From the NCBI RefSeq assembly GCF_030012985.1, contig NZ_CP120233.1, forward strand, positions 4,273,001-4,337,000: a stretch of DNA of 64,000 nt, given 5' to 3'. The stretch comes from Microbulbifer sp. VAAF005 (GTDB lineage: Bacteria; Pseudomonadota; Gammaproteobacteria; Pseudomonadales; Cellvibrionaceae). Under the pieces are notes generated by a model. The model was not told where the DNA came from. It did not search any database and saw only the letters and a program-made list of their open reading frames with translations. Each line of letters begins with the position of its first letter. Position 1 is the stretch's first letter. The position numbers and the translations under genes were made by a program. Of the stretch, positions 1 to 64,000 are shown piece after piece.

Positions 1-1
1 A

Positions 2-136
2 TTAAGTCTTTCCGCCTGGAGGGCTGCGCAGGTTGTTAATGATTTACACCGGGAATCCATATACGACAACCAGGAATCAAATAACTTTATGAACTGGATT
101 AGCCCTGGGAAAAACCTAGAGGCCGCAGTAGCCTAA
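2..136 (+). CDS. C-terminal tail of an unidentified protein, cut by the window edge
   Basis: One frame is open from base 2 to a TAA stop at 134-136, giving 44 residues and ending ...MNWISPGKNLEAAVA. A stem-loop with a T-run starts ten bases after the stop, as expected at the end of a real transcription unit, and that is the main reason for calling it. The start lies upstream of the window. I do not recognise the family, and the frame is short enough that chance openness cannot be excluded. Confidence 0.5.
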   Translation, partial: LSLSAWRAAQVVNDLHRESIYDNQESNNFMNWISPGKNLEAAVA

Positions 137-146
137 GGTAAATTCT

Positions 147-185
147 AATCAGTGGCTGAGTACTCTAATTCAGTCGCTGATTTTT
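147..185 (+). terminator. Rho-independent terminator after the partial gene
   Basis: AATCAGTGGCTGA pairs with TTCAGTCGCTGATT across a loop of about nine bases, allowing G-U pairs, and is followed directly by TTTTT. Confidence 0.65.
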
Positions 186-896
186 GGCTGCTGGCTACAA
201 GGCACTTTTGTCTAATAGACGATTGGTTTACGTGTGGCGGCCGTTAGTATGTAATTGACGTTGCCTTCTACCAGTTGGGCCATTTCAAGGCGTACTAATC
301 ATACGTCTTGCAGGTGATAAATAGCTATTGGATTTTCCCAGCCTTGATAAATGTCGGTATTTCGGCTAATAGATTGGTGGTCCAGTATTGACATGAAAAT
401 TATTATTCATGATTTGGATATTGAATAGTGATTTTTTTGGGACTTACTTTTAACATTTTTAAGTTCAGATTTTCTCGCCTGCGAATCACCTCAATTATAT
501 TTATTTTTGTTTAAACTTGTCCTCTTCTTGTGTTTACAGGGCTCTGTTTGGCGTAATAATAATAAAATCTATAGTTGTAAGTACTTTTATAGATATAACC
601 TTTCCCGATTTTAGTGATTCATCCTTTAGCAGAGTTTCATTTTAGTGCTTCTTCTCCACTAAAAGCTTCCTCCACTAATGCCTTAAAATGAGCTTTTTGA
701 AGTTTTGGTCTGACAATCACCCTATTGGTGCATGATCTTAAAAAGTTCCTTTTTACTCTTTATCGGTAGCACATTTTAGAGGCACATTAGCATTTTTATT
801 ATATTGATCCGCATTTAAGATCTTGGATTAATCACCACTTCTTTGAATTGCTTTTTAGATTAAAGGTGGCGTGTAAAGCTAGGTTAGCTTCCTTCC
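186..896. other. AT-rich intergenic stretch, no gene seen
   Basis: About 700 bases without a credible reading frame on either strand, rich in A and T, with many stop codons. I see no tRNA, repeat or clear promoter. It presumably holds the promoter of the frameshifted gene that starts at 897. Confidence 0.5.
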
Positions 897-1693
897 ATGT
901 GCAATACTTTTTGGGTACTGGACCACCAGTCTGGTGTGCAGTGGGCAAGGAGGGAATCTGCGATGCGTTTAAATTCAACTTTGGCTCAGGGCCGATATCA
1001 TTACAGTTGTGATGGTCGGGAGATGCCTGTACAGGATAGTTGGCAGCTCGGAGATGATGAGCAGGGGCGGCGCTCTCTTGTTAGCCGGCGCTTAGTGGGT
1101 GACAAGGGGTTCGGTATAGAGGTTTTTGCCTTTTTGGAGCAAGGGCTTGTGAGCGAGTGTGTGGTCCACTGGCGGGATGAAGTTGATAATGTAAGTGCTC
1201 ACTACAAGCTGTTGCCGAAGGGTGGGATGAAACCTGCGATAGGCGATGACATTCAAGCCAGTTGGACAGGTCCCAATGGCCCACAGCAACTTAGCCTTGA
1301 GGGGGAAGAGCGGCTTTTATTTCCTTTAATGCGGGTGTTTATGGGGCCGGTCTTGTCGAGATTAGTTCAATACGAGGGGGGCTGGAAGTTGTCTCACCAG
1401 ATATTGTCGACCCATCTCAGCGAGGTAAGCTGCTTTCCCCAAGGGTCAGCCACCGCACTGCAAGGCCAATGGCTGGGGATGTAGCGGGGCAGAGGTCCCA
1501 AGAGTTGGGTGCCGACATCAGTGCCTATATTTATCAAGGAGATGAAGCTGAGAGAGACGCCCATTGTTACGTAGATAGTCGAAGTTTACTAGTGGGGTAT
1601 GACTGGCCATCTAGCACTGGTCGTCTATGGCAGGTCAGGTTGAGAGATTTAGAGTGGTCATCGGACCTTCAGGGGTTACTATGGCCCAAATGA
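897..1693 (+). pseudogene. Hypothetical protein interrupted by a one-base frameshift at a G6 run
   Basis: The first frame (897-1484) is 195 codons. A second frame, open from before 1381 to a TGA at 1691-1693, continues the same protein. Adding one G to the G6 run at 1376-1381 joins them into about 265 codons, replacing an out-of-frame tail with a join reading ..QYEGGLEVVSPDIVDPSQ. The continuing frame is rich in charged and aromatic residues (..HCYVDSRSLLVGYDWPS..) and looks coding. No signal peptide or recognised domain is seen, so no function is proposed. The ATG at 897 lacks a good ribosome binding site; the ATG at 963 is an alternative. Confidence 0.6.
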
Positions 1694-1900
1694 ATAGACC
1701 AAATAACGATAATTGGTCACATGAATAAATTATTCTTTGGAATAATTGTTCGCCAGTATGTAATTGTTAAATTTTTTTCCTCTTTAAGTTGATAAAACGG
1801 CTTCTCAAGTCTGATTGGTTGTATTGTCACTATAATCGCAAAATTATGTAGTGGGACTTGTAAACCTCTCCAGTGTAAGCTTGCTCCATATTTGCAATAA

Positions 1901-3031
1901 ATGACTGGGGGAAGCGTTTTGTCCTACTATCGAAGAGGGGTCTATGCCGGGCTTACACTACTTTCTTCTTTTGGGTTAGTTGCACAGCCACCTGCGGCTT
2001 TTGCTGAAGATGTACCAGAATCAACTTTCTCTGTGGATGCAGGGGAAAGCCTGCAAACCCATCACAAACGTTGCCTGAATGAGCAAATTCTTGTTTCCGA
2101 TGCGGATGTCACAATAAGGGAAATTCGGCGTATCTGTGCTCAAAGAGTCCGGGCTGAACTGACCTTAGAAGAAGACCCTGTGATAGCGGAGTTCCTTGTT
2201 GATGAATATGAGGAAGAACTACCGACGGATAAAGTACTGCTAGGAGGAAGGGCTCAGGCGATCAAGGATGCTGCCAATAACCCGTTTACCTTGGCATCCC
2301 ATAAAACCAATTATGTGTTACCAATGGTCTACAACCCAGCTCCTGAAGAGGGTGGGTTGGCGGATATTGAGGGGCTAGCTGAGGCGGAGGAGCTGGATAA
2401 TGTCGAAGTCCAATTCCAGCTATCTGTACAGGTGCCTGTTTGGCGTGGTTTTTTAGGCCGGGCTTCCGTGTTGAGTGTAGCCTATACAAATCGTAGCTTT
2501 TGGCAGGCGTATAACGATGATGATTCTTCTCCCTTCCGCGAGACAAATCACGAGCCAGAATTAATTTTAAGTTGGCTCAATGACTGGAGCGTGTTCGGTT
2601 GGAATAATGTGGCCAATCAAGTGGCGATTAACCACCAGTCAAATGGGCGTAGTGAGCCTTACTCCCGCAGCTGGAATAGGGTATATGCGAACTTTATTTT
2701 TGAACGTGATAATTATTCGATAAGCCTGAAACCCTGGTATAGGCTACCAGAGGACAAGGATGATGATGATAACCCGGATATTGAGCACTACCTTGGGCAT
2801 TTCGAATTGGGTGGGCGTTACCGCGATGGGGGCCACACTGTATCCGTAATGTTGCGCAATAATTTGCGTTCAGATAATCGCGGTGCTGTGGAGTTGACCT
2901 GGGGCTTCCCTTTGGGTAGGCGTGTCGACGGATATATCCGTTATTTCAATGGGTATGGTGAGAGTCTCCTTGATTACGATGAATCGGTACAGACATTAGG
3001 CTTTGGTTTTGTTTTAGCCCAGGGGTTCTAA
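1901..3031 (+). CDS. pldA: Outer membrane phospholipase A (OMPLA)
   Basis: A 376-residue outer membrane beta-barrel phospholipase that hydrolyses acyl chains of phospholipids misplaced in the outer leaflet. The N-terminus carries a hydrophobic segment and a signal-peptidase-like site near PAAFA-ED. The active-site block INHQSNGRS...SRSWNRVY contains the catalytic triad His245, Ser247 and Asn259, with the same spacing as His142/Ser144/Asn156 of the E. coli enzyme. The motif NNPFTLASHKTNYVLP before the barrel is also typical. A non-barrel region of about 110 residues follows the signal, longer than in E. coli (289 residues). The barrel ends with an aromatic-flanked strand GFGFVLAQGF. It appears to be a single-gene unit. 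Confidence 0.93.
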   Translation: MTGGSVLSYYRRGVYAGLTLLSSFGLVAQPPAAFAEDVPESTFSVDAGESLQTHHKRCLNEQILVSDADVTIREIRRICAQRVRAELTLEEDPVIAEFLVDEYEEELPTDKVLLGGRAQAIKDAANNPFTLASHKTNYVLPMVYNPAPEEGGLADIEGLAEAEELDNVEVQFQLSVQVPVWRGFLGRASVLSVAYTNRSFWQAYNDDDSSPFRETNHEPELILSWLNDWSVFGWNNVANQVAINHQSNGRSEPYSRSWNRVYANFIFERDNYSISLKPWYRLPEDKDDDDNPDIEHYLGHFELGGRYRDGGHTVSVMLRNNLRSDNRGAVELTWGFPLGRRVDGYIRYFNGYGESLLDYDESVQTLGFGFVLAQGF

Positions 3032-3112
3032 TTTCAATGGCGAGAGTGTATCCAAGACAAATAGGCTCTCGTTTTCCCTTTTTTCAAGCTGACTCATTAT
3101 CAGGGTATATTC

Positions 3113-3517
3113 ATGGCCTTTGATGATAGTTACCGCCTCAGTGCCCACGCAGTAATAACTAATCCTTATGGAGAAGTATTGCAGCTGAAAGCGACCTATG
3201 CGGAGCGCGGGTGGGGGCTACCCGGTGGCGCACTAGACCCGGGTGAAACTGCCCATGAGGCTCTGGTGCGGGAGTGCCATGAAGAGCTTGGTAAGGAGGT
3301 ACAGATTGAGTATCTCAGTGGCGTGTACTACCACAACGCTTATAATTCACACGTTTTTATTTTTCGAGCCCATTTTACCAGTGGTGGAAGCTGCGTTCTT
3401 TCTGATGAACATTCACATTGGGCTTACTTTCCCCTGGACAGATTATCTGAGGTTCAGCGCCACAGGGTCGAGGACTGCCTGAGCTTTAACGGCATTGTGC
3501 GTAGCGCAAAGTTCTAA
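3113..3517 (+). CDS. Nudix hydrolase
   Basis: A 134-residue single-domain Nudix protein. The Nudix box is complete: GALDPGE, seven residues, then RECHEELGK, matching GX5EX7REUXEEXGU, so the metal-binding glutamates are present. These enzymes cleave nucleoside diphosphates linked to another moiety. The substrate cannot be read from the sequence; size and motif also fit a MutT-like or dinucleoside polyphosphate hydrolase. It stands alone 81 bases after pldA in the same direction, so co-transcription is possible but unproven. Confidence 0.85.
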   Translation: MAFDDSYRLSAHAVITNPYGEVLQLKATYAERGWGLPGGALDPGETAHEALVRECHEELGKEVQIEYLSGVYYHNAYNSHVFIFRAHFTSGGSCVLSDEHSHWAYFPLDRLSEVQRHRVEDCLSFNGIVRSAKF

Positions 3518-3560
3518 CTTTATTATCTTCCTTGGCAATAGATCTGGTGTGCCAAGGTAC

Positions 3561-3581
3561 ATTTGGCGAAAATCGCCAAAT
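3561..3581 (+). terminator. Perfect 9-bp stem-loop downstream of the Nudix gene
   Basis: ATTTGGCGA and TCGCCAAAT pair perfectly over an AAA loop, 43 bases after the Nudix stop. There is no T-run, so termination is uncertain. Confidence 0.35.
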
Positions 3582-3767
3582 GCGTTGTAGTCGCAGAATT
3601 CCCCTCTCTCCTACATTAGTATTTGCCTCCTGGTGTTTAATGCCCTGGAATTCCAGAGCCTTCGCAGTTCGCGGGCGCTTTATAAAAGTAAATAAAATCA
3701 AATAGTTAATAAATAATTGATACAGCAGGCTGTACAAAGCTGCAAGCTATGCTGATGGATAAGAATT

Positions 3768-5819
3768 ATGGGTTTGGATTTGAAGATGCCTGAGCTGGGC
3801 AACCTAAGTGAAAGCAGCCATAAATTAGAGTGCCGAGTCGCTCTGGTCAGTTCTGATAGCAAATTGGCCAATGAGTGGGTAAGTGCCCTCAATAATACGG
3901 CAGCAGTACATGACAATCCTTTTGGTCTCCATTTTATGGTAGTGGCCCCCTCTGAAGCTGAAAGGTTGGCAAAAGAAGAGGACTGTCTCCAGGCAGTTAT
4001 TGTTGATGGTGGCAGCGATGGAAAGGGGTTGGATTCTGCAGATGACCTAGCTGACCGGATTCATGTATTGCGTTCCCAGCTTAATATCTTCCTAGTTGCC
4101 CATAGTGGTTTTGCCGGCACAACGTCAAAATCAAGCAAAACTGCTTCCAAATCCATAGCCAATTTACGCCGTCGTTTTGATGAGTTATTCGATCGTCGTG
4201 AAGGTAACTTCAACCACATGTTCCGCTTGGTGCAGGCATTTATTGCTCGTAGGGCTTCGACGCCTTTTGCCGATACCCTGAAAGAATACGTCTTCTCTGC
4301 TCGGGATGCTTGGCACACCCCAGGCCACTCTGGAGGTGATAGCTTGCGAAATAGTCCCTGGGTAGGGGATTTTTATCGTTTTATGGGGGAGCATATCTTC
4401 AATACGGATTTGTCCGTGTCGGTTCAAGTGCTGGATAGTTTACTCGAGCCCCATTCCGTTATTCAGGAGGCCCAGGACTTGGCGGCTCAGGCTTTCGGAG
4501 CTCGTCATACCTTTTTCCTGACTAACGGTACCTCTACCGCAAATAAAGTGGTTATTCAGCAAATTCTTGGTGGTGGTGGGAAAATCATTGTTGACCAGGC
4601 TTGTCACAAATCTGTTCATCACGCGATTGTGATGAACCGGTGTGAGCCGGTTTATTTGAAGTCTGTCCTGCATCCAGAGTTTGGAATTTACGGACCGGTG
4701 AAGCGTTCCGATATAGAAGCCGCCCTTGATGAGCACAGTGATGCGCGCCTGTTGGTAATTACTTCCTGTACCTATGATGGACTGCGCTACGATCTCAAGC
4801 CAATTATTGACTACGCCCATGAGCGAGGCGTGAAAGTATTGGTGGATGAGGCTTGGTTTGCTCATGGTTTCTTCCATCCTGAGCTGCGTCCTACTGCACT
4901 GGAGTGTGGTGCAGATTATGTGACGCAAAGTACCCATAAAATGCTATCCGCTTTCTCCCAGGCCAGCATGATTCACGTGCAAGATCCGGATTTCGATGAA
5001 TTCCGTTTTCGTGAGAATCTGAATATGCATGCCTCTACCAGCCCTCAATACGCAATGATTGCGAGCCTCGATGTGGCCCGTAAGCAAATGGCGATGGAGG
5101 GGTATGGCCGCTTGAAGCAATGCTTGCAAATGGTGGAAACCTTACGTAACGCCGTAAATGAAACTGGCGTATTCCGTGCACTGACTCGTGATGACTTAAT
5201 TGCTGATCCCCTTGCCGGTGATAATATTCGTCTCGATCCCACCAAGGTGACAATTGATATTTCCAAGAGTGGTTACTCTGGAAATGAGATGCAGATTAAA
5301 TTATTTGATCAGTATGGTATCCAGGTAGAAAAGACCACCTACAATACCATCACTGTGCTTGTTACTCTCGGTAGCACAGAGAGCAAGTTGCTTCGCTTGA
5401 TACATGCACTTAAGCAATTGGCCGGAAGTACTCAAAAACGCATTCATATTGGGTCACCGCGGCGCCTGCCAGAATTTACCCGGTTTACTTGTTTGCCGGC
5501 AGATGCCTACTTTTCGGAAGCAGAAGAATTGCCGTTGATGGATAATGGCACAGAAGCCATCGAAAATTTGGTAGGTCGAACCAGTGCCGATGAAATTGTT
5601 CCCTATCCCCCTGGCATTCCAGTTCTTGTACCTGGCCAGGAAATTTCGGCTCAAATAGTACAATTCTTACAGCAGCTTCTTCAGGGGCAGAATACAACGG
5701 AAATCCACGGCCTAATTTTCCGCTCTGATGAGCCAATGCTAAGGGTGGTTAAGGAAACCCCTAAAGCTAAGCCTGGCAAGGCGCAATCTTCCGCAGAAAA
5801 AAAGGCAGGAAAATCATAA
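3768..5819 (+). CDS. Orn/Lys/Arg decarboxylase family protein (PLP-dependent)
   Basis: A 683-residue fold-type I PLP enzyme of the inducible ornithine/lysine/arginine decarboxylase family, which makes diamines or agmatine from basic amino acids. An N-terminal receiver-like 'wing' region (about 1-130) is followed by the signature DAWHTPGHSGG, the cofactor-binding NGTSTANK, a conserved DEAW and the Schiff-base lysine in TQSTHKML, which is Lys391. The C-terminal domain of about 200 residues ends in a Lys/Ala-rich tail. It is shorter than AdiA or LdcI (about 715-755). Which amino acid it uses cannot be decided by eye. A short-chain dehydrogenase follows after 28 bases, suggesting an operon. Confidence 0.88.
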   Translation: MGLDLKMPELGNLSESSHKLECRVALVSSDSKLANEWVSALNNTAAVHDNPFGLHFMVVAPSEAERLAKEEDCLQAVIVDGGSDGKGLDSADDLADRIHVLRSQLNIFLVAHSGFAGTTSKSSKTASKSIANLRRRFDELFDRREGNFNHMFRLVQAFIARRASTPFADTLKEYVFSARDAWHTPGHSGGDSLRNSPWVGDFYRFMGEHIFNTDLSVSVQVLDSLLEPHSVIQEAQDLAAQAFGARHTFFLTNGTSTANKVVIQQILGGGGKIIVDQACHKSVHHAIVMNRCEPVYLKSVLHPEFGIYGPVKRSDIEAALDEHSDARLLVITSCTYDGLRYDLKPIIDYAHERGVKVLVDEAWFAHGFFHPELRPTALECGADYVTQSTHKMLSAFSQASMIHVQDPDFDEFRFRENLNMHASTSPQYAMIASLDVARKQMAMEGYGRLKQCLQMVETLRNAVNETGVFRALTRDDLIADPLAGDNIRLDPTKVTIDISKSGYSGNEMQIKLFDQYGIQVEKTTYNTITVLVTLGSTESKLLRLIHALKQLAGSTQKRIHIGSPRRLPEFTRFTCLPADAYFSEAEELPLMDNGTEAIENLVGRTSADEIVPYPPGIPVLVPGQEISAQIVQFLQQLLQGQNTTEIHGLIFRSDEPMLRVVKETPKAKPGKAQSSAEKKAGKS

Positions 5820-5847
5820 CACTTCATAATCCGGCACGGAGCCCGGT

Positions 5848-6588
5848 ATGCTTGAAAGTCCACAATCTGTGTTAATTGCCGGTGCCTCCGGCGGAATTGC
5901 ACAGGCTATTGGCGCCGAAATTATTCGGCGCCATCCTCAGGTTACTCTATTGACCCTGAGCCGAATTACAGTCGACATGATTCCTGGTCATGTTGGAGAG
6001 CGTCATCATTTATCTGTTTCCCTAGAGGAGGCGGAGTCTATTGATATCGTTGAAAATTTTTTGGCAGAGCACTCTGAACCCCCAGATTGGGTAATATGTT
6101 GCTGTGGAATTTTACACGATGAATTTCACGGACCTGAAAAGTCCCTATCGCAATGTGATGATCACTGGTTGTTACAGTCTATGCAGGTCAATGTACTTTC
6201 CCATGTACATTTAGCACGGGCACTAGATGGATTCTTACGGCGTAGGCACCCTTTGTTGTGGGCATCACTTTCAGCAAAGGTGGGAAGTATTACGGATAAT
6301 CACCTTGGTGGTTGGTACAGTTATCGCACCAGCAAAGCAGCATTAAATATGCTGGTTAAAAATCTATCTATTGAGTGGGCGCGAAAACTGGAAGAGAGTT
6401 GCGTAGTCGCAATTCATCCAGGTACAACAGATACTTCACTATCCAAACCTTTTCAAGCTAATTTGCCGCCAAGCAAACTTTACAGTCCTGAATTGAGCGC
6501 TAATCGTATTGTGGATGTCTTAAATCAGTTGACACGACTAGATACTGGTAAATTATTATCCTGGGATGGAAGCCAGATACCCTGGTAG
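5848..6588 (+). CDS. Short-chain dehydrogenase/reductase family protein
   Basis: A 246-residue SDR protein. The nucleotide-binding motif GASGGIAQAIG is near the N-terminus (about 12-22), a Cys/Gly-rich NAG-like segment ICCCGILHD follows, and the active site has Ser in WASLSAKVGS and YSYRTSKAALNM, giving the YxxxK dyad. These enzymes perform NAD(P)H-dependent reductions or oxidations. The overall form resembles proteins annotated as C-factor-like SDRs in pseudomonads. Its position right after the decarboxylase suggests co-transcription, but no shared pathway is apparent. Confidence 0.8.
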   Translation: MLESPQSVLIAGASGGIAQAIGAEIIRRHPQVTLLTLSRITVDMIPGHVGERHHLSVSLEEAESIDIVENFLAEHSEPPDWVICCCGILHDEFHGPEKSLSQCDDHWLLQSMQVNVLSHVHLARALDGFLRRRHPLLWASLSAKVGSITDNHLGGWYSYRTSKAALNMLVKNLSIEWARKLEESCVVAIHPGTTDTSLSKPFQANLPPSKLYSPELSANRIVDVLNQLTRLDTGKLLSWDGSQIPW

Positions 6589-6660
6589 TAACTGTGTTTG
6601 AACTATTTACGATAATTAGAAACCGTCTGACTTCTAAAAACCGGGAAAGCTCTCTGCTAT

Positions 6661-8318
6661 TTATGTTACAAGAGGGTTGCCCCGATCCAGTAACGTTTTG
6701 ATATCGATACCAGTTGGTAGGCATCCAGTATTTTGTAAACCACTGGCTCCTATTCTTGATTTAATGAAGGCATCAGTGACACAGGAGCTACTTCCTTGTA
6801 AGAGAAGATGAGCCTGCATGGTAAGGGCCATTTGATCAACAATATGGCGAGCACGATATTCAAATTGATTTAGGTCAGAAAGTTCATTTCTTAGCTTGTC
6901 AACAGCTGTATCAAATAAAGTATTTATACCTCGGCTAATCCCCAGTTCATCGAACCAGTGACTAATAACGGTTGGTGTTTTTGTGATGGCGCGCAAAACA
7001 TCAAGTGCTTGAATATTGCCTGATCCTTCCCAGATTGCGTTAATTGGCGCATCTCGATACAGTCGTGCCGTAATAAAGTTTTCAATGGCGCCGTTTCCCC
7101 CCAGGCACTCCATGGCTTCATATGCGTGATGGGGACTGCGTTTGCATATCCAGTATTTGCCCACTGCGGCCCCCAGCCTGAGCAGCATTCTCTCATGCTC
7201 GCTGTCCTCTTGGTCCATAGCTTTGGCCATACGCATGGAAAGAGCAATTGAACCCTCAACTTCCAGTTGTAGATCAGCCAGAACATTTTGCATTAGTGGT
7301 TGATCAATCAGTTTTTTGCCAAATGCTTTACGCCCACTTGCGTTATATATTGCCTGGATAACTGCTTGCCGCTGGCCTGCTGTTGAGCCGACCATACAAT
7401 CAAATCGTGTAAGCGCTACCATCTTTATAATGGCACTGATTCCTCGCCCCTCTTCCCCAATCAGCCAGCCTAATGCGCCGCGTATTTCAACTTCTGAAGA
7501 TGCATTGGATACATTGCCGCATTTTGTTTTCAAACGTTGAATTTCAAGCTGATTTTTCGATCCATCAGGCCTCCATCGCGGAACTAGAAAACAGGATAGG
7601 CCGCTTGGGGTTTGCGCAAGAATTAAAAAGGCATCGCACATAGGCGCAGACATAAACCATTTATGTCCAAATAATTCATAAGTACTTTCTTCGAGAGGGA
7701 GGGCAGTAGTGGTATTTGCCCTGACATCTGACCCCCCTGTTTTTCTGTCATACCCATGCCTATGGTCAGTGAGCTTTTTTCAAAATAGGGGCGATTACTT
7801 CCGTCATAAGTTCGATTGGTTATCTTGGGGATCCACTCGTTGGCGATTTTAGGGTTTAGCTTGATAGAAGGAACTGAGGCGAAAGTCATAGTGATGGGGC
7901 ATCCATGCCCTGCCTCAAGTTGTGAATGTAGTAAGTTTTTTGCGGCTCTGGCGACATTGGCTCCAGGACGAGGGTCAGTCCAGGGAGAGCTATGTAAGCC
8001 TTCGGAGAGTGCAAGTTGCATAAGTTGATGGTAGGAGGGGTGGTACCTAACCAGATCGATGCGATGACCAGAGCGATCATGACTTTCAAAGATAGGTTTA
8101 AACTCGTTGGCGGCATAACCTCGCTCAATCATTTCCGGTCTACCACATACTTCCCCATAGCGCTCCAGTTCTTCTTTCGCCCAGTATGCTCCATTGACAT
8201 GTACGGCTTCCTGTAATGCCTGATCGCCAATATAGAGGTTATGGCCAGATAGAGGGCGTGGTTGATTGGTAACTTGATATGTGGGGTTATAACTTGGCGT
8301 ATAACTCTTACTGTTCAT
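6661..8318 (-). pseudogene. aidB: AidB-like acyl-CoA dehydrogenase, split by a one-base frameshift
   Basis: Two overlapping frames on the minus strand (8318 down to 7623, and 7653 down to 6661) together make a full AidB-like flavoprotein of about 552 residues. The first ends out of frame just after the FAD-domain motif GMGMTEKQGG. Adding one base to the C6 run at 7732-7737 (G on the coding strand) restores GGSDVRANTT and then runs into ELFGHKWFMSAPMCDAF, exactly as in the family. The C-terminal half carries the ECLGGNGAIENFITARLYRD and INAIWEGSGNIQALDVLRA signatures. AidB is a DNA-binding acyl-CoA dehydrogenase homologue of the adaptive response to alkylation. Either the base call is wrong or the gene is freshly broken. 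Confidence 0.85.
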
Positions 8319-9128
8319 ATCTTTACCTTAGAAAATGTGTCTATTTGGGAGAGTTTTTGCATAGCCCCTAAATACCCCTACAGAGCTTATAGCTGCAGTT
8401 GATTAGATCCAGCAACTGTAGTTCATTGCAAGGCTTCTTCTTCGGATCTTTCAGAGGCACCGTCACATGGTACGAAATCATAAGTTGTACAGTTTTACTA
8501 ATTGCGCGAAGGGATAATTTCAATGCATAGCTGAATGTGAGTATAAAACAAGTTTTTTTCTGATTACTATTTAAGCTCTTTACCTGCAGTGAGTTATTTT
8601 GCTGTTTTTATTTTCAAAGATGGGTTTTATTGATTCACAGAGGTATTTATTCGATCAAATATGGCTTAAAAGTAATGAATTGAAATTTATATTTTATTGC
8701 TATCGAATACCATTTTGTCATCTTGTCTCTAATGAGACTCGAACCATCTTATGTTTGTCACCTCATTGTCGATAAAGGAGTTCTTCATTGCAAATTAAGC
8801 GAAATTAATCGGTTAATACTGTCGACTAGTCCAAAAAAAATGAAGCTTTTGGGGTTCTAATTCTGCTCAAAAATCTATACCAAAGCATGTTGATTTTTTA
8901 ATTCAGCTTATCTATCCGTGATACCTTTGTATTACAAAATGGTATGAGGGAACCAGGTTGGCACACTTAAGATTGAATTTTTGATATCTAGATCACTACT
9001 GGTTGCAGTAAGTGAGTTGATCGAATAGATTTAGCTCACAGCGTAAGATGAGCGCGAGAAATTAATTAAAAATAGTAAGGCTGGTAACAGGCCGAAATAT
9101 AAAGGGACCGCACATTGGGGGAACCCAG
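8319..9128. other. AT-rich regulatory region between aidB and csgD
   Basis: About 810 bases separate the divergent aidB and csgD genes, with no coding frame. Curli master regulators usually have long, heavily regulated upstream regions, and this one fits that picture in length and AT content. I could not assign individual promoter or operator sites with confidence. Confidence 0.45.
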
Positions 9129-9812
9129 ATGAACTTGCATAAGGATTATGCACCACTAAAGGTTGTTAGCCCTAAGTCAGAAAAGTCAGGGGTTACAGTT
9201 GCCTTTTTAACCGCATGCGTCAATCTTCAGTCCTCAATTTTTGCAGGGCGAATTGAAGATGAGTTTAAGACTACTTGCGCTATTCTGCAGCGCTCTACAC
9301 TTTCTTCTCTAAGTGGTATTAAGGCTGAATACCTACTTCTAGATTGTGCCGATATTTCCTCTCCGGATCTTGAGCAGCTTTTGCGGGAAATACACTCGTT
9401 ACCAACCCCTCCTAATCTTGTGTTGATCAATGTTGATCAAAGTTCAGATATTGATTTTGTTCTTCACTGGGAAAAGGTTCTTGGCTTGATACCCTCGGAG
9501 TGTGAAGCAAAAGTCATTATGGAGAGGTTGGGTAGGATATTCTCAGGAGAGTATTGGTTTCCAAGGGATGTTCTTCATAATTTCCTCAGGCAACACAGAA
9601 AGCCAAAAAAATGGTGTGATAAAGCCTCTAATCTTACTCAAAGAGAGAGGCAAATTTTACAGCTGATCTGTGACTGCAATACAAACGCTAATATAGCTGA
9701 AACACTTTGTGTTAGTGAGCATACTGTTAAGAGTCATCTCTATAAAATCTATAGAAAAATAGGCTGTAAAAATCGTCTCGAAGCAAGTAGTTGGGCCAGT
9801 CAAAACTTGTAA
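9129..9812 (+). CDS. csgD: LuxR-family regulator, CsgD-like
   Basis: A 227-residue regulator with a C-terminal LuxR-type helix-turn-helix: LTQRERQILQLICDCNTNAN, then IAETLCVSEHTVKSHLYKIY and RKIGCKNRLEAS. The N-terminal part resembles a degenerate receiver domain without an obvious phospho-acceptor block, as in E. coli CsgD. It is the first gene of the curli cluster and is followed four bases after its stop by csgE, which supports the CsgD assignment over a generic LuxR protein. It probably activates transcription of the curli structural genes. Confidence 0.85.
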   Translation: MNLHKDYAPLKVVSPKSEKSGVTVAFLTACVNLQSSIFAGRIEDEFKTTCAILQRSTLSSLSGIKAEYLLLDCADISSPDLEQLLREIHSLPTPPNLVLINVDQSSDIDFVLHWEKVLGLIPSECEAKVIMERLGRIFSGEYWFPRDVLHNFLRQHRKPKKWCDKASNLTQRERQILQLICDCNTNANIAETLCVSEHTVKSHLYKIYRKIGCKNRLEASSWASQNL

Positions 9813-9816
9813 TATT

Positions 9817-10245
9817 ATGAAATCAATATTTTTGCGTGCAGCTGTGTTTGCGGCTGCACTTTCGTGTATCTTTTGCAAAAGTCATGCGCAAGAAGCAGAT
9901 AATCAAAGTGGAGAGGAATCCCTACTTACTGGATTAGTTATTGATAATACGGTAAGTGGTATTGGCCATGAATTTGCCAGATCTCTTTCTATTTATATTA
10001 CAACCAATTTACAAGGTTTTGATTATAACCTTACTGTTCATGAGAGGCCATCCGCTAGATGGGGGAGTGTTGTCTGGGTGACTTATGAAAGTCAGCAGGT
10101 TTTCAAGACTGTTATTTACCCTGGGCGTAGAAAGTTTGGTGCAGTTGTCGAACAGGCCGCTTCACAAATAAATAATAATGTTCGGCAGCAGAGGTTGCAG
10201 GAACTTTTATCTCAAAATATTGATTTGGCGGGGGATGAAATATAA
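9817..10245 (+). CDS. csgE: Curli assembly/transport protein CsgE
   Basis: A 142-residue periplasmic accessory protein with a signal peptide ending near SHAQEAD. Family landmarks are GLVIDNTVSGIGHEF near the start of the mature protein and the HERPSARWGS block followed by alternating beta strands. CsgE caps the CsgG pore and directs curlin subunits to it. The stop codon overlaps the csgF start (TAATG at 10243-10247), a sign of translational coupling. Confidence 0.93.
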   Translation: MKSIFLRAAVFAAALSCIFCKSHAQEADNQSGEESLLTGLVIDNTVSGIGHEFARSLSIYITTNLQGFDYNLTVHERPSARWGSVVWVTYESQQVFKTVIYPGRRKFGAVVEQAASQINNNVRQQRLQELLSQNIDLAGDEI

Positions 10246-10646
10246 TGAAATGTTATTTTTTGATGGCTGTTTTTCTGTTTTCTGGGGCTGTAAGCGCAAC
10301 GGAATTGGTATATACGCCAGTTAATCCGTCGTTTGGAGGAAATCCTCTAAATGGTAATTATTTATTGAATAATGCCAGTGCGCAGAACAGTAAAAAAGAC
10401 CCTGATGCTAAAGATTCACCTTACTCTGATTCCTCTTCTCTAGATAGATTTACTGACACACTGGAATCTCGCTTACTCTCGCAGCTGTTGACAGATGTGG
10501 GGAATGGTAATGATGGCACCTTGGTTACAGATGACTATATCGTGAACATTATTGATGTCGACGGTGAGCTGACAATAACGATTACAGATGCCGTTACAGG
10601 TGAGATATCTGAGATTGTAGTCGTGGGGCTCAATCCAAGTAATTAA
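10245..10646 (+). CDS. csgF: Curli assembly protein CsgF
   Basis: A 133-residue exported protein with a short signal peptide ending near AVSATE. The mature N-terminus LVYTPVNPSFGGNPLNGNYL is the conserved CsgF segment that inserts into the CsgG channel. A Ser/Asp-rich middle and a C-terminal beta-rich part follow. CsgF helps anchor the CsgB nucleator at the cell surface. It overlaps csgE by one base and precedes csgG by 42 bases. Confidence 0.92.
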   Translation: MKCYFLMAVFLFSGAVSATELVYTPVNPSFGGNPLNGNYLLNNASAQNSKKDPDAKDSPYSDSSSLDRFTDTLESRLLSQLLTDVGNGNDGTLVTDDYIVNIIDVDGELTITITDAVTGEISEIVVVGLNPSN

Positions 10647-10688
10647 TATAAATTTATTTACGGGCTTAGGTTTTTGTGGGGTGGTGCG

Positions 10689-11533
10689 ATGTTGTCGAGA
10701 ATATTTGTTTTTATAATTATTTTTGGTCTTAGTGGGTGTAGTTCGGTTAAGGAAGCGCTGTTTGGTCCAGGCCAACAAAAGGCAACTTTAACAGATCGGA
10801 TGAGTACTTATTCCGACTTGGTTAGCTTACCTGCTCCAAGAGGGAAAATAGTCGCAGCAGTGTATGGATTTAGTGACCAGACGGGTCAATACAGACCGGC
10901 ACCTTCGAGCTCATTCTCAACTGCGGTGACGCAGGGGGCGGCAGCTATGTTGGTGCAAGTCTTAAATGAATCAGGATGGTTTGTAACTCTTGAGAGGGAG
11001 GGGTTACAAAACTTATTGACGGAGAGAAAAATAATTAGGGCCGCCCAAAAGGAGCAGAGTAGCCCCGCTAGTCCGGTATTTGATCTGCCTTCTCTTATGT
11101 CAGCTAATATTATGCTCGAAGGAGGGATTGTTGGTTACGATACTAATATTAAAACAGGGGGGCCGGAGCCCGTTATTTTGGTATAGGGATATCTGAACAA
11201 TATCGAGTAGATGAGGTAACAGTTAATTTACGTGCAGTGGATGTGCGAAGTGGTCGAGTACTCAGTAGTGTTTTAACCAGCAAGAAAATTTTATCAAGGC
11301 AGGTCCAGGGGGATGTTTATACATTTGTAGAGTATAAGCGGCTACTTGAAATTGAGGCTGGTATGACAACAAACGATCCGGCTCAATTATGTGTTCTGTC
11401 CGCGATAGAATCTGCTGTAATTCATCTTATTTCACAGGGTGTAAATGCTAATTTGTGGGCTCTGGAAGATAATAATCAATACCCTATGTCAGTTCTTAGT
11501 GAATATGCGGCTACGCCGGTCAAGATATTGTAA
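10689..11533 (+). pseudogene. csgG: Curli secretion channel CsgG, broken by a one-base frameshift
   Basis: The ATG at 10689 gives a lipoprotein signal with lipobox LSGC. The first frame runs through SYDLVSLPAPRGKIVAAVYG-like CsgG sequence to NIKTGG and then ends out of frame at 11186. The second frame (to 11533) carries the rest, NLRAVDVRSGRVLSSVLTSK and ESAVIHLISQGVNANLW. Adding one G to the G6 run at 11157-11162 gives GGAGARYFGIGISEQYRVDE, which closely matches CsgG. The repaired protein would be about 281 residues, the usual length. CsgG is the nonameric outer membrane pore for curlin export. If the frameshift is real, this strain cannot assemble curli. Confidence 0.9.
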
Positions 11534-11823
11534 TATCTTATTAAATAGTTAACTTTGTCTGTGTTTGTATGTGTAATTTAGTGAAATGGAATTTTGTTAA
11601 ATTATGCCGTTTTATATTTTTATATGTAATTTGATGGAATGGATTTCTTTTGGGAAATATGCATTTTAATTTATAGTGCTTCCTTAATACAAAAGTTTTA
11701 CGTTCTAGTTGTTCTTTCCAGTTAAATATAATCTTTCTTCTGATTTAAGATTTATTTGTTTTTACCTATAGTTGTTTCGTTGTTTCTTATAGTTGTTAAT
11801 CGATCTTTATAGAGAGGTGGTTG

Positions 11824-12309
11824 GTGATTGCTACAGCTAAACGAGTAACGGCAATTTTATTTCTGTTTCTGGTTTTACCGCTTTCGGTGTGCTGGGCTTC
11901 TGATATAGATGACCACAATGAATTGTCTGCGGGGCAGGGAGCTCTGGATCTTCTTCTACTAAGAAAAGATTCAATTACGGGCAACCTAGCCCAGGTTTCA
12001 CAAGTGGGTGATTACAACGTTGCTGAGGTTACTCAGTCCGGTTTTTATAACCAGGCTGTCCTGATACAGGAGGGTGACTCCAATACAGCGTTGGTGCAAC
12101 AAACAGGCGATTCTAATTATGCTGCGATATCTCAGTCTGGAGCCTATAACCAAGCTACAGCCATACAGAGTGGCGTAGATAATGTGGCATTGATTAGCCA
12201 AGTTGGCTACGGAAATTCTGCAAACATTATTCAAAACGGTGATGGATTGTTTGGTTATGTCGCGCAGTTCGGTGACGACCATGCGGTGCAACTGGTGCAG
12301 TACGATTAA
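11824..12309 (+). CDS. csgB: Minor curlin subunit / nucleator CsgB
   Basis: An exported protein of about 161 residues with a hydrophobic signal peptide ending near CWASD and then curlin repeats of about 22 residues (QVGDYNVAEVTQSGFYNQAV, QTGDSNYAAISQSGAYNQAT, and so on). CsgB nucleates CsgA polymerisation at the cell surface. GTG at 11824 is preferred because AGAGAGG at 11811-11817 lies six bases upstream; TTG at 11821 would be too close. The 290 bases before it are AT-rich and probably hold its own promoter. The gene order E-F-G-B-A on one strand differs from the divergent E. coli arrangement. Confidence 0.88.
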   Translation: MIATAKRVTAILFLFLVLPLSVCWASDIDDHNELSAGQGALDLLLLRKDSITGNLAQVSQVGDYNVAEVTQSGFYNQAVLIQEGDSNTALVQQTGDSNYAAISQSGAYNQATAIQSGVDNVALISQVGYGNSANIIQNGDGLFGYVAQFGDDHAVQLVQYD

Positions 12310-12363
12310 AGCATTGCACTATTTTACTTGTATTTATAATTTTATTCTGAGGGAGATAGATAG

Positions 12364-13542
12364 ATGAAAAAGATTACACTTGCTGCTGCTATTGCTTTTA
12401 TTGCTAGCGCAGGTCAGGCTGTAGCCGATAATAACTACGGTGATCAGGTTCAGCTAGGTGAAGATAACAATGCAGATATTACCCAGGTATCTGCAGCAAC
12501 CAATAATGCTGCTTACCAGTGGCAGGAAGGTAATAACAACGTAGCTAATGCATATCAGGCCAGTGCTGATAATAACTACATTGACCAAACCCAGCTTGGT
12601 GACCGCAACGCGGCCTGGACCAGCCAAACTAATCAAACTGCCAGTGAGGCCCTAACTTTCCAAAATGGAGAAGGCAACTCTGGAACCATCCACCAGTGGA
12701 GTGGCTCCTATAATAGCGCCTACGCTACGCAGGTTGGCAGTGAGAATATGGTCCACTTGGATCAGTACTATGAGTCTGATTTCAACTTTGCAGATATGTA
12801 CCAGGAAGGTAGCGATAACATGGGCGTTCTGCAACAGGACGGCGATGGAAACTACTTTGCTAGTACCCAGGTGGGCGACGGTAACGGTGTTTGGAACAGC
12901 ACTTGGTACTCCTCTGCAGATGGATTTGTTGGGGGTCAGGTAGGTGACTTCAACGTTGGTACTGTTTATCAGTCTGGTGCAGAAAATACTGCTAACTTGA
13001 TGCAAAGCGGCGATGCTAACCTTCTAGATCTGGGGCAGGCTGGAGTGGAGAACACCGCTACTATTTTGCAAGAAGGTGATGCAAATACTGCTTTTGGTTA
13101 TCAGTCAGGTGCTAATAACTTAGCCAATATTACCCAGAATGAAACCAATAACTTCGGTGCTGTGGGCCAATTTGGTAACGACAACACTGCAAACTTGGTA
13201 CAGACAGGCGACTACAACACCACTGACTTTGGTCAATACGGTGATGCGAACCTGGTGAATATTGATCAAACCGGTAATAGTAACTACACCTATGGTTACA
13301 GCGCTGGTGTTTCCAACATTGTAGACATTGATCAGTCTGGTGATTTGAACCTGGCAGAAATCCACCAAGACGCTGGTGGTGACAACTTGATCACTGTAGC
13401 TCAAACCGGTCTTGAGCACTCTGCTCATGTTGGGCAGTCTGGCTATGAAAACATTGCAACTGTTAGCCAGAGCAGTGCTCTGAACATGGCTAGCATTGAG
13501 CAGGTTGGTGCCAGCAACGTTGCCACCATCACTCAAAACTGA
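12364..13542 (+). CDS. csgA: Major curlin CsgA, greatly extended
   Basis: A 392-residue amyloid subunit with signal peptide MKKITLAAAIAFIASAGQAVA and then almost nothing but curlin-type repeats with the pattern G..N.A...Q (for example GDANTAFGYQSGANNLANIT). By length this is about 16 units of 22-23 residues, against five in the 151-residue E. coli CsgA. The first third has less regular units (GSYNSAYATQVGSENMVH, SDFNFADMYQEGSDNMGV). A good ribosome binding site (GAGGGAGA) precedes the ATG, and a strong terminator follows. It is the fibre-forming protein of the curli matrix. Confidence 0.92.
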   Translation: MKKITLAAAIAFIASAGQAVADNNYGDQVQLGEDNNADITQVSAATNNAAYQWQEGNNNVANAYQASADNNYIDQTQLGDRNAAWTSQTNQTASEALTFQNGEGNSGTIHQWSGSYNSAYATQVGSENMVHLDQYYESDFNFADMYQEGSDNMGVLQQDGDGNYFASTQVGDGNGVWNSTWYSSADGFVGGQVGDFNVGTVYQSGAENTANLMQSGDANLLDLGQAGVENTATILQEGDANTAFGYQSGANNLANITQNETNNFGAVGQFGNDNTANLVQTGDYNTTDFGQYGDANLVNIDQTGNSNYTYGYSAGVSNIVDIDQSGDLNLAEIHQDAGGDNLITVAQTGLEHSAHVGQSGYENIATVSQSSALNMASIEQVGASNVATITQN

Positions 13543-13564
13543 TTCTGAAAAGTTTCAGCTATGA

Positions 13565-13596
13565 GAAAAAACCGCCCTAAGGGGCGGTTTTTTTTT
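13565..13596. terminator. Bidirectional terminator between csgA and holA
   Basis: AAAAAACCGCCC-TAA-GGGGCGGTTTTTTTTT: a GC stem flanked by A and T runs, placed between the convergent csgA and holA genes, so it can serve both strands. Confidence 0.85.
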
Positions 13597-13630
13597 GAGA
13601 TGCATATGGTCTTAGCTGAATATTTATCGG

Positions 13631-14635
13631 CTAGACTATTCGTTGACCGCAAAAATTGAGAGTCAGCTCCAATAAGCCGGTCCAGGGGGATTGCTGTCCA
13701 CGGCCTCCTTTAATCGATACATCAATCGACCGCGCAAGAATTAACAGGCCTTCCAGTTGCTTTTTATTGAGCCTGTGCAGGGCTTTCTGTACCAATGGTT
13801 GTCGCTTTTGCAGCCTAACTAGTCTTGACAAAGGTTGGCCCTGCTCCAGCTTTTCCATAACCTCGAGAAGGGTACGAATTTCTCGTGCAATTGCCCAAAG
13901 AACAATGGGCGCTTCAACACCTTCAACTCGTAACCCCTCGAGTGTTTTGACCGCTTTGGCTGAGTCACCAGAGAGAGTAGTGTCGATTAGATCAAAGACA
14001 TTGTATCGAGCGGAGCTGGTAACACTATGCTCCATCATTTCCCTGGTAATCTCTTGTCCGGAACAGGAGAGCTTGAGCTTTTCAATTTCCTGGCTTGCAG
14101 CGAGCAAGTTGCCCTCTACTCTTTCTGCGAGAATTTGCACTGCTTCGGGTTCGGCGGAGAGGCCTACTGAAGTAAGGCGCTGGTTGATCCAGCGGGGCAT
14201 TTCCTGGATGGTCACCGGCCATACTTGGACCAGTACTCCTGATTGCTCCAATACTTTTACCCACTTGCTGTTGAGTTGTGACCTATCAAGCTTAGGCAGC
14301 ACTAGTAAAAGGAGGAGGTCTTCATTTACCAGTGACGCAAATTCCTGTAAAGCTTTGCTGCCCTTATCTCCGGGTTTTCCTCCTGGTATACGCAGCTCAA
14401 TTAGTTTTTTCTCGGCAAAGAGGGACATGTTGCCAGCTGAAGCAATCAGGGTGCTCCAGTCAAAATTGTGCTCTGCGTGAATAAGCTCCCGCTCTGTGAA
14501 ACCATGCTTTTTAGCAGCTGAACGAACTACATCGCAGCACTCTTGTACTATTAAGGGCTCATCACCAGTAATAATAAAAATTGGTGATAGGCCCTTTTTG
14601 AGATTTTGCGATAATTGCTGGGAGTTAACGCGCAT
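13631..14635 (-). CDS. holA: DNA polymerase III subunit delta
   Basis: A 334-residue clamp-loader subunit that opens the beta sliding clamp. It begins MRVNSQQLSQNLKKGLSPIF and has the family pattern of an N-terminal ATPase-like domain without functional Walker motifs, with the conserved ITGDEPLIVQE region (about 21-31) and the clamp-binding helix region with SLFAEKKLIELR. The C-terminal collar domain has RLNKKQLEGLLILARSID. It lies 13 bases after lptE on the same strand and is the last gene of leuS-lptE-holA, a conserved gammaproteobacterial order. Confidence 0.93.
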   Translation of the reverse strand: MRVNSQQLSQNLKKGLSPIFIITGDEPLIVQECCDVVRSAAKKHGFTERELIHAEHNFDWSTLIASAGNMSLFAEKKLIELRIPGGKPGDKGSKALQEFASLVNEDLLLLLVLPKLDRSQLNSKWVKVLEQSGVLVQVWPVTIQEMPRWINQRLTSVGLSAEPEAVQILAERVEGNLLAASQEIEKLKLSCSGQEITREMMEHSVTSSARYNVFDLIDTTLSGDSAKAVKTLEGLRVEGVEAPIVLWAIAREIRTLLEVMEKLEQGQPLSRLVRLQKRQPLVQKALHRLNKKQLEGLLILARSIDVSIKGGRGQQSPWTGLLELTLNFCGQRIV

Positions 14636-14648
14636 TTATAAACGTAAC

Positions 14649-15173
14649 CTAGTAGCTTTTTTCTTCTAATGAAGCACTTACATCGATGCGTCGCAGGCGG
14701 TCAATTATGCGCCCAATAAGTTCTCGCTGCATCTCTGCTCGCAAGGTGTTTTCTTCTTCACTTTTACTGACAATTTCATCGACATCCCACTCTAGAGTGC
14801 GGTAAACGTCGGCTTGTGCTTTATTTAGAAGAACCTGCCCCGTACCTGTGCGTACACTATAAATGGCACTCGTAATTAGTTCATATTCTGAAGCTCGCCC
14901 TTCAGAGTCGACTGCTACAGTTAGCTTTCTTTCAGTTTCCTGATGAATAATGAGTGAGTAGTCAGATTCCGCAGGAGACTCTGCTATCGGTACACCGGCA
15001 TTCCTTAGCAGCCGTGTCAATTGGTCTGCAATATCACTTCGAGGATCTACTGCGGATATATAAAGTGTACTGCCGGGAGGAAAATTCTTAGGGGCACCTC
15101 TTAGATGCCAGCCGCAACCGGCAATAGTGATAGCGAGAAGAAAAATAAAGGCTCGATTTGCGATTGTTTTCAT
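14649..15173 (-). CDS. lptE: LPS-assembly lipoprotein LptE
   Basis: A 174-residue lipoprotein with signal peptide and lipobox IAGC, followed by GWHLRGAPKNFPPGSTLYI, a typical start of mature LptE. LptE plugs the LptD barrel and helps insert lipopolysaccharide in the outer membrane. A long amphipathic C-terminal region, EIVSKSEEENTLRAEMQREL, matches the family. It lies between leuS and holA. Between leuS and lptE there is a perfect stem GCCGGGAGT/ACTCCCGGC at 15222-15242 without a T-run. Confidence 0.9.
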   Translation of the reverse strand: MKTIANRAFIFLLAITIAGCGWHLRGAPKNFPPGSTLYISAVDPRSDIADQLTRLLRNAGVPIAESPAESDYSLIIHQETERKLTVAVDSEGRASEYELITSAIYSVRTGTGQVLLNKAQADVYRTLEWDVDEIVSKSEEENTLRAEMQRELIGRIIDRLRRIDVSASLEEKSY

Positions 15174-15258
15174 AAACTACTTGCCATGGTCTTGTCGGCT
15201 ACAGCGAGCTGACTTAAGTGAGCCGGGAGTGAAACTCCCGGCATCATATTGCGGGTCT

Positions 15259-17856
15259 CTACTTGGCGACAATATTAACCAGTTTGCCAGGAACGACGAT
15301 TACTTTGCGCACCGTAGCTTCACCGATAAATTTCTGAACGTTCTCATCGGCGAGGGCGAGTTTTTCCAGGCTCTCTTTGTCTGCGTCAGCAGGAGCATCC
15401 AGTTTTGCCCGTACCTTGCCATTGACCTGGACGACCAAAGTAATCGAGGTGCGCACCAGTGCTTTTTCATCTGCCACTGGCCAAGGAGAATCGATTAGGG
15501 CACTGGTATTCCCCAGAACCTGCCACAGTTGGTGACAGATATGAGGAGTAACCGGAGCCAACAGCAAGACGGCGGTCTGTAGGGCTTCTCTCTCAACAGC
15601 CAGTCCTTGATCACTGCTGCGATCTGCCAGCTTGCCGACTTCATTGAGCAATTCCATTACTGCTGCGATAGCGGTATTAAAGGTCTGGCGGCGGCCATAG
15701 TCATCCCCCACTTTTTGGATGGTCTCGTGGGTTTTGCGGCGCAGCTGCTGTTGCTTGTCATTGAGGGACTGCTGGTCGATCTGTGCTTCACTGGAGCCCG
15801 CTGCAATATGGGCGTGAACGGTCTTCCAGAGTTTGCGCAGGAAGCGGCTGGCACCTTCCACACCGGCATCGTGCCACTCCAGAGTCTGCTCCGGAGGGGC
15901 GGCAAACATGGTGAACAGGCGAACGGTATCGGCACCGTACTCCTCAACCGCAGCGTGAGGGTCTATGCCATTGTTCTTGGACTTGGACATCTTTACCACG
16001 CCGCCGGCAATAATCTCTTCGCCGGTGGCTCGCTCAATCGCTTTGGTCGGCTTGCCCTTGTCATCGCGCTCGACGTCCACATCGGCGGGGTTGATCCAGG
16101 TCTTGTGGCCGTGTTCTTCCTTGTAGAAGGATTCAGCTAACACCATGCCCTGACACAGGAGCTTCTTGAAGGGTTCATCGCTATTGACCAGGCCCTCATC
16201 CCGCATCAGCTTGTGGAAGAAGCGCGCGTAGAGAAGGTGCAAGATGGCATGTTCAATACCGCCGACATACTGGTCCACTGGCAGCCAGTAGTTGGCGCGG
16301 TCCGGGTCCAGCATGCCCTCTTCAAAATCGGGACAGGTATAACGGGCGTAGTACCAGCTGGACTCCATAAAGGTGTCGAAGGTATCGGTTTCACGTTCTA
16401 CGGGAGTGCCGTTGAGTTCGTCTTTACGCCATTCGGGGTCGGCTTTAATAGGTGATTGAACGCCGTCGAGCTCGACATCTTCCGGCAACAGGATCGGCAG
16501 CTTGTCTGCGGGTACTGGTATTTCTCCGCCGTCGGCCAGGTTGAACATGGGGATGGGCGCACCCCAGTAGCGCTGGCGGGAGACACCCCAGTCGCGCAGG
16601 CGATAGTTGGTCTTAACCCGACCCTTACCTGCAGCAATCAGCGCTTCGGAGATCGCAGTAAAGGCGCCATCAAAATCCAGGCCGTCAAAACTGCCGGAAT
16701 TCACCAGTTTGCCTTTCTCGGTATAGGCCTCTTGTTCCAGGTCGATAGACTCGCCGTCGGCAGCCTCGATAACCTGGATAACAGGCAGCTGGTATTTTTG
16801 TGCAAACTCCCAATCGCGCTGGTCGTGTGCCGGTACTGCCATCACCGCGCCTGAGCCGTAATCCATCAGGACATAGTTGGCCACCCATACGGAGACTTCT
16901 TCACCACTGATGGGGTGAATCGCCTTGAGCCCGGTATCCATGCCTTTCTTGTCCATCGTGGCCATATCGGCTTCAGATAGGGACTGCTTTTTGCACTCGG
17001 CGATAAAAGTTTTGAGTTCGGGGTTGGACTCGGCAAGCTCCAGAGCGATGGGGTGCTCGGCGGCGAGGGAGACATAGGTAACGCCCATTAGTGTATCCGG
17101 ACGGGTGGTATACACATCGAAGTGGTCCATGCCCGCAATAGGCTTGGGCAGGGCAAAGCTCAACTCTACACCCCGGCTCTTGCCGATCCAGTTGCGCTGC
17201 ATGGTGCGCACCTGCTCGGGCCACTCGGGCAGTTTGTCCAGGTCTTCGAGCAGCTCTTCCGCATAATCGGTGATCTTGATAAACCACTGGGCCAGCTCGC
17301 GACGCTCAACGGTGGTACCACAGCGCCAGCAGGCGCCATCTTCGACTTGCTCATTGGCCAGTACGGTCTGGTCGTGGGGGCACCAGTTCACTGCAGAGTT
17401 TTTCTTGTAGACCAGGCCTTTTTCGTAGAGGCGGGTGAAGAACCACTGCTCCCAGCGATAGTAGGAGGGTTGGCAAGTGGCCAGTTCGCGGGACCAGTCA
17501 AAGCCAAAACCCAGGGCCTTGAGCTGGCCTTTCATGTACTCGATATTGGCATAGGTCCATTTGGCTGGAGCGGTCTTGTTCTGGATGGCCGCATTCTCTG
17601 CCGGCAGACCGAAAGCATCCCAGCCCATCGGGTGCAACACGTTTTTGCCCTGCATGCGCTGATAGCGAGTAATTACATCGGTAATGGTGTAATTGCGCAC
17701 ATGTCCCATGTGTAGCTTGCCGCTGGGGTAGGGGAACATGGATAGGCAGTAGAACTTTTCCCTGCCGGCGTCTTCCTTTACTTCAAAGCTCTTCTCGGCC
17801 TCCCAGAATTCCTGGGCGGAAGCTTCGACTGCGGAGGGGTTGTACTGCTCTTCCAT
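15259..17856 (-). CDS. leuS: Leucyl-tRNA synthetase
   Basis: An 865-residue class Ia synthetase that charges tRNA-Leu in the cytoplasm. The HIGH-type motif is in [17 protein letters not shown] near residues 42-58, the catalytic loop has [14 protein letters not shown], and the editing domain carries the TTRPDTLMG block. The C-terminal end [16 protein letters not shown]...[17 protein letters not shown] is standard. Length is typical (E. coli 860). It is the first gene of the minus-strand leuS-lptE-holA operon and is divergent from the zinc-ribbon gene at 18018. Confidence 0.97.
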
Positions 17857-18017
17857 CGATTCGGGACCTATACTCTGTGATCAAAATTTGCGGGAAACTG
17901 TTCAGTGTTTATTGGGGGATGTGAACGCTTGTCAATCGGTAAAGATTGATCGCGATCAAGTTTCGCTCCCAGTGCATCTTTTACGATGCGTAAACGCGGG
18001 ATTATAGGAGGGATACC

Positions 18018-18467
18018 GTGACGAAGGAACCAAAGTTGCCGCCGAAGGACGATCTGATTAATGAGTTTCGCGAAGACTTTGAAGATTTGGTCGAAGGTGA
18101 GCTGGCTGTTGAGAATCTCACCGCCAATAAGATGGCATTTTTGCGCGCTTGGCTGAAAGATGACCTGCATCGTGCTGCTGACTATATCCGGGGACTAGGT
18201 GGGGAATTGAAGACCCTGGAGGAGCGCAGCGGTGATTGGCTGCTGGATGCGGCGGACCCCACAGAAACCGCCTGGCCAAACTTAATGCGATGCATTAAAG
18301 AGGGCAAGCCCTGGGCTTTGGCCGGCGAGTTTGTAGGGCCGGATGAGGAGTTGCAGTGTTTGGGCTGTGGATACCGAGCTATGCCGCCGGCAAATACCCA
18401 GATCACTCCCTGCCACCGGTGTGGTTATGGATGCTTTCGCCAGATTGAGGGTGGTCTCGAGTATTGA
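18018..18467 (+). CDS. Zinc ribbon-containing protein, YbeL/DUF1451 family
   Basis: 149 residues with a GTG start, chosen because AGGAGGG at 18006-18012 lies just upstream. The N-terminal part is helical and acidic. The C-terminus carries a four-cysteine zinc ribbon, CLGCGYRAMPP...PCHRCGYGCF. In E. coli the homologue ybeL lies next to leuS, as here, which supports the family call. Its function is not known. Its stop overlaps the start of the next gene (TTGA). Confidence 0.8.
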   Translation: MTKEPKLPPKDDLINEFREDFEDLVEGELAVENLTANKMAFLRAWLKDDLHRAADYIRGLGGELKTLEERSGDWLLDAADPTETAWPNLMRCIKEGKPWALAGEFVGPDEELQCLGCGYRAMPPANTQITPCHRCGYGCFRQIEGGLEY

Positions 18468-19246
18468 ATGGGCTCTATACGGCGGCGGCCACGCTTCTGA
18501 TGCCTCCAGCAGCCCCATTGTTGGGGCTGCTGGTTGCATTCCTTTTGCGATTCTCTTCATCCGGGTCCCTGCTTGAAAGATGTTCTCTACCCTTGGCTGT
18601 GATTTCCTTTTGTGTGCTTTGGTTAGGGGCGACCCCGGCATTCTCATCCTGGCTTGGAGATCGATTGGGCAAGGTACCTTATCAACCCCATATAAGGCCT
18701 GAGGCCGTTGTGATCCTTGGTGCAGGGCGATACCGCGACAGGTATTCGAATAGGGAGAGACTCTCTGCAGCGAGTCTCGAAAGAGTTGCCGGTGCTGTCG
18801 AGCAAGCACCAGAAGACTTACCGATTCTGGTATCTGGCGGTCGGGTTCACAGCGGAGAGCGGCTGGCAGAGTCTGATTTAATGGCTGCGTTGTTGGAGGA
18901 GGAGTTTTCCACTCCGGTCACTTGGCGTGAAGATTGCAGTCGTACTACTGCAGAGAATGCAGTAAATAGTGCTGATATTTTGCACAGTGCTAATGTGAGG
19001 TCGGTTTTTTTGGCCACTCACTGGTGGCATATGCCTCGCGCAGCGGAAATTTTTTCCCGCGCTGGCTTAGAGGTACAACCCCTGCCGGTTGGAAGTGCCG
19101 GAGAATTGATGCCTCGCGCTCAAACAGGTGTGGGGCGCTGGCTGCCCAATGCTGTCTCCCTGCTAAGGACCCAGGTCTATTGGCGGGAAATACTGGCACG
19201 GATCTGGTATCGGTGGAGTTCGCTACCGTCCATCAGAAAATGTTGA
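18464..19246 (+). CDS. YdcF/ElyC-type DUF218 membrane protein
   Basis: About 260 residues. Two hydrophobic segments at the N-terminus (about 5-30 and 40-60) precede a DUF218 domain: AVVILGAGRYRDRYSNRERL, PILVSGGRVHSGE, a CSRTTAENA motif and VFLATHWWHMPRA. Proteins of this type are inner membrane factors linked to envelope and peptidoglycan metabolism (ElyC) or are uncharacterised (YdcF). The start is a TTG overlapping the stop of the zinc-ribbon gene; the in-frame ATG at 18500 is an alternative that would shorten the first membrane segment. Confidence 0.78.
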   Translation: MNGLYTAAATLLMPPAAPLLGLLVAFLLRFSSSGSLLERCSLPLAVISFCVLWLGATPAFSSWLGDRLGKVPYQPHIRPEAVVILGAGRYRDRYSNRERLSAASLERVAGAVEQAPEDLPILVSGGRVHSGERLAESDLMAALLEEEFSTPVTWREDCSRTTAENAVNSADILHSANVRSVFLATHWWHMPRAAEIFSRAGLEVQPLPVGSAGELMPRAQTGVGRWLPNAVSLLRTQVYWREILARIWYRWSSLPSIRKC

Positions 19247-19418
19247 GGATGGATAAGGAACTTTTTGATAAATGTAATCTCAGAGGCCTACAGGATTTGA
19301 GGGATCAGGCGTCGAGCCCAAATGTTTGAGAGCTCTTGATTGCTGGTTGTACCGGGCTTAGGATGACTGGCGCCACAGGACATACCCATTGATTACCTTT
19401 TTATATGGAGTAGCGGCT

Positions 19419-19832
19419 GTGGATAAGAAACATAACAATAATCGAGATAACCTTATGATGAAGGGCATCCCACTTTCTTTCTCTCCGATACAGTTGCATA
19501 ACCGGTTAAACCGGGCTGTTTGGATTGGCTTCAAGCGGGTTGAGCAGGATGGCCGCACGCTGGTTTTTCTGTGTGCCGGTGGCGATAGCAGCGCCCAGCT
19601 CAGTAAAAATTTTGAGACCTTTGCCGGGCAGATAGTTCGGGAGTTCGGTTTTGCTCCCGCCGAAGTGGAGTTTATCGAGCTGCGTTCAAAAGCCGAGGAG
19701 TCCCACTGGTATCGCTGGCATGCCCAGTGGGTGGGGTCTGCGCCAATGGAGTGCCATGGTGACCTGGTGACCAGTGAATCTAGCCGACGCTACTTAGCCC
19801 AGGCACTCGAAAGCGATATGGCCGCCGCTTAA
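19419..19832 (+). CDS. Hypothetical protein
   Basis: About 137 residues, soluble, with no signal peptide or membrane segment. It contains NRLNRAVWIGFKRVEQDGRT and a C-terminal part, HWYRWHAQWVGSAPMECHGD, rich in Trp and His. I do not recognise the family. The start is unclear: GTG at 19419 has GGAG upstream, while ATG at 19455 would remove 12 residues. It lies convergent to the yfcH-like gene with a ten-base gap, and is probably real judging by its composition and length. Confidence 0.6.
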   Translation: MDKKHNNNRDNLMMKGIPLSFSPIQLHNRLNRAVWIGFKRVEQDGRTLVFLCAGGDSSAQLSKNFETFAGQIVREFGFAPAEVEFIELRSKAEESHWYRWHAQWVGSAPMECHGDLVTSESSRRYLAQALESDMAAA

Positions 19833-19842
19833 ATTCATTTGT

Positions 19843-20760
19843 TCAGGCGCTGGCTTTAGTGGCAGCGCCGTCACCCTTGAGCAGGTCTGAGAGGGCTTGC
19901 TCCAGAGTTGGAAATTGGAAGGTATAGCCGGTTTCCAGTGCTGTACAGGGCTCGACCCTATCACTGGCTAGCAGTAATTCATCAGCCATCTCTCCAAAAG
20001 CTATCTTTAAAGCCCAGGCCGGTGAGCGTAAAAACGCCGGGCGATGCAGCTCTTTGGCCAGGATCCTGGCAAAGCTGTTGTTGGTTACAGGTTCTGGTGC
20101 ACTTCCGTTAAATGGACGGCAAAGTTGATTGTCGATGGCGTGTAATATCAGCCCGACTTCGTCTTCTTCGTGAATCCAGCTCATCCAGTGCTCGCCCGAG
20201 CCCATGGGGCCGCCAAGCCCGAGCCGAAATGGTGGCAGCATTTGGGGAAGGGCGCCACCGCGCATGGAGAGAACGATAGCTGTGCGGATAATGCCTACCT
20301 TAACGCCAGAGTGCTGCAGCGGGAGCGTGGCGGCCTCCCAGTCCCGACACAGCTGTGCGGCAAAGCCCCCTCCTGGAGCACTGTCTTCTTTCAGTAACTC
20401 CCCTCCGCGATTGCCGTAATAGCCGATTGCGGAGCCGGACAAGAAGTAGGATGGCTTGTCTCTTTGGCCCAGGGTCCAGCGAACCAGCTTCTCTGTTGTG
20501 TCCAGGCGTGAACTGCGAATCTCAGTGCGATATTTTTCTGTCCAGCGGCGGGAGATGGGGGCCCCGGCAAGGTTCACAATAACATCTACGGGCTGGTTTA
20601 CCTCTGCGGGATCGCGGCAGGCGTTGGCTGATTCGCCACATAAGTTTCGAACCCTGTCCGGATGTCGGCTTAATACCGTAATAGTATTGCCTCGCTCCAG
20701 CCAGCGCCGACAAAAGAGTCTGCCTATAAGCCCGGTGCCACCGCTAATCAAGCAATGCAT
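19843..20760 (-). CDS. TIGR01777 family epimerase (YfcH-like)
   Basis: A 305-residue extended-SDR protein. The N-terminal nucleotide-binding motif GGTGLIGRLF is at about residues 7-16, with VIVNLAGAPISRRWTEKYR and SGSAIGYYGNRG as family signatures, and the usual C-terminal DUF1731-like segment with PAWALKIAFGEMADELLLAS. The biochemical role of YfcH proteins is not settled. It lies upstream of the lnt cluster on the same strand with about 110 bases between, which include a stem-loop (TGGCCAC/GTGGCCA, 20839-20863). Confidence 0.85.
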   Translation of the reverse strand: MHCLISGGTGLIGRLFCRRWLERGNTITVLSRHPDRVRNLCGESANACRDPAEVNQPVDVIVNLAGAPISRRWTEKYRTEIRSSRLDTTEKLVRWTLGQRDKPSYFLSGSAIGYYGNRGGELLKEDSAPGGGFAAQLCRDWEAATLPLQHSGVKVGIIRTAIVLSMRGGALPQMLPPFRLGLGGPMGSGEHWMSWIHEEDEVGLILHAIDNQLCRPFNGSAPEPVTNNSFARILAKELHRPAFLRSPAWALKIAFGEMADELLLASDRVEPCTALETGYTFQFPTLEQALSDLLKGDGAATKASA

Positions 20761-20874
20761 GGGGAATCACCTTGCCTTATATTCGCTAGAAAATTGAATG
20801 GAGCATAGCAGTGATATTCAGTGGCGGTAGCTTACCGATGGCCACCCCGGCAGGGAGTGGCCACAGGGCTTGTT

Positions 20875-22440
20875 TTAATCGGGTAGCTCGCCACTGAGAG
20901 GGGAGTTGGATTGGGGTTCCACCCTACGGCGTAAAAACAGGGCCAGGGCCAGCATTGGGAGCGCCAAGGCAAATACCAATGAGATGCCGGCTAGCATAAA
21001 CGGAGTGGCGCCACTCATCGCTCTGATATCCCCGGTCATATTCGCGCGCTCGAATTGGGGGAGTTTTTTAATAACGTTCCCCTTGGGGTCCACAATTGCC
21101 GTCACACCAGTATTTGTCCCTCTCACCAGGTAGCGACCAGTTTCCAAAGCGCGCATCTGCGCCATTTGCATATGTTGTAAGGGGCCAATAGAGGTCCCGA
21201 ACCATGCATCATTGCTAATGGTCAGCAAAACCTGGGAAGACAGTGCTGAGTCGGCAACCAGCCTGGGATAGACAATCTCATAGCAGATAAGCGGCGCCCA
21301 GCTTGCACCAGCAGCATTGAGTGGTGATTGTTCGTCCGGGCCTGAGCGGATAAAGGAAGTGGGGAGATTAAAAAACTCGATAGTGCCCCGAATAAAATCC
21401 TCCAGAGGTACATACTCACCAAAGGGGACCAGGTGGCGCTTGTGATACACGCTGGGGCTCTGGCCAAAAACAGCGGCGGAGTTGTGAATACTCCGCCCCT
21501 CCTGTGCCGAACCCCGGGTGTCATAGAGAATACCGGTGATCAAATCGATGTTGGTAGTCTCAGCATTGCGTTGCAGCGCCTGCATAAGGTTGGGGGCTTG
21601 CCCGTAGAGCATGGGCAGGGCGGCTTCGGGCCAGATAATAACGTCTACACCCTGATCGCTAAGGGCGCGAGTACCCTCCTGGTAGCGACTGATAGTTTCC
21701 CCGCGAAACTCTGGCAACCACTTCTTTTCCTGAGGAATATTAGCCTGCACCAGCCCAACGCTGATAAGAGGACCTTTTGCGGAGGTCCACTCCACTTGGG
21801 AGATGGCAGCTCCTATTGGCCAGGGGGCCAGTGCCGCAGTGAGTAGAATGATATGGCTGTGTCGCTTGAGCGGGGATAGGCGGCCACTGACAACCAGGGC
21901 CAGCACTGCGCCGGTAAATGCCAATAGCAGGCCTATGCCGTAGACACTCAAAATCGGCGCCCAGCCCGCTAGCCAGGTTTCTGTATGGCCATAGCCGGCG
22001 AAGAGCCAGGGGAAACCGGTAAAGGCCCAGCTGCGCAGCCATTCACTGATAAACCACAATGCGGCAAAAGCCAGGGCGAAGCTGAATTTATTATCTGTGA
22101 AGCGGCCCAGAATGTAGAAGGGCGCAGCTAACAGCAGCGCCATAATAGCGACAAAGCTTCCGGTGAGGGCCAGTCCTAATGGCACCGATGAGTTGCCAAA
22201 ATTTGTAATCGAAACGTAGACCCAGGAAGCCCCGCAGGCGAAGAGGCCCAATCCATAGCAGAGGGCGAGCCAGAAGCTTTTGCGGCCCGGTAGCACCTGC
22301 CCTTTGGCTGCAGAGAGCAGAATCCAGGCGAATAGTGTGAGGGACAGCAGGCCACATACCCAATAGTTAAATGGGGCAAATGAAAGTGTCATCAACCCGC
22401 CAGCTACAACGCTGGCGAGAGGAGAAAATAATCTGCGCAT
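20875..22440 (-). CDS. lnt: Apolipoprotein N-acyltransferase
   Basis: A 521-residue inner membrane enzyme that adds the third acyl chain to the N-terminal cysteine of lipoproteins. About six N-terminal membrane segments precede a periplasmic nitrilase-like domain. The catalytic glutamate is in IIWPEAALP, the lysine region in HLVPFGEYVPL and the cysteine in PLICYEIVYP. A final membrane segment near the C-terminus (FMLAGISLVFALALPMLALA) is followed by an arginine-rich tail. It ends the miaB-phoH-ybeY-corC-lnt series on the minus strand. Confidence 0.95.
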   Translation of the reverse strand: MRRLFSPLASVVAGGLMTLSFAPFNYWVCGLLSLTLFAWILLSAAKGQVLPGRKSFWLALCYGLGLFACGASWVYVSITNFGNSSVPLGLALTGSFVAIMALLLAAPFYILGRFTDNKFSFALAFAALWFISEWLRSWAFTGFPWLFAGYGHTETWLAGWAPILSVYGIGLLLAFTGAVLALVVSGRLSPLKRHSHIILLTAALAPWPIGAAISQVEWTSAKGPLISVGLVQANIPQEKKWLPEFRGETISRYQEGTRALSDQGVDVIIWPEAALPMLYGQAPNLMQALQRNAETTNIDLITGILYDTRGSAQEGRSIHNSAAVFGQSPSVYHKRHLVPFGEYVPLEDFIRGTIEFFNLPTSFIRSGPDEQSPLNAAGASWAPLICYEIVYPRLVADSALSSQVLLTISNDAWFGTSIGPLQHMQMAQMRALETGRYLVRGTNTGVTAIVDPKGNVIKKLPQFERANMTGDIRAMSGATPFMLAGISLVFALALPMLALALFLRRRVEPQSNSPLSGELPD

Positions 22441-22510
22441 AAAGTTGTTGTCAGGATACCCAATTCGCTCAGGGTATCAGTGTGTTAAGGCTTGCAGTAA
22501 TGGGCGGTAC

Positions 22511-23407
22511 TCAGCTGTCTTCTTCTGGCGGTTTGCGCATATGGGCAACCCGCAAAAGGTGTATCTGACGGCTGTCTGCATAGAGTACCCGGAACATAAA
22601 GTCACCCAGTCGGGTGACTTCGTCACGGCCCGGCAAATGGCCGAATGATTGCATAATAAGACCGCCGACAGTGTCGAATTCTTCATCACTAAAGGCGCTC
22701 TCGAAAAATTCATTGAACTCTTCAATGGGAGTCAAAGCTTTAACGATAAAATCGTTTTCCCCAACTTTACGGATATAACTATCCGCTTCTTCCTCGTCGG
22801 TCTCGTCTTCGATTTCACCGACAATTTCCTCGAGGATATCTTCAATAGTCACAACACCGGATACACCGCCGTACTCGTCTATCACGACCGCCATATGGTA
22901 GCGGTTCTCACGGAACTCGCGCAGCAGGATATTGAGGCGCTTGCTCTCGGGAATAATATTGGCTGGGCGGATCAGGTCTTCGAGCTGAAATCCGTCGAAA
23001 CCTTTCAACAGGAGAGGGAGCAGGTCTTTGGCGAGCAATATCCCGCGTATATCATCGACACTTTCGCCGACGACAGGGAATCGGGAGTGCCCCGAATCAA
23101 TAATTTTGGGGAGGAACTCTTCCGGCTTATCGTGGAGGCCTACCACAACCATTTGCGAGCGTGGAATCATAATCTCGCGGACTTGCTGGCTGGAAACGTC
23201 CAGTGCGCCTTCGATAATAGAGAGCGCTTCAGCATCTACCAGCTGATTTTCAGCGGCGTCCTTAATGATGTCCAATAATTCGTCGCGAGACTTGGGTTCA
23301 GCTGAAAAGGCGCTGAACAGCTTTTCCAGCCAACTTTTTTCACTCGCGCGGGATTTGCTCGCTGAGTGACTACTTGGGGGCTCGTCTGTGGTCATGGAAG
23401 TGGCCAT
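22511..23407 (-). CDS. corC: CorC/YbeX-type CBS-domain protein
   Basis: A 298-residue cytoplasmic CorC-family protein. After a Ser-rich N-terminal extension there is the linker VREIMIPRSQMVVV, two CBS domains (about 75-200) with GHSRFPVVGESVDDIRGILLA, the Asp/Glu-rich ILEEIVGEIEDETDEEEADS and a C-terminal CorC_HlyC domain with DTVGGLIMQSFGHLPGRDE. The family is linked to magnesium/cobalt export and, as YbeX, to ribosome metabolism. Placement between ybeY and lnt is the conserved order. Confidence 0.92.
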   Translation of the reverse strand: MATSMTTDEPPSSHSASKSRASEKSWLEKLFSAFSAEPKSRDELLDIIKDAAENQLVDAEALSIIEGALDVSSQQVREIMIPRSQMVVVGLHDKPEEFLPKIIDSGHSRFPVVGESVDDIRGILLAKDLLPLLLKGFDGFQLEDLIRPANIIPESKRLNILLREFRENRYHMAVVIDEYGGVSGVVTIEDILEEIVGEIEDETDEEEADSYIRKVGENDFIVKALTPIEEFNEFFESAFSDEEFDTVGGLIMQSFGHLPGRDEVTRLGDFMFRVLYADSRQIHLLRVAHMRKPPEEDS

Positions 23408-23478
23408 GCTCCGGGGTTCTCTCGTTTGTAGATAAAATTCAGTAGCAGTTTGCCATTACTTCGGTGGTACAGCGGCTA

Positions 23479-23949
23479 TCATCCCACTTCATCCTGTGGG
23501 GCGTAGGGGTCTGCAATGCCGAGGTTGGCGAGCAACTTCGTTTCCAGGCTTTCCATAACCTGAGCGTCTGCATCTTCGATATGGTCATAACCTAGAAGGT
23601 GCAGTGTGCCATGGACCACCATATGTGCCCAGTGCGCCGATAGTGATTTGCTCTGTTGCTCCGCTTCCAGTTCAACTACTGGGGCACAGATCACAAGATC
23701 TCCAAGCATCGGGAGATCCAGCTCCGCAGGGAAATCGGTAGGGAAGGATAAAACGTTAGTGGGTTTATCCTTGCCCCGATACTGGTGATTAAGTTCCTGG
23801 CTCTCACTTTCGTCCACGATTCGCACCGACAGTTCCGCTTCGTTGCGGTGGCCGGTCAAAGCCTTGGATACCCAGTTGCTGATAGCCTCATCGGAAGGGA
23901 CGTCGTGGCAGCGGCTGACCCGCTGCACATCGAGTGTTAAATCAGTCAT
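23479..23949 (-). CDS. ybeY: Endoribonuclease YbeY
   Basis: A 156-residue single-strand endoribonuclease involved in 16S rRNA maturation and ribosome quality control. The metal site [11 protein letters not shown] (HX3HX5H) is near residues 113-123. The upstream [13 protein letters not shown] block is also a family signature. It starts 16 bases after the phoH stop, so the two are probably co-transcribed. Confidence 0.95.
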
Positions 23950-23965
23950 AACTCAGGTGCGGACT

Positions 23966-25021
23966 CTAAGCGGCATTCTCATCGGCTTTATTGGAAATTC
24001 GATCTGCCGAGGCCATTTCCAGCTCAGCTTCATGAATATCGTAGGCCTCCACAATGCGCTGCACGAGGGGGTGGCGAACCACATCCTTGGCTCCAAAGTG
24101 GGTAAAGCTGATTCCATTAACCCGTCCCAGTACTCCAACAGCATGGCGCAAACCGGAAGCTTGGCCACGGGGCAGGTCGACCTGGCTGGGGTCACCGGTA
24201 ATTACGGCGGTTGAGCCAAAGCCAATCCGCGTGAGGAACATTTTCATCTGCTCGCGGGTGGTATTTTGACTCTCATCGAGAATAACAAAGGCGTTGTTCA
24301 GGGTGCGCCCGCGCATATAGGCAAGGGGAGCCACTTCGATAACGTTGCGCTCGATCAGCTTGCCAACAGTTTCAAAACCGAGCATTTCGTAGAGGGCGTC
24401 GTAGAGTGGGCGGAGGTAAGGGTCTACCTTTTGGCTCAAGTCACCGGGCAGAAAGCCCAATTTCTCGCCGGCTTCAACGGCGGGGCGGACCAGGAGGATT
24501 CGCTCAACTTCATCCTTGAGCAGAGACTCCACAGCACAGGCTACCGCCAGGTAGGTTTTACCGGTACCGGCGGGTCCGATACCGAAATTGATATCATTGG
24601 TCTGCACAGCGCGAACGTATTTACGCTGATTGAGCCCTCTGGGGCGTACCGAGCACTTCTTAGTGCGAATCAGTACTACTTGGTCAGCTTCGCTGGAGTC
24701 ACCGCTACCATCTTGGCCGGTGAGTTCTTCAACTCCCGCTTGCTGCAGAGCCAGGTGAATCTCATCTGGAGTGAGATAGTCCTTGGTACCGGTTTCCTTG
24801 TAGAGCCTACTGAGTAGTTCGCCAGCGGCACGCGCCGATTTGGCATCGCCAAAAAATGAAAACTGGTTGCCGCGATTTCGAATTTCGATATCCAGGCGCT
24901 GTTCTATTTGGCGTAGGTGTTGGTCGAACTGACCGCAGAGATTGGCGAGACGGCGTGCGTCGTTGGGCTCGAGAGTGATGCTGTGAGCGAGGGTTTGTGT
25001 TTCCAAATTGGTTTCCGGCAC
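23966..25021 (-). CDS. ybeZ: PhoH-like ATPase (YbeZ)
   Basis: A 351-residue PhoH-family P-loop ATPase. An N-terminal KH-like part (about 10-100) precedes Walker A GPAGTGKTYLA, Walker B NAFVILDESQNTT and GFGSTAVITGDPSQVDLPRG. YbeZ proteins are thought to act with YbeY on RNA, which fits the gene order. The promoter region (25022-25215) holds a GGGTATACCC palindrome at 25047-25056 and a short TTTTCCC/GGGGAAA stem. Confidence 0.93.
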   Translation of the reverse strand: MPETNLETQTLAHSITLEPNDARRLANLCGQFDQHLRQIEQRLDIEIRNRGNQFSFFGDAKSARAAGELLSRLYKETGTKDYLTPDEIHLALQQAGVEELTGQDGSGDSSEADQVVLIRTKKCSVRPRGLNQRKYVRAVQTNDINFGIGPAGTGKTYLAVACAVESLLKDEVERILLVRPAVEAGEKLGFLPGDLSQKVDPYLRPLYDALYEMLGFETVGKLIERNVIEVAPLAYMRGRTLNNAFVILDESQNTTREQMKMFLTRIGFGSTAVITGDPSQVDLPRGQASGLRHAVGVLGRVNGISFTHFGAKDVVRHPLVQRIVEAYDIHEAELEMASADRISNKADENAA

Positions 25022-25158
25022 CTTTAATCCAGGGGTTATATTGCTAGGGTATACCCATTTTCCCTAAAGGGGAAAGAGGTGATTCCTACAAATAGGTTCT
25101 AACTTTACCTAATTTTAATTACGGGGCGTAATTTGGGGGGCAAGTTGAGCCTAATTTG

Positions 25159-25193
25159 GCGGCAGGATGTGCTTTCGAAGTACATCTTGCCGC
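25159..25193 (-). terminator. Long stem-loop after miaB
   Basis: GCGGCAGGATGT pairs with ACATCTTGCCGC (one wobble) and the helix extends inward through CTT/AAG. It begins 22 bases past the miaB stop on the minus strand. There is no clear T-run, so it could be a processing or attenuation structure. Confidence 0.5.
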
Positions 25194-25215
25194 TATTTGA
25201 GGTAATCACAAAGTC

Positions 25216-26583
25216 TTAGAACAGGTCTTCTTCCAGCTCAGATGTGACTAAAGTACCGCGCAGGGAGTTTGGCAGGGCCTCTTCAATCACAACATCGGCA
25301 AATTTGCCGATCAGGGCGAGATCGTCCGCACGGAAGTTGACTACCCGGTTGTTCTCGGTGCGGCCTTGTAACTGTCCGGGGTCCTTTTTGGAAACACCGG
25401 TTACCAGTACACGCTCGGTGTTGCCAACCATGCGGCGTGCAATAGCTGCCGCCTGCTGGTTAATCCGCGCCTGCAGCAGCTGTAGGCGCTGCTTTTTCAC
25501 TTCTTCCGGCGTGTCATCGGCCAAGTCGGCAGCCGGAGTGCCCGGGCGAGGGGAATATATAAAGCTGAAGGAGATATCGAAGCCCACGTCCTGGATCAGG
25601 TTCATGGTCGCTTCAAAGTCCCTGTCAGTTTCGCCGGGGAAGCCGATAATAAAGTCTGAAGACAGGCAGATATCCGGGCGAATTTTCTTCAGGCGGCGGA
25701 TCTTGGATTTGTACTCCAGGGCGGTGTGGCCGCGTTTCATTGCCATCAGAATGCGGTCGGAGCCACTCTGTACGGGCAGATGAAGGTGACTAACTAGTTC
25801 CGGTACCTGTCCGTAGACATCGATCAGCGCATCGGAGAACTCTACCGGGTGAGAGGTGGTATAGCGGATACGGTCGATGCCATCGATCGCTGCCACATAA
25901 GTGATCAGCTCGGCGAAATCCACTTCGTGGCCATCTTCTCCCGTAGCGCGGTAGGCGTTTACGTTTTGCCCAAGCAGGTTCACCTCGCGGACACCCTGGT
26001 CTGCCAGGTGGGCGATCTCTTCGAGTACATCGGTCACAGGGCGGCTGACTTCTTCGCCACGGGTGTAGGGAACCACGCAGAAAGTACAGTACTTGGAGCA
26101 GCCTTCCATAATAGAGACAAATGCGGTGGCGCCGTCGGCCTCTGGCTGGGGCAGGCGATCAAACTTCTCGATCTCCGGGAAGCTCACATCGACGATAACT
26201 GCGCCGCTTTTTTGCTCTTTGGTCTCCATCATCTCCGGCAGGCGATGCAGGGTCTGGGGACCAAAGATCAAGTCTACGTGGGGCGCGCGTTTGGCAATCG
26301 CCTCGCCTTCCTGACTGGCTACACAGCCGCCAACACCAATCACCAGGTCGGGATTTTTTTCCTTCAGGTGCTTCCAACGGCCCAGCTGGTGGAACAGCTT
26401 TTCCTGGGCTTTCTCGCGGATAGAACAGGTGTTGACCAATAGTACATCCGCCTCGTCGGGATCGTCGGTAGGTACCATGTCGTGGGACTCGCCGAGTAGA
26501 TCGCGCATCCTCGCGGAATCGTACTCATTCATTTGGCAGCCGTGGGTCTTAATATATAGCTTTTTCACCGATGTTTCGGACAT
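25216..26583 (-). CDS. miaB: tRNA-2-methylthio-N6-dimethylallyladenosine synthase
   Basis: A 455-residue radical SAM methylthiotransferase modifying A37 of tRNAs that read UNN codons. The N-terminal UPF0004 domain has its three cysteines in [22 protein letters not shown] and [10 protein letters not shown]. The radical SAM cluster is [19 protein letters not shown]-terminal TRAM domain (about 385-445) follows. Length matches E. coli MiaB (474). It is the first gene of the minus-strand miaB-ybeZ-ybeY-corC-lnt series and is divergent from the DUF1820 gene. Confidence 0.96.
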
Positions 26584-26763
26584 ATCGCGCCTGGTTAAAA
26601 ACTGGTCAACAATTAGGGTGGGGCATTATAGCGATACGACCCGGCACTGCATAGATGGCTATATTAGCTGTTGCGAACCTGTGCTATTCTTGCGCGCCTT
26701 TTCGGGCTTTGCCCGTTCTTTGATCAATTTGAGCTTCGGGGTCATCCCCATCCTGAGAGACTT

Positions 26764-27095
26764 ATGGCCAACCCGATTTATAAAGTTATTTTCCATAATC
26801 AAAACCAAGTGTATGAACTCTACGCTCGGGCTATCTATCAGAGTGATATGTACGGGTTTATTGAGGTGGAGGAATTTGTGTTTGGGGAAAAAGCCCAGCT
26901 TGTGGTAGATCCTAGTGAAGAAAAGCTGAAAGCAGAATTTGCTTCAGTAACTCGCTCTTACCTCCCAATGCATAGCATCGTGCGCATTGACGAAGTGGAA
27001 AAAGAAGGTACCGGCAAGATTGTGGAAGTAAAGGGTGACAAAGTTGCCAAATTTCCCTTCCCCCTCCGGTTCGTCACCCTCAGGACACAGAATAA
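26764..27095 (+). pseudogene. DUF1820 family protein with an apparent one-base frameshift near the 3' end
   Basis: ANPIYKVIFHNQNQVYELYA and YGFIEVEEFVFGEKAQLVVD are the conserved start of this small gammaproteobacterial family of unknown function. As given, the frame runs to 27177 with an unusual tail that would enter the neighbouring insertion. Adding one C to the C5 run at 27060-27064 gives a Pro-rich end, FPFPPPVRHPQDTE, and a TAA at 27093-27095, for 110 residues, the usual length of about 105-110. The gene is divergent from miaB. A CCCGC/GCGGG stem follows at 27103-27122. Confidence 0.75.
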
Positions 27096-27124
27096 AGCTC
27101 CTCCCGCACACTCTACAGCGGGAT

Positions 27125-28480
27125 TCAGTATCTTGCGAACAAATCAGCAAACCGCCCAATGCGTACTAGGTTCCTGAACTGGTCAACCCATTCCTTCTTG
27201 TCTCCCATCCCAGCCCAACTCAGGCAGTCGCGGGCCTTTGTGTGCAACTGGCCCGGACTTAGAGGTTTAGCGGGTGACCCCACCAGCGAACTGACTGTCA
27301 CTTCGACGGTCCGGCCATCGGTAAACTCGGCCTCGACGACGACGGGCGCTGTAACCGATGCCGGGCTGGTCTGGGAACGTTTTATTTTATACAGGCTTGC
27401 CTGTACCAGCGGTTCTGCAACGGCCTCATCCGTGAAATCGCGAAGCGATACTTTTCCGTTCTGAAGCAACCGCAACGCTGGATAAGACATGCTGAAGCGG
27501 GCTTCACTGGCCTTTGTGGGGGCGTCAAAACGCAGATTTTGAAACTGCGGATTTGGCAGGTATGCGGTTAGCGATTTGAGGTTCCTCAGGCGCAGGCCAT
27601 GATCCCGACGAAGCATTTCAACACCATCAAGGGAAAAATGTGCCGAAGCGCAGCACGGAAATCGCTTGGTGAACAGGCCATCTTCTACAATGGCCCAACG
27701 CTCGCCAATGTCATCAAGCATCCGATGTTCCGCGCCGGGAACGGGATTTCCCTGATACAGGTCGCGAAACCCCCATTGCCCGGTTACAAATGCACTTTGG
27801 CCGTCAAGTCCAGACTGAGCCATGAATGCTGCCAGCACCGCATTATGAGCGCCGAAACCGGCATGGGTTGGCTTGGCCTTTGTTCCAAATTGCAGCCGCG
27901 TTCCCGAAGCAAGGCTAAAGCCAAGGCTCATCGCGTTGTTGATTTGCCGGGCATCAAGCCCCATCAGCATCGCACAGGCACCGGCTGTTCCAATTGTACC
28001 AACGGTCGAAGTCGCGTGCCAGCCACTGGCATAGTGGTTCGGGTTAACAGCCGCCCCAATGCGTGCATGTAGTTCCAGACCCACAATGTAGGCATTTAGA
28101 ATATCCTGGCCCGAAACCGGCATAATCTGGCCCAGCGCAAACAGGGCAGGTGCGAGGATTGCCGAAGCGTGTGTCATGCCAGGAAGGAAATTGTCGTCAA
28201 ATTCAAGCGCATGGGCCGCTGTGCCATTGACCAATGCGGCGCTGGCCGGGGGCAGTTTCATGTCAGTGCCAATGACCTTGCAGCTACCTGTTCCGTGTGT
28301 CTTTTGCGCGCCTTCAAAAACAATACGCACAGTCTCATCGGCGCTACCTGCGATCATGCAGATCAGACCGTCGAACAAGGCGTCGTTTGCCCGGTCCACT
28401 GCGACGTCCGATGGGGCAACAGGCCGCGATGCAGCCCATTGGGACAGTTTGAACTCTGCACTGTCCTGCCCGTTAGTCAT
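27125..28480 (-). CDS. MmgE/PrpD family protein
   Basis: About 451 residues of the MmgE/PrpD family, which includes 2-methylcitrate dehydratase, aconitate decarboxylase and many enzymes of unknown substrate. Typical features are GTGSCKVIG, ALVNGTAAHALEFDDNF in the N-terminal helical domain, GWHATSTVGTIGTAGA and KRFPCCASAHFSLDGVEML. The ATG at 28480 is preferred because GGAAGAAC lies just upstream; a longer start at 28504 is possible. It overlaps the end of the amidohydrolase gene by eight bases. No prp genes are nearby, so a role in propionate use is not supported. Confidence 0.85.
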   Translation of the reverse strand: MTNGQDSAEFKLSQWAASRPVAPSDVAVDRANDALFDGLICMIAGSADETVRIVFEGAQKTHGTGSCKVIGTDMKLPPASAALVNGTAAHALEFDDNFLPGMTHASAILAPALFALGQIMPVSGQDILNAYIVGLELHARIGAAVNPNHYASGWHATSTVGTIGTAGACAMLMGLDARQINNAMSLGFSLASGTRLQFGTKAKPTHAGFGAHNAVLAAFMAQSGLDGQSAFVTGQWGFRDLYQGNPVPGAEHRMLDDIGERWAIVEDGLFTKRFPCCASAHFSLDGVEMLRRDHGLRLRNLKSLTAYLPNPQFQNLRFDAPTKASEARFSMSYPALRLLQNGKVSLRDFTDEAVAEPLVQASLYKIKRSQTSPASVTAPVVVEAEFTDGRTVEVTVSSLVGSPAKPLSPGQLHTKARDCLSWAGMGDKKEWVDQFRNLVRIGRFADLFARY

Positions 28481-29666
28481 GGCCAAGTTCTTCCAGCGCA
28501 ACATTTACCCAATACGCGACACCGTGAGGGATTGCCCGGTCATCAAAATCGTAAAGCGGGGTGTGGAGGAAATGATGGTCGTCGCTGTCGCCATTGCCCA
28601 TGCAAATGTACGCGCCAGGCACCATTTCAAGAAAGAAAGCAAAATCTTCGGACCCGCTCAGCGGTGTCATCTCGGTGTCCACTGTGGCATCAGAGGACGT
28701 TTGTCGCGCAGCTTTTACTGCGACATCCACTTCGCGTTTGTGATTTACCATTGGAGGATAGCGGCGCGTATAAATCAATTCTGCTTCGCAGCGATGTGCC
28801 TGTGCGCAAGAGTGTGCCAGTTCACCGATCCGGTTTTCCAACATGTCGCGTGCTTCGGGCGTGTAGCTACGTGCCGTACCGCGGATGACAACCTTGGAAG
28901 GAATGATATTTGGCGCGCCCCAGTCGCCTGCTGAAACATGACCGATACTGACAACTGCGGAATCTGTAGGTGCCAGATTGCGGGCCACGATTGTTGATAC
29001 GGAAGACAGGAATCCGGCCAAAGCCATGGTAGGGTCGGTGCCCTTCTGAGGCATAGCGCCATGGCCACCGGTACCGGACAGAATGACTTCCCAGGTGTCG
29101 GCTGCTGCCATCATCGGCCCTTCGCAGATCTCGAAATTGCCGATTTTGATCCCCGGCATGTTGTGCATTCCATAAACCGCATCACAAGGAAAGCGGTCGA
29201 ACAACCCGTCCTCGATCATCACCTTTGCACCGCCGTGCCCTTCTTCGGCAGGTTGAAAAATGAACTGAACGGTGCCAGAGAAATCGGGGTTTTGAGATAG
29301 GTATTCTGCCGCTCCAAGAAGCATTGCCGCATGCCCGTCATGACCGCAAGCGTGCATTTTACCCGGCACGGTCGCTTGATATGGCAACCCGGTTTTTTCT
29401 TCGATGAACAACGCATCCATGTCGGCGCGGAGACCGACAGTTCGATTGCCATTTCGCTTGCCTTTCAGAGTGCCGACCACACCCGTTTTGCCAAGCCCGC
29501 GATCAACTTCGATCCCCAGTTCGGCAAGCCTGGTCGCTACAACCTCAGAGGTGCGCACTTCTTCGAACGCAATTTCCGGGTGCCGGTGGAGGTCCTGGCG
29601 AATGCGGATGGCGGTTTCAACTAGGTTGCCGTAGTTCAGGATGTCAGCGCGATCAACGGTCGCCAT
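28473..29666 (-). CDS. M20 family amidohydrolase (hippurate hydrolase-like)
   Basis: About 397 residues. Metal-binding and catalytic features of M20D peptidases are present: MHACGHDGHAAMLLGAAEYL, FQPAEEGHGGAKVMIEDGLF, MHNMPG and GSEDFAFFLE. These enzymes release amino acids from N-acyl or conjugated forms (hippurate, indole-acetyl amino acids). ATG at 29666 is chosen over the ORF start at 29696 because AGAGGAAA lies nine bases upstream. The pairing with an MmgE/PrpD gene suggests a small catabolic unit whose substrate is unknown. Confidence 0.87.
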   Translation of the reverse strand: MATVDRADILNYGNLVETAIRIRQDLHRHPEIAFEEVRTSEVVATRLAELGIEVDRGLGKTGVVGTLKGKRNGNRTVGLRADMDALFIEEKTGLPYQATVPGKMHACGHDGHAAMLLGAAEYLSQNPDFSGTVQFIFQPAEEGHGGAKVMIEDGLFDRFPCDAVYGMHNMPGIKIGNFEICEGPMMAAADTWEVILSGTGGHGAMPQKGTDPTMALAGFLSSVSTIVARNLAPTDSAVVSIGHVSAGDWGAPNIIPSKVVIRGTARSYTPEARDMLENRIGELAHSCAQAHRCEAELIYTRRYPPMVNHKREVDVAVKAARQTSSDATVDTEMTPLSGSEDFAFFLEMVPGAYICMGNGDSDDHHFLHTPLYDFDDRAIPHGVAYWVNVALEELGHD

Positions 29667-30267
29667 TGTTGTTTTCCTCTTGGAGAGATTGCGCACTGGC
29701 CTGCGACAGGATCGTCAAGCCCCGCGCGATGCCGTCCAGAAAGACGGCCAAGACAAAGATTGGCACGGAATAGTCACCGGTGGCGCGCATGCGGCAGAGT
29801 TCGTTTTGTTGTTTTTCAGATAGCTTGGGTTGCTTGCCGCGCAGCTTGCCCTCGGCGCGGGCGATGGCCATGCCCTCGCGGGTGCGCATGCGAATGAGAT
29901 CGGACTCGGATTCAGCAAATGTAGCGAGGATGTTGAAGAACATTTTGCCCATGGGATCGGCGGGATCATATACCGAAACGCCGAGTGCCAGCGGCACGCC
30001 TTTGGCTTCGAGTTGATCGGCGATAGCACGAGCATCTAGAACTGATCTGGCCAGGCGGTCGAGCTTTGGTACAACAAATGTGTCCCCCTCTCGCATTGCT
30101 GCTATCGCTTGATCGAGGCCCGGGCGTACCCGGTTCGTGCCGGTCAGGCCGTGGTCAGCATAAATGCAATCCTCGGTCACACCGAGGTCAACAAGCGTCT
30201 GACGCTGCGCTGTCAGGTCCTGTTCGTCGGTGGAGCAGCAGGCATATCCGATGAGCGTGTTTTTCAT
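29653..30267 (-). CDS. Serine recombinase (resolvase/invertase family), probably impaired
   Basis: About 204 residues. The resolvase catalytic domain is clear: IGYACCSTDEQDLTAQRQTL, DHGLTGTNRVRPGLDQAI, VPKLDRLARSV, ESDLIRMRTREGM. The nucleophilic serine is kept, but the usual YARVS reads YACCS, so the catalytic arginine next to the serine is replaced by cysteine. After KQPKLSEKQQNELCRMRATG the expected helix-turn-helix (..DLAELF.VSR.TVYR) is not recognisable; the tail is hydrophobic and ends with QEENNNGDR. Both changes suggest loss of recombinase activity. It overlaps the amidohydrolase start by 14 bases. Confidence 0.8.
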   Translation of the reverse strand: MKNTLIGYACCSTDEQDLTAQRQTLVDLGVTEDCIYADHGLTGTNRVRPGLDQAIAAMREGDTFVVPKLDRLARSVLDARAIADQLEAKGVPLALGVSVYDPADPMGKMFFNILATFAESESDLIRMRTREGMAIARAEGKLRGKQPKLSEKQQNELCRMRATGDYSVPIFVLAVFLDGIARGLTILSQASAQSLQEENNNGDR

Positions 30268-30373
30268 GGACGCACTGTACGTAAACGGCCCCCATAGCAA
30301 TTATCATCGTACCATCTATTATATGAGACATTCTTTGTGCCGGTTTTGCAGGGGATACGAACTGGCGGAATTT

Positions 30374-30401
30374 TGTCCGCTGACCGATCCCCTTACGGAC
30401 A
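30374..30401. promoter_or_regulatory. Resolvase res-like 28-bp site
   Basis: TGTCCG and CGGACA bracket a 28-bp interval, the length and end pattern of a Tn3-type resolvase crossover site, about 110 bases upstream of the resolvase gene. A second small inverted repeat, GCGGA/TCCGC (30365-30380), overlaps it. Assignment is by pattern and position only. Confidence 0.4.
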
Positions 30402-30449
30402 CTCATTCTTTGACATTCCAGAAAGGTTGCTATGCCCCGACTTATGTGG

Positions 30450-30471
30450 CCGGGTTACAACCCGGTTTTTT
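30450..30471 (+). terminator. Rho-independent terminator left of the phosphoesterase gene
   Basis: CCGGGTT-AC-AACCCGG followed by TTTTTT, oriented forward. No forward gene ends nearby; the closest upstream forward gene is the DUF1820 gene 3.3 kb away, so this may be its original terminator displaced by the insertion. Confidence 0.75.
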
Positions 30472-30735
30472 GACACCTAACTCATCTTTACACCTTTTTT
30501 TCCTCTGCAATATAAGCTTCAATAAAAATCCTCCTGACTGTCATCAAATCGCTGCAAAGTGGTTGCGCTGACGATCAACGCCGTTCTGTATTTAGTTGAT
30601 CTCAATTTGCTAGCAAGAGAGCAAATACGGATTTATCGATTTTTCTCAAGTTAGCTCAAGCGACGACCTATATTTTTGCCGCGTATCTGCCCTGATTTTT
30701 ATGGGCTGATAACTGGTACAGACTGGAACTTTGCT

Positions 30736-31527
30736 ATGAGCAATCGCTATCGCGCACTGTGGATTTCCGATGTCCATTTGGGCAGCCGAGACAGTGAGCC
30801 CCATCGACTTGCAGATTTTCTGGCTCAGAATCGTGCCGATACGGTCTATCTGGTTGGGGATATTTTTGATATGCAGGCACTCGCTCAAGGACGAGGTACA
30901 TGGTGCCAGGCCTCTTCGCTGCTACTGGAAATGCTTTCCGAATTAAGTAGCCTGACGCCTGAAGTCATTTATATTCCTGGAAATCACGACGCGCCAATGC
31001 GCAGCTGGGCCGGAAAGCGGCTCGGCAATATCCGAATTGAAAAAGACTATATCCACACTGCCTCCAATGGGCGCCGCTTTTGGGTAACTCACGGCGACCA
31101 GTTTGAACACCGAATTAAAATAAATCCAATCAGTTACCACATCGGCGATCGCAGTTATTACCTGATGCTGCGCTTTAATCGCTGGATCAATTATTGGCGC
31201 AATCGATTTAACAAGCCCTGGTGGTCGCTGGCCAGCCAGATAAAAAATCGTGTGGGTGCCGCTCGACAAATGATGAGTGATTTTGAGGATGTCGCTACTC
31301 GTGAAGCGATATCGCGGGGATTTGATGGCGTTATTTGTGGTCATATCCATAGGCCTGCCCTTAGAAATAAAACAGTGTGTGGGGATGCTGTGACCTATGC
31401 GAATTGTGGTGATTGGGTCGACTCTATGAGTGCGGTTGTAGAACAACAAGACGGCAGTTTGGACCTTTTACGTTGGTATCGGGCTCCAAAAATTGCCAGC
31501 ATAATGACAGAGGTGGTTGCGGCATGA
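30736..31527 (+). CDS. LpxH-like metallophosphoesterase
   Basis: 263 residues from the ATG at 30736. The calcineurin-type metal motifs are in order: SDVHLGSRD, VGDIFDM, PGNHDAP, THGDQFEH and GHIHRPA. These match UDP-2,3-diacylglucosamine pyrophosphatase-like proteins of the COG2908 type. The enzyme could act in lipid A synthesis, but many genomes have a second canonical LpxH elsewhere, and the partner here is an ornithine-lipid-type acyltransferase, so a different lipid substrate is possible. Stop and start overlap with the next gene (ATGA at 31524-31527), showing tight coupling. Confidence 0.8.
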   Translation: MSNRYRALWISDVHLGSRDSEPHRLADFLAQNRADTVYLVGDIFDMQALAQGRGTWCQASSLLLEMLSELSSLTPEVIYIPGNHDAPMRSWAGKRLGNIRIEKDYIHTASNGRRFWVTHGDQFEHRIKINPISYHIGDRSYYLMLRFNRWINYWRNRFNKPWWSLASQIKNRVGAARQMMSDFEDVATREAISRGFDGVICGHIHRPALRNKTVCGDAVTYANCGDWVDSMSAVVEQQDGSLDLLRWYRAPKIASIMTEVVAA

Positions 31528-33194
31528 TTCATCTTGAGAGCCTTTTGCAGAAAAATTCCTGGTATAGTGCAGGTCCGCAAAAACCCACGCGAAAACTGGT
31601 TTCAGCCACAGTTAAAAAAATCTGCTGTGAAGAGCAGCTGCAGGAATTTACCAGTAGCTATCCCCACCTTGGGGGGTGGATTTTATTCGCCAAATTTTTG
31701 ATGACCTTAATTTTCGCTACGAATTAAATCCGTCGGAATTAGCTCGTGTCCCTACGAACGGGCCGCTGGTAATTGTTTCCAATCACCCATTGGGGAGCTT
31801 GGATGGGTTAGCACTTATCGACATGGTGGCGCGAGTACGTCGGGACGTACGCGCTGTGGCGAGCCAATTATTATGGAATATAAAACCTCTGCGTTCCTGC
31901 TTGTTACCTGTAGATAATTTTAATGGACATACCCGCCGAGCGGATATTGAAGGTATATATAACCACTTAGGTGAAGGGGGGCGATTATTATTTTTCCGGC
32001 GGGCGAGGTATCCAGGCTAACCCCCAGGGCGTTCGCGATGGTCGTTGGAACCCGGGTTTTGTTCGCTTTGCGGAAAAAACTAACGCGCCGATATTGCCAG
32101 TACAGGTGCAGGGTAGAAATTCCTGGTGGTTCTATGGCCTCTCCATGTTGAATAAACCTCTCTCAACTTTATGGTTGATCAGGGAGATGTTTAAACAAGC
32201 TAGCCGTAGTATCGATATTCGTATAGGACGGCCACTGGAAACTGAACATTTTCACAGTTGGCCTCTTACTCCTCGTGCTAAAGCCGCCCTGTGGCGTAAA
32301 CATGTTTATCAATTGCATCGTTCCCCCGTTCCTTTGGGGCCAGAATTAATTGTCGAGGCAGAACCAGAAGAGGAAGTGGCGCGGGTGGTGGAGTCCTGTG
32401 TGTCACTGTCTGAATCGGATAATTTTTCTGTGCGTTTATATCGGCAGAAAGCGGATTGCCCTGTTATGCGAGAATTGGCCAGAGTAAGAGAAATTGCATT
32501 TCGCGCAGTGGGAGAGGGGACTGGGCAGAGCCGGGATTGGGATGCGTTCGATGCTCATTACGACCACCTGTTGTTGTGGGATACTGAAAATCGTCAGATT
32601 GCTGGGGCCTACCGCATAGCGGCAACTGAGACGCTCTCAGCGGATGAAGTTTACAGCAGTACATTATTTAATTATCCGCAGCCCCCTCGTCAGTGCTTGC
32701 CAGAGTCCGCTGAGCTGGGGCGTAGTTTTCTGTTGCCGGACTATTGGAGGGGAAGGGGGCTAGATCTACTTTGGAGTGCTATTGGGCAGTGGGTTTTGCG
32801 TAATAAAGTACGTTACCTGTTTGGCCCGGTATCAATGCCAGGTACGTTCTCAGTGAGAGCTAAGTCCGCCATTGTGCGCTATTTTTCCCATTATTTTGCT
32901 CCTGAAAACTCCTTGGGGGATGCTCGACTGCCATTCCCGGAAGCACAATCTGAGTTGCCTGAACTACTTGGAAATTCGGTGTCAGATATGCGTCAGTTGA
33001 AGCAGGTTTTGCGCGAGGAGGGCGTCATGCTGCCTCCCTTATTTAAAAAGTATGCTTCTGTTACCAAACCAGGCGGAACCAGTTTCCACGCATTTAATAT
33101 TGACCCGGATTTTTGCGATGCTGTGGATGGGCTGGTCGTTGTTGATTTATCCAAAGTAGATGAGAAGTTTGCTAGGCGCTATTTAGGTGCCTGA
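31524..33194 (+). pseudogene. Bifunctional ornithine lipid synthase-like acyltransferase (OlsF type), with three frame breaks
   Basis: The reading frame passes through 0, 2, 1 and 0 in order. Each break is repaired by one base: G6 at 31671-31676 (gives HLGGVDFIRQIFDD), G6 at 31976-31981 (gives GEGGAIIIFPAGEVSRL) and C5 at 32021-32025 (gives TPQGVRDGRWNPGFV). The repaired protein has about 557 residues. The N-terminal half is a PlsC-type O-acyltransferase with SNHPLGSLDG (HX4D) and FPAGE. The C-terminal half is an OlsB-type N-acyltransferase with EIAFRAVGEGTGQSRDWDAF and AELGRSFLLPDYWRGRG. This order matches OlsF. Expected product: ornithine lipids or a related acylated amino acid lipid. Confidence 0.85.
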
Positions 33195-33213
33195 TTGTGA
33201 AGATATCACTAAT

Positions 33214-33242
33214 TAAAAAGGCAGCTTTAAGCTGCCTTTTTA
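33214..33242. terminator. Bidirectional terminator between olsF-like gene and aminotransferase
   Basis: AAAAAGGCAGC-TTTAA-GCTGCCTTTTT, symmetrical with A and T runs, placed between convergent genes. Confidence 0.85.
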
Positions 33243-33277
33243 ATGATTCAGGAAATTTTCCTGGGCATTTGGATTTG

Positions 33278-34552
33278 TTAAATCTTGCCAAGCTTTTTAC
33301 GCAAGCTCACCAGTTTGACACAGAGAACAAAAATAGACATTGCCGTATCCAGCTCTTCCAGTGGTGGGAAGCTGGGCGCAATTCGAATATTGCTGTCCTC
33401 AGGGTCCTTACCATAAGGGAAGGTCGCGCCGGCAGGTGTTAATTTTACCCCAGCATCCGCAGCCATTTTTACCACTGCTTTTGCACAACCTGGAAGAGTA
33501 TTAAAGGAAACAAAATAGCCCCCAGCGGGCTTTTCCCAACTGCCCATATTTGCATCGGCTAGGGCATTGTGTAAGTGCTCCAGAACACACTCAAACTTCG
33601 GGCGAAGAATATCTGCATGCTTACGCATATGTTCTGTCAAACTGGTATATTCAGTGAAAAATCGCGAATGTCGCAGTTGATTGACTTTGTCGGGCCCGAT
33701 AGTCATTGCCTGCATTTGTGCCTTGAGGGAGTCCAGGTTTGCCTGGCTGGCACTAACGAATGCAACCCCTGCACCAGCGTGAGAGACCTTTGAAGTTGAG
33801 GCAAACTGTAATACGGAGTCTGCGGTATCATTTTCCAGGGTCGCAGTACGAATATTCGGCAGGTTCACGTAGCTGCCAAAGTCATGCACTGAGTAGGCAT
33901 TGTCCCAGAATATTCGGAAACCGGCGCCGGCAATTTGCCCCAACTGCGCCAATCTTTCTATAGTCTCCTTGCTGTAAGTGACTCCTGTCGGATTTGAAAA
34001 CTTGGGGACGCACCAGATACCAACAATTTCTTCATCTTGGCGCACGAGCTTTTCAATAAGCTCCATGTCGGGGCCATGCTCTCCCATGGGCACATTTATC
34101 ATTTCGATGCCCAGTTGCTCACAAATAGTAAAGTGGCGGTCATAGCCGGGAACAGGGCAGAGGAATTTGGGAGCTTTCAGTTTGCGCCAAGGAGTGTTGC
34201 CTGCAAAGCCAAAAAGGTAACCAGTGACAACGGCGTGATACATCAGCGTGAGAGAGCTGTTTCCCCCAGCGATAACCTCATTGACGGGTACCTGAAGCAT
34301 TTCAGCTCCAAGCTCTCTTGCGCAAGTCAGGCCGATTAAGCCACCGTAGTTGCGAGTGTCTGTACCATCGGCTGCCCGATAATCACCGGAAAGAATGCCA
34401 TCAAGTTTATCAGAAAGTTTTAATTGCTCCGCCGAGGGTTTTCCACGTGTGATATCCAGGCTTAACTCATGTTGGCAGATTTTGTCGTAGTGGCCGCTTA
34501 ATTCCTGTTCCCACTCAATCAGCTGTTCCTGTGTGGCGGACTCAATATGCAC
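33278..34552 (-). CDS. Class I aminotransferase of the AspAT Ic / MocR-like subgroup
   Basis: A 424-residue fold-type I PLP aminotransferase. Conserved features are DITRGKPSAEQLKLS at the N-terminus, GGNSSLTLMY, CPVPGYDRHF, VPKFSNPTGVTY, WDNAYSVHDF and the cofactor lysine in ASTSKVSHAGAG. These fit the subgroup Ic aspartate aminotransferases (Pfam Aminotran_MocR) rather than E. coli AspC. The likely reaction is reversible aspartate/2-oxoglutarate transamination. It is a lone gene, convergent with the acyltransferase. Confidence 0.85.
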   Translation of the reverse strand: MHIESATQEQLIEWEQELSGHYDKICQHELSLDITRGKPSAEQLKLSDKLDGILSGDYRAADGTDTRNYGGLIGLTCARELGAEMLQVPVNEVIAGGNSSLTLMYHAVVTGYLFGFAGNTPWRKLKAPKFLCPVPGYDRHFTICEQLGIEMINVPMGEHGPDMELIEKLVRQDEEIVGIWCVPKFSNPTGVTYSKETIERLAQLGQIAGAGFRIFWDNAYSVHDFGSYVNLPNIRTATLENDTADSVLQFASTSKVSHAGAGVAFVSASQANLDSLKAQMQAMTIGPDKVNQLRHSRFFTEYTSLTEHMRKHADILRPKFECVLEHLHNALADANMGSWEKPAGGYFVSFNTLPGCAKAVVKMAADAGVKLTPAGATFPYGKDPEDSNIRIAPSFPPLEELDTAMSIFVLCVKLVSLRKKLGKI

Positions 34553-34743
34553 TTGGATTCCCCTGGCTGGTAACTTGAGTTGGCGAGCTTATCAGTCTAG
34601 AGGCGGTTTCGTCAGCAGGAAATCGCAAATGGAAATTAGTTTCTATTGAATCTAAGTGTCAGCAACTATGATAGGTCTCTGATTGGTTAGATCAACTACT
34701 CCACTAGTTGTCCCTGCGATAATATTTTGAAATAAAGGGATCT

Positions 34744-35610
34744 TTACTCACTGGATAGGGTGCGAAAGTCCTGGGCGTAGTCCCGTAGAGTTTTACTTAG
34801 GTGGCGACGTTGTGTAGGACTGGTGCTGGATAAAATCTCCTCTCCTAACTCCCGGGCCTGGATTTTGCGTTGCTCTTGGGCCTTGCGGTATTCATCTGTC
34901 CACAGCTGTTCGGGGTTTTCCAGCAAACTTCGCAATTTCTCAAGATATCCATCAGGCTTCTGCCGCAGCAGCTCGATAGCATGACTTTGCCAGATCTGCT
35001 GTTGCTCATTGCGCAGAACCGGGTTGTACTCTACTTGCTTGACCCAAGCTGCAATCAACTGCTTCTGCTGATCGGTCAAGCTTCCCAGCCAGCGCCTGCT
35101 CTCCTTGCGAATTTGTCGGTCGCGACGACGTTGGACTTTCCAGGGTGAGCGCTGCCATTTTTCCAGTGTTTTCTTTTGCTTTTTTATCAGGTTGTGTTGT
35201 AGCCGGTCAATTTGCTGTGGTGTTAGTTGTGCCGCTATAGGAAGTATCAGGTTAAACGCATTATTACTGGCGCTACTAATGAAGTGGCGGACCTCATCTT
35301 CAGCAGGACCCAGCTGAGGATCTTCCAGCTGCCCCTGATCTACTTTGTCTGCCAGTTGAGTGAGAAAGTTGGCATATTTGGGAAGTTGTGTCTGCCGATG
35401 CCAGTGAAAAAAACTATTGAGGGCTCCTTGAAATTCCAGTTCCTGCTGAGAATTCAAGTCCACATAATCGTGAAGCTTCCAGCGTATCCAATAGTCGATG
35501 TTGTTATAGGCAAATTGGATGCTGGAGCAGCTGCTAAGTAAGCTTGCCACTACCAAAAGAATGATTAGGTGCCACTTTTGTGCGGTGAAACTGCCCGGGG
35601 TTTGGGGCAT
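34744..35610 (-). CDS. DUF6279 family lipoprotein
   Basis: 288 residues with a signal peptide and lipobox LLSSC near residues 24-28, followed by SSIQFAYNNIDYWIRWKLHD, a strong signature of this family. The rest is helical and rich in Gln, Arg and Leu, with likely coiled-coil stretches (LIKKQKKTLEKWQRSPWKVQ). It is predicted to be anchored in the outer or inner membrane facing the periplasm. Function is unknown. It is divergent from the nagB-II gene with about 270 bases between, including a GGTATAGCGAATACC inverted repeat at 35674-35688. Confidence 0.8.
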   Translation of the reverse strand: MPQTPGSFTAQKWHLIILLVVASLLSSCSSIQFAYNNIDYWIRWKLHDYVDLNSQQELEFQGALNSFFHWHRQTQLPKYANFLTQLADKVDQGQLEDPQLGPAEDEVRHFISSASNNAFNLILPIAAQLTPQQIDRLQHNLIKKQKKTLEKWQRSPWKVQRRRDRQIRKESRRWLGSLTDQQKQLIAAWVKQVEYNPVLRNEQQQIWQSHAIELLRQKPDGYLEKLRSLLENPEQLWTDEYRKAQEQRKIQARELGEEILSSTSPTQRRHLSKTLRDYAQDFRTLSSE

Positions 35611-35876
35611 TGATCCTTCCTATAGCTCTGATCGGCAGCGACTGACAGGGGTGCCTTAAGCATAGATTAAAAAGGTATAGCGAATACCCATTCTCCTGTG
35701 ACAGATATAGGGTTTTTTGTTGGCGGGAGAGTTCTTGGTTATTTGTAGTCAAGCAAGGAAGACTATTGACGCCAATTAACCAGGAGAGTGTACGGCTAGG
35801 CATAGACTGATTGATGGGGCCGGGTATCAGTGAGGAGCCTGGGACCGTATTTTGAGTGAGTTAGACGGGTCGTATT

Positions 35877-36875
35877 ATGGTTACCACGGTTATGGAGGCT
35901 GAAGCTCGTGAGGCGCCGGATAGGATTGCTGAACAGCTGCATTCCAATGCCACAATAATGTCTCGCTTGGGGGAGCGCCTGCGTCAGACGCCTCCTCGCT
36001 TCGTGATGATTGTGGGGAGAGGATCTTCTGATCATGCGGGAGTGTTTGCCAAGTACCTGATAGAGATTGAAACTGGTACTCCAACTTTTGCTGCGGCGCC
36101 ATCGGTCTCCAGTGTCTATGGACGTACGTTAAAGCTTAATGATGCGCTGGTTATCGTTATTTCCCAGTCCGGGAGAAGTCCAGATATCCTGGCGCAAGCG
36201 CGCATGGCAAGAGAGCAAGGCGCTTATACAGTGGCTTTACTTAACGATGAAGACGCGCCAATCAAAGATGTGGTCGACTTGGTTATCCCGCTAAAAGCCG
36301 GCCCGGAAAAAGCGGTGGCAGCTACGAAGAGTTATCTGGCAACCTTGTCCGCCATATTGCAGATGGTTGCTAACTGGACACAGGATACCGCCCTTTGTAC
36401 TGCATTGGAAAAGTTGCCGGAAACGCTCAAGACCGCAGTGCGGGCAGAAATTCAATTGCGACCAGAGAATCTGGCCTCAGTACAAAACCTAGTGGTATTG
36501 GGGCGAGGGCCGGGTTATGGGATTACCCGGGAGCTGGCACTTAAGTTAAAAGAAGTGTGCAATATTCATGCGGAATCATATTCCAGTGCAGAATTCTTGC
36601 ATGGCCCTGTCACCTTGGTTGAGGGAAAGTTGACGGTGGTGAACGTTCCTATTGAAGATGAATCATTCCCCACTCACAGTCAGCAGATTGATGAAATCCG
36701 GCGGCGAGGGGCGGCACTGATTAACTTGCATGTGCCGAGTAAGGGGGTTCATCCTAGAGTGGCCCCATTGGCACTTTTGCAACGCTTTTATATTGATGTA
36801 GCCCACGTGGCGGTAAGTCGGGGGATTAATCCCGATGAGCCGGTGGGTTTAAAGAAGGTCACTCAGACCGTCTGA
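35877..36875 (+). CDS. SIS-domain glucosamine-6-phosphate deaminase (NagB-II type)
   Basis: A 332-residue protein with two SIS domains and no glutaminase domain, so it is not GlmS. First SIS: VGRGSSDHAGVFAKY and VISQSGRSPDIL, followed by GPEKAVAATKSYLA. Second SIS: VLGRGPGYGITRELALKLKE and HAESYSSAEFLHGPV. Proteins of this kind next to nagA act as NagB-II, converting glucosamine 6-phosphate to fructose 6-phosphate and ammonia. nagA follows 32 bases downstream, supporting a role in N-acetylglucosamine or chitin use. Confidence 0.88.
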   Translation: MVTTVMEAEAREAPDRIAEQLHSNATIMSRLGERLRQTPPRFVMIVGRGSSDHAGVFAKYLIEIETGTPTFAAAPSVSSVYGRTLKLNDALVIVISQSGRSPDILAQARMAREQGAYTVALLNDEDAPIKDVVDLVIPLKAGPEKAVAATKSYLATLSAILQMVANWTQDTALCTALEKLPETLKTAVRAEIQLRPENLASVQNLVVLGRGPGYGITRELALKLKEVCNIHAESYSSAEFLHGPVTLVEGKLTVVNVPIEDESFPTHSQQIDEIRRRGAALINLHVPSKGVHPRVAPLALLQRFYIDVAHVAVSRGINPDEPVGLKKVTQTV

Positions 36876-36907
36876 ATAAAACAGAGAATAGTATTTGGGA
36901 GGGGAAA

Positions 36908-38038
36908 GTGGGGGTTACCCTGATTGCTGAAAGGCTCTTTGATGGCGAGCGTATTCTCTCGGAGATTGCCGTCACTGTTGGTGACAGTGGAATAATTTCT
37001 TCGGTGGGTGGAGGTGTGAGTTCCAGCGCGGAACGTTTACCGGGTCTATTGGTTCCAGGTTTTATTGATATTCAGGTCAATGGCGGTGGAGGTGTGCTGT
37101 TCAATCAGGACCCCACTGTTTCTGCTCTTCAAAAAATAAGTGAAGCTCATCGCCAGTTCGGTACCAGTGCATTCCTGCCTACCTTGATCACAGATAGTTT
37201 GCCCGTGATGCAGCGGGCTGCCGATGCAGTAAGTGAAGCGATCTCCAGCGATGTCCCTGGGGTAACCGGTATACATTTTGAAGGGCCGCATTTAAGTGAG
37301 GCCAAAAAAGGTACCCATGAGCAGGGCTTTATTCGTCATTTGAGTGATGAAGAGTTGTCCCTCTACGCCAGGGAGGACCTGGGAATACGGTTGGTTACCC
37401 TGGCGCCAGAATGTGTTGCAGTATCCGACATCCGGAAGTTAGTTTCTCTGGGGGTTCATGTTTGCTTGGGGCATTCGAATGCGTGTGCTGACACGGTTGA
37501 GGCCGCATTGGATGCCGGCGCAACGGGATTTACCCATCTATATAACGCAATGTCCCCGCTTCATTCCCGTGAGCCGGGTATGGTGGGAACGGCACTGATT
37601 CGCGATGACGCTTGGTGTGGGTTGATTGCCGATGGGCACCACGTGAGTCCTGGCGCAATGGCATTGGCTTTAAAGGCAAAGCCTCGCGGCAAGTTATTAC
37701 TGGTAACCGATGCGATGTCATTGGTGGGTAGTGATGAAATCAGCTTCCCCCTGTTTGATCGAGTGGTCACGCGGGAGGGGGATAAGCTGACCTCCAGTAC
37801 TGGAGAGTTGGCAGGCTCGCATTTGGATATGATCGGCGCGGTGAGAAATATTTGCGACTGGTGCGGGGTTGAATTGCAAGAAGCATTGCGTATGGCAAGT
37901 TTGTACCCGGCACAATTTATAGGCTTGGGGTCAGGAATAATTACTGAGGGCGCCCGTGCCGATATGGTTCTGTTAGATGAAGGGTTGCAAGTGAGTAGAA
38001 CTTGGAGTCAAGGCCGCGAGGTATTTCGGAGGCATTAG
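36908..38038 (+). CDS. nagA: N-acetylglucosamine-6-phosphate deacetylase
   Basis: 376 residues from a GTG start with GGGAGGGG just upstream. Amidohydrolase features are GFIDIQVNGGGGVLF, GIHFEGPHLSEAKKG (metal glutamate and histidine), CLGHSNA, FTHLYNAMSPLHSREPG and VTDAMSLVG. NagA removes the acetyl group from GlcNAc-6-P to supply the NagB-II enzyme. The gene ends 30 bases before a convergent LacI-family regulator, which may control it. Confidence 0.94.
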   Translation: MGVTLIAERLFDGERILSEIAVTVGDSGIISSVGGGVSSSAERLPGLLVPGFIDIQVNGGGGVLFNQDPTVSALQKISEAHRQFGTSAFLPTLITDSLPVMQRAADAVSEAISSDVPGVTGIHFEGPHLSEAKKGTHEQGFIRHLSDEELSLYAREDLGIRLVTLAPECVAVSDIRKLVSLGVHVCLGHSNACADTVEAALDAGATGFTHLYNAMSPLHSREPGMVGTALIRDDAWCGLIADGHHVSPGAMALALKAKPRGKLLLVTDAMSLVGSDEISFPLFDRVVTREGDKLTSSTGELAGSHLDMIGAVRNICDWCGVELQEALRMASLYPAQFIGLGSGIITEGARADMVLLDEGLQVSRTWSQGREVFRRH

Positions 38039-38067
38039 CTTTCAGCACCTAGAGCAAGTTTACACAA

Positions 38068-39111
38068 TTATTCCGGCGAGGGTCCGGTGGATTGCCGAAT
38101 AATTAACTCGGGGGTGAAACTGCGTTGAATTTCACCCTTTGCTGCAGAGCCATTTGCTTTTGCGCTTTTACTTTGAATTCTCTTGAGCAATAACTCTGCA
38201 GCGGAGTGTGCAATTTTCTTATTTGGTTGGCACGCAGTAGTGAGTTTGGGCCAGGTTTGCCGGGAGAATGGGCTGTCCTCAAATCCGGCGATAGAAACCT
38301 GTCCAGGGACATCAATCTCTAACATACGGGCAGCGAATAAAGCCCCCGCTGCAATTTCATCGTTTGCGGCAAATATTGCCGAGGGTACACTATCACCGCG
38401 CAGGATCTTCTTTGCGTTGCTTTCACCAGATTCAAATGAATATTCACCGTCAATAATCAGTTGTCGGTCTACGGTTATTCCTGCCCCTTCAAGTGCCTGA
38501 CAGTAACCTTGTTGGCGCTCTAAAGTGGAGAGGTGCTCCTCGCCTCCACTCAAATAAGCGATGCGTTTGTGTCCGAGGGAGAGTAGGTGCTGGGTAATAT
38601 TAAAAGCAGCTTGCCGGTCATCGATTTGTATGGAGTTTTCTTCTATCTCATGGCTGATGCGAGAGGAAGCTATTCGCACAAACTCCACATTCATGGATTT
38701 GAGTGTTTCGAGAAAAGCGGGTGACTCCGAGAAAGGTGGGGTCAGGACTAGGCCGGCTACCTTGCCGTGCTCAACTAGTTTATTTAAATCGCTGAGGATA
38801 ACTGGGGAATTTGAATCGCATGGGTGGATAAGCAGTTCATATCCTTTGGATCTGCAAGCCTCCAATATGCCGTTTTGCATGTCGATAACGTAATAGGCAT
38901 TAGGATTGTCATAAATAAATGCGATGGAATAGGTATGGGTTCCCGCCAGGTTCCGTGCAGCGAGATTGGGTGTGTAGTTCAGGGTTTTCACCGCATCGAG
39001 CACTTTTTGCCGTGTGGCAGCACGTACAGAGGGTTCATTATTGATCACCCGGGACACGGTTTTGATAGATACGCCCGCGCATTCTGCAACATCATTAATC
39101 GTGACTTTCAT
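38068..39111 (-). CDS. LacI family transcriptional regulator
   Basis: 347 residues. The DNA-binding domain is standard: MKVTINDVAECAGVSIKTVS, RVINNEPSVR, then the hinge LNYTPNLAARNLAG. The periplasmic-binding-protein-like sensor domain includes AIFAANDEIAAGALFAARML and VSIAGFEDSPFSRQTWPKLT. It probably binds a sugar or sugar phosphate. It lies between the nag genes (convergent) and the Entner-Doudoroff cluster (divergent), so either could be its target; which one cannot be told from the sequence. Confidence 0.9.
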   Translation of the reverse strand: MKVTINDVAECAGVSIKTVSRVINNEPSVRAATRQKVLDAVKTLNYTPNLAARNLAGTHTYSIAFIYDNPNAYYVIDMQNGILEACRSKGYELLIHPCDSNSPVILSDLNKLVEHGKVAGLVLTPPFSESPAFLETLKSMNVEFVRIASSRISHEIEENSIQIDDRQAAFNITQHLLSLGHKRIAYLSGGEEHLSTLERQQGYCQALEGAGITVDRQLIIDGEYSFESGESNAKKILRGDSVPSAIFAANDEIAAGALFAARMLEIDVPGQVSIAGFEDSPFSRQTWPKLTTACQPNKKIAHSAAELLLKRIQSKSAKANGSAAKGEIQRSFTPELIIRQSTGPSPE

Positions 39112-39472
39112 ACATCAACTGGTTCTATCTGAGCCGTGACTTGGAACTGAGGGTATCGACAAGATAAGTATTGTTAGGAGATGGGATTTTAACAGTTATA
39201 AGCCCGCTGTAAGTTTTATGACTGACACGTCTTTCTTTTCTAAAAGAGCCTTGTAGTTTTTTATCCTGTCTTTCGAGCCGACTCTACATCCCGTAACCTA
39301 TCTGTAAAAATTCTACATTAAATGAGAGATTGCACTCCAATATAATGACTATTATGCGCCTTTCAGTTCCAGTTTTTCGGCTGAATGATGATTTTTACGC
39401 CGGAAAAGTGTGATCTCTTCCTTCACCATACTGACCACCCTCAATGACTTTGTGGTGGCTCTTGAAAAATCT

Positions 39473-39487
39473 TGTAGTTTAACTACA
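39473..39487. promoter_or_regulatory. HexR-like operator upstream of edd
   Basis: TGTAGT-TTA-ACTACA, an inverted repeat matching the TGTARTNNNAYTACA form described for HexR sites in gammaproteobacteria. It lies about 450 bases before edd, the classic HexR target. HexR is released by KDPG, so the site would link the whole cluster to pathway flux. No hexR gene is in the window. Confidence 0.6.
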
Positions 39488-39763
39488 TAATGTGCGTCAA
39501 TAAGATTGAGTGGCTACAAGCTGAGTGAATTGCTCAGGTCGGTGTAAGAAACTTCTACCACTGCCCTGGGGAGGAGGTTCCGGCATTGTTGGATCACTAA
39601 CATTCAGTTCTACGGCGGGTAAAGGGCTCGGAAGAGAGATTTTTGCCTGACAACAGAGTTTCCCTAACAAGTTCCAGAGGCAGTCTTGCAAAGGGCTTAA
39701 TCGTGGGATGAGTGATTTGCCTCTGGCCCTGTGAAGCAAATTTGTTCCTCAGGTTTCAGATTT

Positions 39764-39910
39764 CCCATTGGGCAATGGGACTTCAATGGCACTACAACCA
39801 AAGGGTTGAAGTGGGAGCCATTCGGCCGAAAGGCCCTTCACGGAAAGACAATCACAAGTGGCAAATGCCACTGAAATGTGACCCTGGTGGTTTTTGCCTG
39901 CGGAGACCGC
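39764..39910 (+). ncRNA. Structured 5' leader candidate of edd
   Basis: Five perfect stem-loops lie in series: CCCATTG/CAATGGG (39764-39779), ACTTCAA/TTGAAGT (39780-39812), GGCC-GAAA-GGCC with a GNRA tetraloop (39824-39835), AGTGGCA/TGCCACT (39857-39872) and GCGG-AGA-CCGC (39900-39910). They end 26 bases before the edd ATG and follow the HexR-like site, so they would lie in the edd mRNA leader. I do not recognise a known riboswitch class. Confidence 0.45.
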
Positions 39911-39936
39911 CTCAACAGAGTTAATACGGAATAGTC

Positions 39937-41754
39937 ATGGTTCACAGCAAGGTTCAGGCCGTTACCGAACGTATCATTAAGCGCAGCGAAGAAACTCGTG
40001 CAGAGTATTTGGCGCAGGTTGAGAAAGCGCATATTGAAGGTCGGGCTGCGGCTCATGTGTCCTGCGGGAACCTGGCCCATGCAATAGCCGCATCCCCGGA
40101 AAGTGATAAAGAGTTAATCGCCTCCGGGCGTGGACCGAATCTGGGTATCGTTAATGCCTATAACGATATGCTGTCTGCACACCAGCCCTATGGTGCTTAT
40201 CCCGCTCAATTGAAAGAGGCTGCTGCTCGCAATGGCGCTACGGCTCAGGTTGCCGGCGGCGTGCCCGCAATGTGCGATGGGGTGACCCAAGGGCGTGCCG
40301 GTATGGAGCTCAGCCTGTTTTCACGGGATGTGATTGCTATGTCCACTGCGATCGCCCTCTCCCACGATGTTTTTGAAGGGGCCATATTCCTGGGCATCTG
40401 CGACAAAATTGTCCCTGGCCTGGTTATCGGTGCACTGTCTTTTGGTCATCTGCCTTCAATTTTTGTACCTGCGGGTCCAATGCCCACCGGCTTGTCGAAT
40501 GCGGAGAAAGTCCGGGTTCGCCAGCTGTATGCTGAAGGAAAAGTAGGGCGTTCTGAACTATTGGAAGCTGAAAGTGCTTCCTATCACAGTGCCGGCACCT
40601 GCACCTTTTACGGCACTGCCAACAGTAACCAGATGTTGGTAGAAATTATGGGACTGCAATTGCCCGGCAGTTCCTTCGTAAACCCCGGTACCGATTTGCG
40701 CTCAGCATTAAACGAAGCTGCTGTGGCGCAATTGGTAAAAATTACTGAACCGAGCGAGCACACTTCGGTAGCTAAAATTCTTACCGAAAAAGCATTCGTC
40801 AACGGAGTGGTGGGATTGCTCGCTACCGGTGGATCCACAAACCACACATTGCACCTTATTGCGATGGCGCGTGCAGCAGGTATTCAGTTGACTTGGCAGG
40901 ACATGGCTGATCTTTCCGAAGTGGTGCCACTGCTGTGTCATGTGTACCCGAATGGCACAGCTGATATCAATCATTTTGCTGCAGCTGGCGGTATGCAATT
41001 CCTGATCCGCGAACTTCGCTCAGCGGGTCTTTTACACGATGATGTTCATACCGTACTCGGTAATTCCGGACTCGAACCCTACTGCGAAGATCCCTTCTTG
41101 AGCGGCGATGCAACCGGGGTAGTGTGGAAGCCAACTCCAGAGGAGAGCGGCGATACGACGGTAATTCGTCCGGCCTCTGATCCTTTCTCCCAACATGGCG
41201 GTTTGCAGCTTCTCGAAGGAAACCTTGGTCGCAGTGTAATCAAAGTGTCTGCGGTTAAATCCGAGCACCTCAAAGTGAAGGCGCCCGCCATTGTTCTGGA
41301 TAACCAGGACGACCTGCTTAAACGTTTCAAAGCTGGTGAGTTAGAGCGCGACTTTGTAGCTGTAGTGAGATTCCAGGGGCCTCGAGCCAACGGTATGCCG
41401 GAACTGCACAAGCTGACTCCCACGTTGGGGGTGCTACAGGATCGTGGCTTTAAAGTGGCGCTAGTCACAGACGGGCGTATGTCCGGCGCATCAGGGAAAG
41501 TGCCGGCTGCCATTCATATGTCACCGGAAGCCGTAGAAGGCGGTGCAATTGCCAAGGTGCAAGAGGGTGACATGATTGAACTTGATTCAGAGGCTGGCGT
41601 TTTGCGCGTACTGGTAGACGAAGCTGAATTTAATGCTCGCGAACCGGCTCAGTGTGATCTTTCGGCAAGTGCCCGTGGTACCGGCCGTGAACTATTCGCT
41701 AATATGCGCGGGCTTGCCAGCGGTGCAGAGACAGGTGCAAGCATTCTTTATTGA
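39937..41754 (+). CDS. edd: 6-phosphogluconate dehydratase
   Basis: A 605-residue iron-sulfur dehydratase of the IlvD/Edd family that turns 6-phosphogluconate into KDPG. Conserved segments are [91 protein letters not shown] and [20 protein letters not shown]; the cluster-ligand cysteines lie in the CDG, CDK and GTC motifs. Length equals the E. coli protein (603). It is the first gene of the Entner-Doudoroff operon. Confidence 0.96.
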
Positions 41755-41760
41755 TTATTG

Positions 41761-41779
41761 CGGAGCCAGTAAGGCTCCG
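41761..41779 (+). promoter_or_regulatory. Intercistronic stem-loop between edd and zwf
   Basis: CGGAGCC-AGTAA-GGCTCCG starts seven bases after the edd stop and ends 28 bases before the zwf ATG, with no T-run. It may stabilise the upstream mRNA or cause partial attenuation. Confidence 0.35.
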
Positions 41780-41807
41780 AGACAAGAACGATCTCAGAGC
41801 AAAATTT

Positions 41808-43268
41808 ATGATTAACCCTTTTGATATGGTGTTATTTGGTGGAGGCGGAGACCTTGCACTACGCAAGTTGCTACCGGCACTTTACCGAGCATTTAGAGAG
41901 GGCAGCTTGATTGAAGGCTGTCGCATCCTTCCGGTGTGCCGCCGTCAATCAGATATTGATCAATATACCGAAACAGCCCACCAGGCTCTACAAAAGTATC
42001 TTCGTGAGGGCGAGTACTGTGCTTCGAGCTGGGACCAATTTAGCCAATTGCTTTGCCCCGTCACATTGGATATCGCCGTACCGGACGCCCAGTGGGATCA
42101 TTTGGCAGAAATTCTCGGTACTGACCCTGAACGGGTTCGCATCTTCTACCTGGCAATTCCGCCGGCAGTATTTGGCCCCTGCTGTGAAAACCTCTCCTTA
42201 AAAGGACTGATTACTGAAAATTCCAGAGTTGTTGTGGAAAAACCGCTGGGCTATAACGCCCAAACCTCTGATGAAATTAACAGTAAAATTGCCAGTTACT
42301 TCCCGGAAGATAGTATCTTCCGTATCGATCACTATCTCGGTAAGGAAACTGTCCAAAACCTTCTTGCACTGCGTTTTAGCAATGTACTGTTTGAGCATCT
42401 TTGGGATGCAAAAACTATTGATCATATCCAGATCAGTATTTCAGAAACCGTAGGTCTTGAAGGGCGTGCGGGTTTTTATGATGAAACTGGTGCTATGCGG
42501 GATATGGTGCAAAACCACCTGCTGCAACTGCTATGCCTTATCGCTATGGAATCTCCCAACAGTATGTCGGCGAAGAATATCCGTGCAGAAAAAATTAAGG
42601 TACTGGAAGCATTGCGTCCGCTCACCGGCAATTTGGTCGATGAGAATGTGGTGCGCGGCCAATATGTCGCCGGTGAAATCAATGGCAGTGAGGTACCTGG
42701 TTACCTCGATGAACTTGACGGTGGAACCAGCTTAACCGAAACCTTTGTTGCAATTCGTGCACATATCGATAGCTGGCGTTGGGCCGGGGTACCCTTTTAC
42801 CTGCGCACTGGCAAGCGTATGGAAAAGCGTTGTGCTGAAATTGTGGTTCAGTACAAAAACGTATCTCACCATGTATACGAAGAATCTGCCGGAAAAATTG
42901 TCCCCAATCGTTTGGTCATCCGACTACAGCCTGAAGAGAGTATCAAGCTGGTTTTGATGGCGAAAAAAATGGACAGCCTCACCACCGAGCTGCAACCAGC
43001 TGAATTAAATTTAACCCTCTCAGATACTTATGACAGCTTCCGTAGCGATGCTTATAAGCGCCTGATGCTGGATGCAGCAGCAAATAACCCCGCGCTGTTT
43101 ATCCACCGTGACGAGGTTGCCGCTGCCTGGGCTTGGGTTGATCCAATTATTGACCACTGGCGCGAAACTGAAAATCAGCCTCAGCCCTATCCCGCAGGTA
43201 GCTGGGGGCCGGAAGAGGCAGACAAATTGTTGTCACGCAGTGACCGTCACTGGTTTAACGCGCAGTAA
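41808..43268 (+). CDS. zwf: Glucose-6-phosphate 1-dehydrogenase
   Basis: A 486-residue NADP-dependent dehydrogenase. The Rossmann motif is VLFGGGGDLALRKL near residues 8-21, the substrate and catalytic block is RIDHYLGKETVQNLLALRF, and FYLRTGKRMEKRCAEIVVQY is in the C-terminal domain. ATG at 41808 starts MINPFDMVLFGG, the usual beginning; the longer upstream frame overlaps edd and is not used. It makes 6-phosphogluconolactone for the next enzyme in the operon. Confidence 0.96.
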   Translation: MINPFDMVLFGGGGDLALRKLLPALYRAFREGSLIEGCRILPVCRRQSDIDQYTETAHQALQKYLREGEYCASSWDQFSQLLCPVTLDIAVPDAQWDHLAEILGTDPERVRIFYLAIPPAVFGPCCENLSLKGLITENSRVVVEKPLGYNAQTSDEINSKIASYFPEDSIFRIDHYLGKETVQNLLALRFSNVLFEHLWDAKTIDHIQISISETVGLEGRAGFYDETGAMRDMVQNHLLQLLCLIAMESPNSMSAKNIRAEKIKVLEALRPLTGNLVDENVVRGQYVAGEINGSEVPGYLDELDGGTSLTETFVAIRAHIDSWRWAGVPFYLRTGKRMEKRCAEIVVQYKNVSHHVYEESAGKIVPNRLVIRLQPEESIKLVLMAKKMDSLTTELQPAELNLTLSDTYDSFRSDAYKRLMLDAAANNPALFIHRDEVAAAWAWVDPIIDHWRETENQPQPYPAGSWGPEEADKLLSRSDRHWFNAQ

Positions 43269-43337
43269 TAACCTGAGAAACGGGCGTAAGTCTCCACGAC
43301 ATTACGACCGTTTCCATGAAGACAAATGGAATGATCC

Positions 43338-44048
43338 ATGGCTGAAGAAAAGTTTTTCCAAGATCGCGAGCGCCTGGTCCAGGCCCTAGCCCACGACTGC
43401 GCCAGCGAATTGCAAAAAGGTATTAAAGAAAACGGTCACGCAAACTTCCTGGTATCGGGTGGCAGTACTCCGGAGCCGGTTTATCGTGAGTTATCCAGAC
43501 GTCCACTTCCGTGGTCACAAATTACAGCAGCTCTCGTTGATGAGCGCTGGGTGGAAAAAAACCACAGCGGTAGTAATGCAGCATTTATTGAGAAATCACT
43601 CTTGCAGAACTATGGCGCTAAAGCCAATTTTCTAGGAATGAAAAACTCACATACAACGGCCGTAGAAGGTGAAGAAGCTTGTGAGCGCGCTTACAGCGAG
43701 CTGCAAAAGCCGTTTGATGTTTGTCTGCTGGGTATGGGTAGTGACGGCCACACCGCATCACTTTTTCCCCATGCGCAGGGCTTACAGGATGCACTAAATC
43801 CTGAATCAGAAAAGTTGTGCAGTGCAATTATTGCCAATCAAAGTGAAGTTACCGGCTCCAATACAGAGCGTATGACTTTAACCCTGAGCGCAATTGTGCA
43901 ATCGCGCAATATCAAGTTGTTGATCACTGGTGAAGAAAAACTAAAAGTTTATCGCGAGGCATTGCTCGGCAGTGATGAGTTAGAAATGCCGGTGCGCAGT
44001 ATTCTCAAGCAGGGGCTAAAACCAGTCACTGTTTACTGGGCACCTTAA
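43338..44048 (+). CDS. pgl: 6-phosphogluconolactonase (DevB type)
   Basis: A 236-residue enzyme hydrolysing 6-phosphogluconolactone to 6-phosphogluconate. Family motifs are NFLVSGGSTPEPVYRELSRR, LVDERWVEKNHSGSNAA and LGMGSDGHTASLFPHA. It is placed between zwf and eda as part of the same forward operon, with 69 bases after zwf and 21 before eda. Confidence 0.94.
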   Translation: MAEEKFFQDRERLVQALAHDCASELQKGIKENGHANFLVSGGSTPEPVYRELSRRPLPWSQITAALVDERWVEKNHSGSNAAFIEKSLLQNYGAKANFLGMKNSHTTAVEGEEACERAYSELQKPFDVCLLGMGSDGHTASLFPHAQGLQDALNPESEKLCSAIIANQSEVTGSNTERMTLTLSAIVQSRNIKLLITGEEKLKVYREALLGSDELEMPVRSILKQGLKPVTVYWAP

Positions 44049-44069
44049 CGAAAGATTTGGAATTAACTG

Positions 44070-44696
44070 ATGCAGAAAAATATCGCCGAGATTTTGCAGG
44101 TGGCTGGCGTTGTCCCAGTACTGGTTGTAGATAAAGTTGAAGACGCCCTCCCTCTTGCCGGTGCTTTGATTGAAGGTGGCCTGAAGGTACTTGAAGTTAC
44201 CCTGCGCACTGAGGCAGCCCTGGAAGTTGTTGAACAAATTGCAAAACACTTGCCGGAAGCCCATGTGGGAACCGGCACCGTACTCAATGGTGATGATCTG
44301 CGTCGTTCTATCGATGCCGGTGCCAGCTTTATGGTGAGCCCTGGCGCAACCGATCGTTTGCTAGAAGCGGCAGAAGGCAGTGAAGTACCTCTGCTGCCCG
44401 GTGCTGCTAGCGTTTCAGAAGTTATGCGCTTATTTGAGCGAGGCTATCGCTACCAGAAATTTTTCCCCGCGCAGGCAGCAGGTGGAGTACCAATGCTGAA
44501 ATCTATTGGTGGCCCGCTGCAGGACGTTCGCTTTTGCCCCACCGGAGGCATAGGCCCGCAAAATGCCCCTGATTTCCTGGCATTGGACAATGTGGTTTGT
44601 GTCGGCGGTTCCTGGATGGCGAGTAATGCTCTGGTCCGTGAACAAAACTGGGCTGAAATTACTCGCCTGGCAAAACAAGCTTCTGAATTGAAATAA
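44070..44696 (+). CDS. eda: KDPG/KHG aldolase
   Basis: A 208-residue class I aldolase that cleaves 2-keto-3-deoxy-6-phosphogluconate to pyruvate and glyceraldehyde 3-phosphate. The Schiff-base lysine is Lys130 in YQKFFPAQAAGG; other landmarks are VLEVTLRTEAALE, HVGTGTVLNGDD and FCPTGGIGPQNAPDFLAL. A stem-loop AGCACCC/GGGTGCT (44711-44730) follows the stop and may separate it from gap. Confidence 0.96.
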   Translation: MQKNIAEILQVAGVVPVLVVDKVEDALPLAGALIEGGLKVLEVTLRTEAALEVVEQIAKHLPEAHVGTGTVLNGDDLRRSIDAGASFMVSPGATDRLLEAAEGSEVPLLPGAASVSEVMRLFERGYRYQKFFPAQAAGGVPMLKSIGGPLQDVRFCPTGGIGPQNAPDFLALDNVVCVGGSWMASNALVREQNWAEITRLAKQASELK

Positions 44697-44769
44697 AACA
44701 CTCGGTATGGAGCACCCTTGAGTGGGTGCTGCTTGGAATACCAATAGTATATAAAGAGGGTAAAGCGAG

Positions 44770-45804
44770 ATGAAAATTAAAATTGCCATCAATGGTTACG
44801 GTCGTATCGGTAGAAATGTCACCCGAGCCATTTATGAGTCAGGCTACAGCGATCGTGTTCAACTGGTTGCAATTAATGATCTCGCCCCGGTAGCTTCTAA
44901 TGCTCACCTGACACGGTTCGATACTATTCATGGGCGATTTGGTACAGACGTCAAAGTCGACGGTGATGCACTGGTTATCGGTGGTGATCGAGTTCAGGTT
45001 TGCCAGGAGCGGGACCCATCCAAATTGCCTTGGAAGCAACTGGGAGTAGATTTGGTGCTGGAGTGTACTGGCCGCTTTACCGACCGTGCTTCCGCTTCAG
45101 CTCACATTGAAGCCGGCGCTGCTGCAGTACTGATTTCAGCTCCATCAAAAGATGCGGACCTTACCGTTGTTTATGGTGTGAATGACAGCAACCTCACTAG
45201 CGATCACCGTGTAGTTTCCAACGCGTCCTGCACTACCAACTGCCTGGCGCCAGTGGCTCAAGCACTGCATCGTGAATTGGGTATTGAGCGTGGCTTTATG
45301 ACCACCGTACACGCCTACACCAACGACCAGAATACCCAGGATGCTGTACACTCAGATATTTACCGGGCACGTGCCGCAGCGGACAATATGATCCCAACCA
45401 AAACTGGTGCAGCTGCAGCAGTGGGTCTGGTATTACCTGAACTGAAAGGGCGCCTCGATGGTATGGCTGTCCGTGTACCGGTAAGCAATGTATCCCTGGT
45501 GGACTGCCAGTTTATTGCCGGCCGCGACACTACCGCTGAAGAAGTGAATCAGATCATGCAAGAAGCTGCTCAGGCGAGCGGCGGTGTTCTGACCTACTGT
45601 GATCAGCCCCTGGTTTCTGTGGACTTCAACCACACCAGTGCATCCAGTCACTTTGATGCCAACCACACACGCGTGAATGGAAACCTGGTTAAAGTAATGG
45701 CCTGGTACGATAACGAGTGGGGCTTCTCCCACCGCATGCTGGATACCAGTCTGGCCATGGCTGAGACGCTCCAACTGAGTCAGCCGGTTGCAGAGTCTGC
45801 TTAA
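44770..45804 (+). CDS. gap: Glyceraldehyde-3-phosphate dehydrogenase, type I
   Basis: A 344-residue NAD(P)-dependent dehydrogenase. The N-terminal dinucleotide motif is [17 protein letters not shown], the active-site cysteine is Cys154 in [17 protein letters not shown], and the C-terminal [12 protein letters not shown] is standard. It takes the glyceraldehyde 3-phosphate produced by Eda into lower glycolysis. Its presence between eda and pyk makes this a dedicated sugar-catabolic cluster. Confidence 0.95.
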
Positions 45805-45921
45805 CTCCCCTCATTCACCATATTTTGGTAATTCAATTACTGAGGGCCATTAAATGGACATAGAATTCCTGTTTGATAGCCCTCTGAACCTTCTTTTCAA
45901 TTTATTAGATGACGGGATCTT

Positions 45922-47358
45922 ATGATTCGCCATACAAAAATCGTAGCAACCCTGGGCCCAGGTACAGATAAACCGCGCGTAATCGACGAAATGATTCGTG
46001 CTGGGGTGAATGTAGTGCGCCTGAACTTTTCCCACGGATCGGCAGAAGATCACCGTCGCCGTGTCACTGAAGTGCGCAACGCCGCCGAAGCACAGGGGAA
46101 AATTGTTGCGGTATTGGGGGATTTACAGGGGCCTAAAATCCGTATTGCCCGCTTTGCCAAAGGCAGCGTGCAGCTGGAAAACAATGATGAATTTACCCTC
46201 GACCTGGATTGCCCGGTTGAAGGAGGAGATGAACATCGTGTAGGTGTGGACTATCCCAGCCTGATTAGTGATTGCCAGTCCGGCAATATCCTGTTGTTAG
46301 ATGATGGCAAGATTCGCCTGGAAGTAACCGGAACGACTCCCAGCAAACTTTACTGTCGAGTTTTACAAGGCGGTAAGCTATCGAACAATAAGGGCATTAA
46401 CTTGTTGGGCGGCGGCCTGTCTGCCCCTGCACTGACAGAAAAGGACTACCGGGATATCAAGCTGGCGGCAGATCTCGAAGTGGATTTTCTTGCGGTCAGT
46501 TTCCCTCGCTGCGCAGAAGACCTGGATACTGCCCGTAAGGCCATGGCAGAGGCTGGCAGCCAAGCGGCGATCGTCGCCAAAGTTGAAAGGGCGGAAGCCG
46601 TTGCCGACGATGAGCAAATGGACAGCCTGATTCTGGCTTCCGATGCGATCATGGTAGCTCGCGGTGACTTGGGTGTAGAGATCGGTGATCCCGCTTTGGT
46701 CGGGGTGCAGAAAAAACTGATCAACCGCGCAAATGCTCTCAATCGTGGCGTAATCACGGCGACACAAATGATGGAGTCGATGATTACCAGCCCGACTCCT
46801 ACACGCGCAGAAGTAATGGATGTTGCCAATGCGGTGCTGGATGGTACTGACGCAGTTATGCTGTCTGCGGAAACTGCAGCGGGTGATTATCCGGTTGCCG
46901 CTGTGGAATCCATGAGCGATGTTATTATTGGCGCTGAACAGTATTTGGGCAGTGTTCCATACACTGAAAATGACCAGGGTTCCTCGCCGTTGATCGACAC
47001 AGTAATTGCCCAGGCGGCGATTGACGTAGCAACGCGAGTAGAAAACCTCTGTGCCGTGGCCGCACTGACTGAGTCGGGCCGTACGCCGCGAATGATGTCT
47101 CGTGCAAATACCCGCCTGCCGATTTATGCATTGACCCGGCACCCTCGAATTGCTCGTCAGCTAGTGCTGCTCAGAGGTGTAGAGACGGTGAGCTTTGATC
47201 CAGCGTCTGTTCCCCTAGGGCATTTAACCGAAGCGGTTATCGAGGTCTTAAACTCTCGAATCGACTTGCAAAAGGGACAGCGAGTGCTGATCACCCAGGG
47301 TGAACGCCTGAATATGGGTGGACATACCAATTCTATGCGGATTAAAGAGATCGAATAA
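45922..47358 (+). CDS. pyk: Pyruvate kinase
   Basis: A 478-residue pyruvate kinase converting phosphoenolpyruvate and ADP to pyruvate and ATP. It starts RHTKIVATLGPGTDKPRV and contains VVRLNFSHG, GDLQGPKIRIARF, the catalytic AIVAKVERAEAV, MVARGDLGVEIG and the TQMMESM/PTRAEVMDVANAVLDGTD blocks. The C-terminal domain has LTESGRTPRMMSR. The 117 bases after gap could hold a separate promoter. It closes the cluster. Confidence 0.95.
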   Translation: MIRHTKIVATLGPGTDKPRVIDEMIRAGVNVVRLNFSHGSAEDHRRRVTEVRNAAEAQGKIVAVLGDLQGPKIRIARFAKGSVQLENNDEFTLDLDCPVEGGDEHRVGVDYPSLISDCQSGNILLLDDGKIRLEVTGTTPSKLYCRVLQGGKLSNNKGINLLGGGLSAPALTEKDYRDIKLAADLEVDFLAVSFPRCAEDLDTARKAMAEAGSQAAIVAKVERAEAVADDEQMDSLILASDAIMVARGDLGVEIGDPALVGVQKKLINRANALNRGVITATQMMESMITSPTPTRAEVMDVANAVLDGTDAVMLSAETAAGDYPVAAVESMSDVIIGAEQYLGSVPYTENDQGSSPLIDTVIAQAAIDVATRVENLCAVAALTESGRTPRMMSRANTRLPIYALTRHPRIARQLVLLRGVETVSFDPASVPLGHLTEAVIEVLNSRIDLQKGQRVLITQGERLNMGGHTNSMRIKEIE

Positions 47359-47372
47359 GGCTTCTGATATGC

Positions 47373-47405
47373 GGCCCAGGTTTCTTACAGATAGGACCCT
47401 GGGCC
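47373..47405 (+). terminator. Stem-loop terminator after pyk
   Basis: GGCCCAGG pairs with CCTGGGCC over a 17-base loop, 15 bases after the pyk stop. The T-run is weak (only CCCCTTTCCTTT further on). Confidence 0.5.
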
Positions 47406-48234
47406 AGTTAAGCCCCTTTCCTTTCTATAGTTACCACCTTTCTCCCCTCTGATCCTAGTCGCGGCAAAGTGTTTTAGCCCCAAGGTCGATTTTATGGCAG
47501 GCGTACTCTTGTGATTTATGTCACAAGTTTGAAGGTCCAGTGTCGTTGCTCGCCCAACTTTATTTAACAGCTGATAGCTATTAGTAATTGTACGCTGATA
47601 TTCAACGATAAAAATTGGCCTCACTAATGGAATTAAGTGGATTGTTTTTATACGAAGATACGGTGAACAGGAATACGATTCCAATACGATCGTGCCACTT
47701 CTCCCGTCTATTAAAAATAAATCGGCAAACACTTTCGGTAGATATTAGGAAGCTTTGCTTTTGAGTTAGCCCCTGGGCTGTTAGTCATATTCTCGCCAAA
47801 TGCTAGCTACCGTATTGATCTAAATTGCGGTAATCTCGCGAAGTAGATCTCAGCCTTGTAATTTTTTCGACGCTACAAGGGCTTATTATTTCTCCAAGCT
47901 AGAAATTAAGAGAAGAGCCTAATCGGTAATACTCTTCTAATAAGGCGATCATAAAACTCCCTTATTTTGATAGAGGGTGCTCTTCCTGGCAGTTTCTTTA
48001 TGTAATGGCGTGTTATTGGCAGATCTTGCAACTTCGATTTTAATCGGCGCCGGCTTTTTCCAGAGTGGCCACTAATAAGTGACCCACTGGTCTTAGTCAA
48101 AGAGCATTTTGCTCAATAAATTCGACCAAAAATTTTCTGGAGTTTTCTGGACTTTCTCTAGTGCTCTCGAGTGAAGATTCACTGAATTTGGTCCCCACTA
48201 GATCCAGGTAGGCGTAAGTGTTTAAAGGATTATC
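47406..48234. other. Intergenic region before the toxin gene
   Basis: About 830 bases without a credible gene; it marks the change from the metabolic cluster to the accessory island. AAAGGA before 48235 gives the toxin gene a ribosome binding site. No repeat or attachment site was seen. Confidence 0.45.
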
Positions 48235-50352
48235 ATGCAGCTAACTGTTGAAAATAAGCAAGGCATCCAGTACGAAGTTAGGATTGGTTGGGCATACCAG
48301 ATGGGCATACCTATGCAAGTCGATGCTAACCACTTGCTTTCGATGTTCGACGATGCCGTCATTGAGAAAATTCATGGGCACTTTTTTGGCTTGGGTGGTA
48401 ATTGTTGTAACTTGCTGAGCACGAATATTCAAGCTGGCACCTCAGGCACTATTTTTTTAGGGCCCTTATCTGAGCCTCCGGGCCACCTATCTCACTCTGA
48501 AAAAGAAATTTACAGCGCCCTGGTACAGAACCGCCTGATAATTGAGGAATCGCACACGGCAGCGTCGGCCATTGCAGTTAAGCAGTCTGAATTGATGCTT
48601 AAGATCCGTCTGGGATTGCAGCAAATTATCGCTCAGGAGCGTGCAGAATCAGCACGAATCCAGGAACAACATGAAAAGCGTTCCACCATGGGGAAAGTGG
48701 GAGCTTATATTGGGAGTGCTGCTAGCGGTTTTGGTGACGCCGCCTGGGGACTGGCGGTATGGACAAAAGATATCCTTGAAGTAGCGGAAATGCTAAGCCC
48801 CTTGCGCCAATCTCATAGGCTGGGTGTTGCCACAGTAAACTACTTCATACATGGAAAAAGCTTCGAAGAATCTGGCCAGCAATACCTCAGCGATTTAGAA
48901 CGTGAAGCAGTGGATGTGCTCGGTTTTGACCCTTCTAAAATTACTAAACAGCAGCTGGAACTGGCCGTTGATGTTGCCCAGATTATTTATGATGATCTCT
49001 CCCTGCGCGAAATTATTATCCGCTTTGCCGAGGATTATGTAAAAGCCCAACACAGCCTTGAAGTTACTAAGTTAGTTGGTGGCGGAGCCTTTGAAATAGT
49101 CCTTACTATCGTCCTCGCAGCGATAACTGGGGGCGTCGGTGCAGCTGTGGCTGTAGTCAAAAATGCACGCTTATTAAGGGCCTTCAAGAAGCTCGGTGAG
49201 CTGATGATGGAGTTCGCTAAACTGAAGAAGCTGCAGCAGCGGGTACTTAAGAAAAGGGGCGGCAAAGCAAAAGGCAGCAGTGCAAGTTTCTCTGATTTGA
49301 GCTCTTCGGAGGTTACGGTGCCGCAAAAATCCAGCGGCCCGTCTTCGAGCAATTCTAGCTCTGCTACTTCTAGTAGCTCCAGCCAAAGTAGTAGCAGTTC
49401 TGGAGGTAGCCCCAATAGTAATTCCAATGCTGCAGACACTAATACATTGTTACCTCCAGGTGCTCAGTCTGTTCAAGAAAGAATAGCTCAGGGTAAAACT
49501 GTACCTCGGCATGCACGCGTGAATCCTGAAGGCTATTATTATGATTCCAGTGTAGGAAAATATAAAACCATACCTGAACCTAAGCCAGATCTTTCTAAGG
49601 GATCAGGTAATAGGGAGATTCCTTGTTTTGGAGCTGGTACATTAGTAGCAACGCCGGATTCATTTGCAAAAATTGAAGATATTAAAATAGGAACTCTTGT
49701 TAGTTCTTGGGATGAAAATCTTAAAAAAGTAGTGGAAAATAGAGTTACGGCCTTGCATCGAAATAAGGCAGTTGATTGGGTTGAGATTGTGGTATCTGGA
49801 AGCGTTATTACTGCCACGTGTAACCACCGTTTCTGGATGCCCAAAAATGAAGAGTGGATTGAAGCGAGATTTTTGGATGTTGGAATGGAGGTATTGCTAG
49901 AGAATGGCCAGCGTTCTAACATTGACAAAATAAGTTTAGTGACCTCGGGTGAAAAAGATACTTTCAATATAACTGTAGAAAATGCTCATACCTACTACGT
50001 GGGTAGTTCGAAAGTTCTTGTCCACAATGATGGAAGCGATGTAAATGGCAAAGTTTACATTGGCTATAATAAGAGTGATTCTCCTATTTATGTTGGACAA
50101 ACATTGCAAACAATAAAAGCACGACAAGCTCAACACACAGCAGAAGGTATTGCTGATCCTGTCAATAAAGGCTGGAAAACTGAAATGACTATTAAGCAAT
50201 ACCCTGGACTAGATGGATTGACGCCGGATCAAATGAATTATCATGAAAGAAGAATTTACGATCAGCTTATTGAGAAAGGGATTGACCTAAAAAATAGTCA
50301 AATACCACTTACAGATCCAAAAGTAAATAAGTTGATTAAAAAGTACTGCTAG
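48235..50352 (+). CDS. Polymorphic toxin with pretoxin Hint domain and GIY-YIG-like nuclease tip
   Basis: 705 residues. The N-terminal 280 residues are unrecognised, with amphipathic helices. A glycine-rich hydrophobic segment follows (GGGAFEIVLTIVLAAITGGV, about 283-302), then a Lys-rich and a Ser-rich linker (about 355-400). A Hint domain starts at Cys464 (PCFGAGTLVATPD) and ends VLVHN at Asn598, the signature of self-cleaving pretoxin Hint modules. The last 100 residues look like a GIY-YIG nuclease: VYIGY..., IYVGQT, Arg630, His634 and a downstream glutamate in NYHERRIYDQL. No PAAR, VgrG, Rhs or signal sequence was found, so the export route is unknown. Two small genes follow directly, as expected for immunity. 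Confidence 0.8.
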   Translation: MQLTVENKQGIQYEVRIGWAYQMGIPMQVDANHLLSMFDDAVIEKIHGHFFGLGGNCCNLLSTNIQAGTSGTIFLGPLSEPPGHLSHSEKEIYSALVQNRLIIEESHTAASAIAVKQSELMLKIRLGLQQIIAQERAESARIQEQHEKRSTMGKVGAYIGSAASGFGDAAWGLAVWTKDILEVAEMLSPLRQSHRLGVATVNYFIHGKSFEESGQQYLSDLEREAVDVLGFDPSKITKQQLELAVDVAQIIYDDLSLREIIIRFAEDYVKAQHSLEVTKLVGGGAFEIVLTIVLAAITGGVGAAVAVVKNARLLRAFKKLGELMMEFAKLKKLQQRVLKKRGGKAKGSSASFSDLSSSEVTVPQKSSGPSSSNSSSATSSSSSQSSSSSGGSPNSNSNAADTNTLLPPGAQSVQERIAQGKTVPRHARVNPEGYYYDSSVGKYKTIPEPKPDLSKGSGNREIPCFGAGTLVATPDSFAKIEDIKIGTLVSSWDENLKKVVENRVTALHRNKAVDWVEIVVSGSVITATCNHRFWMPKNEEWIEARFLDVGMEVLLENGQRSNIDKISLVTSGEKDTFNITVENAHTYYVGSSKVLVHNDGSDVNGKVYIGYNKSDSPIYVGQTLQTIKARQAQHTAEGIADPVNKGWKTEMTIKQYPGLDGLTPDQMNYHERRIYDQLIEKGIDLKNSQIPLTDPKVNKLIKKYC

Positions 50353-50361
50353 GAGGATGTT

Positions 50362-50613
50362 ATGGCGTGGGATGATAGTTATTTTTGTGGGTATCAGATT
50401 ATATCAGGGGATAAGCCTGTTGACGAGCTGAGTATGGCTTTGAGAAAAATTACGGTTGAATATACCGAAAGGTTTAGTCGAAAGCCATCAGTTGCAGAAT
50501 TACTATATGCCTTTAAAATTGTTATCCAATCGTTGGGGGAGGATCTATTATCTGACCCTGAGAATTTAAATAGCATGGTTATAGAACTAATAGGTAGAAA
50601 TGATGATAGCTGA
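50362..50613 (+). CDS. Candidate immunity protein for the Hint/GIY-YIG toxin
   Basis: 83 residues, starting nine bases after the toxin stop, with AGGAGG immediately upstream. It is small, soluble, mixed-charge and mostly helical (VDELSMALRKITVEYTERFS, PSVAELLYAFKIVIQSLG). No known family is recognised. Position directly behind the toxin tip is the reason for the immunity call; direct evidence is absent. Confidence 0.6.
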   Translation: MAWDDSYFCGYQIISGDKPVDELSMALRKITVEYTERFSRKPSVAELLYAFKIVIQSLGEDLLSDPENLNSMVIELIGRNDDS

Positions 50614-50904
50614 TATTGATAGCTTTGAAGGCACATTTTGTGATCTTACCCCCCTGGTTACTACTCAATTGAAAAAGATGGGCAAGAGCTTATAAAAATC
50701 TCAAGTCTTGAGGTGGAAGGTAGAATCTTAAACTGTCAATTTGAAGTGCTTAAATCAAACTATTCCCGCGAAGAAATTGAAGAGCTGGTATATGTAGTGA
50801 TGTTAAAAAGATTTTGTGATGACTTTTATTTAGATCAGGCAGATTTTGTTAAGTTTCATAATCTGAAAACAAATGAGGAGTGGAAAATAATATATTTAGG
50901 GTGA
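50600..50904 (+). pseudogene. Second small downstream protein, frame broken at a C6 run
   Basis: The ATG at 50600 (overlapping the previous gene by 14 bases) opens MMIADIDSFEGTFCDLTP and then stops early. Adding one C at the C6 run 50649-50654 gives PPGYYSIEKDGQELIKISS and joins the frame ending at 50904 (EEIEELVYVVMLKRFCDDFY). The repaired product is about 101 residues. Family unknown. It could be an additional immunity protein or the true cognate partner of the toxin. Confidence 0.6.
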
Positions 50905-51057
50905 TATTTGTCTTGGACACTCACAGTTTGAAAAATGGTTCTGACTTTGTTATCAGCACTATAACTAATGCAATTTATAACCAATTTAGAGCTTAAGGGT
51001 GATGAAATACCGAAAGTTTTATACTTGAGGCTCATCCCCTGTGGTTTTGGGTAAAAG

Positions 51058-52049
51058 TCAGAAGAGGTAGTATCGAGAGATTATATTGAAATTAGCAGGG
51101 TATAGTGGAAGGTAATTGCCGACAGTTACTGATGCGTATACCGCGCATTTATTGAGCAGGGTGCAGGCTTCCTGTACTGCCTCGACTGATCCTATTAGGC
51201 CTTTAAAGCGACTTTCAAAGTTTCGATCGAGGTAGAGCCAGTGTTTTGGTGAGATACCAAGCTGCTTGAGGGGGAGTGTTCTCGGCAATACAGCCCCGTT
51301 TTCTTGGATCAAAATTTCAGCCACTCCAGTCCACCAGCTCCAGATAATGCCAACTGGAAGGGCAGCCCTTTTGGCCTGTCAGGCGCTCGCTCCCTATGAA
51401 CGGCAGAAGCACTTTAGGTTGCCGACCTGAGATTGCTGTGCGAATACGCTGTTGAACCGAAGTGTGGTCAGGCGCTTCTGGAGTTTTCGCCATATTGGCA
51501 CGGATAGGGTTGAGATCGACATAGGCCATACAGGAAGCAAGGGCATCCAGTAAAGCCTGGGACTTAAATCGACCTTCCCAGAAGCAGCCTGTACAGCTAT
51601 CTTCGGCATTAGCTTGGCTGGTCATAGGTTCGTTTAAACAGCGCCTAAACCAGCTAAGATCTACCAAATGATTTCGCATAGAGTAACGACACCCTTTAGC
51701 TTTATTATCTCGTAGTGATCGAGCGTCGTGCCTGGTAGATAGCGCTGAGCTAAATTAGAAGCCTTAAAGAACTTTTGCCAGCGTAAAATAACCTCATTAT
51801 CTGACCGTTTAATGCTATTTCTTTGTTGATATAAATTACAATATGGTAGTGATTGCTCATTACCGCATTTGCAGCGATATCAAGATAAAAGATTAAAGCG
51901 AGGTTGTGCATCCGAGATTCAATCCACTCGCGACGGCGCTCATAGTCGTTGCTAGGTTTTATATCCTTGCCACACAGAAATACTCTTCGCGCTCAGTGGG
52001 AGATGCAGTGATAATAGGCGTTGCCTATAGCGATATTTGAGCGCTGCAT
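51058..52049 (-). pseudogene. Decayed HUH (Y1/RAYT-like) transposase, copy 1
   Basis: Reading the minus strand from an ATG at 52049 gives pieces in several frames: GNAYYHCISH, then VFLCGKDIKPSNDYERRREW and AVMSNHYHIVIYIN (the HUH motif), then SWFRRCLNEPMTSQANAEDS, CFWEGRFKSQALLDALA and CMAYVDLNPIRANMA (tyrosine region), then a further frame with PLKQLGISPKHWLYLDRNFE. These are the parts of a Y1 transposase of the REP-associated tyrosine transposase type. At least three frameshifts and an internal stop make it inactive. Two of the pieces are long enough (120 and 88 codons) to mislead annotation as genes. Confidence 0.75.
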
Positions 52050-52104
52050 GGAAGAAATATTGGTTATCCGTCCTATTTGATTGGTTATTTAAATAGTATC
52101 TAAT

Positions 52105-52171
52105 CCAGTATTTTATGCGGTGTCAATATGGCTGGTGCGTGAAGTTGCCGCTTTCGAGGGTGTCGAGAATT
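52105..52171. repeat. Conserved 5' flank of the HUH transposase, copy A
   Basis: The stretch around TTTTATGCGGTGTCAATATG and GTGAAGTTGCCGCTTTC recurs in diverged form at 58915-58982 and 60635-60697. In the first two cases it lies just upstream of a transposase relic. The rest of 52050-52458 holds no gene. Confidence 0.55.
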
Positions 52172-52458
52172 GATGCTCATGAATTTTTGAATGCGAATAC
52201 AGTTAAAATCAAATAAATGGGAAGTGACTTGGATGACCTTAGAGTAGAGGATGAGTTGACCTGAATCAATAAATCTGTTAGGCATGAAAATCGTTTAACA
52301 TGCATCATTATCAAGACTTAGGGGTGTGTTAACTTCTACCTAGCTCAATTCATGGGCCTCTTACCCATACAGGAGGAGTGAGTCTTCTTGATAAATTTGT
52401 CAGATTGGGTCATTTGCTTGGGCCAGCATATGGCCGCTAGATAGAAACGAGAATTTCA

Positions 52459-52839
52459 GTGAAAATTTTTTCAATGCCTGAAAAGGCTTCCGAAGACTTG
52501 GTGTCTAAATTTGAGGGTGAGCTGGGGTATCAATTTCCCGGAGAGTATAGAGATTTTAATTGAGAATAATGTTTGTTCTGTAGATCCTTATGGCTTTTTT
52601 TATAAACATACCTCAGAGATTAGTAGTGAAGATAGGCCAAAGGGAGAGGTTGGAATATTCTATGGATTCACTGAAAAAGAAGAGCGATGCATAGATTGGA
52701 TGAAAAAAGTCTATGTAGATAATTCCCGGATACCAAAAGGGTACTTTCCTATAGCAGTGGCTGGAGGGGGAATAATCTATGTATTTGTGTTGATAAAGCT
52801 AATTTTGGAAAAGTTTACTTTTGGAACCATGAAGCGTAA
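52459..52839 (+). pseudogene. SMI1/KNR4 family immunity-type protein with two frame breaks
   Basis: From a GTG at 52459 the frame reads MKIFSMPEKASEDL and ELGYQFPGEYRDF, a typical SMI1/KNR4 start. It breaks at a T4 run (52554-52557; two bases short, or one extra base upstream) and continues LIENNVCSVDPYGFFYK and IPKGYFPIAVAGG. A second break at G5 (52766-52770) is repaired by one G, giving GGNNLCICVDKANFGKVYFW and NHEA with a TAA at 52837. SMI1/KNR4 proteins are common immunity proteins of polymorphic toxin loci. The repaired length is about 127 residues. Confidence 0.7.
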
Positions 52840-53218
52840 GAAGCAAGGAATCTGAGGTGCCTTGCGGATAACTTTAATGATTTTTTAGGCCCTTAAAAAA
52901 GATTGTCTAGTTGTTTAACTTGAAAAGATAGTAATTTATTTTTCAGCGATGAATATCAAGTATCTATCCAGCCAATTTTCTTTAAATTACAATCAATAAA
53001 ATTTGCATGTAAATTCTAATTGCAATGGTTACCCTGGCCCTCCCTTTGCCTATATTAAGATGAGGGGGATTGCCCAAGTTCACCTGCTCTTGATGACGTA
53101 GAGCCATAGGGGGATCTATAAATCTTATTATTAAAATTACCTGAATCAAAAATACACGAATTTTCTTACAAAATAACACCTGGCGAGCAGTATAGGGTGG
53201 TTATATTTTAGGTGGGAT

Positions 53219-53812
53219 ATGAACTTTAAAAATCAAACTTTAGATGGTCAAGAGCTTGTTTTAAAGGATGCTGAAGTTAACGTACTGGGGCCTGGATTGA
53301 CTTTAAATAGGTGTACTATTGTTTCCGAGGCCTCAGCGAAAGCTCTGTCTTTTTCAGGAGTTTCAGTTGTTGATAGTACCTTCATTTCAAAGGTAACTTT
53401 AGCAGACTTTCAATGGTGTAAAGTAAACTTGAAAGGCGTAAATTTTTTAGGGCGGTACTCCGGTTGCGACTTTGGTCAATGGGAAGAATTCCACGGTAAA
53501 ACTGGTGGTATTGTCGATTGCGATTTCAGAGGCGCAGAGCTGGATAACTGTCGATTTATGAATTGTGATGTAAACTCTCTAGCTTTTCCGAAATGGCCTT
53601 ACTACACGATCACGTCACCAAGAGACCAAGCTTCCAGTATTAAGGCTAGTTCTTGGCCTGGTAAATTGGAGTTGATAATGAGTATATTTGCGGATAGTCC
53701 AGAAGATTGTGTAGCTGTAACAGGCGATGCGAACGGGTTACTCAAACGATTAGGTGGAAGTGAAGAAGAATTTAAAGCTGCCTTATTACAATTAGATGGA
53801 ATTATTTGTTAA
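53219..53812 (+). CDS. Pentapeptide-like hypothetical protein, possible orphan immunity
   Basis: 197 residues, intact, starting with AGGTGGGAT upstream. The middle contains loose pentapeptide-type units (A..N/D L/F ..) such as ADFQWCKVNLKGVNFLG and CDFRGAELDNCRFMNCDVNS, followed by a non-repeat C-terminal domain (KLELIMSIFADSPEDCVAV, LKRLGGSEEEFKAALLQLDG). Proteins of this build are found behind Rhs or other polymorphic toxin tips. Family not identified with certainty; the immunity role is inferred from the locus. Confidence 0.6.
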   Translation: MNFKNQTLDGQELVLKDAEVNVLGPGLTLNRCTIVSEASAKALSFSGVSVVDSTFISKVTLADFQWCKVNLKGVNFLGRYSGCDFGQWEEFHGKTGGIVDCDFRGAELDNCRFMNCDVNSLAFPKWPYYTITSPRDQASSIKASSWPGKLELIMSIFADSPEDCVAVTGDANGLLKRLGGSEEEFKAALLQLDGIIC

Positions 53813-54062
53813 CGCCAGCAGTTTTTTCAGGTAATTCTGGACGCTCAGCCAACAAAGGAAAATCGTTGAAAGGTGGGAGGGAGGCGATAGCCCTCTACCG
53901 AATAAGGCCTAGGAAGCCGCTGGACATCGATTCATGGACGTTGTCCGGCAGTAGCCAGGGTTGAATTTTTACAAGGGGGAGCTCCATCAGGATCGAATCT
54001 TGATAATATGACTTGAGATCATCGGTCCTGCCGGGTGATCCTCAAAATCGAGAATAGTTTAC

Positions 54063-54530
54063 GTGCCACCCGCAGGCTACCACTACGATGCACTGGACCG
54101 CCTCTCCCGGGCTGATAGCCCCAATCCAGAGTATTTTGTGCATGGTTCTGCGCACAGTAATTTTTCCGATGCGAACTCGAAAGATGAAGCCAAACAGCGG
54201 GCCTGCACCACTCAAGTCAAAGACAACTGTTTAACTTTCTTTGGCAATACCGACTATCGTTACGACATTCACTAAAATCGTATCGCAGAGCTGTGTGGTA
54301 AAAGGCAAAACTGCAAACCTACTACAAAAGTCGCCAACAGTTGGTGCTGGTTGAAAACTCAAGGTAGAGAAAGGTGTTGAGCAGCTTTAACAAGAAATTC
54401 ACTACCAGTACGATTCGCTTGGCCATCGTATTGGTAAGGTTACTCACAATAAATATACGAGCTTCCTCTGGGGTGGCGATGTTTTACTTCTTGACAATAG
54501 AGGTAGCTGGATATCCACAATTTAAAAAAA
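54063..54530 (+). pseudogene. Relic of an Rhs repeat region
   Basis: YHYDALDRLSRADSPNPEYF and, after frame changes, HYQYDSLGHRIGKVTHNKYT followed by SFLWGGDVLLLDN are typical Rhs/YD-repeat sequence (YD.LGR..). The pieces lie in different frames with stops between them (for example after TDYRYDIH at 54275). No toxin tip is joined to it. It suggests that an Rhs-type toxin once occupied this place. Confidence 0.65.
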
Positions 54531-54544
54531 GATTATAACTTTTC

Positions 54545-54990
54545 TGTCAGCACTAAACTCGATTCAATTTCTAACTGATTTAGTGCTTAAGGGCGATAAA
54601 ATACCGAAAAATTTATACTTGAGGTGAAAATCCTATAGTTTTGGAAAAAACCTGAAAGGCGGGGTATCAAGATATTCTACTGAAATTAGTAGGATGCATT
54701 GGAAGGGAAGCGCAGACAGTTGCCGATGTCGTGTATTCAGTGTTTATTCAGTCGGGAACAAGCTTGCTGTACTACGCTTACTGATCCTGCCAAGCCTTTA
54801 AAGCGACTTACAAAGTTCTGGTTATATCAAAGACAGCGTTTTGGTGAGATACTCTATCGCCTGAGCGTGAACGGAGTGTTTTTGACAATATAATCCAGTT
54901 TCTTTTGATCAAGTTTTCCCCACTTCATTGCATCGGCTCCCAATAGAGACCAGCACTGGCGGGCCACCCTCTCCAGGCGCCCGCCACTCA
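54545..54990 (-). pseudogene. Decayed HUH transposase, copy 2 (3' part)
   Basis: The DNA is a diverged copy of 50960-51400: shared segments include TTATACTTGAGG, TTTAAAGCGACT and GTTTTGGTGAGATAC, in the same order and orientation. Copy 1 encodes the transposase C-terminus there, so this is a second relic on the minus strand. No open frame of the transposase remains. Confidence 0.65.
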
Positions 54991-55183
54991 AAAATAGTTA
55001 AAGTACTTTAGCCCAACTACCTTAGTGTAAAGGTGTTGATGGGCAACTCCTAACGATAGATTGGCCCTACCAGAAATAGCCAATAATTCTCTGCCCCTTC
55101 CAAAGTATCTGATAAATCTAAAGATTTCAGCGAGTATAGGGTGGTACCGGCAAGGTAAGCTCTGGATTGGCACTGATTGTGGC

Positions 55184-55228
55184 TTGACAGTCGCTAAGCT
55201 AGCTATCGTATACTGTATGTACATACAG
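55184..55228 (+). promoter_or_regulatory. LexA (SOS) box overlapping a promoter
   Basis: CTGTATGTACATACAG at 55213-55228 is a perfect palindrome with the CTGT-N8-ACAG form of gammaproteobacterial LexA sites. A TTGACA at 55184-55189 and TATACT at 55209-55214 (19-base spacer) form a candidate sigma-70 promoter that the box overlaps. It lies 20 bases before the start codon of the next gene. Confidence 0.8.
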
Positions 55229-55248
55229 TCTTGTGCCTGGAGGTGGAT

Positions 55249-55476
55249 ATGCGGGGTAGAAATATTACTATTGATGGAGAGCCGGTTCGGATTTGCCGCT
55301 ATCGTTCGGGTTTTAATGACCAGCCAATGTACGCCATCTGCATTCTTAACTATACAAAGTACGTGCGTAGCTTTTCAGTGTTTGTGGATGTAAATCTGCG
55401 TAGCGAGTTGGAACTCACTCTGGCACAGATGCGAGAGGTTGAGCGCAGTATGAACTGGATGGAAGTCACAGCGTGA
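55249..55476 (+). CDS. Hypothetical protein, first gene of an SOS-type operon
   Basis: 75 residues from the ATG at 55249, with GGAGGTGG nine bases upstream. It begins MRGRNITIDGEPVRICRYR and contains MYAICILNYTKYVRSFSVFV, which looks like alternating beta strands, then a helical, acidic end (ELTLAQMREVERSMNWMEV). No membrane segment and no known family. It directly follows the LexA box, so DNA-damage induction is likely. A toxin, inhibitor or repair accessory role is possible but not shown. Confidence 0.7.
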   Translation: MRGRNITIDGEPVRICRYRSGFNDQPMYAICILNYTKYVRSFSVFVDVNLRSELELTLAQMREVERSMNWMEVTA

Positions 55477-55519
55477 GAATATAAGGCTCAGGCTGTTTAT
55501 ACTAGAAAGGAGAACTATT

Positions 55520-55768
55520 ATGGGCAGAAAAGTTAATCGATTTGCAATTTTTGCTGAGCGTGTTCATTTAATGAATGGCGGTGCAAAGAGCTTTAGAGAT
55601 ACTGCACCCACAGAAAAGGCTGCAAGAGATCTGGCAGAAGAAATTGCTAAGTCCGAAAAAGCGGAGTTTTATTCTTGGTTGCAAATTCTCGATATCATGA
55701 CTGGGAGTTATACTGAATACTCAATCAAAAGGGGTGGGGTTTTAGAGAAGAGGGAGTGTCCTAAATAG
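55520..55768 (+). CDS. Hypothetical protein, second gene of the SOS-type operon
   Basis: 82 residues, 43 bases after the previous stop, with a strong ribosome binding site (AAAGGAGAA). Sequence: MGRKVNRFAIFAERVHLMNG, a helical middle rich in Ala, Glu and Lys (EKAARDLAEEIAKSEKAEFY), and a basic end. Soluble, family unknown. Spacing suggests co-transcription with the first gene under the LexA box. The pair could be a toxin-antitoxin-like or damage-response unit; nothing in the residues proves it. Confidence 0.65.
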   Translation: MGRKVNRFAIFAERVHLMNGGAKSFRDTAPTEKAARDLAEEIAKSEKAEFYSWLQILDIMTGSYTEYSIKRGGVLEKRECPK

Positions 55769-56497
55769 TAGAAAATTATTAATAATTGGTTTGGTGCGTA
55801 ACTATGATCAAGAAGGTAGACATTATATAAATTTTTTAAAGAGCTAGTTGTTCTCCAAAAAGTCACAAATGAATGTTCTGTAATTGTTGATTGGATTTAA
55901 TCTGCCACAGCTTAAGAAGAATATAAAATATTCTGATGTAGTAATTTTTACTTGTTTTGGTTTTAAGTCTGAGGCTGGGGTATATAAATCCTGGTCTTTA
56001 TATTTTCTTTCTTTATTATAATTTAGATGGGGAAACATTATAACGTAAGTCTGAAGTGGGTTTGCTTGACTAGTAGTAGGATGGCGATGCCGTTGGTAGA
56101 AAACAAGCCCTGCCGACCTAATTGTCTATTTCAAGATTGCGGGCTAATCGAACTACTTTTACTTATCTTAACAAATCTCTTAAGGGGATTTTGAAGTTTT
56201 AGTGAGATGGTGCTAGGTTTGAGAAAGCTACTAGCTTTGTGTGTTCATAGATCAGGTTGGATATTTTACAGTGGTATAGCTTCACTTGCAGAAAGCCCAC
56301 TTTGGGTACTGCTTTAGTATACAAGCCGGCACCTGCCGGCTTGTATATAATTACATTATTGTTTTTCTTTATATCTATGTTTGTGGTCAAATTTAAGGTT
56401 TGCTAAATCCAGCTTGGGTGCTGGCTATAGTTGGTCAAAATTAAATTAACTGACTAAACAATAACTATTTGGTGACGGCCTTAAGCCTGGCAACAAA
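55769..56497. other. Gene-poor stretch containing a perfect palindrome
   Basis: About 730 AT-rich bases with no credible gene. The only structure I see is the palindrome at 56318-56347. Confidence 0.45.
56318..56347. repeat. Perfect 14-bp inverted repeat with two-base spacer
   Basis: TATACAAGCCGGCA-CC-TGCCGGCTTGTATA. It lies 150 bases past the end of the minus-strand gene at 56498 and between HUH-transposase relics. It could be a REP-like element, a terminator without a T-run on that strand, or a recombination or protein-binding site. Confidence 0.6.
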
Positions 56498-57058
56498 TCA
56501 CACAACTGCTTGGTTGTACATTGTATTTATTTGCTCCATGATTACCTTTAGGTGAAATGTTTTTTCACGAGTAAAGAAGTCATCTGGATGGGGTACCTTT
56601 GCTGAGTAAACTTCAGCGAGCATATGCAAGACGATATAGGTGTATCGATTGTTGCATTCTTGCAATAGCTGCCCCTGAATTAATTTGGCTCCCAACCTTG
56701 TAAGCATTACCACTTTTTGATCCAAAAGCTGAGCGCCTCTTAGGCTGTTTATCGCTTCTGAGATATGACCATATGCAATAAATCGGGCTCGCTTTTCAGG
56801 TATTCCCATAAACCCACATCCACCAAAGCTAGTCGTTTTGTTTTCCATTCGTATGCGAGAACGATTTGCATAAAATTCGGCCCATTGGGTAATTTTTGTA
56901 GAGCGACCTTTAGGTGAAGGATCTTCACGTGCAATCTTGGCTGCAGTCTTCCTCGCATCCTTAACAATTTCATTCATGATTATCTTCTTTTCTTGTTCAC
57001 CTACGTCAATTCCCATTCCCTGCGTGGTTTCCAGCGCCAAGCCATTTAATTCTGACAT
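56498..57058 (-). CDS. Hypothetical protein
   Basis: 186 residues with a clear ribosome binding site (AGGGAGAA) seven bases before the ATG. N-terminal part: charged and helical, with IIMNEIVKDARKTAAKIARE. Middle: a Gly/Phe-rich segment, TTSFGGCGFMGIPEKRARFI. C-terminal part: helical, with LLDQKVVMLTRLGAKLIQGQ and YTYIVLHMLAEVYSAKVPHP. No signal peptide or membrane segment. I do not recognise the family. It is an isolated gene in the relic-rich island, so recent transfer is plausible. Confidence 0.65.
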   Translation of the reverse strand: MSELNGLALETTQGMGIDVGEQEKKIIMNEIVKDARKTAAKIAREDPSPKGRSTKITQWAEFYANRSRIRMENKTTSFGGCGFMGIPEKRARFIAYGHISEAINSLRGAQLLDQKVVMLTRLGAKLIQGQLLQECNNRYTYIVLHMLAEVYSAKVPHPDDFFTREKTFHLKVIMEQINTMYNQAVV

Positions 57059-57366
57059 GAAATTCTCCCTAATAGTGTTTGTTCAGGCATCAAGCAAGAC
57101 CATTGAATACTATTAGGGATGGCGGATCTACTAAAAAATAAATTAATCAATCGGATATGTTGAGTTGCAGCTAATAAAGTCGATTACCGATATGCAAATT
57201 CAATATTTTTTCTTTTGTACTAAAAATAAATTGAATTTTTCTCGAAAAATCAAAATTACTTTGTTAGTTGGATTGAGTATTCTTTTGCAGTCTATGGTTC
57301 TTGGTTGAATAGGATTGCCATTTGCTAGAGGGGCGAGAATATAATTTCGTTGGACGTATATTTTGG

Positions 57367-57422
57367 GTGTTTTGAGTTGGGCTTAGTCGCTGGCGAAGGC
57401 TGGTAAACCCAGCTCAAAATAC
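57367..57422. repeat. Imperfect inverted repeat
   Basis: GTGTTTTGAGTTGGGCTTA is matched by the complement of TAAACCCAGCTCAAAATAC with three mismatches across a spacer of about 18 bases. It stands in a region (57059-57699) where I see no gene. Confidence 0.4.
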
Positions 57423-57699
57423 TAATAAATATCTATTTACCTTAAGCACTTTAGATTCTAAATAAAATCCAATAGGATCATTTTGATGTCTATCTTTTAG
57501 GCTACGGTCTAGGGTTCAAAATATGACACTTGCTGTCTGAAAAGGGGGGTGAAATAATCGTTCCAGATGTGATATATTTTTGACATTGACCCGGCCGGCA
57601 ATAGGCTAACTCATATAGGGCAGAAGCCAGTTTAGGTTAAATCAAATTATTTTGCCTAGATCACTGATTTCTTATTATTTTTTATCTCGCTGTGATCAA

Positions 57700-58060
57700 G
57701 AGTATCTGCTTGGGGATATTGCAGGACCAAAATGAAAGTTTTGATTCTTTTTCAGTGGAGATGAAGTCGACATTGTGCTATTTCAGTGCCTTTTCATTGT
57801 TTATATAAATTATGTTATGGTAGTGATCACCCATATCAATCGAGAAGATTAAAGTCAGATTATGCTCCCTGGATTCAATCACCTTGCGACTATTTCTATA
57901 GTTTCTAACTGACCTTATATCTTTACTTAACAGAAATTCCCTTAGGGCATAGGGGGAGGTGTAGTGTTAATAAAGGATGCCTATAAACAGATTTTAGTAC
58001 TGGGTAGAAGAGGTGCTAGTTACCTAAACTGCATAAAGTTTTATCCAAACCAACTTATTG
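57700..58060 (-). pseudogene. Decayed HUH transposase, copy 3 (N-terminal part)
   Basis: GTTATGGTAGTGATCACCCA and the following ATTCAATC...TATATCTTTACTTAACAG match, in order, the parts of copy 1 that encode the HUH motif and the basic N-terminal region. No open frame is left. Confidence 0.5.
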
Positions 58061-58279
58061 ATTTGGTGCATAACTTGTAACTTTTAGAGTGCCCCATTTA
58101 TTAATTGTAACGGATAAGTCTTCTATAAAATAAGCACATTGTGTATCACTGTATGTGATAAGGTATCCTATAAAGATTTATCTAAGGGGGAGATGATAGT
58201 TATTGGACAATTTTAATCTGAGATTGCATTAAAAGAAAGAGGGTAAGATTTGCACATACGTTGTTTTACTTTTCGGGTG

Positions 58280-58881
58280 AGTCCACTTTCTTTTGGTGTT
58301 TTAGCTATAGTGGCACGAATAGAGTTTAGATAGAAATAGGCTATACGGGGAGCAAGGGCTTGTCATTGAGTAAGGCCTGGAGCTGAAATCAGCTATTCCT
58401 AGTAGCGGCATGTACAATTTTCTTCGGCATTGGTTCGGAGGGCAATAGGCTCATTTAAGTAGCGAAAATACCAGCTAAAATCCAATAAGCGATTTCTCTA
58501 TAAATTGATGACTTCTTTGAAATATCTTATCTCGCCATGATTGAGAGTATCTTCTTAGACAGGATGTAGGGTCAGGCTATAGGCTTTGAATATATTTTGC
58601 CTGTAGAGGATGGCCTCCATATCGGACCAGTTCAGAGGCTTCTCTTTGTTGATATAAAGTACGGTATGGTAGTGGTAATTTATTATAATATAGGCAGCAA
58701 TATCAATAGTTAAGGTTGAAGCCAGATTAAGGACCATAGGTTCAATCTGCTCACAGCGATCTTCATGAGTTTTGCCAGATTTTATATCTCTACCGTACAG
58801 AGCCGCTTTTCGTAAACAGTTGGAGACACGGTGGTAGTAGGGGGCCTCTAGTGCGGCTTGAGCACTGCGCGTAAGAGGCAT
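58280..58881 (-). pseudogene. Decayed HUH transposase, copy 4
   Basis: From the ATG at 58881 a 108-codon frame encodes MPLTRSAQAALEAPYYHRVS, CLRKAALYGRDIKSGKTHED, IDIAAYIIINYHYHTVLYIN: the N-terminal part of the same transposase with the HUH-type HYH. It stops near 58555. The remaining DNA down to 58280 matches the parts encoding NLVDFSWYFRYLN-like and AYFYLNSIRATI-like sequence, in other frames. It is therefore a truncated, inactive copy, though its N-terminal part is the best preserved of the set. Confidence 0.65.
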
Positions 58882-58914
58882 TACTTACTACTTGTCTATC
58901 TATACAAATTTCAT

Positions 58915-58982
58915 TCGATATTTTATGTGGTATTAATTTGGGTGACGCTTGAAGCTACTACATTTACGGATGTCCAGAATTG
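58915..58982. repeat. Conserved 5' flank of the HUH transposase, copy B
   Basis: ATATTTTATGTGGTATTAAT and GACGCTTGAAGCTACTACAT correspond to the flanks at 52105 and 60635. It lies just upstream of relic copy 4. The region 58983-59727 otherwise shows no convincing gene. Confidence 0.55.
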
Positions 58983-59529
58983 TTCCTAATTATTGTCGTC
59001 CTAAATATTTTCCCTTTTATTCTTGCTGCCTAGAGTTTTCTAGATCTTTCTCCGATTCTAGGGGGACTCTAGGGGCAAAATTTACATTTTGTCTGATTTT
59101 TGCTTCGGTCATATTCTTGGCTCTTTCATAATTAGTTCCATTCTTTTCTTTCGAATATTTTTTAATAGTCGTGGTTACACCCTTCTCATAGATCTATGTT
59201 TATTGGTTCACTTTCCTCGGTACGACGTACTGATATTCGTCTAATGATACGCCCCTCAATTCGCTCAACGAATATTAAAATAAGACTCTTGGTCATACCG
59301 TACCACTAGTCAGATAATACTAATTTTGTGGGTGTCTTTGTCTTGTTTTGACTCTGGTAGCTTGAGTAGCCTTTATGATGACTAATTGTTGCCAGCGCAC
59401 TGCCAAACCAATGATGCATTAAATGCAGCTTTATGTGGCATGCATAGTTACGTCAGTAAAAATTTTGGCGTTGTTATTATCGCAACTATTGTCCATCTGC
59501 TATTTAAGGGTTGATATCAATTTTTATGA

Positions 59530-59574
59530 CCCCAATACTCTGCCAGTGCACCAAGGGGTGCACAATTATTGGGG
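59530..59574. repeat. Nested stem-loop
   Basis: An outer stem, CCCCAATA/TATTGGGG, encloses an inner stem, GTGCACC/GGTGCAC, with small unpaired gaps. It lies 154 bases before the 59728 gene and may be in its leader or be a mobile-element remnant. Confidence 0.4.
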
Positions 59575-59727
59575 GAGTTTAGGGCCAAGCCCAGAGCATA
59601 AATCTCGTAATTTTTGATTTGCTATTGTTTTACTTCCCCTCTTTTCATACTTTAGTTTTTAGAAATAGGCAGTACCCGCTTACAGTCATTAATTTTTTAA
59701 TGATATTTCTGAAGAAAAGGATTAATC

Positions 59728-60180
59728 ATGTCAAATATTGGTCATGTTGAAGGTTGGGATACAGATAAGCCATTCATTTCTGATAGTCTTGAGGCAACCA
59801 GTTTTCACTGGGCTGCATGGACTGGTATAGAGGATTCTACAGAGGGAAGTTATATCCAGGGGATTGTAGAACTCAAAAATACTGGAAAATTTCCCATCCT
59901 TGACGCCAAAGTTTTTTTGGATCTCGATGATAATGGTATGACTTGGGATGCATATCTATGTAATTCATCAGGTACTCCAATAGAAGATGGTTTTGTAAGC
60001 TACGGCCATTCCATCGCTCCAGGCGAAACTGTTAGAGTAAAGTACTGGTGGGGACTGAAGCATGTTGCCGGCCCTACTAAGTGTGATTTTTCTGTTACCG
60101 TAAACATGTTCCCAGAATATAGAGTTCAGGTTCCCAGATCGAGCGCGCATCAAAGCAAAACCTCAATTCAAGCTTCTTGA
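59728..60180 (+). CDS. Hypothetical protein
   Basis: 150 residues with AAAAGGATT as ribosome binding site. No signal peptide. It is rich in aromatic and acidic residues, with segments such as FHWAAWTGIEDSTEGSYIQG and AYLCNSSGTPIEDGFVSYGH; the layout suggests a beta-sandwich. VELKNTGKFPILDAKVFLDL followed by HSIAPGETVRVKYWW resembles domains with a conserved NTG...V..L..G...L pattern, such as CARDB-like folds. Family not certain. It is a lone intact gene among relics. Confidence 0.65.
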   Translation: MSNIGHVEGWDTDKPFISDSLEATSFHWAAWTGIEDSTEGSYIQGIVELKNTGKFPILDAKVFLDLDDNGMTWDAYLCNSSGTPIEDGFVSYGHSIAPGETVRVKYWWGLKHVAGPTKCDFSVTVNMFPEYRVQVPRSSAHQSKTSIQAS

Positions 60181-60211
60181 GTTTTATATAGCTAGATAAT
60201 GCGATTTTAGC

Positions 60212-60244
60212 TTAATAGGAGGGGCGACTTCCCCCTCCTATTAA
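60212..60244 (+). terminator. Strong stem-loop after the 59728 gene
   Basis: TTAATAGGAGGGG pairs perfectly with CCCCTCCTATTAA over a seven-base loop, 32 bases after the stop. No T-run follows, so termination is likely but not certain. From here to 60634 I see no gene. Confidence 0.55.
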
Positions 60245-60634
60245 TATACTTATTAAAAAGATGTTCACATACCAATGGATAAAATCGTTGAGTGATGTAA
60301 TTCAGCTACTTCGGTTTATTCCTTATTGGCTGCCACACCTTCTCTAAAACTCCCTTCCTGGTATGGCTTACCCAATAGTCACTTGGCATAAATTCATTGG
60401 GCTGGCGATCTGTGGTTGCTACATGAAAGGCTTTCGCTAAAATGATAGTGTCTTGCATTGGCATTACACCTATTGTACTAAGCCGTATCTGTAAAAGGAT
60501 CAATGGCTAGAGGTGTTTTCGAGATGCCATCTTATAACTCCATCCTATGGTGAGGAATATATATCCTTGCTTCCTGGCGGGATATTCAGGGCCGTTATAG
60601 ATCAAGTTATCCTCTACTTGGTTAGCTATTTATA

Positions 60635-60697
60635 CAGTATTTGATCCGGTGTAAGCATGATGGCGCTTGAAGCTACTGCCTTTACGGGTGTTGCCAG
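60635..60697. repeat. Conserved 5' flank of the HUH transposase, copy C, cut by the IS element
   Basis: GATCCGGTGTAAGCATGATG and GCGCTTGAAGCTACTGCC align with the flanks at 52105 and 58915. The alignment is interrupted by the IS3-family element that begins at 60698. Confidence 0.5.
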
Positions 60698-60759
60698 TGA
60701 TCCTACCCACCAACGACGGACACTCTCTTAAGCGATAAACTACGCAGCAGAGGTGCTCT

Positions 60760-61059
60760 ATGACAAGATCAAATAAACCAACCAAAACCACTCGTAAACA
60801 GTACTCAGAGGAATATAGAAAGGATGCCCTAGCACTTGCGCTCAAAGTTGGGGTAAGCGTTGCCGCTAAACAGCTTGGGTTACATCCTTCTCAGATTTAC
60901 GGATGGCGAAGCAAGGCTAAGTTACATCAGAGCCGAGGGGATGCCGAGAGAGAGCTGGCCACAGAGAATGCTCGCCTTAAGCGGCAGCTGGCTGAGCAGG
61001 CAGAGGAGCTAGCGATCTTAAAAAAGGCCGCAGCGTACTTTGCAAAGAGCCTGAAATGA
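60760..61059 (+). CDS. IS3-family transposase OrfA
   Basis: 99 residues with an N-terminal helix-turn-helix ([40 protein letters not shown]) and a leucine-zipper-like end ([20 protein letters not shown]). It binds the IS ends. The slippery heptamer A-AAA-AAG at 61020-61026 lies in frame, and the -1 frame is open into orfB, so an OrfAB fusion by programmed -1 frameshifting is expected. The stop overlaps the orfB start (ATGA). Confidence 0.92.
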
Positions 61060-61922
61060 GGTACGCCTTCATGCAAAAGCACAGGCATGAATTCAGCATC
61101 AAAGCGATGGCCAAGGTATTGAACGTATCTCGCAGTGGGTTTTACGACTGGGTGTCAAGATCGGCCGGCCAATCCAGGTACCAGCAGTACCGAATGCAGC
61201 TCGATAGCTTGGTACAGCAGCGCTTTATAGCCAGTAAAGAACGTAGTGGCTCTCCTCGCCTGACGAAGGAATTGGCCAGTGAGGGGAGTAAATATAATCA
61301 AAAAACAATTGCTGCCAGCATGCGTCGACAGGGCCTACGGGCTAAAGCCGCCAAGAGATATAAAGCCACAACCTATTCAAAACATGGTCTGCCAGTAGCT
61401 CCAAATCTGCTCGAGCAGAACTTCAATGCTGAAGGGCCGAATCAGAAATGGGCTGGGGATATAACCTACCTGCGAACGGAAGAAGGTTGGTTATATCTGG
61501 CTGTAGTGATAGACCTATATAGTCGGCTAGTTATTGGTTGGGCGATGTCAGAAACGATGACAGCTACATTGGTCTGTGACGCTCTTCAAATGGCTTTATG
61601 GCGACGTAAGAAACCTACGAATGTTATCGTGCATACTGACAGGGGAAGCCAGTATTGCTCTAAAGATTATCAATCTTTGATTACAGCTTATGGTCTGCGG
61701 TGCAGCATGAGCGCCAAAGGTAATTGCTATGATAACGCTTGTGCAGAAACATTCTTTCACTCACTTAAGGTAGAAGCAATCCATGGTAACCGCTTTCCCA
61801 CAAGGTGCCTCATGCGAGAGACCGTATTTGAGTATATAGAGATAGACTACAATCGAAATCGCTTACACAGCGCCAATGGCTATCTCAGCCCTGAGGCGTT
61901 TGAGGAACAACTAGTCGCTTAG
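61056..61922 (+). CDS. IS3-family transposase OrfB (DDE catalytic domain)
   Basis: 288 residues of the rve/DDE type. After an HTH_21 region ([20 protein letters not shown]) come the catalytic residues: Asp in [20 protein letters not shown], Asp in [16 protein letters not shown] and Glu in [20 protein letters not shown], with the usual D-D-35-E spacing. The catalytically active product is normally the OrfAB fusion. No internal damage is visible. Confidence 0.94.
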
Positions 61923-62087
61923 TGGTGTGTCCGTTGTTGATGGGTAGGATCACAGTTATTACTGCCGCTCTTGTAGGTTTGGGTCATTATTTCTCTAAGT
62001 GTTGGCTTAATTAGTGTATTTTGATAAAGTTTATGAAAGTCTTCAGTAATAATCCCAAGCCCTGGTAGTTTAATACATTTTATTTCC

Positions 62088-62825
62088 TTAACTTCCCTGC
62101 TCGAATATCATTTTCAGTCTATCGGCTCCGGATCGGCTAGATATTAAAGTGGTTTTCTGTTCATCATCAATAATAACTGCCAGTTTTCCGTTCAAATAAC
62201 GCTGAATTTCCGAGACTCTGTCCAGGTTAATTAGATAGCTCCGGTGTAGGCGCAGAAATTGATCTGGATTAAGCTTTTGCTCTAGTTGATCTAAGCCCAT
62301 TTGTAAGGGCTTGATGCCTTTCTCCGTATGAGCAATAATTGAACCTTGCTCCGACTTAATAAAATAAATATCGTTCAGATCAATAAAGGCCATACGATCA
62401 TCGCACTTACTTACGAGGCGCTTTAGTGCTATCGAATCACCCCCTACCCGAGTACTGTTATGAATAAGTTTGATTCGCTTCTCCGCTTTTTCGATGGCAG
62501 CTTTTAAGCGTTGCAATGGGAAGGGTTTAAGCAAGTAATCGATTGTATCGTGGTTAAAAGCATCAATAGCAAACTTAGAATACGCTGTTGTGAAAATAAT
62601 ATAGGGTTGGTAAGTTAGGGCATCTAGTACATCCAATCCACTAAGATGAGGCATTTCAATGTCCATCAGTAATAATTGTGGCTGATGCTCCTCGATCAAT
62701 GTTAATGCTTCCAGTCCAGATTTTGCTTCGGCAACCAATTCAATAGACTTAATAGTTGCCAGTTGAGCTTTTAATTTATTCCTTGCCGGTGCTTCATCTT
62801 CGGCAATAATGACCCTTAAATTCAT
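62088..62825 (-). CDS. LytTR-type response regulator
   Basis: 245 residues. An N-terminal receiver domain has the acidic pair in IIAEDEAPARN, the phospho-acceptor Asp55 in LLLMDIEMPHLSG and the conserved lysine in DYLLKPFPLQRLK. The C-terminal LytTR DNA-binding domain (about 140-243) has IYFIKSEQGSIIAHTEKG and FLRLHRSYLINLDRVSEIQR. Its start overlaps the kinase stop (ATGA), so the two form a two-component pair. Similar pairs control surface or extracellular functions, but the target here is unknown. Confidence 0.92.
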   Translation of the reverse strand: MNLRVIIAEDEAPARNKLKAQLATIKSIELVAEAKSGLEALTLIEEHQPQLLLMDIEMPHLSGLDVLDALTYQPYIIFTTAYSKFAIDAFNHDTIDYLLKPFPLQRLKAAIEKAEKRIKLIHNSTRVGGDSIALKRLVSKCDDRMAFIDLNDIYFIKSEQGSIIAHTEKGIKPLQMGLDQLEQKLNPDQFLRLHRSYLINLDRVSEIQRYLNGKLAVIIDDEQKTTLISSRSGADRLKMIFEQGS

Positions 62826-63826
62826 ACAGACATCTCAACTTTAACGTGGGCACCGTTTTGATTGCTTAGAGTAAGTTTTCCATTTGGTCGTAGCTCAATG
62901 CGCTGGCGCAAATTATGAATTCCAGTTCCCTGTGAGTGGATAAAACTAAGAACGCTTTCCTGAAATCCATATCCGTTATCTGCGACTTCAATAATTACCT
63001 TGTCATTCTTTAAGTAGATACGACATTGAATCTGTAAGCTTTCTATTGTACGGCAATGTTTGAAGCAATTCTCAAAAATTGGCTGTAATAATAGGGGAGG
63101 GATAGAGACATCACTGGCTCTTGGGTCTACCGTAATCTCTACCTTCAAATTATCACCAAAACGTACTTTTTCTATCTCTAAATACTTATTAATTAGTTCA
63201 ATTTCTTCTTTGATTGTAGTTTCTTCTAGCTCGCCAGTGTCGAGAGAATACCTCAAAATATCTGCCAGTTTATGTAAAACCTCATCAGCAAGGTGTGGAT
63301 CGCTATGAATATAGGAGGAGATTGTATTAAGACTGTTAAACATAAAGTGTGGATTTAGCTGATAACGTAATGTTTGTAATTTTGCTTTCTGCATGGCGAG
63401 CTTTTGCTCAGAGGCTTTATGGCGGTATTCCAGCATGGCGTAAGAACAGTATAAACAGGTAGCCCACATTAGCCCATTAAAAATAATACCCAGTCCCATA
63501 TTCAATCCGCCTTCGACATTAAAGGCGTACTCTATAAACCAGCTAACGCACTGGTTGCCAATAGTCATATGGACTACCAGGATCATCCACTCTATTAACA
63601 ATGAATGAAACCCTCTGCGTCTAAGGCGCAATACAATGAGAGCTGTGGACCAAGTGGGTAGCCAATAAAAGAAAACAAACCATATTGGAGCACCAGTGAG
63701 GGCACTGCTAACCGAACTTATATCTCCTGATTCAAAAAAGACAAATACGCAAGCTATATCTAGTAACAAAACGACGACAAATGATTTCGCAAAGAAAGGA
63801 TGCTTAAGATCTTTTAGTATTGACAT
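62822..63826 (-). CDS. LytS/YehU-type sensor histidine kinase
   Basis: About 334 residues from the ATG at 63826 (a TTG at 63844 is an alternative). Four to five membrane segments cover the N-terminal 130 residues. The His_kinase domain follows, with the phospho-acceptor in LRYQLNPHFMFNSLNTISSY, and an HATPase domain with LLQPIFENCFKHC (N box) and IIEVADNGYGFQE plus GTGIHNLRQRIEL (G boxes). No separate sensor domain is seen, so the membrane part is the likely sensor. Paired with the LytTR regulator downstream. Confidence 0.9.
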   Translation of the reverse strand: MSILKDLKHPFFAKSFVVVLLLDIACVFVFFESGDISSVSSALTGAPIWFVFFYWLPTWSTALIVLRLRRRGFHSLLIEWMILVVHMTIGNQCVSWFIEYAFNVEGGLNMGLGIIFNGLMWATCLYCSYAMLEYRHKASEQKLAMQKAKLQTLRYQLNPHFMFNSLNTISSYIHSDPHLADEVLHKLADILRYSLDTGELEETTIKEEIELINKYLEIEKVRFGDNLKVEITVDPRASDVSIPPLLLQPIFENCFKHCRTIESLQIQCRIYLKNDKVIIEVADNGYGFQESVLSFIHSQGTGIHNLRQRIELRPNGKLTLSNQNGAHVKVEMSV

Positions 63827-64000
63827 AAAATATGTGATGAGCAATAGCTATCATAGCTTATTTTTGGTTGGCAAATTATATTGGGAATAAATAAGATAAG
63901 ATAGTTTTAATTCAACCCAGCTTGATGTGTTTTCTTGTTATCTAAAGGTGAGTATCAGCACCCATAAATTACAACTTAAATGGGTGCGGATACTATGAGG
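63827..64000. other. Window end, probable promoter region of the two-component pair
   Basis: AT-rich, no coding frame. It should hold the minus-strand promoter of the kinase gene; no specific site was identified. Confidence 0.35.

Follow-up and report, generated by a model that had tools for sequence, protein, structure and literature searches.

Two small adjacent genes, here called gene1 and gene2, raise the question of whether the SOS repressor LexA controls them and, if so, what an SOS-induced pair of this kind does. The pair lies in the window, that is, the whole 64 kb stretch of DNA that was analysed, which corresponds to positions 4273001–4337000 of a 5.40 Mb, single-contig genome. The reading that we tentatively place first is that of a LexA-repressed, prophage-linked DNA-damage accessory operon.

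On the + strand of the window, direct reading identified a -35 hexamer, TTGACA (55184–55189), and a -10 hexamer, TATACT (55209–55214), separated by a spacer of 19 nt. A palindrome scan and the comparison among loci located a LexA (SOS) box, CTGTATGTACATACAG, at 55213–55228, which is a perfect palindrome, and thus strandless, and overlaps the -10 hexamer. The ORF list places gene1 (75 aa, ATG start) at 55249–55476, 20 nt past the box, and gene2 (82 aa) at 55520–55768, 43 nt past gene1, both on the + strand. Each is preceded by a ribosome binding site read directly on the same strand, GGAGGTGG (55239–55246) for gene1 and AAAGGAG (55507–55513) for gene2. These positions, lengths and spacings confirm the first-pass annotation, which had described a perfect box overlapping a candidate promoter 20 bases before a start codon, followed by two compact genes with strong ribosome binding sites. 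A promoter scan that allowed spacers of 16–18 nt did not report the gene1 promoter, because its spacer is 19 nt. The usual promoter spacer is 17 nt, and the longer one would be in keeping with a promoter of low strength even once freed. About 200 nt past gene2, a possible intrinsic terminator (55971–56008, + strand) was picked up by a consensus scan alone, which found one candidate against 0.7 expected in shuffled sequences and so gives no evidence of function.

Viewed alone, the box exceeds chance only moderately. It is the sole match to CTGTATGTACATACAG at up to three mismatches within the 64 kb, and shuffled sequences gave a mean of 0.17 matches, with at least one match in 15 of 100 shuffles; for the looser pattern CTGT-N8-ACAG, the window holds two matches, and 14 of 100 shuffles reached as many. 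The box was raised beyond chance by a genome-wide excess of CTGTATN5TACAG (18 forward sites versus 1 for the reversed control) together with the presence of boxes at 16 of the 18 gene1 matches in the genus. CTGT-N8-ACAG, which is given as the LexA consensus of beta- and gammaproteobacteria in the part of PMC13393415 available to us, was likewise more frequent in the whole genome than its reversed control (87 versus 23).

The lexA ORF of this genome, which carries LexA_DNA_bind and Peptidase_S24 domains, has a box of its own, CTGTATTTATATACAG, 16 nt before its start, and this box is one of the 18 CTGTATN5TACAG sites. Two boxes in tandem precede another ORF, which is imuA-like; in Pfam, it matched SulA just above the cut-off and RecA below the cut-off. 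The gene1 locus thus resembles LexA-regulon genes of beta- and gammaproteobacteria in having a box of the same consensus that overlaps the -10 hexamer, and in sharing its box type with this genome's lexA and the imuA-like gene. It differs from them in that the products of gene1 and gene2 match no described family, and in the 19-nt spacer, which is kept in 15 of 16 loci.

To trace this promoter beyond the window, 48 genomes of the genus were searched for gene1, which gave 18 matches in 12 genomes. A perfect CTGT-N8-ACAG box stands just upstream in 16 of them, both boxless matches being fragments, and the distance from the box end to the start codon is 13–24 nt wherever the gene1 start is kept. 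Among the 16 boxed loci, TTGACA stands at the same distance from the box as in the window (N19 to the -10) in 15, TATA precedes the box in 15, and both hexamers are present in 14; most spacer letters vary between loci, as seen in a comparison that included 13 of the 16 rows. The full pattern TTGACA-N19-TATACTGTATN5TACAG occurs at 13 sites in the 48 genomes, all of them, by position, at gene1 genes, and the control pattern gave no match. As for a member of the LexA regulon, therefore, an operator lies at the promoter, the genome encodes a LexA with the same type of operator, and the operator is conserved in orthologues. The LexA control proposed at first pass is upheld by the boxes at 16 of 18 gene1 matches, the same box type at lexA and the 13 exact promoters, and repression of the gene1 promoter by LexA is strongly supported by these sequence comparisons.

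Median dN/dS values of 0.17 for gene1 (42 of 66 pairs usable, 12 sequences) and 0.07 for gene2 (40 of 55 pairs usable, 11 sequences) show that both ORFs behave as real genes under purifying selection. These values, well under 1, argue against the pair being a functionless remnant of mobile-element decay that has kept an old SOS promoter, as does the constant promoter spacing in 15 of 16 loci in spite of the variable spacer letters. Such decay would fit the transposase fragments of cluster c4 that flank the pair and the broken gene1 copies elsewhere (frameshifted in G044, without its start codon in one of the G040 copies, and reduced to fragments in G030 and G043); on balance, we regard it as very unlikely.

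The gene1–gene2 order is conserved and the gap between them is short, 43–44 nt in six of eight pairs and 67–68 nt in the other two as judged from coordinates. The two genes are therefore probably made together, so that co-transcription, and with it the two-gene unit of the first-pass annotation, is supported at the level of sequence, and gene2 could also have a promoter of its own in the 43-nt gap.

Neither protein has been placed in a recognised family, as had been noted at first pass: gene1 and gene2 had no Pfam match at E<=1 and no NCBIfam match above the cut-off. The best NCBIfam candidate for gene2, CIS5_fam (E 0.16, 11.6 bits against a cut-off of 260), is at chance level, and the PHROGs values for gene1 (0.075 for the window protein and 0.011 at best among 20 members) were unusable. 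Searches of PDB sequences with the profiles of both genes returned nothing at E<=10. The structure predicted for gene1 consists of four strands and a long helix (mean pLDDT 90.3), and its structural matches were weak. One reading of the fold, that gene1 is a free-standing counterpart of the AcrIF24 N-terminal fold serving as anti-CRISPR or host-takeover cargo, is highly improbable, the type I-F target PF09611 having been found in 0 of the 48 genus genomes, with the positive control detected in E. coli.

In wider searches, all gene1 relatives that carried a name were Microbulbifer. A profile search of 5.8 billion proteins yielded 13 clusters (135 candidates), of which 10 were named, all 10 Microbulbifer, and every organism-named protein match of gene1 and of gene2 was from Microbulbifer, on which ground the host is taken to belong to this genus. 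Among 390 genomes of the order, with up to 14 candidates scored per genome, five matched; the only match outside the genus, in G092 (E 8.5e-5, with an internal stop), was discarded, its region being unrelated by eye. Of the genome-contig scans, the first found no gene1 locus and the alignment scan found four, all titled Microbulbifer. No match to gene1 was obtained by tblastn against phage and plasmid sequences, and none was found in viral contigs.

The partners of gene1 vary. Among its 18 matches, eight stand directly before gene2 (the window, G029, G009, G030, G043, G031, G045 and G044), seven before a gene for an SRAP protein, one after gene2, and two beside neither. Half of the gene1 matches (9 of 18) thus have no gene2 next to them, and the partnership with gene2 appears loose, because one G030 locus reads gene2-box-gene1. 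The two copies with neither partner, in G014 (L082) and G008 (L083), are very diverged (35% and 31% identity, respectively) and still keep the box, which suggests that gene1 itself is the SOS-relevant part.

The alternative partner, SRAP, was identified by Pfam (PF02586, E 1.9e-13 and 6.4e-14 for the two proteins tested). This domain is absent from gene1 and gene2 at Pfam E<=1 and is thus a neighbour elsewhere. At five places (G000, G029, G038 and two in G040), gene1 lies immediately 5' of SRAP, and in G030 and G043 gene1 fragments lie about 100–120 nt upstream of it. By coordinates, the first 8 nt of SRAP lie within the end of gene1 in L080 and L084, and 14 nt separate the two genes in L068. 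The neighbourhoods of SRAP Cys2, Asn, Glu and His, the residues that count according to the portion of PMC3765255 that was accessible, are kept in six of six cluster members. That portion also links SRAP with SOS polymerase operons and reports it in prophages, and the accessible part of PMC9436759 deals with SRAP chemistry at abasic sites. The gene1 loci resemble the SOS operons of SRAP (YedK/HMCES) in that homologues of gene1 stand ahead of SRAP, with a LexA box upstream, at the five places, and differ from them in that, in the window, gene2 holds the position taken elsewhere by SRAP. For SRAP, the accessible text of PMC3765255 names polymerases, Ku, ligase, a RecD-like helicase and Zn-chelating proteins as partners, and nothing resembling gene1 is among them.

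SRAP occurs in 35 of the 48 genus genomes, and its upstream regions were surveyed at 30 genus loci, one per genome, and at seven loci of other families. The 28 genus loci that count (G038 and G019, near contig starts, were left out) include 26 with no perfect box within 450 nt upstream, which rules out SRAP as a constant partner of gene1; G000 and G040 alone have a perfect box and gene1. The G038 gene1–SRAP locus was found to be boxed in a separate upstream check. In other families of the order, seven loci with a distant SRAP gene were covered: three have a perfect box 25–26 nt upstream, and two more have a box with a single mismatch. At two of the seven, the match begins inside SRAP, so that the true upstream stretch is not covered. 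In G040 (L080, L081), five SRAP matches were seen, two of them partial and two beside boxed gene1 copies; L080 also holds an HP1-like tail cluster, with an AbiJ_NTD4 gene between the tail genes and gene1–SRAP.

For gene2, sequence relationships and neighbourhoods indicate that it belongs to a prophage-borne family. It matched phrog_1411, a phage family of no known function, with E 1.2e-6, and several relatives in its own genome stand in phage-type neighbourhoods; it differs from that family in spanning only the second half of the profile (positions 64–127 of 129) and in lying under a LexA-boxed promoter. It has five matches in its own genome and is present in 11 of the 48 genus genomes with two to eight matches each, the eight in G021 occurring without gene1. 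Upstream of the other four own-genome copies, no box was found within 400–600 nt at up to one mismatch. Two of the other own-genome copies come directly after a spike-like ORF, or what remains of one, where an HP1-like tail operon ends; the same position is taken by copies in G030, G045, G044 and one viral contig, the single viral contig match of gene2. The spike-like ORF scored 20.6 bits for Phage_base_V, below the cut-off of 23.8, and its neighbour matched HP1_ORF34 with E 8.3e-45. A distant gene2 relative lies between Mu Gam-like and HNH/SSB genes, and further phrog_1411-like genes are found at 5.18–5.21 Mb of the own genome, one beside an ORF that is integrase-like by eye. No match to gene2 was obtained by tblastn against phage sequences.

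Spike-gene matches, some of them merely short fragments or remnants, occur in 7 of 15 gene1-bearing regions, yet the 15.5 kb around the window's pair contain no tail gene except gene2. We therefore describe the pair as prophage-linked, as these neighbourhoods suggest, and not as proven prophage-derived. The same observations bear on a possible role as an SOS-induced prophage switch, in which gene1 or the pair would be a small antirepressor or regulator coupling host LexA to prophage induction in the same cell, much as small phage proteins inactivate repressors. In this respect, the pair resembles the SOS-linked small proteins of prophages in being small, LexA-linked and prophage-associated, and antirepressors and small prophage regulators are the topic of PMC3121763 and PMC10432266 as far as these were accessible. 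Against such a switch, the surroundings of the window's pair hold no further tail gene, and the gene1–SRAP loci of G000 and G029 share neighbours and have no tail gene in 13–14 kb. The prophage switch, next most likely after the DNA-damage accessory reading, is thus possible but rather unlikely, and the pair may have an anti-phage or prophage-regulator role.

In six relatives' regions (L073, L075–L079), the pair has an NYN-domain gene, always of the same family, a few kb away at most, and in several of them aconitase-like (by eye) and WYL genes lie beyond it; a gene that is GFA-like by eye lies on the other side of the pair in L073, L077 and L078. Downstream of the window's pair, a kinase gene, a 485-aa gene and a GFA-like gene follow in that order (62822–63844, continuing into L071), as in G029, where the kinase is a short trace only. 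The left-hand flank genes of the relatives were not found in the window. The pair therefore seems long established, its left flank having been rebuilt, and it would not be recent island cargo, because the right flank is common to G029 and the relatives keep the NYN-domain neighbour. Of the link to mobile elements drawn at first pass, what stands is that gene2 is of a prophage-borne family and that gene1 is often near the remains of prophage tail genes. Fragments of a Y1-type transposase family (cluster c4) are present on both sides of the operon, at 51058–51911 and 58555–58881 of the window. At 48235–50613, a small ORF without a Pfam match comes after a 705-aa ORF that contains a Hint-like region and ends in a nuclease-like C-terminus; by eye, the large and the small ORF are polymorphic-toxin- and immunity-like.

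Two consecutive small ORFs behind a LexA box, with polymorphic-toxin-like genes upstream as judged by eye, could also form an SOS-induced growth or division inhibitor or toxin, with gene1 as the toxin and gene2 as the antidote, or the reverse. Against this, neither protein matched a toxin, an antitoxin or SulA (PF03846) in Pfam at E<=1 or at the NCBIfam cut-offs, and an obligate pair is ill-suited to the occurrence of gene1 without an adjacent gene2 and of gene2 without gene1 (as in G021). Toxins of the TisB type are hydrophobic, whereas neither gene1 (gravy -0.25) nor gene2 (gravy -0.56) is hydrophobic overall. The toxin or division inhibitor suggested at first pass is accordingly unlikely, and the element-mobilising function suggested with it gained no support from Pfam at E<=1. 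A role of the pair in handling damaged or viral DNA is more likely than a toxin role.

For the DNA-damage accessory operon, the following course of events is proposed. LexA bound to the box that overlaps the -10 hexamer would shut the promoter, and RecA-driven LexA cleavage after DNA damage would open it, so that gene1 and gene2 would be produced together. We infer that gene1 would be a small SOS accessory protein in the processing of damaged or phage DNA. Several relatives would make it together with SRAP, a protein acting at abasic sites in DNA, and in the window its co-product would be gene2, whose family sits at the ends of prophage tail operons, with one distant copy amid genes for end protection, HNH and SSB. 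The pair would then most likely be prophage-linked cargo retained by the host for its DNA-damage response. Counting against this reading, neither protein has a known domain, gene1 is partnerless at 2 of 18 matches and only loosely tied to its partners elsewhere, gene2 is often found with neither gene1 nor a box, and SRAP does not need gene1.

A bolder version, which we consider doubtful as a whole, is that gene1 represents a new SOS effector family, a portable cassette of a LexA promoter plus a 75-aa adaptor, coupled by turns to SRAP or to a phage-derived protein and recruiting its partner to damaged single-stranded DNA. If true, this would mean that prophage parts have been incorporated in the host's DNA-damage response. 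Small LexA-run genes without a known role are a familiar kind. Among the literature matches listed, from a search that covered few subscription papers, there was no description of the gene1 family, of its fixed-length promoter or of the change of partner, and no paper combining 'Microbulbifer' and 'LexA' was found. If the DNA-damage accessory reading is true, these marine bacteria have, as part of their SOS response, a family of small proteins not described before, with a promoter geometry that stays fixed and with a partner that is in some cases a protein known to act at abasic sites and in others one of prophage type. The locus would then offer a small, concrete system for asking about accessory proteins of bacterial SRAP, and a handle on the recruitment of prophage genes into host DNA repair.

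Boxes of the LexA type were also observed at transposase and integrase-like genes of this genome. Four copies of an IS1595-type transposase (L027, L031, L135 and L140, at own-genome positions 178714, 364981, 1739333 and 3664846; PF12762, E 7.6e-40 for the one copy tested) have a perfect LexA-type box 20–30 nt before the start codon, suggesting that transposition of this element may be SOS-controlled. In five copies of a 333-aa Y1-type transposase (L033, L035, L137, L142 and L144, at 449535, 578261, 1937033, 4344475 and 4788863), a perfect LexA-type box precedes the assigned start by 4 nt, and TTGACA lies farther upstream, at roughly the distance seen for gene1; the one copy tested matched PF01797 just below the cut-off. 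For ISCR transposases, control by LexA was described in 2026, according to the accessible part of PMC13393415. Finally, a 359-aa gene of the phage integrase family with a SAM-like domain (L147, own-genome position 1629187), integron-integrase-like by eye, carries a CTGT-N8-ACAG box 14 nt before its start.
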